Below the pieces are notes generated by a model, which was not told the DNA's origin, made no database searches, and saw nothing but the letters and a program-made list of their open reading frames with translations. Positions 1 to 39,084 of a stretch of DNA of 39,084 bases are shown here, in pieces. The position numbers and the translations under genes were made by a program. The stretch covers positions 1-39,084 of the forward strand of contig JAJDUG010000042.1 of assembly GCA_022826755.1 (NCBI GenBank), in the 5' to 3' direction. Within the stretch, counting starts at the first letter, position 1. Each line of letters opens with the position of its first letter. The DNA is from Acidobacteriota bacterium (GTDB lineage: Bacteria; Acidobacteriota; Terriglobia; Versatilivoradales; Versatilivoraceae).

Positions 1-409
1 GACAAGCATTGTCGAACAGCGAGCCGATCCGGTCCGGGCGCCCTCCGTGCACAGGGGACATCGACTGGTGCCGGCCGTCGACAACGCCAGCGTCCGGTTG
101 GCCCGGCCGCATGTCCATACCGGGACGACCGAACGGTTACCCGCCAACGTCCCGAAAGGTCCAGTGGATTCCGTTTCAAATAGAGGGATATAATAAGGGG
201 ATTGAAGCGGGCTGGTAGACTATAAGTCTTTTATAATTATAAGGTTACAGCTTACATAGTTCAGCCGCGTAGGCGGCGGATTAAGAATTGCGTCCCCGAA
301 CGCATAGCCCCCAATCACTCCCCCCTTGAGGGGGAGTCGGAGACAAGGGCTCCGCCTGCAGTCGAGCCGGTGGGGGGCCGACGCCGACCTGCCAAAGAGG
401 ATTGTCGGA
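1..409. other. Intergenic stretch with no convincing gene
   Basis: Short open frames here (for example 9-218 on the plus strand) have no recognisable domain, no clear ribosome binding site and a composition typical of chance frames in GC-rich DNA. The stretch contains an AT-rich patch around 215-260 and a C/G-run palindromic element at 308-378, listed separately. It lies downstream of the ferrochelatase gene, so it is a 3' flank. I see no RNA gene in it. Confidence 0.5.
308..378. repeat. Palindromic intergenic element with C-run/G-run arms
   Basis: A central hairpin is formed by a run of C at 320-325 and a run of G near 330-334, around a TTGA loop. It sits inside an outer pair of a C-run starting near 308 and a G-run ending near 377. 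This nested C-run/G-run layout resembles dispersed intergenic palindromes common in GC-rich environmental genomes. Only one copy is in the window, so calling it a repeat family is inference. It lies downstream of the ferrochelatase stop and could help end that transcript. Confidence 0.35.
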
Positions 410-1381
410 CTAGCCCTCGCTCGCCTCTCCACCCTCCAGAGCCTGCCTGACCACGTTGGCCAGCATCCGGATGAAGCGGGGATGATCGTTGACCGTCTCA
501 GCCCGGTAGAAATCCATTTTCCACTTGCGGGCGACCTCCCGGGCCTCGACGTCCAGGTCGTAGAGAACCTCCACGTGATCGCACACGAACCCGATGGGCA
601 CCAGAAACACGCCGGGACATTTTTTCTTGCCCAGGCTCTCGATGACATCGCAGACATCCGGTTCCAGCCAGGGCTCCCGAGGCCCGCCGCTCCGGCTCTG
701 GTAGACCAAGTCCCATTCCGATACCTTCAGGACCGAAGCTACTGCCCGGCAGGATTCCCGAAGCTGGTCCACGTAAGGGCTGTCAAAGCGGCTGGGAACG
801 CTGTGAGCCGTAAAGAGCAGCCGGGCCTGAATCCGGTCCCGGCTTGGGATCCGGTTCCACTGCTGCCGGACGCGGTCGGCGACGGCCTCCACAAAGTCGG
901 GGTGGGTAAACCAAGGCTCGCAATAGTCCACCGCCGGCGCCGGCCGTCCCAGTTTTTGCCCCACTGAGATCCCGGCTTCCCGAACCGCCTCCTGATAGCG
1001 CCCCCAACTGGCCTCCCCCTGGTGAGGCGCCAGGATGACCCCGACCGCCCGCTGCACTCCATCTCCGGCCATCTGTTCCAGGACGTCCGCCAAAAGCGGA
1101 TGCCAGTTGCGCATTCCCACGTAAACGGGGATTGGAGGCCCCTCCCGTTCCAGCAGCTTCCGCAGGCCGTCAGCCTGGCGAAAGGTCAGCTCGTTGAAGG
1201 GCGATCGACCTCCGATCAATTCGTAGTGGTGGGCCACTTCCTCGATCCGCTCCCGGGGCACCCGGCGCCCGCGCAGGACGTTATCCAGGAAGGGACGGAT
1301 TTCATCGCTTCGGGTCGGTCCCCCGAAACCGATCAGCAGAACGGCGGGCCCATTCTTGTCGGCATGACAGTCTTCGGGCAC
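410..1381 (-). CDS. hemH: Ferrochelatase
   Basis: This enzyme inserts ferrous iron into a porphyrin near the end of haem synthesis, in the cytoplasm or at the membrane face. The 323-residue product has the usual length. Visible family motifs are an N-terminal GFGGPT at 18-23, the VYVGMRNWHP segment near 86-95, the FTAHSVP segment carrying the expected metal/porphyrin His193, and DHVEVLYDLD carrying Glu271. These match the conserved His and Glu pair of the family. The start is GTG at 1381, preceded by a GAGAGGG ribosome binding site. No other haem genes are nearby, so it appears to stand alone. Whether the substrate is protoporphyrin or coproporphyrin cannot be told from the sequence. Confidence 0.95.
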   Translation of the reverse strand: MPEDCHADKNGPAVLLIGFGGPTRSDEIRPFLDNVLRGRRVPRERIEEVAHHYELIGGRSPFNELTFRQADGLRKLLEREGPPIPVYVGMRNWHPLLADVLEQMAGDGVQRAVGVILAPHQGEASWGRYQEAVREAGISVGQKLGRPAPAVDYCEPWFTHPDFVEAVADRVRQQWNRIPSRDRIQARLLFTAHSVPSRFDSPYVDQLRESCRAVASVLKVSEWDLVYQSRSGGPREPWLEPDVCDVIESLGKKKCPGVFLVPIGFVCDHVEVLYDLDVEAREVARKWKMDFYRAETVNDHPRFIRMLANVVRQALEGGEASEG

Positions 1382-1441
1382 CGGACATCCCTCTCTTTCT
1401 TTGGTTTCAGTTTCAGTTGAGCGTAAACGGCCAAGGCAGCG

Positions 1442-2104
1442 TCATTCCTGTTTTTGCTTGATTTCCTTGATCGCATTCAGCAAGTCACCCAGCATACGCA
1501 TCGTTCCGAAACGCGCCGCCGGGTGAGTAAATGCAACAACACACTTTCGGATGTCTCTCCTATACCAACAGACACCACCGGTCGTTTGTTTCCAACTCAT
1601 CTTCGGATGTACCACCTTCCGAAATAGTTCCCCTGTTGTGTCCGCCCCTCCGCAGATCGTGATATCCGGATCGTAGAGAGCGTATTGCTTTTGAATAAAT
1701 TCAGCATCGTCTCTGGTCACACTCTTCAGTTCTGAATTACGCGTCCTGGAACCTCCCGGTGATTTCTTCAGATTCATTGCCACAATGCCCCTGAGCACTT
1801 CCCTTCTGAATCGTGCACCTACGTTCTCATAGCAAGACCAGGCGCATTCTGAAGGCAAGTTTCGTATTCCATGAACCCACCTCGCTACGTTATTCCAGGT
1901 TGTCCCTTTCCCACCGTTTTGGTTTTGCAGGAATTGTCTTAGATCGAAATCGTCACCCGGATCATTCGCTTCCTTTAGGATGAAGGCGATTCTTGGACAT
2001 GATGTCCGATAGCCATGCTCTGATACCACTCCATCACGAACAAAGGACTCTCGTCTCTTTTCCCACTCCTTGAATAGCTCTTCTTCTCTATTGAAAATGG
2101 TCAC
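1442..2104 (-). CDS. Uracil-DNA glycosylase-like hypothetical protein
   Basis: I do not recognise a named family with certainty. The 220-residue product has the motif spacing of the uracil-DNA glycosylase fold: a first strand motif IAFILKEAN at 39-47, an Asn-containing strand IVAMNLKKSPG at 107-117, a hydrophobic strand PDITICGGADT at 146-156, and a C-terminal strand ending in His-Pro (VVAFTHPAAR, 189-198). This mirrors the family's water-activating loop, middle strands and HP[SA] motif. The start is GTG at 2104 behind GAGG. The gene is more AT-rich than its neighbours and is divergent from a NYN nuclease-like gene, suggesting a small acquired pair. Glycosylase activity is inference; the fold could serve another nucleic-acid or nucleotide role. 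Confidence 0.7.
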   Translation of the reverse strand: MTIFNREEELFKEWEKRRESFVRDGVVSEHGYRTSCPRIAFILKEANDPGDDFDLRQFLQNQNGGKGTTWNNVARWVHGIRNLPSECAWSCYENVGARFRREVLRGIVAMNLKKSPGGSRTRNSELKSVTRDDAEFIQKQYALYDPDITICGGADTTGELFRKVVHPKMSWKQTTGGVCWYRRDIRKCVVAFTHPAARFGTMRMLGDLLNAIKEIKQKQE

Positions 2105-2369
2105 TGTTTACCTCACAGTCGTCAAAGGTGGTATCAACCACAATCCGAAACATGCTCTTATCTCATCGTCCTACTTGTTGTAACTTCTTGTGACAGCTGA
2201 GGGTTGGCTGGGCCTAGAGCTAAAAAAAAGTTGTCAAGTAATGTCCCTTATGTCTTAATTACACCAATAAGACCCACCGGACCATCGCCCGAAGAGGGAA
2301 AAACGAGTGTCCGGTTTATTGTGACCCCAGGGACGCCTTGTGCGTCCCTGTAATTTTGTGGGGTAGAAA
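2105..2369. other. Divergent AT-rich intergenic region
   Basis: This spacer separates two divergent, AT-rich genes and must hold the promoters of both. A perfect TTGACA on the minus strand (2232-2237) points towards the glycosylase-like gene, but I see no good -10 at a standard distance. The only structured feature is the hairpin at 2328-2350. No gene was found. Confidence 0.4.
2328..2350 (+). promoter_or_regulatory. 9-bp perfect hairpin just before the NYN gene
   Basis: The arms CAGGGACGC (2328-2336) and GCGTCCCTG (2342-2350) pair perfectly around a five-base loop. The hairpin ends 19 bases before the GTG start at 2370 and is followed by TAATTTT. It would lie in the 5' leader of the NYN mRNA and could act as a leader attenuator, a translation-control stem or a protein site. 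The T-run is too short for a confident intrinsic terminator. Confidence 0.4.
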
Positions 2370-3005
2370 GTGTCTGATCATGATCCGCTGCCCAGCCAGC
2401 TTTATCGCGTAAGTGTGTTTGTTGACTTCTGGAACTACTCGCTCTCAATGCGGGAAACAGAAGAAGAGTTCCGGACAGATTGGGCAAAGCTCGGGCCGGC
2501 ATTGTCGCGTGCGGCAACCAAAATAATCAATAGTGCTGCCTCATCCGAGTACCAAGGATTGCATTTTTACGGTTCGTATGACCCTGCAAGAGAAGGGGAC
2601 AAGAAACTGCATCGATGGGCAACTACGGTGGTCGATACGTTTCCAGGCGTGGATGTTTCTATCGTTCCACGTCAAAAAAGGCGCTCACCGCCCAAGTGTC
2701 CCGTCTGCCATGCAGCAGTATCCACCTGTCCCGTTTGTGCTGCTGACATGAGAGGAACTGAAGAGAAAGGCGTCGATGTTCGGATGGCGACAACCATGAT
2801 CAGCCTTGCTTGGGCCGAAAACTATGATATTGCCGTTCTCGTGTCATCAGATCGCGACTTTGCACCAGTCGCTGAATTTCTCAAAACTAAAGGCATCAAG
2901 GTCATTCACGGGGCTTTCCCACCTAAGGGAGCATATTTGACGCAGAAGTGTTGGGGAAGTATCGATCTAGCCAAACTGCGTGAAGACTTCCGCTTGACGC
3001 GATAA
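2370..3005 (+). CDS. NYN domain (PIN-like) RNase-like protein with Zn knuckle
   Basis: The 211-residue product has the acidic motifs of the NYN branch of the PIN nuclease fold: VFVDFWNY at 16-23 (Asp19), EKGVDV at 132-137 (Asp136) and SSDRDF at 159-164 (Asp161, Asp163). These are the expected metal-binding residues of a ribonuclease. Between the first and second motifs sits a CPVC...CPVC pair at Cys110, 113, 120 and 123, a probable zinc knuckle. The annotated start is GTG at 2370 with only a weak ribosome binding site, so it is less certain than the domain. The gene is AT-rich like its divergent neighbour. NYN proteins act in RNA decay and in some toxin or defence systems; the substrate here is unknown. 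Confidence 0.85.
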   Translation: MSDHDPLPSQLYRVSVFVDFWNYSLSMRETEEEFRTDWAKLGPALSRAATKIINSAASSEYQGLHFYGSYDPAREGDKKLHRWATTVVDTFPGVDVSIVPRQKRRSPPKCPVCHAAVSTCPVCAADMRGTEEKGVDVRMATTMISLAWAENYDIAVLVSSDRDFAPVAEFLKTKGIKVIHGAFPPKGAYLTQKCWGSIDLAKLREDFRLTR

Positions 3006-3398
3006 GGCCGGGCTTCTTTGGCAAGGAGGTCCATCTGTTTTCAAGCCTATTCGTGTCTATTCGTGTTCATTCGTGGTTCATCTTTACTAACGATCAACGG
3101 TTTTGCATCGAATGATCCGCCTGTCGTCCAAGGTTGGAGCCGGGCTAATCTCCCGGTGCCATATCAACCGCAACAGTTTCTCTCCTCCGAGAGTCTCTTC
3201 CCCCAATCCCTCTTCATCGCTCGTGGTGCAGTAAATGGCACCGGACTATCGTTATGGCTCGCGAGCGGATAAGCTTCATGGGACATACAGTAGTTTTGGG
3301 CAACCCTGATCGACTATGGATCCTTACCAAAGGACCCGGGCTTTGGGGAACCGGAAGCGCCGAGGGATTTCGAAAACCGACGCAGGAGGATTTTCATC
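3006..3398. other. Intergenic region with repeat-like sequences
   Basis: No gene is supported between the NYN gene and the decarboxylase-like gene. The left part holds a short tandem in which ATTCGTG recurs three times (about 3048-3076). It is followed directly by a 41-base element shared with the intergenic region at 17.1 kb (3080-3120). The right part contains the AGGAGG ribosome binding site of the next gene. Confidence 0.6.
3080..3120 (+). repeat. Dispersed 41-base intergenic element, copy 1
   Basis: This block aligns without gaps to 17133-17173, with 34 of 41 bases identical by eye. Both copies have GATCA near the left and TGATC near the right in inverted orientation. Looser similarity continues downstream, where each has a GGCTAA segment. 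It directly follows the ATTCGTG tandem. Being intergenic in both places, it looks like a decayed non-coding repeat rather than gene sequence. Confidence 0.55.
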
Positions 3399-3800
3399 AT
3401 GGAACCGACTCAAGACAGGGTGCAGCGAGGGTTCGAGCAATTCGTGGAAATGGCTGGAGAGGATAGAGCCCGCCAGCTTCGGGAGGTCTGGGGGCAGATT
3501 TCACCCGACTTTCAACAGTTCGTATTGGGAGTGCTGGCCGGGGAGGTCTGGACGCGGTCCAAGCTCGACCTGCGTACCCGGAGCCTGGTCACCATTGCCG
3601 GCCTGACCGCGCTGGGAAGGACCCGGGGACTGGAGCTCAACGTGGAGATGGCACTGCGCAACGGCGCCACCCGAGATGAAATCCGGGAGACCATGTTGCA
3701 AATGGCCTTCTACGCCGGCTTCCCATCCGCCTGGGAAGGACTGCAGTCCGCCGAGGAAATCTTTCGGAGAACCGACCGGTCCGATCCGGAAACCGGGTGA
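3399..3800 (+). CDS. Carboxymuconolactone decarboxylase (CMD/AhpD) family protein
   Basis: The 133-residue product matches the small all-helical CMD fold. It has a segment LDLRTRSLVTIAGLTALGR near 60-78, then an ENVEMAL-like helix (LNVEMALRNGAT) and EIRETMLQMAFYAGFPSAWEG near 95-115, typical of the PcaC-like branch. It lacks the CxxC pair of AhpD peroxidase partners, so a redox role of the AhpD kind is unlikely. The start ATG has a clear AGGAGG ribosome binding site nine bases upstream. The gene is monocistronic and converges with holA. A decarboxylase or lactone-handling role is a family-level guess; the substrate is unknown. Confidence 0.85.
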   Translation: MEPTQDRVQRGFEQFVEMAGEDRARQLREVWGQISPDFQQFVLGVLAGEVWTRSKLDLRTRSLVTIAGLTALGRTRGLELNVEMALRNGATRDEIRETMLQMAFYAGFPSAWEGLQSAEEIFRRTDRSDPETG

Positions 3801-3852
3801 TCCGACTCTGTGAAGGCGTGGACTACGTCACCCGGGAACCGGCCCGCATTTC

Positions 3853-4866
3853 TCACCGGGAGTGACCGGGACGGGCGCTCAGGTCCGCAACCAGGCGTTC
3901 CAGCAGGAGACGGCTGTCGGGACTGGACCGCTTGATTCCGTCATCAATGGATGCCAGGCGATCGATGGCCGTAACCAGGGCTTGACGGCGAAAGCGTTTG
4001 GCGGGGTCCAGGAGCCGCTTCAGGAAATAGGGGTTGGCCCCGATCTGACGAGCCATTTCCCCCAGCTTCATGGTTGGCGAGATCTCCTGGATTTGAAGCA
4101 GGCTGCGCAGCCGCCGCCCCAGCAGCGCGACCATGGACAGCATTCCTGCCGGCTGAGCCGACAATTCGCAGCACAACCTCAGCGCTCGCCGGCGGTCCTG
4201 GGCCAATACGGCATCCAGGAAGTCGAACACGTTGTGGTCCCGGCAATATCCGGCCGACTCCTGAACCATTTCCAAAGTGACGGTCTTCCTCTCCCCGGCA
4301 AGCAGGGCCAGCTTTTCCACCTCCAGGTGCAACCGGCCCAGGTCGGTCCCCTGGAGTTCGACCAGGCACTCCACTGCCTCCTCCTGGATGCCGAGCCCCC
4401 GCTTCCCCAGAGCCTTGCCGATCCAGTTTCGGGTCTGAGCCTCGCTCAGGACGGCCAGGTCCACCATCCGACTGCCCGCCTGCAACGTCTTGAAGATCTT
4501 TTTCCTGCGGTCGTCTCGACTCAGTTCCCCCGCCAGGAACACCAGGACGGTAGCCGGGCTGGGACGGGCCAGGTAGTCGGCCAGTTCCCTGACCTGCCGG
4601 TCTCGCAGCTTCATGACTCCCCGGATGTGCATCACCTGTCTGGGCGCAAACAGCGAGGGAGTCAATGCCGAGGCCAGAAGCTGATCCAGCCGGGTCTGGT
4701 CCAGGTCGATACCCGAACTTGGCGGTTCGCCCCCCCAGGCCCTGGTCAGGGCCTCCATGAGAGCCTTCCTGGCCGCATCTCTCAGGTAGGCGTCGGGACC
4801 GAAAATGAAATAGGCGTGGCTGAACTTTCCCTGGCGGAGGTGCGCCTGGAACTGGGCAAAGGACAT
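3853..4866 (-). CDS. holA: DNA polymerase III subunit delta
   Basis: The delta subunit opens the sliding clamp as part of the clamp loader during replication. The 337-residue product has the usual length. Its N-terminus carries YFIFGPDAYLRDAARKAL near 20-37, the degenerate nucleotide-fold start of the family. This is followed by a LVFLAGELSRDDRRKKIFKTL strand-helix near 105-130 and the helical C-terminal collar with repeated Leu-Leu pairs. It starts five bases after the lptE stop, so it is probably translated from the leuS-lptE-holA mRNA. This order is also known from other Gram-negative bacteria, which supports the call. Confidence 0.9.
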   Translation of the reverse strand: MSFAQFQAHLRQGKFSHAYFIFGPDAYLRDAARKALMEALTRAWGGEPPSSGIDLDQTRLDQLLASALTPSLFAPRQVMHIRGVMKLRDRQVRELADYLARPSPATVLVFLAGELSRDDRRKKIFKTLQAGSRMVDLAVLSEAQTRNWIGKALGKRGLGIQEEAVECLVELQGTDLGRLHLEVEKLALLAGERKTVTLEMVQESAGYCRDHNVFDFLDAVLAQDRRRALRLCCELSAQPAGMLSMVALLGRRLRSLLQIQEISPTMKLGEMARQIGANPYFLKRLLDPAKRFRRQALVTAIDRLASIDDGIKRSSPDSRLLLERLVADLSARPGHSR

Positions 4867-4871
4867 GTCTG

Positions 4872-5462
4872 TCAGAATGATTCCAGAATCGTGCTGACCA
4901 GATCGCGCGAAAAGGCCTTGGCCAGCCGATCCAGAGCGGGTCCTTCCTCGGGAAAGAAATCCTGGGCAGCCCGACTGATCTCGAACTCTTCCCGGAAAAA
5001 ATAGTTTCGATTCTCGAAGAGAAGCTTTTTGGACCTGGAGTCCTTCAGATCCACCTGCAGGCGCACCGTCACCAGAAAGGTCGACCCCGCCCTGCCCGAG
5101 AAGATCACCGGTGTCGAGGTGAACCCGGTGACGACTCCGGTCAGCACGGCCGCGGCCGAAGCGGGATCGGAGGAGATGCGGTACCGGGTGCGTGATGTCA
5201 GCTCATCCACCACCGCCGAGGTCAGGCGCTGCTCCAGCCGGTACTTGGTGGTCCGATTGGTGAAAATGGGAACGGCGATGGAATCGACCGACTCGGGGAT
5301 GGCCGTGGCTTTTCCGGCCAGGCGGTATCCGCAGCCGGCCGCCAGCAACCCGCTCAGCAGCCAAACCGCCACCCCCGGAAAGCTCCCGGCAGGCGCGCGC
5401 CCGGATCTCCGCCGCGCACGTTTCCCCTCACGCCACGATATTGACCAGCTTCCCCGGAACAT
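4872..5462 (-). CDS. lptE: LPS assembly lipoprotein LptE
   Basis: LptE is the outer-membrane lipoprotein that plugs the LptD barrel and helps deliver LPS to the cell surface. The product has a hydrophobic stretch VAVWLLSGLLAAGC ending in a lipobox with lipid-attachment Cys44, followed at once by GYRLAG, the typical LptE mature start. A segment SIAVPIFTNRTTKYRLEQRLT is characteristic of the family. From ATG at 5462 the gene overlaps the end of leuS by 35 bases and has a long basic n-region. An internal GTG at about 5372 would give a shorter leader. Its place between leuS and holA is the conserved location of lptE. Confidence 0.88.
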   Translation of the reverse strand: MFRGSWSISWREGKRARRRSGRAPAGSFPGVAVWLLSGLLAAGCGYRLAGKATAIPESVDSIAVPIFTNRTTKYRLEQRLTSAVVDELTSRTRYRISSDPASAAAVLTGVVTGFTSTPVIFSGRAGSTFLVTVRLQVDLKDSRSKKLLFENRNYFFREEFEISRAAQDFFPEEGPALDRLAKAFSRDLVSTILESF

Positions 5463-8037
5463 AGATCAGCCGTTTTGGAACTTTGCCGTTCAAATGGCGC
5501 TGCACCGACTCCTGGCTCATGGCCGCCTCCCGAGCCTGAGCTTCGGTCAGGTCGGCCGGAAGATTCAGTCGCCCCCGGACCTTGCCGTTGACCTGAAGCA
5601 CCAGCGTGATCTCCTCCTCGGCCGCCAGCAGGCGGTCGGCCCGGGGCCAGGGCTGCTGGTGGATCGAGTAGGGACGCCCCTTCAAGGCCCAGAGCTCCTC
5701 CGCCATAAAGGGCGCCACCGGCGCCAGCATCAGCAGTAGCGCATCGATGGCTTCCACAAAGGCCTCCCGGCCAACCGGCTGCCTGGCGGCGTCGTGAAGC
5801 GCATTGGTGAACTCCATGAGCGACGAGATCACGGTGTTGAAACGAAATCCCTCGATGTCGCTCGCGACCTTGAGCAAGGTCTTGTGCGTCCAGCGGCGAA
5901 GGTCCCTGTCCTGCTTCCGGGTCCGTGAGGAGGAGGCCTCCTGGGTGAGAGGCCGCAAAATCACCTCCCAGGCGCGGCGCAGCCAACGAAAGGTGCCGGA
6001 GAGGCCGTTGGTGTTCCAGGGCGTGGACATTTCGAAATCGCTGATGAACATCTCGTAGGCACGCAGGGCATCGGCGCCCCAGGCCTCTACCATTTCATCC
6101 GGTGTGATGACGTTCCCCCGGCTCTTGGACATCTTTTCTCCGTCCTGACCCAGGATCATCCCCTGATTGCGCAGACACTTGAAGGGCTCGGCAAACGGCA
6201 GGTGACCCAGATCACAGAGCGCCTTGGTCCAGAAGCGGGCGTAGAGCAGGTGCATGACCGCGTGCTCGGCCCCTCCCACGTACATGTCCACCGGCAGCCA
6301 GTAGTCCACTTCCTTGCGGTCAAAGGCGGCCTGGGCATTGCAGGGACTCACGAAGCGCAGGAAGTACCAGGAGGAGCAGGCGAAGGTCCCCATGGTATCG
6401 GTCTCCCGGCGGCCCCGGACGCCGCCGGGCAGGGCCACCTGGACGAACTCGGGAATGGCCGCCAGGGGCGACTCTCCGCTGCCGGTGGGCTCGTAGTGCC
6501 GGACCTCCGGCAGCCGCACCGGAAGATCGCCGGCGTCCACGGGCACCTCGCCGTCGGCGGTGTGAACGATGGGGATGGGGGTGCCCCAGTAGCGCTGGCG
6601 GCTGATCCCCCAGTCGCGCAGCTTGTAATGGACACTGGATCTGCCCCGATAGGTCTCCTCCAACCAGTCGGTAACCCGGTCGACGGCCTCAGCGGTGGGG
6701 GTGCCGTCGAAGGAGCCGGACCGGCTCATGACTCCCTCGCCCGTCCAGGCCTCTTCCATGGTGTCGGACTGCAGCGGTTCATCCCGGCCCACGGGTTGGA
6801 TCACCACCCGGATCTCGAGGCCGTGCCGGCGGGCGAACTCGAAGTCTCTCTGGTCGTGGGCCGGGACCGACATGATGGCGCCGGTTCCATACCCCATCAG
6901 CACATAGTCCGCCACCCAGATCGGGATGGCTTCGCCATTAACCGGATTGGTGGCGTGGGATCCCAGAAACACACCCGTCTTGGCCCGCCCTTGGGCCGTC
7001 CGATCCAGATCGCTCTTGCCCCGGACCTGCTGTAGATAGGTCTCGACCTCTTTAGCCAATGAAGGAGCGGTGAGGGCGTGTACCAGAGGGTGCTCCGGCG
7101 CCAGCACCATGAACGTGGCGCCCCAAAGCGTATCGGGACGGGTGGTGAACACGGTCAGCGGCCCGGCGGCGGTGGCGAAACCGACTTCGGCGCCCCGGCT
7201 GCGTCCGATCCAGTTGCGCTGCATCAGCTTGATGCTCTCCGGCCAGTCCAGGCCCTCCAGGTCGGCCAACAGCCTGTCGGCGTAGGCCGTGATGCGAAAG
7301 AACCACTGCAGCAGCCGTTTCTTCTCGACCAGGGCTCCGCTTCGCCAGCCGCGGCCGTCCACCACCTCTTCGTTGGCCAGCACCGTCTTTTCCACCGGGT
7401 CCCAGTTCACGGAGGATGCCTCTCGGTAGGCCAGCCGAAAGTGGCTCAGGTAGTCCTTTCGCCCGGCGGCCGGCAACTGTCTCCAGGCCTCGGCGGTCAT
7501 GGCCGGAGCTCCGGGAATACCGTCGCTACCCTGCTTCGCCAGTTCCTCTTCCAGGCCGGAGATGGGACAGGCTTTCTGCAGCCGCGGGTCGTACCAGGAA
7601 TGGTAGAGCTGCAGAAAGACCCACTGGGTCCAGCGATAGTATTCAGGCTGGGAGGAGTTGATCTCCCGGCTCCAGTCAAAGGAGATGCCCAGCAGCCGCA
7701 TCTGCCGCTTGTAGTTGGCGGCGAAGCGGCCGATAAGCTTGGCCGGGTTGGTCTTCAGACGGATGGCCGCGTTTTCCGCGGGCAGACCGAAGGCATCCCA
7801 ACCCATGGGATGGAGGACGTTTTCGCCCCGCATGCGGTAGTAGCGGCTCAGCACGTCCGTAGGGACGTAATTTCGGCAGTGGCCAACGCTGAGCCCGTCT
7901 CCCGAAGGGTAGGGAAAGAAATCCAGCACGTACCTCTTGGGGCGGCCATCGGCCGGAGCGGTCCTGTAAAGCCCGTCCCGTTCCCAGCGCCCGGCCCACT
8001 TGGCCTCGATCCTGTTGGGGGTGTATTTAGGGGTCAT
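5428..8037 (-). CDS. leuS: Leucine-tRNA ligase
   Basis: This enzyme charges tRNA-Leu with leucine. The 869-residue product from ATG 8037 shows the class I signature at the N-terminus, FPYPSGDGLSVGHCRNY (HIGH-like SVGH at 50-53), and the KMSKS loop at about 635-639. The inserted CP1 editing domain is recognised by TTRPDTLWG near 295 and the GTGAIMSVPAHDQRD segment near 385, which hydrolyses mischarged tRNA. The C-terminal anticodon-binding domain ends in VQVNGKVRG-like sequence and a terminal VNIVA. A longer reading from GTG 8106 is possible, but its extra 23 residues look non-conserved, so ATG 8037 is preferred. It heads the leuS-lptE-holA operon. Confidence 0.96.
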   Translation of the reverse strand: MTPKYTPNRIEAKWAGRWERDGLYRTAPADGRPKRYVLDFFPYPSGDGLSVGHCRNYVPTDVLSRYYRMRGENVLHPMGWDAFGLPAENAAIRLKTNPAKLIGRFAANYKRQMRLLGISFDWSREINSSQPEYYRWTQWVFLQLYHSWYDPRLQKACPISGLEEELAKQGSDGIPGAPAMTAEAWRQLPAAGRKDYLSHFRLAYREASSVNWDPVEKTVLANEEVVDGRGWRSGALVEKKRLLQWFFRITAYADRLLADLEGLDWPESIKLMQRNWIGRSRGAEVGFATAAGPLTVFTTRPDTLWGATFMVLAPEHPLVHALTAPSLAKEVETYLQQVRGKSDLDRTAQGRAKTGVFLGSHATNPVNGEAIPIWVADYVLMGYGTGAIMSVPAHDQRDFEFARRHGLEIRVVIQPVGRDEPLQSDTMEEAWTGEGVMSRSGSFDGTPTAEAVDRVTDWLEETYRGRSSVHYKLRDWGISRQRYWGTPIPIVHTADGEVPVDAGDLPVRLPEVRHYEPTGSGESPLAAIPEFVQVALPGGVRGRRETDTMGTFACSSWYFLRFVSPCNAQAAFDRKEVDYWLPVDMYVGGAEHAVMHLLYARFWTKALCDLGHLPFAEPFKCLRNQGMILGQDGEKMSKSRGNVITPDEMVEAWGADALRAYEMFISDFEMSTPWNTNGLSGTFRWLRRAWEVILRPLTQEASSSRTRKQDRDLRRWTHKTLLKVASDIEGFRFNTVISSLMEFTNALHDAARQPVGREAFVEAIDALLLMLAPVAPFMAEELWALKGRPYSIHQQPWPRADRLLAAEEEITLVLQVNGKVRGRLNLPADLTEAQAREAAMSQESVQRHLNGKVPKRLIYVPGKLVNIVA

Positions 8038-8183
8038 GACAGTGCAGCAGCCAAGAGGCCGAGACGCTCGAAATCCTTTGTCTGGTTTGACTTTCAGCCG
8101 TTCCACTCAACCGCCGGCGATGTTAGCAAAGGGCCGGAAGAAGGGTCAAGCCGGGGACAGGATCAGGGCACAGCAAAATGGGG

Positions 8184-8212
8184 TTGCCGGCGCGATGGGA
8201 TCGTTCCATAAT
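8184..8212 (+). promoter_or_regulatory. Sigma-70-like promoter for the VWA/pentapeptide gene
   Basis: TTGCCG (8184-8189) and CATAAT (8207-8212) are separated by 17 bases, with four and five of six matches to the consensus boxes. The start codon of the downstream gene lies at 8261, leaving a short leader. This is the best promoter match in the divergent spacer between leuS and this gene. Confidence 0.5.
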
Positions 8213-8260
8213 TGAGCTACCGTTTCCGGGCAGTCGCCCCCCAAAAAACAGGATCGGACC

Positions 8261-11200
8261 ATGTCTCTCAGAGGGCCCCTTCTCCCTGGTGCAATTCTGG
8301 TGCGAACCCTGGTTGCCGTCTGGCTGGCAGCCGGCTTGGCGCCAACCCCGGCAAATGCGGAGGCCAAGCCCGCGGAAACCAACCAGGTCCGCGGCCAGTC
8401 CTCCTCCGGGTTCACCCTCAAGGTGCCGGTCGAAGTGGTGGTGGTCAACGCCATCGTCACCGACCGGGACGGGAACCCCGTCACCGATCTGACCGTCGAC
8501 GACTTCGAAGTCCTCGAAAACCGCAAGAAGCAGGCCATTCAGTCGTTTTCCCAGGAAGTCTACCAGGGCTCGCAAAGCTCCCTGACCTGGGGCAGCGCGA
8601 TAGGAGCGGAAGATCCGGCGCCTGAGGAGGCTCTCCCAAAGCCCCGCCTGCTGAGCCTGGTCATCGACGATCTCACCTACCCGCCAATGGGAACCCTCCA
8701 GCGCACCATCCAGGCCGTTCGCGGATTTGTGGACAGGGGGTTGAGAGCTGAAAACTACATCTCCATCCTGACCGCCTCCCGCGGCCATTTCGTTCCCTAC
8801 ACCCGGGACAGGGAACTGCTATTGGCGGAGATTGACAGACTCCACAAAAAGCTGGACTTCACCTCGGCCATGAACCGAGCGGGATGTCTCAGAATGACCG
8901 ATGCTCAAGCCGAGGAAATCCATGTCATTTCGTCCTCGCCGGGCAGCCGGGCCTTCGACGTGGCCATGTCCGAAGCCGAAGACTGCGGGATTGGCGAAGC
9001 CTCGGCCAACGCGTTGAGCGAGAGACAGCGAGTCGGGGTCGGCGCGACCGTAATCGATCCAAACCAGCAGGCCCTGGAAGCCTTTGTACGCACCCAGGCG
9101 TCCCAGCACCTGTCCCTTAAAACGGGCCGCACCCGGCGCTTGCTGGACGTTCTGCGGGGGCATATCCGCTCTCTCGGACCGGTGGAGGCGCAGAAATCCA
9201 TGGTGCTGCTCTCGGCAGGCTTCCTGCACCGGGCGCTTCGCTATGACCTGGAGCGCCTGGTCGACCGGGCGCTGACGACCGGCATCATCTTCAACACCAT
9301 CCGGATCACCGGGCTGGAAACCAGCTCCATGTACGACGTCAGCGAAACTTTCACCGAAAACAGCAATCTCCGGCTTGAAAAGGCCTTGCTGGTCACCGAG
9401 GACCGCAGGCAAAAGGGCATGGCCCTCGATTACCTGGCCATGGCTACGGGAGGCATCTCTTTCAAGGACAACAACGACCTGGGGTCGGGTCTGAGCAAGG
9501 TGGTGGACCAGCAGTTTTCCTACTACGTCCTGAGCTACGCCACCCCTCCCAAGAAGCCCGACGGGCGCTACTACAGGCTTCGAGTGAAAGTCTCGCGGCC
9601 CGGAGTCCGGGTCACTCACCGCAAGGGCTTCTTTGCCCCCAAGGAGCGCTTGTCCCCCGAGGAACAGAAGAAGAAGGAAATGCTGGAAGCCATGCGGGCG
9701 CCCACTGATCTGAGGGAAATCCCGCTTCAGATGTCCTACCACGGCTCCCGCCTGGACCCGGACACCTTCCGGTTGGAGATCGTGACCCGGCTGGGCTTTA
9801 AGGATCTCCCCTTTCTGGTCGAAGAGGGCAAGCGGATCAATCGGATCAACCTGGCCGTGGTTGCCTTCGACGCCAAGGAGGAGTATGTCGGAGGCAACGA
9901 AAAGGCCTGGAACTTCAAGCTCGGCGACAGCAGCTACCAGGCTCTTCTTGGATCGGGACTGACCTCCAAGGTTGAGCTGGAGGTTCCAGCGGGGCGGTAT
10001 CAGGTCAAGGTCGCGGCGCGGGAGAGCCTCAACGCCGGATTGGGGTCCCTCCGTCGAACCGTTGAGGTGCCGCTGCCGGCGGACCGGGATATCATGGGGA
10101 CCCTGGAAAAGTCCGTGCTCCGTGGACTCCAGGCATCCGAGCAGCACCAGGATCTGAATCTGGATTTCAAGGCCAACTTCTTCTACCAGGAGTCCGAGCA
10201 GGCTCTGGTCCTGATCACTGCCAAGGTCTCCTACGGATCTGCAGGACACACCCCAAGAAGCTGGTTGCCGGGGAATGATCTTCGCCTGATGGGAGTTGCC
10301 TTTTCTGACGACGGGCAGGCGGAATCGCTTTTCGGCCAGACTCTCCCGCTGGCAAACGGGAAGGCGGAATCAGCCGTGCAGGGATTTCTCAAGCTGAAGC
10401 CGGGAGAGTATCGCATCAAGCTGGTAGCCGCCGACCGCCGGGGCAAATTGGGAACCGCCGAGCAGACCCTGTGGATTCCGGACCTTCCCCAGGATACGCT
10501 CATGACCAGCGGCCTGGTCTTGAGTCAGGATCTGGAGCCCTTTTCCCCATCCGTGGCCGGAATGCAGGTCCCGGAGGCCCGCTGGCTGTTTCACCGCGGG
10601 TTCCGGGTGAAGCCGGCGATCAGCAACGAAATTACTCCACCCCAACCTCTTGCCGTCTTCTACAAGCTCTATAACGCCTCCGAGCTTGAGGACGGCAATC
10701 TCACGGCCCACGTCCAGGCCGTCAAGGACACGGGTGAGGCCGTCGACTTTCCGCCGATCACGCTGGACCGTAACCACCTGGAAGAGCGGGCGCCCGGTCA
10801 GGTTGCGGTGGGCTTCAAACTGTCCACCCAATCCTTGAGCCCGGGCAACTACCGATTCGAGATTACCACCGAGGAAACAGGCAGCGGCCGAGCCACCATC
10901 ACCGAGACCGATTTCGTGGTGAAGCAGGGCTCGGAAGTAGCGGCGTCCGTGGACGTGCCCGCGCCACTCAAACCCGCTGAGACTCCTGTCGACGAAACCT
11001 CCGGACCGAAACCGGTCGTTGGCCTTGACCTGAAAAAGATCAGGGACAGCCTGGAAATCCCACGGTCCTCGGGCAACGGAGCTCCCGCACCGCCCTACCG
11101 GTTCCGCGGCGATATCCTGGCCTGCGCCAACGACCAGGGAGAGCCCGGCTACAACCCGGATCATCCGGGCGAGTGCGGCGATCTGCGAGGAAACCGACTG

Positions 11201-12574
11201 CAGTCGCACGCCTTGAAGGGAAAGAATCTCTTTGGAGCCAACCTGAGCGGCATGGACCTTCGCGAGGCCGACCTTCGGGATGCGGTGCTGCTGAGAGCCG
11301 ACCTGACCCAAACCAGGCTTTGGGGAGCCGACTTGCGAGGCGCCGACCTTCGGGGGGCCAAACTCGCCGGCGCCGAACTGATCAAGGCCAGGCTGGACGG
11401 CGCCCAACTTCAAGGGGCCGATCTGACCGATGCCAGCCTGACCCAGGCCAGCCTGGAAGGAGCCAACTTGCTGGGCGCCAATTTGCAGGGAGCCATCCTG
11501 AAGGATGCCCGCTTGAACCAGGCCAATCTGCAGGTGGCAGACCTGTTGGAAGCGGTACTGTTCGGCAGCGACCTGAGGCAAGCCGACCTTCGGGGCGCAA
11601 GAATGACCCAAGCTGCTCTGGTCGATGGAAGGGAGGCCAATCTCTTTATCCCCCTTGCCGGCAGTATCAAGATCGGCAAGACGCGTTTTGCCGGGGCCCT
11701 CTTTGACAACAGCACCCAATTGCCCTTCGATTCCCAACAGGCCCAGACCAGGAAAATGCAGCCCGCCGACACTCCCTCCGCCTACAGTCGGCCCGAGTTC
11801 CTCATGCAAACCGGGTCCGAGGAATTTACCGTCACCGGCTCCGAAGCGCCCACTCTCGCCTCCGGCAAGCTCGGCGGGGTGCCGACCGACGCCGAATGGC
11901 CGGACTTTCTGGATGCCGTCCGTCGCAGGATCGACGCAACCGCGCAGAACCTGCCCAATTTCGTCTGTCGCCGCCGGACAGAGCGATTTGAGCGGCTGTT
12001 CCAAGGATGGCAGGAAAAGGACCAGCTCCAGGAAGACCTCTTGTTCGCCAACGGAGAAGAAACCTATCAGCCGGTCGAGGGGCACAAGGGAAGGGCCAGC
12101 CTGGACGGCGCTTATTCCATCGGACAATACGCGGCCGCTCTCCAAAACGTGTTTCTTCCTCAGAGCAGGACCACGTTCCGTCTGGAGGGCGCCGATGAGA
12201 TCGAGGGACGTCAGACCGTGCGGGTAGCCTTTCGGATTCCGCAGGAGACGTCTTCCCTTCAAGTGACCTTCCAGGGCAACCCCCTGCGAGTGGGTTACAG
12301 AGGACTGTGCTGGATCGACGTCAACACCTTCCAGGTGGTCAAACTGATCAAGGAGACGGTAGATCTCCCCGAGGATTTCCCCATCAAGACCTCGGAGGTC
12401 AGCATCGCCTACGACCGCATCCGGATCGGGGAGAGCCAACACTGGCTTCCGGTGCGGGCTCAGTTCAACATGTCGGTCGGCATCCTGCAGAGTGCCCGGG
12501 TCCATACCCGGAACGTCACCCGGTTCACCGACTATCGACAATTCGAAACCGACGTGAAGCTGCTGCTCGAGTAG
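8261..12574 (+). CDS. Secreted VWFA-related protein fused to pentapeptide repeats
   Basis: This 1437-residue protein starts with a signal peptide (about residues 1-34, ending ANA). A beta domain follows, with [19 protein letters not shown] near 60-80, the hallmark opening of the acidobacterial VWFA-related family. Next comes a von Willebrand A-like fold at about 125-330, where the usual DxSxS metal site is replaced by VIDDLT. The family's closing segment ([20 protein letters not shown]) is near 426-446. Beta-rich modules fill 450-960. About 27 pentapeptide repeats of A(D/N)LxG type occupy about 985-1123. A C-terminal domain (about 1195-1437) begins with [24 protein letters not shown]. It is probably an exported or surface protein of unknown role. 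The start is ATG with AGGA upstream, and it has its own likely promoter. Confidence 0.9.
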
Positions 12575-12909
12575 AGCGTTCCAGTGGCTTTTCCACGGCT
12601 GCCCCCCGGCCCTCGATCAGCTTACCTGGACGGCTGAGCGCGGCCCCCGCATTGGCGGCTTTCCGGAACCCGGCGCCAGCTTGGCCGCCCAAGCGGCGGC
12701 CAAACAGCATCCTTCCGAAACGCAGGGCCTCTTCCGAATCGACCCTCCCTTTCGACACGCTTCTCAACAGTGCAACCCGGTGGGAAATGCGGACTTGGGC
12801 GGTTGCCGAGAATCTCGGGCGCTGTGCTATACTGCTCGCTCCTCGGGGCAGGGTCCCCGGGAACCGACCCCTCCCGACACCCGGCGCCGGTCCATGTCAA
12901 GGAACTGAA
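12575..12909. other. Intergenic region upstream of ilvE
   Basis: No gene is supported here. Plus-strand frames that run into ilvE lack conserved sequence before the TTG at 12910. The right third holds a promoter-like pair (12803-12833), then a GC-rich leader in which a GGGGCAGGGTCCCCGGG segment can fold on itself. No known leader RNA or amino-acid attenuator peptide was recognised. Confidence 0.5.
12803..12833 (+). promoter_or_regulatory. ilvE: Possible promoter of the ilvE-recX-alaS cluster
   Basis: TTGCCG (12803-12808) and TATACT (12828-12833) form a sigma-70-like pair with a 19-base spacer. The -10 matches the consensus at five of six positions; the spacer is longer than optimal. It lies 76 bases before the TTG start of ilvE. 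Confidence 0.4.
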
Positions 12910-13830
12910 TTGCCGATTCCCAAGTCGCAAAAGATCTGGTTCAACGGACATTTCGTCCCATGGGACGATGCCAAGATCCACGTTCTTTCCCACGTGGTGA
13001 ACTACGGGTCCGCCGTTTTCGAAGGCATTCGCTGCTACCACACGGTCAAGGGCTCGGCGGTATTCTGCCTGGACAGACACGTGGAGCGTCTCCTGAATTC
13101 GGCCAAGCTCTACCGCATGCAGATTCCCTACTCAGGCGAGGATCTCTGCCGGGCCATCCTGGACACCATTCGGGAAAACAGGCTGAAGGAATGCTACATC
13201 CGACCCATCATTCTCAGGGGCTACGGCGAGATTGGCGTCAACCCGCTGGGCTGTCCCCTGGAGGTCGTCATCGCCGTCTGGGAGTGGGGCCAGTATCTCG
13301 GCAAGGAAGCTCTGGAGCGAGGCGTGGACGTCTGCGTCTCTTCCTGGAACCGCATCGCCCCCAATACGCTCCCCACCCTGGCCAAGGCGGGAGCCAACTA
13401 CATGAACTCCCAGCTCATCAAGATGGAGGCCATGCAGGGCGGCTACTCGGAGGGCATCGCCCTGGACACCGCCGGCTACGTCAGCGAAGGCAGTGGCGAG
13501 AACATCTTTGTCATCAAGGAGGGCGTGGCCCTGACGCCCGCGCTGGCCTCTTCCGTTCTCCCCGGAATCACTCGCCGTGCAGTGATCGCGATCTGCCGCG
13601 ACCTCGGCATTGAAGTTCGGGAGCAGGGCATCGCTCGCGAACTTCTCTACCTGGCAGACGAGTTGTTCTTTACGGGAACCGCCGCAGAAGTCACGCCGAT
13701 CCGCAGCGTGGACAGGATCAGCGTCGGCAGCGGCCGCCGGGGACCGGTCACCGCCAGAATCCAGCAACGATTCTTTCAGATCGTTGAAGGCAAGAGCGAT
13801 GACCACCCCGAATGGCTGGCCTTCCTATGA
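12910..13830 (+). CDS. ilvE: Branched-chain amino acid aminotransferase
   Basis: This PLP enzyme makes the last step of valine, leucine and isoleucine synthesis. I start it at TTG 12910, which has AAGGA six bases upstream. The 306-residue result matches the usual length and opens with [18 protein letters not shown], the family's N-terminal strand pair. The [10 protein letters not shown] segment lies near 35-45. The PLP lysine is Lys159 in [13 protein letters not shown], the same number as in the E. coli enzyme. [13 protein letters not shown] near the C-terminus binds the substrate carboxylate and cofactor phosphate. The longer open frame upstream is not conserved. Its 3' end overlaps recX by 32 bases, suggesting one transcript. 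Confidence 0.94.
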
Positions 13831-14362
13831 CTCCGACAGCCCCAATCCCCCGCATCGCTCCGTGAGCCAGGAGCCTCGACCCCACGATTCAGAGTCACTC
13901 TTCCAATGGGCGCTCCGGGCCCTGGGCCGGAAGGCCCACTCCACCCGGGAGCTGGAAGCCAAACTGCTGGCCCGGACCGATGATTCATCCGTGGTGGCCG
14001 GCGTCCTTGGCCGTTTGAAGGCGCGCGGCTACCTGGACGACCGCCAGTGCATCGAGACCCTTGCGGCGGCGCGCCTCCGCCGGGGCGACAGCGGCCGGTC
14101 AAGGCTGCAGAGAGAGATGGCTGCTCGCGGGCTGCCCCGGGACCTGGTCAACCAGGTCCTGGACGAGATGTTCCCGCTGGCAGAGGAGCTGGACCATATG
14201 CGCCGCAGTCTGGAACGCAAGCTGATCTCCTTGCCCGAGCCATGGGATGAAAAAAGACTGGCCAGGCTCTATAATTACCTGCTCGGCCGGGGCTTCCCTG
14301 CGGAGGCGGTGCGCCGGGAGTTCAGGAAGCGATTCCATCGACCCGTCGAATGGGGGGATTGA
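13799..14362 (+). CDS. recX: Regulatory protein RecX
   Basis: RecX binds RecA filaments and limits recombination and the SOS response. The product is all-helical. It contains [22 protein letters not shown] at about 41-62, [15 protein letters not shown] near 73-87 and [14 protein letters not shown] near 111-124, the three-helix repeats of RecX. From ATG 13799 it has 187 residues and overlaps the end of ilvE. A GTG at 13862 would remove a poorly conserved 21-residue leader and is also plausible. It is not beside recA; instead it precedes alaS, and recX next to alaS is a pairing known in other bacteria. Confidence 0.87.
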
Positions 14363-14406
14363 TCAACCCTTCGGCAGGACAGGTGGACGTACAGGAAACC
14401 GAAGTC

Positions 14407-17061
14407 GTGACTGGAAACGAAACCCGCAGGCAGTTCCTGGAATTTTTTCATCAGAGGGGGCACCGTATCGTCAGGAGTTCCTCGCTGGTCCCCGCCGACG
14501 ACCCCACACTGCTGTTCACCAATGCAGGCATGAACCAGTTCAAGGACGTTTTCCTGGGGCGGGAAGCGCGGGACTACCTGCGGGCCACAACCTCCCAGAA
14601 ATGCGTCCGGGCAGGCGGAAAGCACAACGACTTCGAGAACGTGGGCAAGACCGACAGGCACCACACCTTCTTCGAAATGCTGGGGAACTTTTCCTTCGGC
14701 GACTACTTCAAGTCGGAAGCCATCCCCCTGGCGTGGAAGCTGGTGACCGAGGTTTACGGGCTCGATCCGGAGCAACTCTGGATCACGGTCTACCGGGACG
14801 ATGATGAAGCGCACCGGATCTGGAACCGGGAGGTCGGGGTTGGGTCCCACCGCATCTTTCGCCTGGGAGAGAAGGACAACTTCTGGGCCATGGGAGATAC
14901 CGGCCCCTGTGGACCCTGCTCCGAGATTCACTTCGACCAGGGACCGGCCGCCGGCTGCGAAGCCGGATACACGAAATGCAGCTTTCCCTGCGAGTGCGGC
15001 CGCTTCGTCGAAATCTGGAACCTGGTGTTCATGGAGTTCGACCGGCAGAGCTCGGGGAAACTGGTTCCCTTGCCCAAGCCCTCGGTCGACACCGGCATGG
15101 GGTTGGAGCGCATGACGGCAGTGCTCCAGGGGAAGCGCAGCAACTACGACACAGACCTGCTGAAGCCACTCACCCGATACGCGGCCGAAATATCCGGACG
15201 GGACTACGGCAGCCACAAGGCCGACGACGTTTCCATGCGGGTGATCGCGGATCATGCCAGGGCGACGGCATTCCTCGTCAGCGACGGGGTGGTTCCCTCC
15301 AATGACGGCCGCGGCTATGTGCTTCGCAAAATCATGCGTCGCGCCATTCGGCACGGCAGGCTGATCGGAATCGAGGACGAATTTCTGCACCGCATGGCCG
15401 ACCGGGTGGCGGACCTCATGCAGGATTCCTATCCGGAGCTGGCCTCTACGCGGGAGTACGTTTCCAGGGTGGTGCTCCACGAGGAGCAGCGCTTCTCTTC
15501 CACCCTGCGGATTGCATTGGACCAGCTCAGTGATGTGCTGGACCGGCTGGAACCGTCCGGGAGCCGGCAGGACAGGCTGCCGGGTGAGGTCATGTTCAAG
15601 TTCTACGACACCTACGGCCTGCCCCTGGACCTGATGCAGGAGATCGCGGACGAGAATGGACTGATCCTGGACGAAGAGGGTTTCAACCGGCGGCTGACGG
15701 CTCAGCGCGAGAGGGGACGCGCCAGTTGGAAGGAAACGGCCACCGCCGCCGGCTCAGCACCGCCGCCCACCGCGGAAAAAACCCGATTCCTGGGCTACAC
15801 CCAGCTTGAAACCGGCGAGGCGATCATCAGGAGCATCCTGATCCAGGGAAAGCAGACCACCTTGCTGCCGGCCGGCAAGGTGGGAGAGGTCTTCCTGGAC
15901 CGGACCCCCTTCTACGCGGAAACGGGAGGCCAGCTTGGAGACGCCGGGGTCTTGCAGGGCGGCGAGACGGAAGGCGTTGTGCAGGACACCTATCCCGCCC
16001 CTCCCGGCTACTCGGCTCACCTGGTCAGGTGCGCCCGGGGAGCCCTGCAGGTGGGCGACAGGGTTGAGGCTCGGGTGGACGGGACTCGCCGGGATTCCAT
16101 CAGGAAGAACCACACCGCCACCCACTTGCTCCATGCCGCCCTCCGCCAACTGGTCGGGTTTCACGTCAAGCAGTCCGGCTCGCTGGTGGCCCCCGATCGC
16201 TTGCGCTTCGACTTCACCCACTATGCGGCCCTTTCGCCGGAGGACCTTATCGAGATCGAGGACCTGGTGAACCGCAAGGTGATGGAAAACCTGCCCGTCA
16301 CCACTCTGGTCCAGGACTTGAACCAGGCGGTTTCGGAAGGAGCCATGGCTCTTTTCGGCGAGAAGTACGGCGAACAGGTGCGGGTAGTGTCGGTGAACGG
16401 GTTCAGCAAGGAGCTTTGCGGCGGCACCCACGTCTCCCGCACCGGCGATATCGGATTGTTCAAAATCGTCGGCGAGAGCGGGATCGCGGCAGGGGTCCGC
16501 CGCATTGAAGCGATTACGGGTACCGGAGCGCTGCGGCGCTTTCGCGAGGACGAAGAACTGCTCGGCCAGTTGGAGGGACTTTCCAAGGGAACCCGGCCCG
16601 AACTGGTGGGGTCGGTCCGCAGATACCAGGCATCCATCAGGTCCCTGGAGAAGGAACTCCAGGAAATGCGCTACCGGCTGGCCCAGGACCGCGTCGGGCA
16701 ACTGCTGCATTCCGCCAGGAGCGTCAACGGCGTCAAGGTCTTGACTTCCGTGGTGGACCGGCTGGACAATGCCTCGCTGCGCAATCTGGCTGACGAGTTG
16801 AAGTCGCGGATCGGCCGCGGCGTGGTGGTGCTGGCCACTTCGGGTTCCGGCAAAGTCTCTCTGGTTGCGGCCATCACCTCCGATCTGACTTCCCGTCTGC
16901 ACGCAGGCAGAATGGTCAAGGAAATCGCCTCGATGGTCGGCGGCGGCGGGGGCGGCAGACCGGATCTGGCCGAAGCCGGGGGCAGGGACCCGAGCAAACT
17001 ACCCCTGGCGTTGGAGGCGGTTGCCGGCTACGTGGAGAAGCATGTTCAGGGGGTCGGTTGA
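14407..17061 (+). CDS. alaS: Alanine-tRNA ligase
   Basis: This class II synthetase charges tRNA-Ala and edits mischarged Ser and Gly. I choose GTG 14407 because the product then begins TGNETRRQFLEFFHQRGHR, which matches the family's start. ATG 14350 would overlap recX and add unconserved residues. The 884-residue product has the catalytic core with LLFTNAGMNQFKDVF and FFEMLGNFSFGDYFK. The editing-domain zinc ligands are HTATH (His569, His573) and CGGTH (Cys671, His675). A C-terminal dimerisation domain ends in a GGGGGGRPDLAEAGG segment. All key motifs are intact. Confidence 0.96.
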   Translation: MTGNETRRQFLEFFHQRGHRIVRSSSLVPADDPTLLFTNAGMNQFKDVFLGREARDYLRATTSQKCVRAGGKHNDFENVGKTDRHHTFFEMLGNFSFGDYFKSEAIPLAWKLVTEVYGLDPEQLWITVYRDDDEAHRIWNREVGVGSHRIFRLGEKDNFWAMGDTGPCGPCSEIHFDQGPAAGCEAGYTKCSFPCECGRFVEIWNLVFMEFDRQSSGKLVPLPKPSVDTGMGLERMTAVLQGKRSNYDTDLLKPLTRYAAEISGRDYGSHKADDVSMRVIADHARATAFLVSDGVVPSNDGRGYVLRKIMRRAIRHGRLIGIEDEFLHRMADRVADLMQDSYPELASTREYVSRVVLHEEQRFSSTLRIALDQLSDVLDRLEPSGSRQDRLPGEVMFKFYDTYGLPLDLMQEIADENGLILDEEGFNRRLTAQRERGRASWKETATAAGSAPPPTAEKTRFLGYTQLETGEAIIRSILIQGKQTTLLPAGKVGEVFLDRTPFYAETGGQLGDAGVLQGGETEGVVQDTYPAPPGYSAHLVRCARGALQVGDRVEARVDGTRRDSIRKNHTATHLLHAALRQLVGFHVKQSGSLVAPDRLRFDFTHYAALSPEDLIEIEDLVNRKVMENLPVTTLVQDLNQAVSEGAMALFGEKYGEQVRVVSVNGFSKELCGGTHVSRTGDIGLFKIVGESGIAAGVRRIEAITGTGALRRFREDEELLGQLEGLSKGTRPELVGSVRRYQASIRSLEKELQEMRYRLAQDRVGQLLHSARSVNGVKVLTSVVDRLDNASLRNLADELKSRIGRGVVVLATSGSGKVSLVAAITSDLTSRLHAGRMVKEIASMVGGGGGGRPDLAEAGGRDPSKLPLALEAVAGYVEKHVQGVG

Positions 17062-17132
17062 CCAGCCGATGTTTTCAGTGTCGAGGGGGTTATCCAGCAA
17101 CGACAACCACTAAGTACCGAAAAGAGGTATCC

Positions 17133-17173
17133 ATCTTCAATAACGATCAGCCGTTTTTCCTCGTATGATCCGC
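17133..17173 (+). repeat. Dispersed 41-base intergenic element, copy 2
   Basis: This block aligns without gaps to 3080-3120 with seven mismatches. GATCA and TGATC sit at the same places in both copies. It lies between alaS and the lytic transglycosylase gene, in a stretch without a gene (17062-17312). Confidence 0.55.
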
Positions 17174-17312
17174 ACGGCAGGGCGGTGGCCCGGCTAACCT
17201 GGAAGTCCCCGCCAAGCATCGGCCCATGGAGAATTGGTTAGACTTTTTCCGGTTCCGAACCATCTACATTTCCTGAGAGTGAACGTTGTCCCGTTATCCA
17301 GCTCCCGTTCCC

Positions 17313-18032
17313 ATGTCCCCCACGAAAATCGACACTCCCGGTTGGAACCTGAACCGATACGTGACTTGGGCCGGCTGCCTGTTCACCCTGGTCGTATGCC
17401 CGACCTCGATCGGCGGCGAGATCGACAGCTTCACCGGACCCGACGGACACCGCATATTTTCCAATGCCGGAAATTTCGCCATAGGCCCGTCCGGTTCTGC
17501 CACGCTGCCCGAGCCGGGCGCGCGACTGAGAATTCGCCGAAGGGGGCAGCCTCCTGCCGGGATCGGACGACTCATCGACCGCTTCGCCCGAAAACACGGG
17601 ATGGATCCGGAACTGGTCAAGGCGGTAGCCAGGGTGGAGTCCAACTACAATCCAACGGCAATTTCCCCCAAGGGAGCCCTGGGAGTCATGCAGTTGCTGC
17701 CGGCGACCGCCAAGCGGTTTGGGGTGGCCGACGCCTTCGATCCCGCCCAGAACATCGAGGGGGGCATACGCTACCTCAAGTTCCTGCGGGATCGGTTCCC
17801 CGGCAATCTTTCCCTGGTGCTGGCGGCCTACAACGCGGGCGAAAACGCCGTCCGCAAGCATGGCGGCATTCCCCCCTACCGCGAGACTCGGGATTACGTC
17901 CAAAAGATCCGGCAGCTTTATGGCCGGGATCTGCCGGACCCATCCTCGAGTGGAGTGAAACCGGAAATCGTCAGCTTCCGGGATTCCGCCGGCCGGCTGG
18001 TCTATTCCAACCTGGAATCATCCTACCGATAG
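17313..18032 (+). CDS. Lytic murein transglycosylase (SLT domain)
   Basis: This enzyme cleaves the MurNAc-GlcNAc bond of peptidoglycan in the periplasm. A hydrophobic segment near residues 16-34 (YVTWAGCLFTLVVC) probably acts as a signal peptide or anchor. The SLT domain spans about 85-210. Catalytic Glu109 lies in AVARVESNYNP, followed by SPKGALGVMQLLPATA and the closing AYNAGENAV motif. Two short segments with DxxGRxxYSN-like sequence flank it (near 40-55 and at the C-terminus), resembling DUF4124-type strands often linked to SLT proteins. ATG 17313 is used; a TTG at 17286 would extend it by nine residues. No strong ribosome binding site decides between them. Confidence 0.88.
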   Translation: MSPTKIDTPGWNLNRYVTWAGCLFTLVVCPTSIGGEIDSFTGPDGHRIFSNAGNFAIGPSGSATLPEPGARLRIRRRGQPPAGIGRLIDRFARKHGMDPELVKAVARVESNYNPTAISPKGALGVMQLLPATAKRFGVADAFDPAQNIEGGIRYLKFLRDRFPGNLSLVLAAYNAGENAVRKHGGIPPYRETRDYVQKIRQLYGRDLPDPSSSGVKPEIVSFRDSAGRLVYSNLESSYR

Positions 18033-18262
18033 CGCCTGCCTGCTACTCCCCTGTTTCGCCCTGTGTCAGTCACCCCGTCATATGCGACGGCGGTGCGGCA
18101 AGGCAGGCAGTGGAGAGTGAAGAGTGGAGAGTGAAGAGTTAATTGATCGATACGTAACGTGTCATTTCGGTCTCGGCGCGATCCCTCAAGAAGTGCAACT
18201 CGGTCATCAGGGGTTTGCATACTCCCGGAAAACTTCACTCTCCACTCCCCACTCTCCACTCT
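18033..18262. other. Intergenic region between convergent genes
   Basis: The lytic transglycosylase and FG-GAP genes converge here. The stretch is dominated by the inverted minisatellite listed at 18108-18282, whose central part (about 18140-18232) has no recognised gene or RNA. Confidence 0.6.
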
Positions 18263-18282
18263 TCACTCTCCACTCTCCACTG
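18108..18282. repeat. Inverted minisatellite of GGAGAGTGAAGAG-type units
   Basis: The left arm (18108-18138) is a run of GTGGAGAGTGAAGA-like units. The right arm (18234-18282) is the opposite-strand version, CTTCACTCTCCACT repeated about four times with small changes. The two arms could fold into a long stem around about 95 bases of unique sequence. The right arm runs into the end of the FG-GAP gene, whose last five residues and stop codon are repeat sequence. The stem may end transcription from both sides. Confidence 0.75.
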
Positions 18283-21085
18283 CCTCAATGGCCACGCGGG
18301 TCAGGTAAGGTGTAGCATATCCGCGCCCCGCTCTCAGGGTCGCCCGGTACTGCAGCCAGCGGTCTCCCTTCCCGAGGGTGAACTCACCGCCAGGTCCGAG
18401 TTCCCGCCACCCCGCCTCCGCCAGCCCGTCCGAGGTTGCGGCCGTACGCACTCCGAAGCTCACCTCCGAACCCAGGGGAGTATCCGCCTGGAAGGAAAGA
18501 ACCAGCTTGCGGGAACGCGGGGTCACCTCAATCGGAGCCGACAGGTAGGATTCCGCGGCCTTGCGGCTGGACAGGTTTCCAATGTCGACGTTTTGCATGA
18601 AGTGCGGTCCGTGGGCCGGCAGATAGCTGCGGTTGCGGGTGTGGTAGCCCCGGGGAGACCCCCAGTAGACGAAGCTCTCGTTGCTGTGATTGTCTTCCTT
18701 GTAGGTGGTCTTGTGGTTGAAGACCAGCAAGTCCGGGTGTCCGTCTTCGTCGAAATCCGCGGCCAGCAGTCCCGAAGCGCTTTCCGCCGGCAGATCCGTC
18801 CGTCTCCCGGAAGAAAACCGGCCGGCGCCATCGTTCCAGAAGAGGTAGACGGGCAAATTGCGCCGGTCGCGGGAAGCGTACTGCGAAACGGCAATATCCA
18901 GGTCGCCGTCGCGGTCGAGGTCGGCCACGGCCAGATCGAAAGCGCCCGAGGTGGGAAACTCGAAGCGGTGGGTTCGCGCAAATCCATCCGGCCCTCCCGG
19001 GTAGATGCGGATCCAGGAATCGTTGCGGTCCAGGGAGTTGTAGGACCGGGTGAGCATCATATCCAGCCAACCGTCCCCGTCCAGATCGGCAAACTCGCTG
19101 TTGGCGACATAAGCCGCCTCCACCCAGGCCGACCGGTCCAGCGAGAAGCCCCGGGCGCCTCCCAACAATACCCGGCTCCTGTCGCCCTGCACGTCGGCCA
19201 CCAGCACATCCAGCCAGCCATCCCGGTTGAAGTCCACCAGCCGGCAGTTCTGGCTGGCCTTGGCCACGCCTTCAACCCGTTGAGGGTTGGTGGAATCCCC
19301 CGAGGCCGAGCCCCAGGCAATGGCAAGGGAATCGAAGTCGCAAGCCAGCGCATCCAGGAACCCGTCGCGATTGAGATCGGCCACCGACCAGGATCCCACC
19401 TCCTGCGCGGGAACATCCAGCCGGTCCTCCAGGACCGGGCCGGAGGGACCGCCGCGGTAGATGTAGCTGGCCCCCGCTTCCCCGCTGTAGTGGCGGCCGG
19501 AATTGGCCACCAGCAGCTCGGCGTGATCGTCGTCATCCAGATCCGCCATCAGGGTGGCCATCCCCATCACGCAAGGATAGGCCGTCATGGCGGCGGGGCT
19601 GTAGCCGCGGTGGGCTCGGCCCCAGTAGACGTAGATCTCTTCACCCTTTCCGCCCTGGATGCCGCTGCCCGAGTTTCCGAAGAGGAGGTCCAGCCGCCCG
19701 TCCCGGTCAATGTCTCCGGCGGCAACGGCCGTGGCGCCGAAGGTCTGGAGATCGGCGCGGCTTTCCGGACCGTAGCCCCAGGGTTCTCCCCAGTAGACGT
19801 AGGAGGCCACATCCAGATCCCCGTGGGTTCCCTGCCGCTGGTTGGCAAAGGCGATGTCGGGCCGGCCGTCGCCGTTGAGATCGGCCACCGCCACGTCGGT
19901 GGCCTGCAGGGTCGGCAACCACAGGGCCTCATCGGTCGACCAGCCTGACTTCCCCCACAAGACGGCGGAGCGGTCGCCGCTTGCCACCACCAGGTCGGTG
20001 TGTCGATCCAGATCCAGATCGGCCAGGACGGCACGGGCGCCTCCCAAGGCCAGGGTCTTCTTCTCCACCAGCCCTGCCGATTCCCAGGCAAACAGCCTCA
20101 GTCGCTTCCCGGACAGGGCCAGCACCACCCTGCCCAAACCCTCGACATCCCCCACGCGCACCGACCGCAGGTCGGGGACCGGAAGCTTGACCACGCCCTT
20201 CAGATCCGGTCCTTGGGGTGAGCCCGGATAGAGCCGCAGCCCGCCCCGGCCTTGCTCCGAGGTGGCGAAGATCAAGTCCGGATGGCCGTCACCGTTCAGA
20301 TCGCCCAAGGCGCAGCCAACGGCGGAACGCGTCGGCAGCACGCTCCGGTGATGGGTCCCATAGCGGTCGCTCGAACCCCAGTATATGTAGGATCCCTGGC
20401 CGGTCTTCGGAGGCTTTGTGCTGCCGGAATTGGCAAAAACGATATCGGTGTAGCCGTCCCGATTCAGGTCGCCGACCGCCAGATCCCGTGCGCCGACCGT
20501 CGGCAGTTCCACCCGCCTCCGCGGCCGATACCCCGTAGACCCACCCCAGTAGATCAGGCTGTCGGTCGAGACGGTGTCTCCGGCTCCAGAGGAAGCAAAG
20601 AGTATATCCGTCCAGCCGTCCCGGTCCACATCGTGAAACCGGACCGCACCGGGACGCTCGACCGGGAAGCGGACCACCCAGTCGCGGCTGTTCTCTTCCT
20701 GGAGCCACAGGTCGTAGAGCGCAATGGAACGGTGGACGGGAGAGATGGCTGAACGAAATCCCCGCCCCGTCTGCAGGTATCCCAGCGCATCCACCCCACC
20801 CACCATCACGTTATGAGTGTTGCTGAAGACAAACTCGTAGAAACCATCGTTGTTGAGGTCCCACCGGTGAATGAGCTGGATGCGTCCGCCTCGCGAGACG
20901 TAGATGTTTTGGCCGGCATGCTCGAATTCGCCCCTGGAGAAGGTCTCGAATCCCTGGTGGACAACCCTGAAGCTGCCGTCGCCGGCCACGTCTCTGTCAC
21001 CGGACTCTTCCGCGCCCCCTGACATGCCCCGTGGACAAAGCGCCAGCAACAAGACCAGGCTCAGCAACACAGATGGCTTCATCAT
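18263..21085 (-). CDS. Secreted FG-GAP/VCBS repeat protein
   Basis: The 940-residue product begins with a signal peptide (MMKPSVLLSLVLLLALCPRG). It then contains a long array of FG-GAP/VCBS repeats, recognised by many copies of DLNRDGxxDIVFANSG and DxDRDGDLDIA. These are calcium-binding loops of a beta-propeller. Each blade typically also carries a YWGxxxGY segment. A C-terminal beta-sandwich-like region follows from about residue 820. The start ATG 21085 is chosen because GAGGGA lies six bases upstream and the signal peptide begins there; the open frame further upstream is unconserved. Such propellers usually bind ligands or partners at the cell surface. The exact role is unknown. The 3' end runs into a minisatellite. 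Confidence 0.9.
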   Translation of the reverse strand: MMKPSVLLSLVLLLALCPRGMSGGAEESGDRDVAGDGSFRVVHQGFETFSRGEFEHAGQNIYVSRGGRIQLIHRWDLNNDGFYEFVFSNTHNVMVGGVDALGYLQTGRGFRSAISPVHRSIALYDLWLQEENSRDWVVRFPVERPGAVRFHDVDRDGWTDILFASSGAGDTVSTDSLIYWGGSTGYRPRRRVELPTVGARDLAVGDLNRDGYTDIVFANSGSTKPPKTGQGSYIYWGSSDRYGTHHRSVLPTRSAVGCALGDLNGDGHPDLIFATSEQGRGGLRLYPGSPQGPDLKGVVKLPVPDLRSVRVGDVEGLGRVVLALSGKRLRLFAWESAGLVEKKTLALGGARAVLADLDLDRHTDLVVASGDRSAVLWGKSGWSTDEALWLPTLQATDVAVADLNGDGRPDIAFANQRQGTHGDLDVASYVYWGEPWGYGPESRADLQTFGATAVAAGDIDRDGRLDLLFGNSGSGIQGGKGEEIYVYWGRAHRGYSPAAMTAYPCVMGMATLMADLDDDDHAELLVANSGRHYSGEAGASYIYRGGPSGPVLEDRLDVPAQEVGSWSVADLNRDGFLDALACDFDSLAIAWGSASGDSTNPQRVEGVAKASQNCRLVDFNRDGWLDVLVADVQGDRSRVLLGGARGFSLDRSAWVEAAYVANSEFADLDGDGWLDMMLTRSYNSLDRNDSWIRIYPGGPDGFARTHRFEFPTSGAFDLAVADLDRDGDLDIAVSQYASRDRRNLPVYLFWNDGAGRFSSGRRTDLPAESASGLLAADFDEDGHPDLLVFNHKTTYKEDNHSNESFVYWGSPRGYHTRNRSYLPAHGPHFMQNVDIGNLSSRKAAESYLSAPIEVTPRSRKLVLSFQADTPLGSEVSFGVRTAATSDGLAEAGWRELGPGGEFTLGKGDRWLQYRATLRAGRGYATPYLTRVAIEAVESGE

Positions 21086-21323
21086 GTTTGATCCCTCATG
21101 CTCCGGTTCGATTCGAAACGACGGTTCCCCTACGGATTCCACTGCTCCCGGGACCTTCTCCGGGACAGGCCGACAAAGGCATCCGGCAGCATCCCCCAAA
21201 CATATCGCTCGCCGGAAAGGGTTGTCCACACCCAATTGATTGGTCGGGCCATCTGTTCCGTAGTAGATTATGGGTGCAGTCGGCAATGTCCGTTGTGTGA
21301 CCGACCTCCGACCGAGAGATTCC

Positions 21324-22265
21324 ATGGCCGATACACTCGACATCCATCCTGCTTCTCCCGAGGAGCGATTGCAGTGCTACGAGAATGTCTACGAGTTCTG
21401 GCCAATGGCTCCCTCGCTGGAAGAGCACCTTCGACTCCGATTGGCTTCTCCCAAGCACCAACGGGCTCACTGGTACGCCGGATGCCTCGGCGGAAGGGTG
21501 GTGGCTTCGCTGGGATGCTTCCCCTTGAAATTTCACATCGACGGCCAGGAGGTGGACGGCTTTTCCATCGGATCGGTTCACACCCGTCCCGAATATCGGC
21601 GGCGGGGCTTTGCGGCCGAGGTGATGGATTGGGCCGAGCGCGACCGGATGCGGCAAGGCGCTCGACTCAGTTCCCTCTATTCCGACATCGATCCAGGCTA
21701 TTACGGCAAGCAGGGTTACCTGCGCTGCCCTTCCTGGAACGCTTGGGCGGCAACCGATCCAGTTTCCTTCGGAACCGGGGACCGCTCCTGGGCCTTGCAG
21801 CTATTCTCAGCCTCCCGTGCCCTGCCGGAGCTTCAAGAAGCCTACCGTGCCTATCACGGAGCTTTCCCTCTGGCCGTGGCGCGCTCGCTCGGCTACTGGA
21901 AATACACCTTGCAGAAGCAACCTGGGGACGAATTCTATTGGCTGAAGGACCCGGAATCGCAGACGCAGGGATACGTGCGGGTCACCGAGATGGACAGGGC
22001 CTGGCAGATCAGCGACTTCGCAGTCAGACAGGAACGGTCCGACTCCCTGCGCCGGCTGTTCGGGCTGGTCATCGACCTGGCTAAGCGAAAGGGAAAGACC
22101 GGAGTTGGAGGCTGGCTGCCCGACGAACCCGCCATCCGGGCCCTGTTCGACCTTCAAGCCCGAACCGAATCCGTCACCATGGTCAAACCCCTGGACGCCG
22201 GTTTGAAGATCGAGGAGAGGCACCTGGCGACCGCCGACCGATTCTGCAGGATCGACCACGTCTGA
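21324..22265 (+). CDS. GNAT family N-acetyltransferase
   Basis: The 313-residue product has a GNAT domain in its first half. The acetyl-CoA motif lies at about 85-105, with SVHTRPEYRRRGFAAEVMDW (RRRGFA giving the pyrophosphate loop), followed by LYSDIDPGYYGKQGY. The second half, with a separate alpha/beta region and YVRVTEMDRAW near 213, resembles the two-GNAT layout of Eis-like enzymes, but I see no sterol-carrier domain at the end. The start ATG 21324 has GAGAG upstream. It diverges from the FG-GAP gene and converges with the aldo/keto reductase gene ten bases away. The acceptor substrate is unknown. Confidence 0.87.
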   Translation: MADTLDIHPASPEERLQCYENVYEFWPMAPSLEEHLRLRLASPKHQRAHWYAGCLGGRVVASLGCFPLKFHIDGQEVDGFSIGSVHTRPEYRRRGFAAEVMDWAERDRMRQGARLSSLYSDIDPGYYGKQGYLRCPSWNAWAATDPVSFGTGDRSWALQLFSASRALPELQEAYRAYHGAFPLAVARSLGYWKYTLQKQPGDEFYWLKDPESQTQGYVRVTEMDRAWQISDFAVRQERSDSLRRLFGLVIDLAKRKGKTGVGGWLPDEPAIRALFDLQARTESVTMVKPLDAGLKIEERHLATADRFCRIDHV

Positions 22266-22275
22266 CCCGGACGAC

Positions 22276-23253
22276 TCATCCCCCCAGATAGGGCGGACGC
22301 GCGGCCATTCCGGCGCGGACCTCCACGTCCCTCTTCCAGTCCTCCAGGCCCGGGCCCTTGATGCCCTGAGCCCGGCGGCGCAGGGATGCCATCTGTTCCG
22401 GCGAATAGGGGCTGAATTCCCGGGCAATGCGCACGTCGTCCTCCAACTGCCCCAGGGTGGTGCAACCTACCGTGGTGCAGTGGATCGGAAGACTCAGGAC
22501 GTAGTTGAGACACTCCCCGGCGCTGAAGGACTGCAGAAGCTTGGCGTTGGCGAAATTCTTCATCCCCTGTATGCCCAGATTCTGTTCGATGGCCAGGGGC
22601 AACACGTGCTTCTCGAAGCTGAGATAGGCAGGATCGGCGATGTGCAGCGGCATCAGGATGGTGTCGAATCCCTGATAGGCTTTGAGCATGGCCACGTGGA
22701 CATGCGGGTCCCGGTGACCGGTGAAGCCGATGAATCGGCACTTGCCGGCTTTCCTGGCGGCTTCGAACGCCTCCATGGCTCCACCCGGCCCCAGAATCTG
22801 GTCGATCTCCTCTGTCTCGGACACCGAGTGGATCTGCCACAGGTCCACGTAGTCGGTCCGGAGGCGTTTCAAGGAAAGGTCCAGTTCGGCTTCGGCTTCC
22901 CGGCGAGTCCGCTTCACTGACTTGGTGGTAATGAAGACCTGCCGGCGGAACTCGGGTAGCACCTCCCCGTAGATTTCCTCGGAATGGCCGTTCCAGTAGC
23001 TGTGGGCGGTATCGAAGTAATTGATCCCCAGGTCCACGGCTCTGCGGGTCACGGCGATGGCCTCCCGGTCGCTGATCAGGGGAAAGCGTCCCCCTGCCTG
23101 TCCGACCACCGTCAGCTTTTCCCCCGTCTTGCCGAAGACGCGCTTGGGAATATCACCGGGTTTCACTTGCCGGGATCCGGCCCGGGCCGACCGCTGCCCC
23201 AGCCCTGCCAGCGTCCCCCCTAACAGACCCGCCACAAAGGTTCTACGCTTCAT
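22276..23253 (-). CDS. Aldo/keto reductase with Tat signal
   Basis: This NADPH-type oxidoreductase has the (beta/alpha)8 fold. The expected catalytic tetrad is visible at Asp81, Tyr86, Lys111 and His142 (DTAHSYW, ITTKS, QIHS). The N-terminus MKRRTFVAGLLGGTLAGLG carries a twin-arginine motif followed by a hydrophobic stretch and an ARA cleavage-like end. This suggests export of the folded, cofactor-loaded enzyme to the periplasm. The start ATG 23253 has GGAGG six bases upstream; the open frame further upstream is not conserved. The protein has 325 residues. Its substrate cannot be told. Tat-exported aldo/keto reductases are not the common form of the family. Confidence 0.9.
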   Translation of the reverse strand: MKRRTFVAGLLGGTLAGLGQRSARAGSRQVKPGDIPKRVFGKTGEKLTVVGQAGGRFPLISDREAIAVTRRAVDLGINYFDTAHSYWNGHSEEIYGEVLPEFRRQVFITTKSVKRTRREAEAELDLSLKRLRTDYVDLWQIHSVSETEEIDQILGPGGAMEAFEAARKAGKCRFIGFTGHRDPHVHVAMLKAYQGFDTILMPLHIADPAYLSFEKHVLPLAIEQNLGIQGMKNFANAKLLQSFSAGECLNYVLSLPIHCTTVGCTTLGQLEDDVRIAREFSPYSPEQMASLRRRAQGIKGPGLEDWKRDVEVRAGMAARPPYLGG

Positions 23254-23461
23254 CCTCGACCTCCGCTTCACCGCCTCGTGGAGCCCCGCCTGGATGCCGG
23301 TCCGACAGCCCTGCAGACCCCGCGGACGGGCAGGCAGATCCCCCACCAATCTCAAGCTGCATGCATGGGTTGGATTATAATACCGAATCATCCTCCAGGT
23401 CACCGCCTGGGGAGAGTTTTTGCTGTCTCCGCTCCCGGTGGGCTCTCATTCCCGAAACAAC

Positions 23462-24436
23462 ATGGCGGATCGTTCACCCAGCCCCTCCATCACCGACACC
23501 ATCGGCAACACGCCCCTGGTCGAGCTCAAGCGCGCGGTTCGCATCCTGGGGCTTCGGGGACGCCTGCTGGCCAAGCTGGAATACTTCAACCCGGGATTCA
23601 GCAAGAAGGATCGGATTGCGCTGGAGATGATACGAGAGGCTCGGCGGGACGGCTCGCTACGTCCGGGCCAGACGGTGGTGGAGCTCACCAGCGGAAACAC
23701 CGGTACCGGCCTGGCCATCGTGTGCCGGGCGCTGGGACATCCCTTTGTTGCGGTCATGTCGCGTGGCAACACCCCGGAGCGAGCGCGGATGATGCGGGCC
23801 TTGGGCGCGGAGGTGGTGCTGGTGGACCAGGCTCCGGGATCTCCCCCCAACCAGGTCTCGGGGAAGGACCTGGCCCTGGTGGACCAGAGAACCGGCCAAC
23901 TGGTCCGGGAGCGCCGGGCCTTCCGCGCCAACCAATTCGAGCTGGCAGCCAACGCCCTGGCTCACGAACGCTTCACCGGTCCTGAACTTTGGAAACAGTC
24001 CGGTGGCTGCATCGACGTGTTTGTGGATTTTGTGGGGTCCGGCGGATCCTTTAGTGGTGTGACCCGTTACCTGAGAGGACGAAACGCCGAGATTCGCGCC
24101 TACATCGTGGAGCCCGCAGGAGCCGCGGTGCTGGCCGGGAAACCGGTCGAGCGTTCCAACCACCAGCTTCAGGGCGGCGGATACAGTCTTCCCGATCTTC
24201 CGCTGGCGGATCGAAGCCTGGTGAGCGGTTACCTTCAGGTCACCGATGATGAGGCTGTTGCAGCCTCCAGGTTGCTGGCTGCAGAGGAAGGGATTTTCGG
24301 AGGCTTTTCGTCGGGGGCCAACCTGGCCGCAGCCATCCAACTGCTTCGAAAGCAGGAGCAAGAGGCCACCATCGCGTTCCTGGTCTGCGACAGCGGCTTG
24401 AAATACCTGAGCACTCCCCTTTACCCCGCCGTGTAA
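23462..24436 (+). CDS. Cysteine synthase family PLP enzyme
   Basis: The 324-residue product is a fold-type II PLP enzyme. It has ITDTIGNTPLVEL at 10-22, the cofactor lysine Lys49 in NPGFSKKDR, the substrate loop TSGNTG at 76-81 and the phosphate-binding GSGGSFSG loop near 196-203. An insertion around 120-150 (PNQVSGKDLALVDQ) marks a subfamily distinct from classic CysK. It may make cysteine from an activated serine or form a related beta-substituted amino acid. Start ATG 23462 matches the family start. It is divergent from the aldo/keto reductase gene and converges with the ferredoxin pair. Confidence 0.88.
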   Translation: MADRSPSPSITDTIGNTPLVELKRAVRILGLRGRLLAKLEYFNPGFSKKDRIALEMIREARRDGSLRPGQTVVELTSGNTGTGLAIVCRALGHPFVAVMSRGNTPERARMMRALGAEVVLVDQAPGSPPNQVSGKDLALVDQRTGQLVRERRAFRANQFELAANALAHERFTGPELWKQSGGCIDVFVDFVGSGGSFSGVTRYLRGRNAEIRAYIVEPAGAAVLAGKPVERSNHQLQGGGYSLPDLPLADRSLVSGYLQVTDDEAVAASRLLAAEEGIFGGFSSGANLAAAIQLLRKQEQEATIAFLVCDSGLKYLSTPLYPAV

Positions 24437-24452
24437 CCCCTTGAGGGTCAGC

Positions 24453-24713
24453 TTACTTCTGGTACCACTCGGCGTTGATCTCCAGGTACTCGGCCCACTG
24501 TTCGGGAAGGTCGTCTTCGGCGAAAATCGCCTCCACCGGACAGGCCGGGACGCAGGCGTTGCAATCGATACACTCGTCCGGATCGATGTAAAGCTGCTGC
24601 GCACCCTCAAACTCATCCTCGTCGGTCTTGGGGTGAATGCAGTCCACCGGACAGACGTCCACACAAGCTGTATCCTTGGTTCCGATGCAGGGCTCGGCAA
24701 TCACGTAAGCCAT
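24453..24713 (-). CDS. Seven-iron type ferredoxin, copy 1
   Basis: This 86-residue electron carrier has cysteines at 9, 17, 21, 25, 48, 51, 54 and 58. By analogy with seven-iron ferredoxins, Cys9, 17 and 58 bind a 3Fe-4S cluster and Cys21, 48, 51 and 54 bind a 4Fe-4S cluster. The second cysteine of the usual first CxxC is missing (CIGTKDTAC), as in the CIGTKD branch of the family. The start ATG 24713 has a strong AAGGAGG. It is the downstream member of a tandem pair that differs at only 13 of 86 positions. The redox partner is unknown. Confidence 0.92.
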   Translation of the reverse strand: MAYVIAEPCIGTKDTACVDVCPVDCIHPKTDEDEFEGAQQLYIDPDECIDCNACVPACPVEAIFAEDDLPEQWAEYLEINAEWYQK

Positions 24714-24803
24714 GATCGATTTCCTCCTTCCTTGAGCTCTAGGAGCATGAGGTTAAACGTTGGAGGGGTAACCCGTCCCCATCCCTTCAGCAAGCTAAAC
24801 CGC

Positions 24804-25064
24804 TCACTTCTGGTACCAGTTGGCGTTGATCTCCAAATACTCGCTCCACTGGTCCGGAAGGTCCTCTTCGGCGAAAATGGCTTCCACCGGACAGGCGGGA
24901 ACACAGGCCCCGCAGTCGATGCATTCGTCCGGATCGATATAGAGCTGCTCGGCCTCGTCGAAGCCATCCTCGTCGGATTTGGGATGAATGCAGTCCACCG
25001 GACAGACATCCACACAGGCGGTGTCCTTGGTTCCGATGCAGGGCTCGGTGATGATGTAGGTCAT
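24804..25064 (-). CDS. Seven-iron type ferredoxin, copy 2
   Basis: This copy has 86 residues with the same cysteine positions as copy 1 (9, 17, 21, 25, 48, 51, 54, 58) and the same C-terminal tail ending in WYQK. The two differ mainly in acidic surface residues, so they may have split partners or expression while keeping the clusters. The start ATG 25064 has GAGGAG seven bases upstream. It is transcribed first; a 90-base spacer separates the two genes, and they probably share the promoter at 25146-25174. Confidence 0.92.
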   Translation of the reverse strand: MTYIITEPCIGTKDTACVDVCPVDCIHPKSDEDGFDEAEQLYIDPDECIDCGACVPACPVEAIFAEEDLPDQWSEYLEINANWYQK

Positions 25065-25381
25065 GCAAAACTCCTCAAAACAAATGATGCCTTCAGGAAC
25101 ATTTCAGCAAACCGCTCTTCCGGCCCCGGGCAGCTACTGTCTTAAGGTATCCGCCAGGAAAGCACTCCTGTCAACCAAAAATTAGGCGCCAGGCGGGAAG
25201 GGCGATTTCCTGCAGCCGGCAACACCGGCAAACAGCAGAAAAATAGTAACATGGGAGGCAATCCCAATCAATCTCATCTTGGGGGTCCGACAAGGATTTT
25301 GCTTCCCCTGTCACATCCGCGTCAACTGCTGATTCCGATCATCGGAGACAGCAGAGGAACGACCATTCACCCTTCGATGTC
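25065..25381. other. Intergenic region and junction before the truncated membrane gene
   Basis: No complete gene is supported. The left part would be the promoter region of the ferredoxin pair. In the frame of the downstream membrane-nuclease gene the sequence is open from 25250. Family-like residues (FDVVPGLFLGVP) begin only near 25370, and what precedes them is polar and unlike the family's N-terminal membrane segment. I infer a recombination or deletion junction near 25360. Confidence 0.5.
25146..25174 (-). promoter_or_regulatory. Possible promoter of the ferredoxin pair
   Basis: On the minus strand a perfect TTGACA (25169-25174) is followed after 17 bases by GATACC (25146-25151), a weak -10. 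The start of the first ferredoxin gene is about 80 bases downstream. The exact -35 and spacing make it plausible; the poor -10 keeps it uncertain. Confidence 0.35.
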
Positions 25382-27265
25382 GTGCCGGGACTGTTTCTCG
25401 GCGTTCCCGGCGATGAGACGTTTGCGCTGCTGCCGGGGCACGAGCTCGTCAAGCAGGGCCAAGGGAACCTGGCGATTCGCCTTTCGGTTGCGGGCAGCGC
25501 CGCCGGTCTCATCATCGGCGTGGCCACCATTGTCGCCCTGCTGGCGTTCGGCAACGCGATCGGCGCCATGGAGGATATCATCGGTCCCTGGATGTTCTGG
25601 ATCCTGCTGACTGTCTCGGTGCTGCTGATCGCCACCGATTCACCCCGCGGCTGGTCGCTGGCGGTCTTCCTGTCCAGCGGGCTGCTCGGGCTGATGGTTT
25701 TCGGAACGCCGCTTGTCGCCGGCGGACTGGACGCACCGATCAATACCCTGTTTCCGGCCTTGGCCGAACTGTTCGGCATGGCGGGCCTGCTGTTCGCCAT
25801 CGCGACTACCGGCCCGCTTGGGAAGCGTCCACCGCCTGCCGAGTCTCCCGATCCGGACATCGCCGCCGTTGCCGGGCCCAGCCTCCGGGGCGGGTTCGCC
25901 GGCCTGGTGGTTGGCCTGCTGCCCGGACTCGGCGCCGCTAATGCCGCCACCTTGCTGCTACTGCTGGAACGGTGGTTCGGGCGGCGCGTGAGTCGTAACC
26001 ATCAGCGCCGCGCCTTTCTGGTAACCACGTCATCGCTCAATACGGCAGAGGCGTTGTTCGCGATCGCGGCGCTGTACCTGATAGGCCGGAGTCGCAGCGG
26101 CGCCTCCATCGCAGTGGAGCAGATCCTGGGCGGCATTGTCGTGCAGACCGACCTGCTCCTGATTGCGTTCTTCATGTTTCTCGGCGGCGTGATCGCGGCG
26201 GCCTTGCTGTGGATGACGGGAAGGTCGGTTGCCTCATGGATCAGCGCGGTTGACGAGATCGGCCTCAACTGGGGCGTGGTTGCCTTTCTGTCCGCGATTA
26301 CGCTGCTGTTGCTGGGTCTTGGCGGTCTGGTGATACTGGTATGCGCGACCGCCGTCGGGCTGGTGCCCCTGCTGTTCAACGTACGCCGGGCGCAATTGAT
26401 GGGCTTCTTCCTGGTCCCTACCATTCTCTTCTATTCCGGCCGGCAGGGGCACATCGTCGACTGGCTGTTGCTGCAACAGCGAACCGCGCCCTTGCTGCCT
26501 TCGGTCACACTCTCCGACATCGCACTGGCAGTGCTGGCGGCGGCTGCCGTGGCCCTGGCGGCCTATTACCTGGCACGCAGGATCGTGGCCGTGATTCGGA
26601 AGCGCGACTGGACGGCATGCGAGATCTCGAAGCCGGGCAAGCTGGTGGGCTACGCCACCGGCGGTGCGGCGGCGGTGATCCTGCTGATTGCGCTCTTCGG
26701 TCGGGCCTATCCGGACGACGAGATCGCGGCGGATCGGATCCCGGATCCCACGGAATGGGCGGAGGGACGCATAGCCCGAGTGATTGACGGCGACACGGCC
26801 GACATCGCCAGTGGGTGCCGCCGGTTCCGTGTACGGTTCAGCGGCGTGGACGCGCCGGAACTGGGCAGCGCTGCCGGCGAGCGCGCTCGCGCATGGGCGC
26901 GATCGACCTTCGAGAATCGGGCCGTCAGTTGGAGAGCGGTCGGCGTAGACGTCTACGGCCGCTTCCTGGGAGTGCTCCAACTCCCGGACGGCACCTCAGT
27001 CAACCAGGAAATAATTCGCCAGGGTTACGCTCGGCCCTACGTCGCACCGTCGCGGGCGGGTCGAGCCCGGTCCCGAAGCGTGGCTGAACGCCCTGCCCCG
27101 CCCGGGCCCGAGCCGACTGCTGAACCGCTTCCATGGGACGATAACGGCAATGGCCGCATTTCCTGCGCCGAGGCACGCTCGCACGGCATCGCCCCGGTAC
27201 GGCGCGGCCATCCCGCCTACGGCTACATGAGGGACGGCGACGGCGACGGGATCGTCTGCGAGTAG
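25382..27265 (+). CDS. TctA-like membrane domain fused to thermonuclease and excalibur domains (5'-truncated?)
   Basis: The first 440 or so residues are about ten membrane helices with the signatures of the archaeal-type TctA (tricarboxylate transporter permease) family: GVPGDETFALLPGHELVKQG, GLLPGLGAANAAT, SLNTAEALFAIAALYLIGRSRSGA and FNVRRAQLMGFFLVPTILF. A staphylococcal-nuclease domain follows at about 460-565, with the catalytic trio intact (Arg485, Glu493, Arg527) and the IDGDT motif. The C-terminus (about 588-627) is an excalibur calcium-binding motif, with Cys595, Cys626 and DGDGDG. The only start, GTG 25382, falls inside a conserved segment, has no ribosome binding site and leaves out roughly the first membrane part of the family. 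It is therefore either a broken gene or a new chimera. Base use is CpG-rich, hinting at transfer. Confidence 0.75.
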   Translation: MPGLFLGVPGDETFALLPGHELVKQGQGNLAIRLSVAGSAAGLIIGVATIVALLAFGNAIGAMEDIIGPWMFWILLTVSVLLIATDSPRGWSLAVFLSSGLLGLMVFGTPLVAGGLDAPINTLFPALAELFGMAGLLFAIATTGPLGKRPPPAESPDPDIAAVAGPSLRGGFAGLVVGLLPGLGAANAATLLLLLERWFGRRVSRNHQRRAFLVTTSSLNTAEALFAIAALYLIGRSRSGASIAVEQILGGIVVQTDLLLIAFFMFLGGVIAAALLWMTGRSVASWISAVDEIGLNWGVVAFLSAITLLLLGLGGLVILVCATAVGLVPLLFNVRRAQLMGFFLVPTILFYSGRQGHIVDWLLLQQRTAPLLPSVTLSDIALAVLAAAAVALAAYYLARRIVAVIRKRDWTACEISKPGKLVGYATGGAAAVILLIALFGRAYPDDEIAADRIPDPTEWAEGRIARVIDGDTADIASGCRRFRVRFSGVDAPELGSAAGERARAWARSTFENRAVSWRAVGVDVYGRFLGVLQLPDGTSVNQEIIRQGYARPYVAPSRAGRARSRSVAERPAPPGPEPTAEPLPWDDNGNGRISCAEARSHGIAPVRRGHPAYGYMRDGDGDGIVCE

Positions 27266-27422
27266 ACCCATGGCCAGGCTGGCGCAGCTTCGTCCGCCGA
27301 AGGGTTTCTGAAGGCTCCGAGAAGTCGACGGCGCCTGCCCGGAAGGAAATGGTCCTGAGAGGACAACGAGGGAAATCGAGGAATGGGAACGGCACCCCGT
27401 GCGCCCTGGTCGGCGCCTCGGT

Positions 27423-27809
27423 TCACCCCGCTTTAGGGTGGCGGGCCTCGATGATGCTCTTCATGCCGCCGCGCACGTTGAACTCGCCTCGAACCACCGC
27501 CCGGACAGGCTGACAGGCCTCAACCACGTCCCGCAGGATTCGATTCACGGCATTCTCGTAGAAGATGCCCAGGGACCGGTACCCCAGGATGTAACCCTTG
27601 AAGGCCTTGAGCTCCAGGCAGACCCGGTCCGGCACGTAACGCAGAGTGATGGTGCCGAAGTCGGGCAGGTTGGTCTTGGGGCAGATGGAGGTATATTCCG
27701 GCACCTGGATCGTAATCTCGTAGTCCCGAAACTGGTTGGGCCACGCCTCCAGTTTGGGAAGTTCCGCATCGATCCCGGACCTGGCGTGATCAGGGGTGTA
27801 TTCAGTCAT
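27423..27809 (-). CDS. queF: NADPH-dependent 7-cyano-7-deazaguanine reductase
   Basis: QueF reduces preQ0 to preQ1 in queuosine synthesis for tRNA. The 128-residue product is the short, single-domain form. Nucleophile Cys43 and Asp50 lie in YTSICPKTNLPDFG with the family's seven-residue spacing. The QueF signature ELKAFKGY is at 66-73, and Glu85 in GIFYENAVNRIL is the likely substrate-binding acid. The start ATG 27809 overlaps the upstream thioredoxin gene by eight bases and has GGAGGA upstream, so it is likely translated from the same mRNA. No other queuosine genes are in the window. Confidence 0.93.
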   Translation of the reverse strand: MTEYTPDHARSGIDAELPKLEAWPNQFRDYEITIQVPEYTSICPKTNLPDFGTITLRYVPDRVCLELKAFKGYILGYRSLGIFYENAVNRILRDVVEACQPVRAVVRGEFNVRGGMKSIIEARHPKAG

Positions 27810-28392
27810 CGGAGATCTCCTCCAGCAACCGGCCGGCCAGGGCTGAAACCTCGGGGAGGGTGTCCGATCCCACAAACTTTCCCGCCAGCCTGCCCCGACC
27901 ATCGATGACGAAGAAGGTGGGCAGGACGGCCACGTCTCCCAAGGGATCCAGGTCGACCAGCGTTTCCAGTTGAAAGGCCGGAGCGGGGTGGGGGACGGCC
28001 ACCTTGTAGTTGATTTCGGGACGCCGTTGCAGGAAGGGGTCGATATCGTCCCAGCCTCCGCGGTCCACACTCAACCCCACCAGGTCGAAGGGTGTGTCCC
28101 GATACCTCTCCGACAGCGCCACCAGGCGCGGGATGCCCTCCACGCAGGGAGCGCACCAGCTGGCCCAGACGTCAATCACCACCACCCTGCCGGAATAGTC
28201 GCCGATACCCTCGATCCCCCGCCGGGTCTCAAAGCGAAAGTCGCCGGCCCCGGGGCGGGAACTGGGATCGGAATAGCGGGCTTCCAGGCGGCCGGTCCGG
28301 ATTCGCGGCGCCACCTGAAATTGGTAGTAGGCCAGGGCCGAAGCCAGCAGGAGGATGCCGGCGACGCCCAGCGCCAGCGGGTTTCGTTTCAT
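27802..28392 (-). CDS. TlpA-like membrane-anchored thioredoxin
   Basis: The 196-residue product has one N-terminal membrane helix (about 7-24) and a periplasmic thioredoxin-like domain. The redox motif is WCAPC (Cys80, Cys83) in VVIDVWASWCAPC, and the cis-proline loop is LPTFFVID. These define the TlpA/ResA group that reduces disulphides outside the cytoplasm, often for cytochrome c or protein maturation. It overlaps the end of the cinA-like gene by four bases and the start of queF by eight, forming a tight three-gene operon. The client protein is unknown. Confidence 0.9.
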   Translation of the reverse strand: MKRNPLALGVAGILLLASALAYYQFQVAPRIRTGRLEARYSDPSSRPGAGDFRFETRRGIEGIGDYSGRVVVIDVWASWCAPCVEGIPRLVALSERYRDTPFDLVGLSVDRGGWDDIDPFLQRRPEINYKVAVPHPAPAFQLETLVDLDPLGDVAVLPTFFVIDGRGRLAGKFVGSDTLPEVSALAGRLLEEISDD

Positions 28393-29747
28393 CGGTCAAG
28401 TCCTGATTCTTCGGACAACTCCCGCCTGAGCAGGTCCAGGGCATGAGTCACCAGTCGGTCCCTGCGGAGCCGACGCCCCTTTCTCACGTTGATCCTGCGG
28501 GAGGCGAAGCCGGTCCTGACCGACCCGGCGGTAATCCAGACGGATGCGGCTCCGCCCTCGTCCAGATCCACCGGCCCCACCACCAGGCCCCAGGCCCCCT
28601 CTTCCCTTGCCGTCGCATATCTCGCCAACTGACTGACGAGACGTTCCGGCGACGGGGCCGAGTCCGCTTCGCCCCCGCCGCCCAACAGCCGGCTCAAGGC
28701 CGCGGGGCTGCCGGCCGCGTAGGTTCCGGCGAAACGGGTCGAGTCGCCCCGGGCGGCCAGCAGACTGGAAGAAACGGCTCCACCGCTGGCGATTTCCCCC
28801 AGCACCAGTGAAGCCTGCCTCTGCTCAAGCAGTTGCCAGATCCGATCCTCCAGCGACGATCCGGCGTCGGAGTACATGTACTCGCCGATATGCTCGAGCA
28901 GCTCACCCTTCAGACCCCGCAGGCGCTCCAGTTCCTCAGGGGAGTTGCCGGGAAAGGAAAAGGTGATATCCACGCGATTGGAGTTGAAGGAGGACCAGAC
29001 TGCCAATTCCCCCGGCAACTTCAGTTTTTCGCGAATCACCCGGTCGATGCTGGACTGCCCGATCCCTGCGAATCGCATGGTGAGGGAATGGCCGACCTTG
29101 CGCAGTCCGAAGCGCTCCGACAGCCAGGGCACCAGCTCGTTCCGGACCATGGGTTGAAGCTCGCGCGGAGGTCCCGGCAGCGCCGCGATCACTCGTTGGC
29201 CGTCGTCGAAAACCAGCCCCACGGCGGTTCCATTGGGATTGGGAAGGTAGGTCCCCTTCTCCGGGGCCAGCGCCTGCCCCCGCAAAACGGGCCGCAGGAT
29301 TCCCTTTTCTCCTCCGTATCTCCGCTTGAGATCGTTCAGGGCTCCCGGATGCTCCTTGAGGGAGATGGAGGTGTAGTCGGAGAGCGCCTTGCGGGTGATG
29401 TCCTGACTGGTGGGGCCCAGACCGCCGGTGGTCAGAATCAGGGGAGCTTTCCGGCGGGCGAAATCCAGGGCCTGGTGCAGGTCCGTCTGCAGGTCTCCGA
29501 TGCTCATCGAACCCAGGCAGCGATAACCCAGGGGACCCAGGGCGCGGGTGATGAACTGGGTATGCCGATCGGCGTAGACACCCCGGAGCAGTTCGCTGCC
29601 GGTCACGATGATGAAGTAGTCCAGGCTATCGCGGCTTACCCCGTCTCCCGAACCCTCCCCGGGAGCGGCCTCGGCCTGGACACCCACCGAAACCAGGACA
29701 AGCACAGCGGCCCATAGCCGGCAACGGCCGGCCGTCGTCCTTCGCAT
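28389..29747 (-). CDS. CinA-like protein with N-terminal signal sequence
   Basis: The 452-residue product combines the MoCF/CinA N-terminal domain and a CinA C-terminal-like domain. The N-terminal domain has IIVTGSELLRG at 46-56 and TTGGLGPTSQDITRKAL at 107-122. Normal CinA is cytoplasmic and acts on ADP-ribose and NMN. Here a signal-like stretch (RRTTAGRCRLWAAVLVLVSVG, ending AEAA) precedes the domain, suggesting export. In the C-terminal domain the family's ESCTGG motif reads EIASGG at 318-323, so the NMN-deamidase site looks altered. Two ATG codons lie at 29750 and 29747. GGAGGA is adjacent to the first, so the second is preferred. It heads the operon with the thioredoxin and queF. Confidence 0.82.
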   Translation of the reverse strand: MRRTTAGRCRLWAAVLVLVSVGVQAEAAPGEGSGDGVSRDSLDYFIIVTGSELLRGVYADRHTQFITRALGPLGYRCLGSMSIGDLQTDLHQALDFARRKAPLILTTGGLGPTSQDITRKALSDYTSISLKEHPGALNDLKRRYGGEKGILRPVLRGQALAPEKGTYLPNPNGTAVGLVFDDGQRVIAALPGPPRELQPMVRNELVPWLSERFGLRKVGHSLTMRFAGIGQSSIDRVIREKLKLPGELAVWSSFNSNRVDITFSFPGNSPEELERLRGLKGELLEHIGEYMYSDAGSSLEDRIWQLLEQRQASLVLGEIASGGAVSSSLLAARGDSTRFAGTYAAGSPAALSRLLGGGGEADSAPSPERLVSQLARYATAREEGAWGLVVGPVDLDEGGAASVWITAGSVRTGFASRRINVRKGRRLRRDRLVTHALDLLRRELSEESGLDR

Positions 29748-29859
29748 CATTCCTCCAATGGGTGGATTCCGGCCTGATGCAGTTCCAAAATCAGACAATC
29801 CGGAAAGGGGCGGCTGCCCGCGCCGATTTCGGAGCGGACTCTTCCCGCGACCACCGGCT

Positions 29860-30990
29860 TCAGTCCCCCGCCAGCGCCTTCAGCATTCGGTCCACGTCCC
29901 GGCTGCCGTTGTAGAGGTGTCCCGAGATCCGCACGCGGCCCAGTTCGCCCCAGACCAGAATTCCGCGGCTCCTGAGATGCTCGTGTATCGTCCTGGCCTC
30001 GTCAGACAAGAAGCAGGTGTTTCCGGAACGGGCCGAGGATTCCCCGGGCGTGATGACGGTGTGTCCCAGCTCCTCCAGGCCGGCCGCAATCCTTGCCGAC
30101 AACCGCCGGGCATGTTCCTGGATGCGGTCCATCCCCGTGCTCAGCAGCACGTCCAGGGCGTTGCTCAGGAACATCACCGACACCAGGCTGGGATTGCCGG
30201 GCTCCATCCCCTCCGGCATGGGCCGGACCGGTACTTCCGGGACAACCTCCATGCGCTCCCGGGGCCAGGCCACCAGGTTGCGCCAGCCGAAGCAGGTTGC
30301 GGCCGTGCGATTCTCGGCCCGGGGACTCAGGTAACAGGGGGCCACCCCGTGGGTGGCCAGCATCCACTTGTAGGAACTGCTCACGCACAGGTCGGTCACG
30401 TCTGCCGGAACCTCCACCACGCCCGAGGCATGGGTGGCGTCCACGGCCAGCAGGACACCCCGCCGGGAGGCGCCCTCCGCCAGGCGCTGCAAGTCCAGGC
30501 ACTGACCGGTGTAGAAACTGACCTGGCTCACGGCCAGCACCCGGGTGCGGCCGTCGATGGCCGCCAGCAGGTCCTCTTCCCCGACTTTCCACCGGCAATG
30601 GGGAACCCTGCGGACCGCCACGCCCCGCGCCTCCAGAGACCTCCAGGCATAGGCCACCGAGGGAAACTCGATGGCGGTGGTCACGACATTGTCCCCGGCG
30701 CTCCAGTCCAGGCCCCGAGCCAGCCAGTTCATCCCCTCCGACGCCGAGGGCATGAAGGCCACCCGGCCGGCGGGCACCTTCCACAACCGGGCCACCTTCT
30801 TCCGGCAGGCCTCGGTCCGGTCGGCCACCTCCCCCCGGCCTTCGTAGCCCAGACTCTTCAAGCGGGCGAAATCGGCGTAGACCGCCTGGTGGCTCTTCAT
30901 CCAGGGAGACTCCCCGCCCGTGCAGAGGTGAGTCACCCTTTCGAGTCCGACGAAGGCATCCGGAGAGACCAGCGGTTCTATGTCCATCAC
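29860..30990 (-). CDS. Class V aminotransferase (PLP, cysteine desulfurase-like)
   Basis: The 376-residue product is a fold-type I PLP enzyme of the class V branch. It contains FMPSASEGMNWLARGL near 79-94 for cofactor phosphate, Asp184 in AVDATHASG that contacts the pyridine nitrogen, and the Schiff-base Lys208 in SSSYKWMLATHG. I do not see the C-terminal active-site cysteine loop typical of a true cysteine desulfurase, so the reaction could be a lyase or transaminase. It lies at the edge of the defence island but has the base composition of the host genes and is probably not part of it. Confidence 0.88.
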   Translation of the reverse strand: MMDIEPLVSPDAFVGLERVTHLCTGGESPWMKSHQAVYADFARLKSLGYEGRGEVADRTEACRKKVARLWKVPAGRVAFMPSASEGMNWLARGLDWSAGDNVVTTAIEFPSVAYAWRSLEARGVAVRRVPHCRWKVGEEDLLAAIDGRTRVLAVSQVSFYTGQCLDLQRLAEGASRRGVLLAVDATHASGVVEVPADVTDLCVSSSYKWMLATHGVAPCYLSPRAENRTAATCFGWRNLVAWPRERMEVVPEVPVRPMPEGMEPGNPSLVSVMFLSNALDVLLSTGMDRIQEHARRLSARIAAGLEELGHTVITPGESSARSGNTCFLSDEARTIHEHLRSRGILVWGELGRVRISGHLYNGSRDVDRMLKALAGD

Positions 30991-31018
30991 TTACCCATTG
31001 GACTCTAGATTGGAACTG

Positions 31019-32164
31019 CTACTGCGTCTTTGTATCAGCAGATCTGTTACGCCACTTCTCGAAGTCGAGTTGGTTACGAAGGAAGAGTTGGTACGGTTCA
31101 GCTTCGTCTCTACTTGGTTCTACGATTTCACGTTCTTGGGAACAACCAAGAAAACCTTCCAATTCTCCCGGGCGAAGGACCGGGATTTTCACAAGGTAAC
31201 CCCATCGCAAGCGCGCTTCATCAGTGGCCTCCCCTTGACCTCTTATGGAAAGTGTCAAGGAATCGTCCCGCCTGAAGACGGTGGAGTAAAATTTGTGAAC
31301 AGCGTAATTGATGCTGTCGCCCTCGTAATAATAGAAACGCCCAGCTCCACGAGCCTCCCAGTCTGGTGCCACCATTGACTTCTTGTGATCGTCAAAACTG
31401 ACGTAACGAATGCGGGCTAATCGGGTCTGGTGAAAATAGAGTTCGTAATAGCCTGCATGATTATTGTCGCTTCGAATCTCTCCGCGTGTCCATTCCTCAT
31501 GGCGAGCCATGCAATCGTCTGCGCTAGCGACTCTTAGCGTAAACTCAGGAAACGTTCTGTAATAAAAGTTCGCGTTACTTCCATCGCTTTCGACAAGTGG
31601 TGACCACGCATCAGGCTCACTCAAATAGCGCTTGGCCCTTTCAAGGGGCGGCAAATCCAGGCCGAAGCGTTCGCGCCACATTCGTTCGATCTCATGAGGC
31701 TGCGCGGCATCATTAACCGGGGTGTTGGTGTCACAGACGCGGGTATATATGTGGTGAGCGTCAATTTTTTCATATCTTTCGACGAGATAGTAAGGCTTAT
31801 GTGGCGCATCCTCTATTACCAGAACATCGAGTAACTTCCCGTCGATTGTGACTTCTTTCAGATAGAACTCCGGGAACCTGGATTGGAAAAACTTAATAGC
31901 ATTACTGTGAAACAAATCAGCTAGATCTGCTTGGGTTCTCCTCCCATCATCCTTATCTATTGGATACAAAGAAAAGTCCTTATCATCAACCCCGAATACC
32001 AAAAACCGGTCACCAGTATGTTTTGCGTTTGCGAGGCAAAGGACGTCGTGAATAAGGTCCGCGTTGCTGTTGTGATGCTGGCGTTTGAAATCCCAATACG
32101 TGCCTTCAGCTCTTCGACTAATGAGCATCGAGATAAGCTCATGTAGAGCATCTTGTTTGGTCAT
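31019..32164 (-). CDS. AlbA_2 (Schlafen-type) domain protein
   Basis: The 381-residue product begins with an AlbA_2 domain, a nucleic-acid-binding fold shared with Schlafen proteins. It shows YWDFKRQHH near 24-31, an ANAKHTGDRFLVFGVDD segment at 45-61 and a later VLVIEDAPHKPYYLV strand pair. The remaining 220 residues have no domain I recognise. AlbA_2 proteins are frequent in defence islands, where some act as regulators or RNases. The gene is visibly more AT-rich than the restriction enzyme upstream and follows it after 146 bases in the same direction. I see no clear ribosome binding site before ATG 32164. It may be a separate acquired gene or the last unit of the operon. Confidence 0.8.
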   Translation of the reverse strand: MTKQDALHELISMLISRRAEGTYWDFKRQHHNSNADLIHDVLCLANAKHTGDRFLVFGVDDKDFSLYPIDKDDGRRTQADLADLFHSNAIKFFQSRFPEFYLKEVTIDGKLLDVLVIEDAPHKPYYLVERYEKIDAHHIYTRVCDTNTPVNDAAQPHEIERMWRERFGLDLPPLERAKRYLSEPDAWSPLVESDGSNANFYYRTFPEFTLRVASADDCMARHEEWTRGEIRSDNNHAGYYELYFHQTRLARIRYVSFDDHKKSMVAPDWEARGAGRFYYYEGDSINYAVHKFYSTVFRRDDSLTLSIRGQGEATDEARLRWGYLVKIPVLRPGELEGFLGCSQEREIVEPSRDEAEPYQLFLRNQLDFEKWRNRSADTKTQ

Positions 32165-32310
32165 GAGAGTTGGTTTGAATTGCTTGAATAGTTTCTAAAA
32201 TGGAACTTCGCCCTGTTTACGATATGCCCGATAGGCATCTTCCTATCAAGCCATGAAAGCGGTCTATGGTACTTGTAAAGTTCAGGAATTAGTCAATATC
32301 GCCACGGACC

Positions 32311-35300
32311 TCAAGACGCTATATGTGCCGGCACCGAAGTCAATAACAATATAGCCCCAATCCGCCTTGCTGTATCGGTTACGTGCTGGACTTCCTCGGG
32401 TGAGAGTGCGCGGCCGAGGATGGAGCGTTCGCGGTAGGACAACCATTTCTTGAGGACTTGGTAGCCACCGAGCTTGTAGGTCCATACAGCGGCCGGGATG
32501 TTTCGCCAATAGGCGCGTTCGTTCAGGTAAACATCGAAGGTCGTCTCGCCGAGGGTAACAAGCCTATCGCCCAAGGCGAACCGTTCGGCGGATGTGTAGA
32601 CCCGTTCGTATACTCGTCCCTGGCCGGGCATGATGGCATCGCCCGATCCGAAATGTCCCCAACCGGACGACACCGCGAAGTCGCCTCCGGTCATGTTTCG
32701 CTTCTCGATCGTGGCGGGAACGGCGATAGCAGCGAATTCCGTGCGCAAGAATCCTTGGGTGACGCCGGGCACGGGCGTTTCGGAGTCGAGCAGGCGGGCG
32801 AGTTCACGACCGCGCTCCGCTGATTTGGCAAGCGCCTCAGCCGCGCCGTCGACCTCGCCATCGGGCCAGCCCGGAAGCGGGATGCGCGGCCACTCCATGC
32901 GGAATGCGTCAGCATTGTCTTTGCGGTAGGAAGGATCGTGCATGATCGCGAGGACACAGTAGAGCAGATCTTCCACACCCAGACCCAGACGGTCGAGATA
33001 GCGTTGTGCCGTCGGCGTGAGATTGGCGTGACGATCGCTCTCACGGTTGCCTAGGACATCGCCGAGGAGCCAAGCGGGGAAGAGATGGACTCCCCAGAAA
33101 CCATACTTCCAATTCGTAAGGTCATGAACCCAGGTGCCGTGGGTGAAATCTGTTTGAATCTCCCGCTTGCTCGACCCAATCCACAGATTTCCTTCGAATG
33201 CATGCGGCTTGTAGTCGGGACGCGGACGATCCAGCAGGCCACTATCCGCCTCCCAATAGAGCCAGCGCTTGTCGAACGGCCGGTACGCGAAGCGGACAAA
33301 ACCGGCTTCATCCGGCCCGCCGCGCGCGAGTAGCGCGTCACGCACTGCGCGGGCGTCGAACCGCGCCGTGGTCTTCATAACACCCGGGTAGCGCCGCGCA
33401 ATCTCCTCGTGACTCAGGTTCGGGTCTAAGTAATCCGCGACACGTACCTTGAGCCGCTCTAGATCGATGTCCACGAGAAACCCGTCGCGGCTGGTCTTGA
33501 CGCCGGGAAACGACACCAGGAACAGATCCGGCAGCGCCGGCCAGTCGAACCAATCCTCGTTCACCGCAGTTTGCGTGAAGGGCAGGCCGAGTGGCAGGAC
33601 CGGGGAAACGTCATTGTACAACGCGGCCGGCGGCGCCTCTGCGGTCTTCAACAACTCCGCGCGTTTGGTTTGCCCCCACAGATGGCGAAAGCCAACCTCT
33701 CCGAATGGGACCAGATCGGCTTTGCGCACCAAGGTCGTGATGGCCGTGCCGACCTGAATGCCGACCGGATCCCCTTCGGTCGAAAAGATACTCGGGTCCG
33801 GCGAACCGTCCGGCGCCACCTTGCCGGTCTTGTACTTGTCGCCGTTCAGGCAGTCGATGCGGACCGCGTCGAACACCTCCAGGTAGCGCTCCCGCATCCC
33901 GGTGAAGGAGAGCCCGTCGAGCCAGGAGTAGTTGGAGATGAAGCAGACAACGCCCTGGCCTGTCTTTGCAATGCGCCGTTCGGCCATGCGGAAGAAGCGG
34001 ACATAGAGATCGTTCAGACCCTGGCCCTCGGGACGGCGCACCTGCCGGGTCGTACGGTAGGCGTCCGACAGCTCTCGTTCCTCGTCCACCGCCATGCCGG
34101 CAAAACCGTTGTAGGGGGGATTGCCCAGGATCACGAGAATCGGCGTATCCCGCTTGACCCGCTCGGCGCGGTCGCGTTCTTCCTCCAGTTCGGGAAATGG
34201 CAAAGGCTTGGTCGTCTTTGGCTCCCAGCCGGTGAGCGCGTTGGTGAGGAAGACGCCGGCGCGCTCATTTACGTCGTCCGCCAACGGCGCGTCGAGATCC
34301 TGCATCGTGAGCCCGACCTGTAGATGGGCCACGACGAAAGGCGCGGGCATGATCTCGAAGCCGAACACGCGCTCGGTGGCCGCCTGTTTGACCCGAGCAC
34401 CGGTAAGTGCGCCCAGGCCCTGCTCTTCGAGATTGGCGGCGATGCGGCGCAGCACTTCCGCCAGATAGGCCCCGGTGCCGCAACAGGGATCAAGCACGTA
34501 GACGTTCTTGGCCGCCAGCCCGTCGGCGATACCGAGATCGTCCTTGAGCGCCTTGTCCACGCGGGCGACCATGTAGCGCACGACGTCCGCTGGCGTGTAC
34601 CAGACGCCCAACTGCTTGCGCAAGCCGGGGTCGAAGGCTTCCAGGAAGGGCTCGTAGAAATAGGGTACGGCCTCGCCTTCGTTGAAGCGCGCGAAGAAGG
34701 CGGGCCGGTCCACTCGGTCGAGCGCCGCAGCCGTCCAATCCAGCACCTCGACCAAACCCAGTGGTTGCAGGCGTCCAGGGCCGGAGAGTTGGTGAAACAA
34801 CGCCCGCAGCACCGGCGCGCGCAGGTGCCAGACGGCTTCGCGCCAGTTGAACCTGCCCCTGAGGCGAGGCGTCTGGCGCGCCCACAGCACCCAGGCGGAG
34901 AAGACCCCGTAGAAGAGCGTCTGCACCAGGGTCGAGCGAAAGAAGCGCTCACCCCTCTGGCCCTCGAAGCGGACGCCGAGCGCCTCTTCCAGTGACGACC
35001 GCACCGCTTGGAGATACGGCGCGTCGCCTGCCGCCTCGACTCGGGCCAGCCCGTCGCGGGCGTAGGAGGCGAGCAGCCAAGCCAAGTCCTTGGGCTCGGC
35101 CAGAGCAGCCCGATGGGACAACGCGCGACAGAGATATTCACCCAGACCGGCGCCGACTTCGCGGGCAAAGGCACGCGGCTTCTCCAACCGCTGCCCGAAC
35201 GTTTCCGCGTTGTCAGCCAGCCGGAAGGTCTCCAGCTTCGCCGGCCGGCCAACTGCATCCTCGCCGAGCAGCACCAAGTCGCGCGTATTGGTCACCAGCA

Positions 35301-35661
35301 CCAGCCGATAGCGGCTCCAGTAGCGGCTTGCCTGCTCGCCATCTGCCGTCAACCAGGCGTCATCCCCAGCGGACTTCACCTCGACCACGCCGCGCTCCGG
35401 CACCTGCCCCTGGCGTGGCCGGCCCTTCTGTAACTGCTTTGCCGCATAAAGGCCGAAGTCGGGATGGCCCGCGCCCTGGTCGGCCAGCTCGCCGACGCAG
35501 AACACCTTCGGCTTGAGCGTCGCTCCGACGGCGTTCAGCAGGTTGGCCAGCGGTCCGTAGCTTGATCGTTCTGCGGTGGCGCCGCCGGACGCCCGAATCC
35601 GCCGCAAGTCGGTGAAGTAGGCTTCAACTGCCGCCGTCAGCCGAATTGTCGTTCTCGTCAT
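32311..35661 (-). CDS. Single-chain restriction-modification enzyme, type IIG/ISP-like
   Basis: This 1116-residue protein likely methylates adenine and cuts unmodified DNA. A nuclease-like N-terminus has the PD-(D/E)XK pattern: HPDFGL with Asp68, then VEVKS with Glu94 and Lys96. The methylase core has motif I DPCCGTG at 391-397 and motif IV NPPY at 514-517, typical of N6-adenine methylases. The C-terminal half contains FVRFAYRPFDKRWLYW, resembling the type ISP specificity domain. No helicase motifs are present, so it is not a full type ISP enzyme. The start ATG lies 15 bases after the DUF4276 stop, so it is co-transcribed with the ATPase pair. The target sequence is unknown. Confidence 0.88.
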   Translation of the reverse strand: MTRTTIRLTAAVEAYFTDLRRIRASGGATAERSSYGPLANLLNAVGATLKPKVFCVGELADQGAGHPDFGLYAAKQLQKGRPRQGQVPERGVVEVKSAGDDAWLTADGEQASRYWSRYRLVLVTNTRDLVLLGEDAVGRPAKLETFRLADNAETFGQRLEKPRAFAREVGAGLGEYLCRALSHRAALAEPKDLAWLLASYARDGLARVEAAGDAPYLQAVRSSLEEALGVRFEGQRGERFFRSTLVQTLFYGVFSAWVLWARQTPRLRGRFNWREAVWHLRAPVLRALFHQLSGPGRLQPLGLVEVLDWTAAALDRVDRPAFFARFNEGEAVPYFYEPFLEAFDPGLRKQLGVWYTPADVVRYMVARVDKALKDDLGIADGLAAKNVYVLDPCCGTGAYLAEVLRRIAANLEEQGLGALTGARVKQAATERVFGFEIMPAPFVVAHLQVGLTMQDLDAPLADDVNERAGVFLTNALTGWEPKTTKPLPFPELEEERDRAERVKRDTPILVILGNPPYNGFAGMAVDEERELSDAYRTTRQVRRPEGQGLNDLYVRFFRMAERRIAKTGQGVVCFISNYSWLDGLSFTGMRERYLEVFDAVRIDCLNGDKYKTGKVAPDGSPDPSIFSTEGDPVGIQVGTAITTLVRKADLVPFGEVGFRHLWGQTKRAELLKTAEAPPAALYNDVSPVLPLGLPFTQTAVNEDWFDWPALPDLFLVSFPGVKTSRDGFLVDIDLERLKVRVADYLDPNLSHEEIARRYPGVMKTTARFDARAVRDALLARGGPDEAGFVRFAYRPFDKRWLYWEADSGLLDRPRPDYKPHAFEGNLWIGSSKREIQTDFTHGTWVHDLTNWKYGFWGVHLFPAWLLGDVLGNRESDRHANLTPTAQRYLDRLGLGVEDLLYCVLAIMHDPSYRKDNADAFRMEWPRIPLPGWPDGEVDGAAEALAKSAERGRELARLLDSETPVPGVTQGFLRTEFAAIAVPATIEKRNMTGGDFAVSSGWGHFGSGDAIMPGQGRVYERVYTSAERFALGDRLVTLGETTFDVYLNERAYWRNIPAAVWTYKLGGYQVLKKWLSYRERSILGRALSPEEVQHVTDTARRIGAILLLTSVPAHIAS

Positions 35662-35676
35662 CAGCAGTCATCGCTT

Positions 35677-36369
35677 CTACGGCGACTCCGCTCCAAGTTT
35701 CTCAAGTCGATCAATCCACGCACTGAAGTGGGGACACTTGGAGCGAATGGTCTTCAGGCCGATTCGCTCGGCCATCTGCGTGCCTACCGTTGTCTTCAAG
35801 TCGCTGTATTGGGGAAGCCGGGCGATGATTCTCTTCGATGGAGCGGTCTGTTGCCCGTCGTCGATCAGTTCCGGGGACGGGACGTCATCGACGATTGTCT
35901 GCAGAGCGGAGATTTGGGAACTTGCGTTGTCGAAGAAGAAAGCGAAATGAGGCACATCGCAAAACAAATAGGCTTCAAATTCATGTAGCTGAAGGAAAGG
36001 GATGAAACGGCGGTCACCCGTCTCATCAGACCACGCTGTTTCGAGGGCATGCACCCATCGATACGGGCTGTGACGCAGTTTCCGAGCTTCGCTACCTCCC
36101 GGAAAATCCCTATGCAGGGCATAGAGGTCGATCATCGTGGTGAAGAACACCTCATTGCCCGGTTCCTGCCTGAGAAAGCGATTGATGTCATTCTGCATTG
36201 CCGCAAAGCTTCTTCCGCCGCCCCGATGAACTTTACCTTTCTTTCTGGCATGGGCAATCAAGACCGGACTGTGCATGTAGACGCCAAAATTTGCCAAATG
36301 CCTTTTCAGAACGGCATTGGCAAACGTCTGCTCTGTTTGACCTTCAGCGAAGAGATAGAGGCGAACCAC
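35677..36369 (-). CDS. DUF4276 family protein, possible TOPRIM-like nuclease
   Basis: The 230-residue product starts at GTG 36369. This codon overlaps the ATPase stop by one base (TAGTG) and has GGAGGG eight bases upstream; the longer open frame upstream is not conserved. It shows RLYLFAEGQTEQTF near the N-terminus (Glu9), FFTTMIDLYAL at 76-84 (Asp81) and LQLHEFEAYLF at 127-137, the signature set of DUF4276. The EGxTE motif followed by an acidic strand end resembles a TOPRIM active site; this is my inference. Coupled translation with the ATPase implies a complex, as in PARIS, where an ATPase cages a TOPRIM toxin. Confidence 0.85.
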   Translation of the reverse strand: MVRLYLFAEGQTEQTFANAVLKRHLANFGVYMHSPVLIAHARKKGKVHRGGGRSFAAMQNDINRFLRQEPGNEVFFTTMIDLYALHRDFPGGSEARKLRHSPYRWVHALETAWSDETGDRRFIPFLQLHEFEAYLFCDVPHFAFFFDNASSQISALQTIVDDVPSPELIDDGQQTAPSKRIIARLPQYSDLKTTVGTQMAERIGLKTIRSKCPHFSAWIDRLEKLGAESP

Positions 36370-37475
36370 TAATGCGGCCCTCCGCCAATGATATTTTTCT
36401 CCCAGACCTCCCCAAGTAGGTAGTCTTCCAGCCACTCGTTCAGCTTTCCGGCATCCGGCCTGCTGAACTCTGTAGCATCACCCCTTCGTTCGACAACCAC
36501 GATGTCCTCCGACTCACAGTTGTCCAGAAATGCGCTGGACTGGGTGCTGACGAGCACCTGCGTATGGCGAGATGCAGCCCGAAACAGCGAAGCGATCACC
36601 TTGAGCGCATATGGATGCAATCCGAGTTCCGGCTCATCCACCACGATGAGAATTGGGAGGTTTTCCTTGGGCTGCATCAGCAGTGAAATCAAGCAGATGG
36701 CGCGTAGCGTACCGTCCGAGAGCTGATGGGGTCCGAAAACCAGATCGGAATTTCGATGCCTCCAGTTGAGAATGATGTCCCGATGGCCGGGGCCAGTTCG
36801 ATCAAGACTAAAGTCTTCGAAGAACGGCGCCACCTGCCGGACGGTCTCGACGATTCCACGGTACGCAACTTCCCTGTGGGACTTTAGCTCATACAATATC
36901 GCTGCCAAATTGGCTGCATCCGGCATAAGCCAGCGACTATCACCGACGTAGCAATACTGCCGAATTCTCGCAGTTGCGGACGTGTCGTGGAAGTGATAGA
37001 CACGACAATGATTCAGTAAATATCTGAGCATTCTGGCCGCAGGTTCACCCTCTTCCGCTCTGTCTCCTATCCGCGTTTCTTGATGACCAGCCCCGAACGA
37101 TGCGACCCTTGGGTGCGGATAGCCTGTTTGATGAAAGGAAAGAATCTCTTCAGCAAAAAACAGGGAATCACCGGCAACGTGGAACAGCCTCATCCGATAG
37201 GTGTCTGTTCCGTTCTCAACCTCAAACTCCATCTCCGCTTCCAATTGAGGCGTAATCTTTGGGCCGAAGTACAGATTGGCCGTGGCCCGACCCGTCGCGC
37301 TGATATGTTGCTGTAGCCGTCCTCCCATCAATTCATTCACCATCTTGAAGAAGGAAATGAGATTACTCTTGCCTGCGCCATTGGCGCCAATCAAGACGTT
37401 GAGAGGACGGAGTTCCAGCTTCATTTCTTTGATGGATCGAAAGCCCTTTATCTCGATTCTCTTCAGTCTTGCCAT
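36369..37475 (-). CDS. ABC/RecF-type AAA ATPase of a defence pair
   Basis: The 368-residue product is a RecF/SMC-like ATPase. It has FRSIKEMKLELRPLNVLIG leading into Walker A GANGAGKS (30-37), the ABC signature LSDGT at 252-256, Walker B VVDEPELGLHP at 278-288 (Asp280, Glu281), and a switch strand VLVSTQSS near 308-314 where the usual His is Gln. The coiled-coil insert is short. The start ATG has AAGGAG upstream. It is first in the operon and is followed by the coupled DUF4276 gene and the restriction enzyme. Such ATPases often sense phage components or DNA structure. The trigger here is unknown. Confidence 0.88.
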   Translation of the reverse strand: MARLKRIEIKGFRSIKEMKLELRPLNVLIGANGAGKSNLISFFKMVNELMGGRLQQHISATGRATANLYFGPKITPQLEAEMEFEVENGTDTYRMRLFHVAGDSLFFAEEILSFHQTGYPHPRVASFGAGHQETRIGDRAEEGEPAARMLRYLLNHCRVYHFHDTSATARIRQYCYVGDSRWLMPDAANLAAILYELKSHREVAYRGIVETVRQVAPFFEDFSLDRTGPGHRDIILNWRHRNSDLVFGPHQLSDGTLRAICLISLLMQPKENLPILIVVDEPELGLHPYALKVIASLFRAASRHTQVLVSTQSSAFLDNCESEDIVVVERRGDATEFSRPDAGKLNEWLEDYLLGEVWEKNIIGGGPH

Positions 37476-37562
37476 GCTGCTATCTCCTTCACTGTCTCGT
37501 CATTTGCGCCGCCCAGGCCAAGAACGCGGGTTTCATGTCCCCTGCCGCCCAACTCCGCGGCA

Positions 37563-38618
37563 TCATTCCCAGCTGCTTCTGAGGAACTCGATCCAGTTGC
37601 CGTGCATGACCTTGGCGACGTCGGCATCGGCATAGCCCCGCTTTCGCAGGATCTCGGGAATGCGCTGCAGGTCGGCGATGGTGTCCATGTCGCAAGGGGC
37701 CTGCTCTTTCCCGTAGCCCCCATCCAGATCGGTCCCGATCCCCACGTGGTTGCAGTTGCCCGCCACCTGGCAGATGTGGTCCATGTGATCGGCCACCGTC
37801 TCCAGCGTGATGCCGCTGTTGTCGATGGCCTGGTGGTCCCACAGCGGCGAGAGCATCCAGTCGTCCAGGGCCACTCCTATGACCCCCGACCGTTCCACGA
37901 TGGCCCGGACCTGGCTGTCCTCGAACTGGCGGTCATGGTCGCAGAGGGCCCGGCAGCAGTTGTGGGTGGCCAGAACCCGCCCCCCGAAGCTGTCCAGGGC
38001 CTCCCAGAAGGCCTGATCGGCCAGGTGGGTCAGATCCAGCAGCATCCCGGCTGCCTCCAACGCCTTCAGCAGCGGACGACCGCGGGGCGTCAAGCCCCCC
38101 GGAGCCTGGGTGCCGTGGGAATAACTGCTGACGCCGTAGTGGCACAGGCTCACCACCCGCAGGCCTTCATCCCACCACTCGGGAACCTGCTCGGGAGAGA
38201 CGATGCCGTCGGCTCCCTCCATGGTGAGCACGAAACCCAGGGGCGTGGACCCGGAATCCCGTCCCCAGTCCGTCAAATGGGCCTCCAGACCCTGGCGGTC
38301 CCGAACCTGGCGGAGCACTCCCTTGGACTCCATCAGACGGTAGTAGGCCAGTTCGCCGCGGCACTTGGCGTAGGCGATATCCTGGTTTCGCACGCCGGAG
38401 AAGCGCTTGCCCATCGAGGCGACCCGGCAGGCAACGGTGACGAAAAACAGCCCGATCTCTCCCCGGCGCTGCTCTTCGTAGTTGACCATGTTGAGGCCAC
38501 GGCCCTTTTGGGCCATGCCGGCTTCCGACTCCCGGATCCCGGCAATGCTCTGCAACAGGTCCCGGTCCCATTCAAGGGCATTGTGAGCAATATCGACGTG
38601 CGAATCGACAATCAGCAT
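37563..38618 (-). CDS. Membrane dipeptidase (M19 family)
   Basis: This zinc hydrolase of the renal dipeptidase type cleaves dipeptides, sometimes with D-residues. The metal site is visible as DSHVDI near the N-terminus (His7, Asp9), LTMEGADG supplying the bridging Glu, LDLTHLAD and ATHNCCRALCDHDRQ for the second metal, and GIGTDLDGG near the C-terminus. The product from ATG 38618 has 351 residues, close to the bacterial length, and no signal peptide, so it is probably cytoplasmic. ATG 38636 is possible, but the sequence GGAGGG between the two start codons suits the inner one. It precedes the defence operon by 87 bases on the same strand. Confidence 0.92.
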   Translation of the reverse strand: MLIVDSHVDIAHNALEWDRDLLQSIAGIRESEAGMAQKGRGLNMVNYEEQRRGEIGLFFVTVACRVASMGKRFSGVRNQDIAYAKCRGELAYYRLMESKGVLRQVRDRQGLEAHLTDWGRDSGSTPLGFVLTMEGADGIVSPEQVPEWWDEGLRVVSLCHYGVSSYSHGTQAPGGLTPRGRPLLKALEAAGMLLDLTHLADQAFWEALDSFGGRVLATHNCCRALCDHDRQFEDSQVRAIVERSGVIGVALDDWMLSPLWDHQAIDNSGITLETVADHMDHICQVAGNCNHVGIGTDLDGGYGKEQAPCDMDTIADLQRIPEILRKRGYADADVAKVMHGNWIEFLRSSWE

Positions 38619-38636
38619 CTGGCAAGAACCCTCCAT

Positions 38637-39084
38637 CCCGGAATTGGCATGCGCCGTCGGCCCGGTGCTCAGGTCCTCGGGCGGATCAAGCCTAGCACTG
38701 GCGCCGCACCAATTCCATCACTTTGTAGAACTCGAGTCTCGGCGGCAAAATGGGCTCCTTCGCCGCATTTGAAACGTTTGAGGGTCATCCACAGAGGTCA
38801 GGAAAGAGTAATCCACAAAGGACTTGGAGAAGGCCCGAGTGGGATCGGCCATGGGTCGGGAAGGGAATATTTCATTGCAGTAGTGTCTCGCTCAGCAATC
38901 GACTCAAGATTGTAATCAATACATAATACATGACATAGAGACGATTTGAGGTGGTGGCGACTTGACTCGATCTCAGGTTCGACCGTCTCATCGGACCTGC
39001 CACTTGCCGGTCGAATTGCCGGACCTGGACTGATTGCATAGTCTAGGCGAATGTACACTGGCAAGACTCTTTTCGCTCAAGTCA
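38637..39084. other. Intergenic stretch at the window end
   Basis: No gene is supported. A minus-strand open frame at 38798-39064 has no recognisable domain or ribosome binding site. The stretch holds a direct near-repeat of ATCCACA with A/G-rich flanks (38788-38818), an AT-rich patch near 38910-38935, and a promoter-like pair at its right end. Confidence 0.45.
39016..39044 (+). promoter_or_regulatory. Possible promoter pointing out of the window
   Basis: TTGCCG (39016-39021) and TAGTCT (39039-39044) are 17 bases apart. The -10 is moderate. It would drive a gene beyond the right edge, which cannot be seen. Confidence 0.25.

What the first reader, a model, noticed from the sequence alone, without database searches (positions are those of the whole stretch)
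25382..27265. Membrane transporter-like domain fused to an intact thermonuclease and excalibur domain
An archaeal-type TctA-like membrane region is joined in one frame to a staphylococcal-nuclease domain with all catalytic residues and a calcium-binding excalibur motif. A membrane-bound nuclease on the outer face could process incoming DNA or act against invading DNA. I do not know of this fusion.
Basis: partly seen in the sequence, partly recalled or inferred. Interest (0 to 1): 0.7.

Follow-up and report, generated by a model that had tools for sequence, protein, structure and literature searches.

The report
Truncated bacterial DNA-uptake transporter–nuclease gene
The gene is a broken copy, missing its first 61 codons, of a rare bacterial protein that joins an archaeal-type membrane transporter to a DNA-cutting enzyme; intact copies elsewhere sit beside a DNA-binding-fold gene and carry the same three parts that a methane-producing archaeon needs to take up DNA, so the family may be a second DNA-import machine in bacteria.

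Summary
The fusion is real. One open frame joins an archaeal-type TctA domain, an SNase domain with all catalytic residues and an Excalibur motif. It is not a misassembly: two other Acidobacteriota carry it end to end (77% and 71% identity), and two gammaproteobacteria carry TctA–SNase without Excalibur. The window copy, however, is a remnant. It sits in a 2.1-kb insertion (25300–27421) absent from five same-genus genomes with this region, and homology starts at codon 62 of the intact 699-aa protein. The lost part holds the family's most conserved motif (PGIHVN) and the upstream gene.

Intact copies form a two-gene operon: a one-helix OB-fold protein, overlapping TctA–SNase. Archaea have the same OB→TctA order. 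In Methanococcus maripaludis, OB protein, TctA-like protein and a lipoprotein thermonuclease are each essential for natural transformation (Fonseca 2023, PMC10133366). The fusion therefore links the thermonuclease to the candidate archaeal DNA transporter. Topology puts the nuclease outside. I propose an archaeal-derived DNA importer, analogous to ComEC (OB + channel + nuclease), that is dead as a transporter in this window. Function in bacteria is inferred, not shown.

The parts
25300..27421 (.). Genome-specific insertion between the ferredoxin gene and queF that holds the fusion gene
   Evidence: Same-genus genomes G002 and G004 have window 25298/25299 joined directly to 27422; G001, G003, G006 have only 110-125 bp there. 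No target-site duplication or terminal repeat was found.
25372..25372 (+). 5' break of the gene: first base with homology to the intact fusion (codon 62 of the 699-aa relative)
   Evidence: blastn against L003, L015 and L004 starts at window 25372 in all three.
25382..27265 (+). 5'-truncated TctA-SNase-Excalibur gene (627 codons; GTG is the first start codon left in frame)
   Evidence: ORF list; 77% identical to the full-length 699-aa L003 protein.
25385..26464 (+). Archaeal-type TctA membrane domain without its first helices and the PGIHVN motif
   Evidence: PF01970 profile 59-422 of 423; clade with bacterial and archaeal TctA, apart from classical TctA.
26504..26710 (+). Two extra transmembrane helices with an Arg/Lys-rich loop between them; they put the C-terminal part outside
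   Evidence: Homologous to helices 442-470 and 475-503 of the intact model, with positive-inside charge pattern.
26765..27049 (+). SNase (thermonuclease) domain without its C-terminal helix
   Evidence: PF00565 profile 1-81 of 107; the intact relative's SNase model matches staphylococcal nuclease with Z about 13.
26783..26965 (+). SNase catalytic residues: IDGDT 26783-26797, Arg in RFRVRFSG 26822-26845, DAPE 26849-26860, YGR 26954-26962
   Evidence: Alignment to solved thermonucleases and to other fused SNases.
27050..27127 (+). Pro/Arg-rich linker in place of the SNase C-terminal helix
   Evidence: Alignment A1.
27128..27262 (+). Excalibur calcium-binding motif (DGDGDGIVCE at 27233-27262)
   Evidence: PF05901 E 6.3e-11.

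Best explanation
The intact family is a DNA-import module of archaeal type that has spread sparsely among bacteria. A single-pass OB-fold protein binds DNA outside the inner membrane. The SNase domain, tethered outside through two extra helices and (in Acidobacteriota) followed by an Excalibur motif, nicks or trims it. The archaeal-type TctA domain passes the DNA, probably one strand, into the cell. This would be functionally parallel to ComEC, which also combines an OB fold, a membrane channel and a nuclease, but without sequence relationship. The copy in this window is a remnant: a 2.1-kb insertion carrying the gene from codon 62 on, without the OB gene and without the first conserved transport motif, so it cannot work as that importer. 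Shown here: fusion, operon, domain content, phylogeny, empty site, truncation. Inferred: outer location of the nuclease (charge pattern, secreted paralogue), DNA as substrate (from genetics of archaeal relatives), direction and strandedness of transport.
For: Domains. Intact relatives with an overlapping upstream OB gene. OB genes of bacteria and archaea are related (hhalign probability 96.5%, E 8.9e-10), and among 1205 neighbourhood genes the archaeal OB profile hits only genes beside TctA, including every bacterial one. In 72,556 plasmids the acidobacterial OB query finds two records, the same two that encode archaeal-type TctA, close upstream of it. One of these also has an SNase two genes downstream of TctA. 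Tree: bacterial members form one clade (95/86), TctA-SNase fusions 100/100, all on the archaeal side and apart from classical TctA. Topology; a secreted SNase-Excalibur paralogue lies 2.8 kb from the intact fusion in G258. Purifying selection on the intact pair: dN/dS 0.24 overall, 0.17 in SNase. Archaeal genetics: MMJJ_13020 (OB, one helix), MMJJ_13030 (TctA-like) and MMJJ_16440 (lipoprotein thermonuclease) are each essential for transformation, and the TctA homologue also in Methanoculleus thermophilus (PMC10133366). ComEC parallel: PMC12455585. Truncation and empty site.
Against: No bacterial member has been tested. All but one of the fusion-bearing genomes searched also have ComEC, so the module is not their only candidate DNA channel. 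The exception is an apparent 1.8-Mb MAG in which absence may be incompleteness. Apart from the SNase and NERD genes, no competence gene was recognised among the neighbours scanned. The TctA model resembles small-solute carriers (yellow-stripe/OPT Z 10.8; INDY and TRAP near 6), not a known DNA channel. Only 8 of 25 archaeal genomes with TctA have a Pfam SNase, so a nuclease is not universal. The sequences of the tested Methanococcus proteins themselves were not at hand.
Confidence: 0.6

Rival explanations
1. The module feeds on DNA: the outer SNase cuts environmental DNA and the TctA-like carrier imports nucleotides or short pieces as a phosphate, nitrogen or carbon source.
For: The TctA model resembles small-solute carriers. 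In one cyanobacterial plasmid the linked SNase is fused to a phosphonate-type binding domain. Most carriers also have ComEC.
Against: Deleting the OB or TctA gene abolishes transformation in Methanococcus (PMC10133366), so the archaeal relatives act on DNA that stays long enough to carry genes. Nucleotide import would not need an OB-fold protein in the same operon.
Confidence: 0.22
2. The TctA-SNase protein is a membrane-bound defence nuclease that destroys incoming phage or plasmid DNA.
For: Outer-face nuclease; patchy distribution, as for defence genes.
Against: The only PADLOC hit on the TctA-SNase proteins is a generic SNase profile; no defence genes were recognised next to it; a transporter with conserved transport motifs is not needed for a tethered nuclease.
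Confidence: 0.05
3. The window's truncated protein is a working reduced form: a membrane-anchored Ca2+-dependent SNase that kept the TctA remainder only as an anchor.
For: 627 codons without stop or frameshift; catalytic residues kept; the SNase part shows no excess of amino-acid changes on the window branch (5 N / 11 S against 9 / 10).
Against: No start codon upstream of GTG 25382 in frame; no sigma-70-type promoter-like site on its strand. The TctA part shows more amino-acid changes on the window branch (42 N / 46 S against 26 / 53, p 0.06). The copy may simply be young.
Confidence: 0.15
4. Assembly error or chance read-through joined unrelated genes.
For: It is a contig of an 81-contig assembly; the gene is absent from the same-genus genomes searched.
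Against: The identical domain order is found end to end in other genomes at 71-77% identity. Both insertion edges are continuous with sequence conserved in the genus.
Confidence: 0.02

Closest known systems
OB-fold + TctA-like genes MMJJ_13020-13030 and thermonuclease MMJJ_16440 of Methanococcus maripaludis (Fonseca et al. 2023, PMC10133366)
   Same: Same three kinds of part; OB protein with one helix encoded next to archaeal-type TctA; thermonuclease on the outer face.
   Different: There the thermonuclease is a separate lipoprotein gene elsewhere in the genome; in Acidobacteriota and gammaproteobacteria it is fused to TctA. Bacterial function untested. The window copy is truncated and has no OB gene.
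ComEC (PF03772), bacterial DNA channel
   Same: Combines an OB fold, a membrane channel and a nuclease (PMC12455585).
   Different: Different channel family and different nuclease (beta-lactamase-like against SNase). No ComEC-family match in the fusion. ComEC is present separately in most of these genomes.
Classical TctA of tripartite tricarboxylate transporters
   Same: Pfam family PF01970.
   Different: Separate clade (100/100); the intact fusion scores about 155 bits against 370-530 for classical copies in the same genomes; OB gene instead of TctB/TctC as partner.
Secreted SNase-Excalibur nuclease (e.g. L177:3692-4372 in G258)
   Same: Same SNase and Excalibur pairing, 46% identical.
   Different: Secreted and soluble, with a complete SNase domain; no transporter.

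Membership tests
Archaeal-type TctA (PF01970) | Match above the curated cut-off and place in the archaeal-side clade, not the classical one | tested here: met
   101.2 bits against 28.9 for the window, 154.8 for the intact relative; tree.
Archaeal-type TctA (PF01970) | N-terminal transport motif G-x-x-x-G-L-V-P-G-I-H-V-N | tested here: not met
   Nearly invariant in 40 members but absent from the window copy, which starts at codon 62. Present in the intact relatives.
Archaeal OB-TctA transformation module | One-helix OB-fold gene directly upstream of TctA | tested here: not met
   Not met in the window and not elsewhere in its genome. Met in all intact bacterial relatives with upstream sequence and in several archaea.
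Archaeal OB-TctA transformation module | Needed for natural transformation | not testable with these tools
   Shown only for two methanogens (PMC10133366).
SNase / thermonuclease (PF00565) | Catalytic Asp, Arg, Asp, Glu, Arg residues | tested here: met
   Alignments.
SNase / thermonuclease (PF00565) | Complete domain including the last helix | tested here: not met
   Profile 1-81 of 107 in the window, 1-75 in L003; complete in the gammaproteobacterial fusions.
SNase / thermonuclease (PF00565) | Ca2+-dependent nuclease activity | not testable with these tools
   Needs a bench assay.
Excalibur (PF05901) | DxDxDGxxCE motif over the curated cut-off | tested here: met
   42.9 bits against 22.
Tripartite tricarboxylate transporter (TctABC) | Groups with classical TctA | tested here: not met
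   Separated by a 100/100 branch.
Tripartite tricarboxylate transporter (TctABC) | TctB and TctC partners nearby | tested here: not met
   None among the neighbours scanned of the window copy and of the intact copies.
ComEC | PF03772 competence channel domain | tested here: not met
   No such hit in the fusion proteins.

The most novel reading that the evidence does not exclude
Some Acidobacteriota, gammaproteobacteria and cyanobacteria hold a second, ComEC-independent DNA-import machine of archaeal descent (OB protein + TctA channel + SNase). The TctA-SNase fusion shows that the thermonuclease and the TctA-like protein of archaeal transformation work as one unit at the outer face of the cytoplasmic membrane.
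Probability: 0.5. Interest if true: 0.85.

Novelty: new variant of a known kind. Interest (0 to 1): 0.66.

Why it matters
The DNA transporter of naturally competent archaea is unknown; TctA was proposed in 2023 from genetics alone. A bacterial gene fusion that joins TctA to a thermonuclease, in an operon with the OB protein, ties all three genetic hits into one physical unit and offers bacterial proteins for biochemistry. If right, bacteria have a second kind of DNA importer with the same division of labour as ComEC, reached independently.

Tried and rejected
Misassembly at about 26700: rejected. Missing 5' part elsewhere in the genome: none found. Mobile-element ends around the insertion: no target-site duplication or inverted ends. 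Viral origin: no relatives in viral contigs or phage records. Solved TctA structure by sequence: none. Fold search with the full model was filled by SNase, so TctA was folded alone; best match yellow-stripe transporter, Z 10.8, rmsd 5.4 over 278 residues, no DNA channel listed. Class-wide search in Gammaproteobacteria: only 1 of 321 genomes has the fusion, the others hit by SNase alone. Order-wide searches: 2 of 11 and 1 of 162. SNase beside TctA in archaea: none in the loci held. A call with 'of' = a locus failed. Literature: no paper found on a TctA-SNase fusion. NCBIfam: only low-scoring nuclease hits.

Full report
What is in the window. The frame 25382–27265 (+) encodes 627 aa with three Pfam domains above cut-off: TctA (profile positions 59–422 of 423), SNase (1–81 of 107) and Excalibur. 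The catalytic residues of staphylococcal nuclease are all there; the last SNase helix is not.

The fusion is real and conserved. A full-length homologue of 699 aa (77% identical over the shared part) is present in genome G021, which is the Acidobacteria MAG p16x34bins.10 (L003 = L044), and a 700-aa one (71% to the G021 protein) in G258, of another class of the phylum. A third (L004/L045) is cut by the contig end. Two gammaproteobacteria (L046 Halieaceae, L047 SP107) have TctA–SNase with a complete SNase and no Excalibur. So the domain junction is not an assembly error. The fusion is rare: about 4 of roughly 450 genomes of the phylum in the first two searches, 1 of 321 gammaproteobacteria, 1 of 162 in the order of G258 and 2 of 11 in the order of G021.

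The window copy is a remnant. Relative to same-genus genomes, window 25300–27421 is an insertion: G002 and G004 have the two flanks joined directly, and G001, G003 and G006 have only 110–125 bp in between. Homology to the intact gene starts at 25372, codon 62. The missing part includes the nearly invariant GLVPGIHVN motif. The partner OB gene is missing from the whole genome, and no other TctA of this or the classical kind is there. No stop or frameshift follows, so the loss may be recent; the TctA part shows a weak excess of amino-acid changes on the window branch (p 0.06).

The intact operon. In L003, L004 and L015 the TctA–SNase(–Excalibur) gene overlaps an upstream gene for a 239-aa protein with one N-terminal helix and an OB-fold domain. 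L046 and L047 have the same order. Two cyanobacterial plasmids have a two-OB-domain protein close upstream of archaeal-type TctA; on one of them a NERD nuclease gene and a binding-protein–SNase fusion follow. Across all 72,556 plasmids the acidobacterial OB protein finds only those two records.

The archaeal link. Archaeal relatives are stand-alone TctA proteins of about 400 aa. Several have a one-helix OB protein just upstream. Bacterial and archaeal OB profiles match (96.5%, E 8.9e-10), and among 1205 neighbourhood genes the archaeal profile picks only genes beside TctA. The six archaeal profile members match by construction; the bacterial and two further archaeal genes do not. The tree puts all bacterial members in one clade on the archaeal side, with the SNase fusions at 100/100, and classical TctA apart. 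Whether bacteria got the genes from archaea or the reverse is not settled by this tree; archaeal breadth favours archaea to bacteria.

Function from genetics. In Methanococcus maripaludis, deletions of MMJJ_13020 (OB fold, one helix), MMJJ_13030 (TctA-like, 11 helices) and MMJJ_16440 (thermonuclease with lipoprotein signal) each abolish natural transformation; the TctA homologue is also essential in Methanoculleus thermophilus. The authors suggest TctA is the missing DNA transporter and that the thermonuclease may process DNA (PMC10133366). I did not have those sequences; the identification rests on domain content and gene order. Methanocaldococcus jannaschii, of the same order, rings for both Pfam families.

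Topology and mechanism. The AlphaFold model of the intact TctA part is good (pLDDT 84, pTM 0.82). Charges between the two extra helices are strongly positive and those after the last helix acidic, which places SNase and Excalibur outside. A secreted SNase–Excalibur paralogue near the G258 operon fits this. The proposed division of labour (OB binds, nuclease trims, channel imports) is that of ComEC (PMC12455585), by analogy only. The fold search gives small-solute carriers as nearest solved structures, which keeps nucleotide scavenging alive as a rival.

Verdict. An unusual family, with a broken copy in this window. Its value lies in the intact relatives, which join the three archaeal transformation parts into one operon.

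Noticed in passing
window 24453-24713 and 24804-25064 (-): Two tandem, closely similar ferredoxin genes; the tandem is conserved in same-genus genomes.
   Followed up: partly
L177:3692-4372 (-), genome G258: Secreted SNase-Excalibur paralogue with a complete SNase domain, 2.8 kb from the intact TctA-SNase gene.
   Followed up: partly
L124:3571-11550, Cylindrospermopsis plasmid: Gene run kinase-GUN4, OB fold, TctA, NERD nuclease, phosphonate-binding-protein fused to SNase, all on one strand.
   Followed up: partly
L178:2550-3590, genome G098: Secreted protein that looks like an HNH-type nuclease followed by two Excalibur motifs nearly identical to the one in the fusion; domain not checked against Pfam.
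   Followed up: no
L068:6627-7799 and L074:1352-2668: Archaeal OB-type proteins of about 400 aa with apparently several OB repeats, upstream of archaeal-type TctA.
   Followed up: no
L047:2992-3570: A second, single-helix membrane-anchored SNase lies downstream of the TctA-SNase gene in the gammaproteobacterium SP107, in which no ComEC was found.
   Followed up: partly

Follow-up and report, generated by a model that had tools for sequence, protein, structure and literature searches.

HEC-01 beside a single-chain restriction enzyme: a candidate abortive module in a restriction operon

Why should an ATPase and a nuclease-like protein be encoded directly ahead of a restriction enzyme? The question is raised by a stretch of 39,084 nucleotides from an Acidobacteriota bacterium of the class Terriglobia (contig JAJDUG010000042.1 of assembly GCA_022826755.1), the whole of which is referred to here as the window. 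The original prediction had placed a composite defence operon in it, in which an ATPase and a DUF4276 protein would guard a restriction enzyme and an AlbA_2 gene would follow. All four co-directional genes are present at the expected place on the minus strand, each with clear family matches. In order of transcription they encode an ABC/OLD-type ATPase of 368 aa (36369..37475; PADLOC HEC-01A 1.1e-137, AAA_21 3.7e-27), a DUF4276 protein of 230 aa that is a TOPRIM-like nuclease candidate (35677..36369; PF14103 8.7e-53, PADLOC HEC-01B 2.7e-73), a single-chain nuclease–methylase restriction enzyme of 1116 aa (32311..35661; PF18135 5.9e-39, PF02384 4.7e-8) and a Schlafen/AlbA_2 protein of 381 aa, the PADLOC candidate PDC-S50 (31019..32164; PF04326 4.9e-11, PDC-S50 8.9e-82). 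By comparison with related genomes, the genes lie in an insert (30991..37562) whose two flanking genes, a conserved one for an M19 dipeptidase and one for a class V aminotransferase, stand directly next to each other in six relatives (G397–G401 and G403).

The near absence of spacing claimed for three of the genes is confirmed. The DUF4276 gene starts at the GTG at 36369, which shares one base with the TAG stop of the ATPase gene, so that the protein has 230 aa and not 252; the codon aligned to this start is ATG in 16 of 19 homologues and GTG in one. Only 15 bp then separate it from the restriction gene, whereas the AlbA_2 gene follows after 146 bp, and because of this difference the first three genes are regarded as a tight unit and the AlbA_2 gene as merely nearby. 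GC content is 48% in 31001–32000, compared with 56–66% in the restriction gene and 54–58% in the ATPase gene. (A promoter and terminator scan performed no better than on shuffled sequence.) At 1e-10, an AlbA_2 homologue was found in 2 of 200 genomes of the class, its own included, and none was seen in eight loci of restriction-enzyme relatives (L150–L157), several of which are cut by contig ends. The AlbA_2 gene thus follows on the same strand as predicted, but the gap, the lowest GC, its rarity in the class and its absence from those loci do not support it as part of the system; it is more likely a defence gene in its own right within the same island.

The restriction enzyme matches the PADLOC model REase_MTase_IIG (1.3e-85) and combines a PD..EVK nuclease motif (PD..VEVK at 67–96), an N6-adenine methylase (N6_Mtase; VLDPCCGTG at 389, NPPY at 514) and a Type ISP C-terminal specificity domain (Type_ISP_C), which bears out the proposed single-chain nuclease–methylase. 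Its relatives in the PDB are 7lo5, LlaBIII (4xqk) and LlaGI (5ffj). The methylase and C-terminal specificity domain are common to the Type ISP enzymes LlaBIII and LlaGI, to type IIG enzymes and to the enzyme of the window, but unlike the two Type ISP enzymes, the latter has no helicase or translocase family detectable at E ≤ 1 in its 1116 residues. Judged from its sequence, it would thus have the layout of type IIG: one chain that unites a nuclease motif with an N6 methylase and a specificity part, and no translocase.

What, then, are the two proteins encoded ahead of it? The ATPase is of the ABC/SMC-head type, in line with the ABC-type ATPase first proposed. In addition to AAA_21 it matches AAA_15 (2.2e-17), the motifs GANGAGKS, LSDG and VVDEPE are intact, and the predicted model (pLDDT 89.7) resembles the heads of SMC, Rad50 and PtuA. 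These heads fill the 50 VIA entries listed for the model, so that the absence of AriA from that list excludes nothing. The MADS MAD3 ATPase model NF047739 scored 110.9 bits, below its curated cut-off of 420 bits. The DUF4276 protein has no PDB relative by sequence up to E 10. Its predicted model (pLDDT 92.2), however, does have the TOPRIM-like look that had been attributed to it: the top VIA match is the OLD TOPRIM 6njw (Z 9.4), and the eight best rows include five OLD-family nuclease entries (three distinct proteins) and a retron Eco8 structure (Z 7.4), which we take to be OLD kin. The proposed comparison with AriB gave a weaker result, a weak match (Z 7.3, 183 residues) to chain A of the PARIS entry 8ux9, presumably AriB, which is likewise one of those eight rows. 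Residues E9, D81 and E132 are invariant in 68 rows (a count that omits L076, L080 and L166, L169 and L171, the last three being near-copies of other plasmid loci), and a nuclease-like site therefore appears to be present; a second DUF4276 subfamily carries DxD in the residue alignment. On the predicted model, the protein is a candidate nuclease with a TOPRIM/OLD-like fold and invariant acidic residues. In profile comparison, only 19 columns around EGxTE align with OLD TOPRIM, a motif-sized link with a probability of 7%. RloB (PF13707) had no match in the DUF4276 protein at E ≤ 1, and a search of 119 genomes from the phylum gave none at 1e-6. DUF4276 had no match in phage records and was found at two loci in IMG/VR.

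The pair corresponds to a PADLOC candidate, since the adjacent genes match the A and B models of HEC-01. This candidate (Hma-embedded candidate 1) takes its name from being embedded in an Hma/BR system, but in the window the neighbors are the M19 dipeptidase gene and the type ISP-C restriction enzyme, and the pair has as its partner a type IIG/ISP-like enzyme of one chain instead of a helicase–methylase–ATPase (Hma) set. PARIS (AriA/AriB) likewise consists of an ABC ATPase, of the AAA_15/AAA_21 kind, and a TOPRIM-fold protein, the fold being predicted in the case of the window. However, AriB is a DUF4435 protein, and the pair has DUF4276 in its place. No DUF4435 (PF14491) match was found at E ≤ 1, nor any profile link between DUF4276 and one DUF4435 protein, and membership of PARIS is rejected for this reason; the likeness drawn earlier holds for the ATPase and the TOPRIM-like fold, not for the defining AriB family. 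(The same genome carries a separate AAA_21–DUF4435 fusion, L130.) PrrC/EcoprrI and RloA/RloB are abortive genes inside restriction operons, comparable to the relatives of the pair at L111, L118 and L119, although PrrC is a HEPN-type nuclease and thus differs in kind from DUF4276. The available text of a 2026 survey of BREX/BR loci (PMC12839542) describes modules of OLD-ABC and TOPRIM proteins as a backup for cases in which the core system has been countered: the same idea, and the same kind of ATPase–nuclease dyad beside methylase systems, although the partner in the window is a stand-alone restriction enzyme. The word DUF4276 was not found in the main text of that survey, and no mention of it was found in the open-licence library; one paper there that names HEC-01 lists it as detected and says nothing beyond. 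The pair is thus already catalogued, and the backup idea is already in print (the BREX/BR survey, PrrC, PARIS); the TOPRIM-like fold, the candidate catalytic residues and the restriction context turn HEC-01 from a named into a testable candidate.

Is the association with restriction genes more than accidental? The 60 loci compared are best-scoring matches and not a random sample, and include near kin (L067/L068, L105/L106, L092/L095/L102 and L128/L129). Match coordinates were used where the gene caller missed or mis-framed DUF4276 (L066, L078, L097, L113, L121, L124 and the cut L080). The ATPase gene lies 5' of DUF4276 on the same strand in 56/60 loci by the gene caller; L072 has its ATPase by tblastn, contig ends truncate L080 and L093, and only at L116 was no ATPase seen beside DUF4276. 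This arrangement is more than chance. So is the proximity to restriction genes of several kinds, contrary to a merely fortuitous neighborhood: a methylase gene lies next to the pair or between its two members in 7/60 loci, with about 0.05 (0.045) expected from 40 random regions. (Control regions were hand-picked in the same genomes; one, L187, holds a seed gene, which raises the control if anything. The first methylase seeds came partly from pair loci, and the count was repeated with seeds from elsewhere.) Directly beside the pair, methylases number 7/117 (one divergent, at 601 bp) versus 4/567 at positions 2–8 in the same loci (p = 0.0007, or 0.0025 if L105 and L106 are also counted at the far positions). 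In a Pfam scan, the 51 co-directional genes next to the pairs gave N6_Mtase 3, N6_N4_Mtase 3, Methylase_S 3 and HSDR_N 2; the 69 genes further out had no methylase family with at least two members, and gave ResIII 2 and RE_endonuc 2. Anywhere in the ~20-kb locus, a methylase occurred in 13/60 loci versus 3/40 random regions, which is not significant (p = 0.09). For about three quarters of the pairs (~45/60), the stretch examined contains neither a methylase nor an hsd gene; it is shorter than 5 kb on a side in 16/60 loci. Among plasmid records, a methylase adjoins the pair in 4/12, with none next door in 8/12. The linkage includes operon-type overlaps, and at least five restriction architectures are represented among the partners. 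The pair lies between the S and R genes (hsdS/hsdR) of type I operons at L111, L118 and L119 and beside helicase/methylase genes at L067, L068 and L103, and at L075 a methylase–HNH enzyme is placed inside the pair. All three genes stand in this order in Candidatus Binatia too (L063; 82/71/77% identical).

On balance, the most probable reading is that a PARIS-like abortive two-gene module, HEC-01, was recruited to share an operon with a type IIG/ISP-like enzyme of one chain. The module is probably self-destructive. The ABC ATPase would act as the sensor and the TOPRIM-fold DUF4276 protein as the nuclease, which the ATPase would presumably keep silent. Once a phage had overcome restriction, whether through an anti-restriction protein, by blocking the enzyme or in some other way, the ATPase would switch state and release the nuclease, and growth would stop as the latter cut host RNA or DNA. 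The restriction enzyme would thus be the first layer and the pair the second. The basis for this reading is the gene order and overlap, the intact motifs, the predicted fold, the recurrent linkage, which fits a backup acting when phages disable restriction, the 14 changes of the restriction-linked label on an ATPase tree, and a relative of the same genus (L076) with neither the restriction gene nor the core of the nuclease. On the other side are the many pairs with no methylase nearby (~45/60, and 8/12 on plasmids), the locus-wide methylase count, the presence of ResIII and RE_endonuc among control genes, the lack of a DUF4435 profile link and the motif-sized link to OLD TOPRIM. In addition, the ATPase is absent at 1e-30 from 8/8 genomes with the best restriction-enzyme relatives, and the same enzyme family occurs elsewhere with a DSR2-like gene 4 bp downstream (L150), a McrBC-like gene (L246) or AbiD (L248), as any defence island might show.

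These last observations would also suit a free-standing abortive HEC-01 that happens to neighbor a restriction enzyme in a defence island, senses something unrelated to restriction and is co-transcribed as a matter of convenience. The restriction relatives living apart from the pair or beside other defence genes, and the many pairs with no methylase next door, make this a serious, if less probable, alternative; against it are the enrichment of methylases directly beside the pair, the operon-type overlaps and the cases in which it stands between S and R genes. The recruitment reading has a narrower form, with overlapping odds: direct guarding as by PrrC, whereby the ATPase or nuclease would sit bound to the restriction enzyme and be freed once that enzyme is inhibited. 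According to the available text of PMC3874165, prrC lies inside a type IC operon. Direct binding would mean that loss of the restriction gene unleashes the nuclease, and at L076 the site is present with an intact ATPase, but only ~27 bp (about nine codons) of the 5' end of the restriction gene are left, and DUF4276 has lost residues 21–150, the stretch holding D81 and E132. This is one loss case only, however, most examined pairs have no adjoining restriction gene, and one conserved contact is improbable since the partner architectures are several and unrelated; direct guarding is thus unlikely. More improbable still is that the pair is not abortive at all, but an accessory of modification or restriction, such as a second nuclease extending cleavage. 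Its foremost structural relatives are OLD nucleases, which cut DNA (PMC10568477, available text), and it adjoins methylase–helicase genes at L067, L068 and L103, but a PD-(D/E)XK motif is already present in the restriction enzyme itself, and the pair also occurs where there are no methylase neighbors.

If the pair was recruited as a backup, what would it sense? Since most examined pairs lack an adjoining restriction gene, it is somewhat more likely to sense a phage protein directly than the restriction enzyme itself. More tentatively, HEC-01 might be a restriction-agnostic guard that became attached to restriction enzymes several times, in separate lineages, because it responds to a shared symptom of their failure, which could be an anti-restriction DNA mimic or DNA that is held but uncut. 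If so, the window would hold a minimal and self-contained "restriction plus failsafe" operon, in which two proteins guard and one restricts. With three genes and a restriction enzyme of one protein, such an operon would offer an unusually simple model for how cells detect failed restriction. The partners of such a guard would include type I, helicase–methylase (type III/Hma-like), methylase–HNH, Eco57I-like and single-chain IIG/ISP systems. A quick ATPase tree was made, with long branches at L123, L127, L163 and L164; it omits the near-copies L166, L169 and L171, includes an L072 row from tblastn coordinates, lost L125 (249 aa as called) to a 250-aa filter, and has no row for L080, L093 and L116. 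On this tree the restriction-linked label, borne by 17/66 rows, requires 14 changes.

The ATPase gene (37475–36369; motifs GANGAGKS, LSDG and VVDEPE) opens a compact run of genes on the minus strand. The DUF4276 gene behind it encodes 230 aa once its start, first placed elsewhere, is moved to the GTG at 36369, which overlaps the ATPase stop codon TAG by one base and is aligned in homologues with ATG (16 of 19) or GTG (1 of 19). The restriction enzyme gene (35661–32311; motifs PD..VEVK, LDPCCGTG and NPPY) follows after 15 bp, and the AlbA_2 gene (32164–31019; PADLOC candidate PDC-S50) after a further 146 bp. All four genes of the original prediction are thus in place and on one strand, but the tight unit consists of three; AlbA_2 is merely adjacent, since it is set off by the wider gap and by a GC content of 48% in its kilobase, against 54–66% in the rest of the unit. 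(Elsewhere in the window, on the plus strand, a 627-aa ORF at 25382–27265 combines a TctA-type permease with a staphylococcal nuclease domain and an Excalibur domain, and a 1437-aa protein at 8261–12574 carries pentapeptide repeats.)

The ATPase–DUF4276 pair is already catalogued, by PADLOC as HEC-01 (HEC-01A, 1.1e-137; HEC-01B, 2.7e-73). For the predicted DUF4276 model (19 homologues; mean pLDDT 92.2), Foldseek gives a single PDB match below 0.001, to the C-terminal region of OLD from B. pseudomallei. The top four VIA rows are OLD TOPRIM entries (Z 9.4, 9.3, 9.1 and 8.9, three of them from one Xanthomonas protein), followed by the uncharacterised 2p62 (Z 8.6) and retron Eco8 (Z 7.4); T. scotoductus OLD scores 6.1 and other folds come from 6.0 down. 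PARIS (8ux9 chain A) reaches Z 7.3 over 183 residues with an rmsd of 4.4, a score that VIA counts as middling, and it is the agreement of the OLD rows that carries the weight of the predicted TOPRIM-like fold. In 68 diverse DUF4276 rows, E9 (64/64 rows with a letter there), D81 (67/67) and E132 (68/68) are invariant, and one subfamily has DxD. Profile comparison with OLD aligned the EGxTE motif alone, and comparison with one DUF4435 protein gave no similarity. The TOPRIM-like look ascribed to the protein has therefore held up; in the comparison with TOPRIM folds, the likeness to OLD is the stronger and that to the PARIS chain middling. The protein presumably cuts nucleic acid. The window's own genome also encodes a PARIS-like fusion in which AAA_21 and DUF4435 are joined in one chain (L130, G000:C3:96392).

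Is the pair found beside restriction genes more often than by chance? Sixty loci were studied, 20 from a genome-contig search and 40 from a search of the phylum (396 genomes, 55 with a DUF4276 match), the latter being the best-scoring of 98 places listed, the window's own excluded; 16 of the 60 have less than 5 kb on a side. By our own gene calling, the ATPase is on the same strand and 5' of DUF4276 in 56. When the methylase profiles were seeded from sequences other than the pair loci, and 40 random regions from the same genomes served as control, a methylase was present in 13/60 pair loci and 3/40 random regions, which is not significant (p = 0.09). However, in seven of the 60 (L063, L067, L068, L075, L093, L103 and L126; L067 and L068 are close kin) a methylase either interrupts the pair or lies on its strand no more than 200 bp away, where the density in the control regions predicts 0.045 such loci. 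What stands out is the closeness of the methylase to the pair, not its presence in the locus. With an earlier profile set, methylases occupy 7 of 117 positions adjoining the pair (one, at L112, divergent at 601 bp) versus 4 of the 567 positions at a distance of two to eight genes (p = 0.0007; 0.0025 if L105 and L106 are included in the far count). A Pfam scan of 51 adjacent co-directional genes gave N6_Mtase, N6_N4_Mtase and Methylase_S with three members each, HSDR_N with two, ResIII with five and UvrD with four (25 of the 87 families listed). In a set of 69 genes that lie four or five positions further away, ResIII and RE_endonuc have two each and no methylase family has two or more (25 of the 113 families listed). 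The association with restriction genes beyond chance thus stands. For about 45 of the 60 pairs, the sequence covered shows neither a methylase nor an hsd gene, the search behind this count having been for genes of these two kinds.

The restriction partners are of several different kinds. The three-gene order of the window recurs in a Candidatus Binatia locus (L063) with an IIG/ISP-like enzyme, the ATPase, DUF4276 protein and enzyme being 82, 71 and 77% identical. The partner is a ResIII helicase with an N6_N4 methylase in L067 and L068 alike, an N6_N4 methylase with UvrD in L103 and an Eco57I-type methylase in L126; in a Rhodothermales genome (L075, 7046–10651), an N6_N4 methylase–HNH fusion lies between the ATPase and DUF4276 genes, and in three type I operons (L111, L118 and L119) the pair sits between the S and R genes. 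Four DUF4276 matches occur in the window's own genome, among them a second pair, of another subfamily, that is divergent from a type I operon some 600 bp away (L112, G000:C8:90000-109999). In 12 of 12 plasmid records, the gene immediately 5' of DUF4276 is of ATPase size (10 carry the annotation AAA family ATPase, 2 are hypothetical); a methylase adjoins the pair in four, two of them the same Aeromonas media arrangement, and in L165, one of the other eight, an HNH gene lies close upstream. On the ATPase tree of 66 rows, the 17 restriction-linked rows require 14 changes, which argues that the linkage has been gained and/or lost many times. As separate observations, the mobilizable 11-kb Acinetobacter plasmid pTR11_2 (L161) carries tet(39) and a pair without a methylase, and a viral contig (L243, IMGVR_UViG_3300033402_000750) has a pair after genes that by their look may encode phage structural proteins, beside an opposite-strand N6_N4 methylase.

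A family search of the restriction enzyme found no helicase family, so it is type IIG-like and carries a C-terminal domain of type ISP; its plasmid homologues are for the most part annotated as type ISP. Matches occur in 23 of 101 related genomes, and the eight with the best relatives, own genome apart (41–73% identity by segment), have no HEC-01-type ATPase at 1e-30. In a genome of the same genus (L150:2731-5605, G400:C357), a 73% relative has 4 bp downstream of it a SIR2 gene with a match to DSR2 (2.2e-109), apparently split in two ORFs; the contig begins inside the enzyme, leaving only the downstream side visible. On Sphingomonas plasmids, the next genes are a McrBC-like pair (L246) or AbiD (L248), and other relatives have ordinary or unidentified genes there. 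A defence partner is directly beside the enzyme in 5 of 12 cases with a checked neighbour (the window included, with L063, L150, L246 and L248; L152, L156 and plasmid matches H15 and H18–H30 left out). Such varied neighbours may be backups that can replace one another, or may reflect no more than clustering in defence islands.

The M19 dipeptidase and aminotransferase genes that flank the unit are directly adjacent in five genomes of the same genus (G397–G401) and one of the same family (G403), and the unit is therefore an insert between them. (G402 is cut at a contig end, and G404–G406 were left out of the comparison.) At the same site in another Terriglobia genome (L076, OX638355.1; with identical coordinates from G396 and G491), the ATPase is kept at 89% identity, and DUF4276 lacks residues 21–150 in frame, and so D81 and E132. 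A 53-bp run (88.7%, E 3e-16) continues through the DUF4276 stop and takes in roughly the first 27 bp of the restriction gene; the site has neither the remainder of this gene nor AlbA_2. Presumably, the three-gene order came first and then decayed in L076.

The backup idea for ATPase–TOPRIM dyads is already in print. Published accounts describe dyads of OLD-ABC and TOPRIM proteins that give BREX and BR (Hma-like) systems a second layer of effectors as backup, a role also ascribed to Schlafen RNases (PMC12839542), report antiviral activity in tests for several Hma-embedded candidates, HEC-01 itself not being named there among those tested (PMC12988326), and list HEC-01 as detected (PMC12724379). 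DUF4276 was not found mentioned in the open-licence literature. The HEC-01 pair and the backup idea are thus known; its joining to a single-chain restriction enzyme was not met in the literature searched.

The best reading is that a PARIS-like abortive backup was recruited into a restriction operon, given the gene overlap, the motifs, the modelled fold, the recurrent linkage, the insert and the joint loss in one relative. The ATPase would act as sensor and lock on the nuclease; anti-restriction or failed restriction would be the trigger, whereupon the nuclease would be released and growth arrested. The two-gene layout of ATPase and TOPRIM fold resembles PARIS, although profile comparison with one DUF4435 protein gave no likeness, and stand-alone pairs fit PARIS behaviour, because PARIS is described as working in cells that lack any type I system (PMC9122126). 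The loss of both enzyme and nuclease core in L076 fits the behaviour of PrrC, because PrrC is described as held in its restriction complex (PMC3874165).
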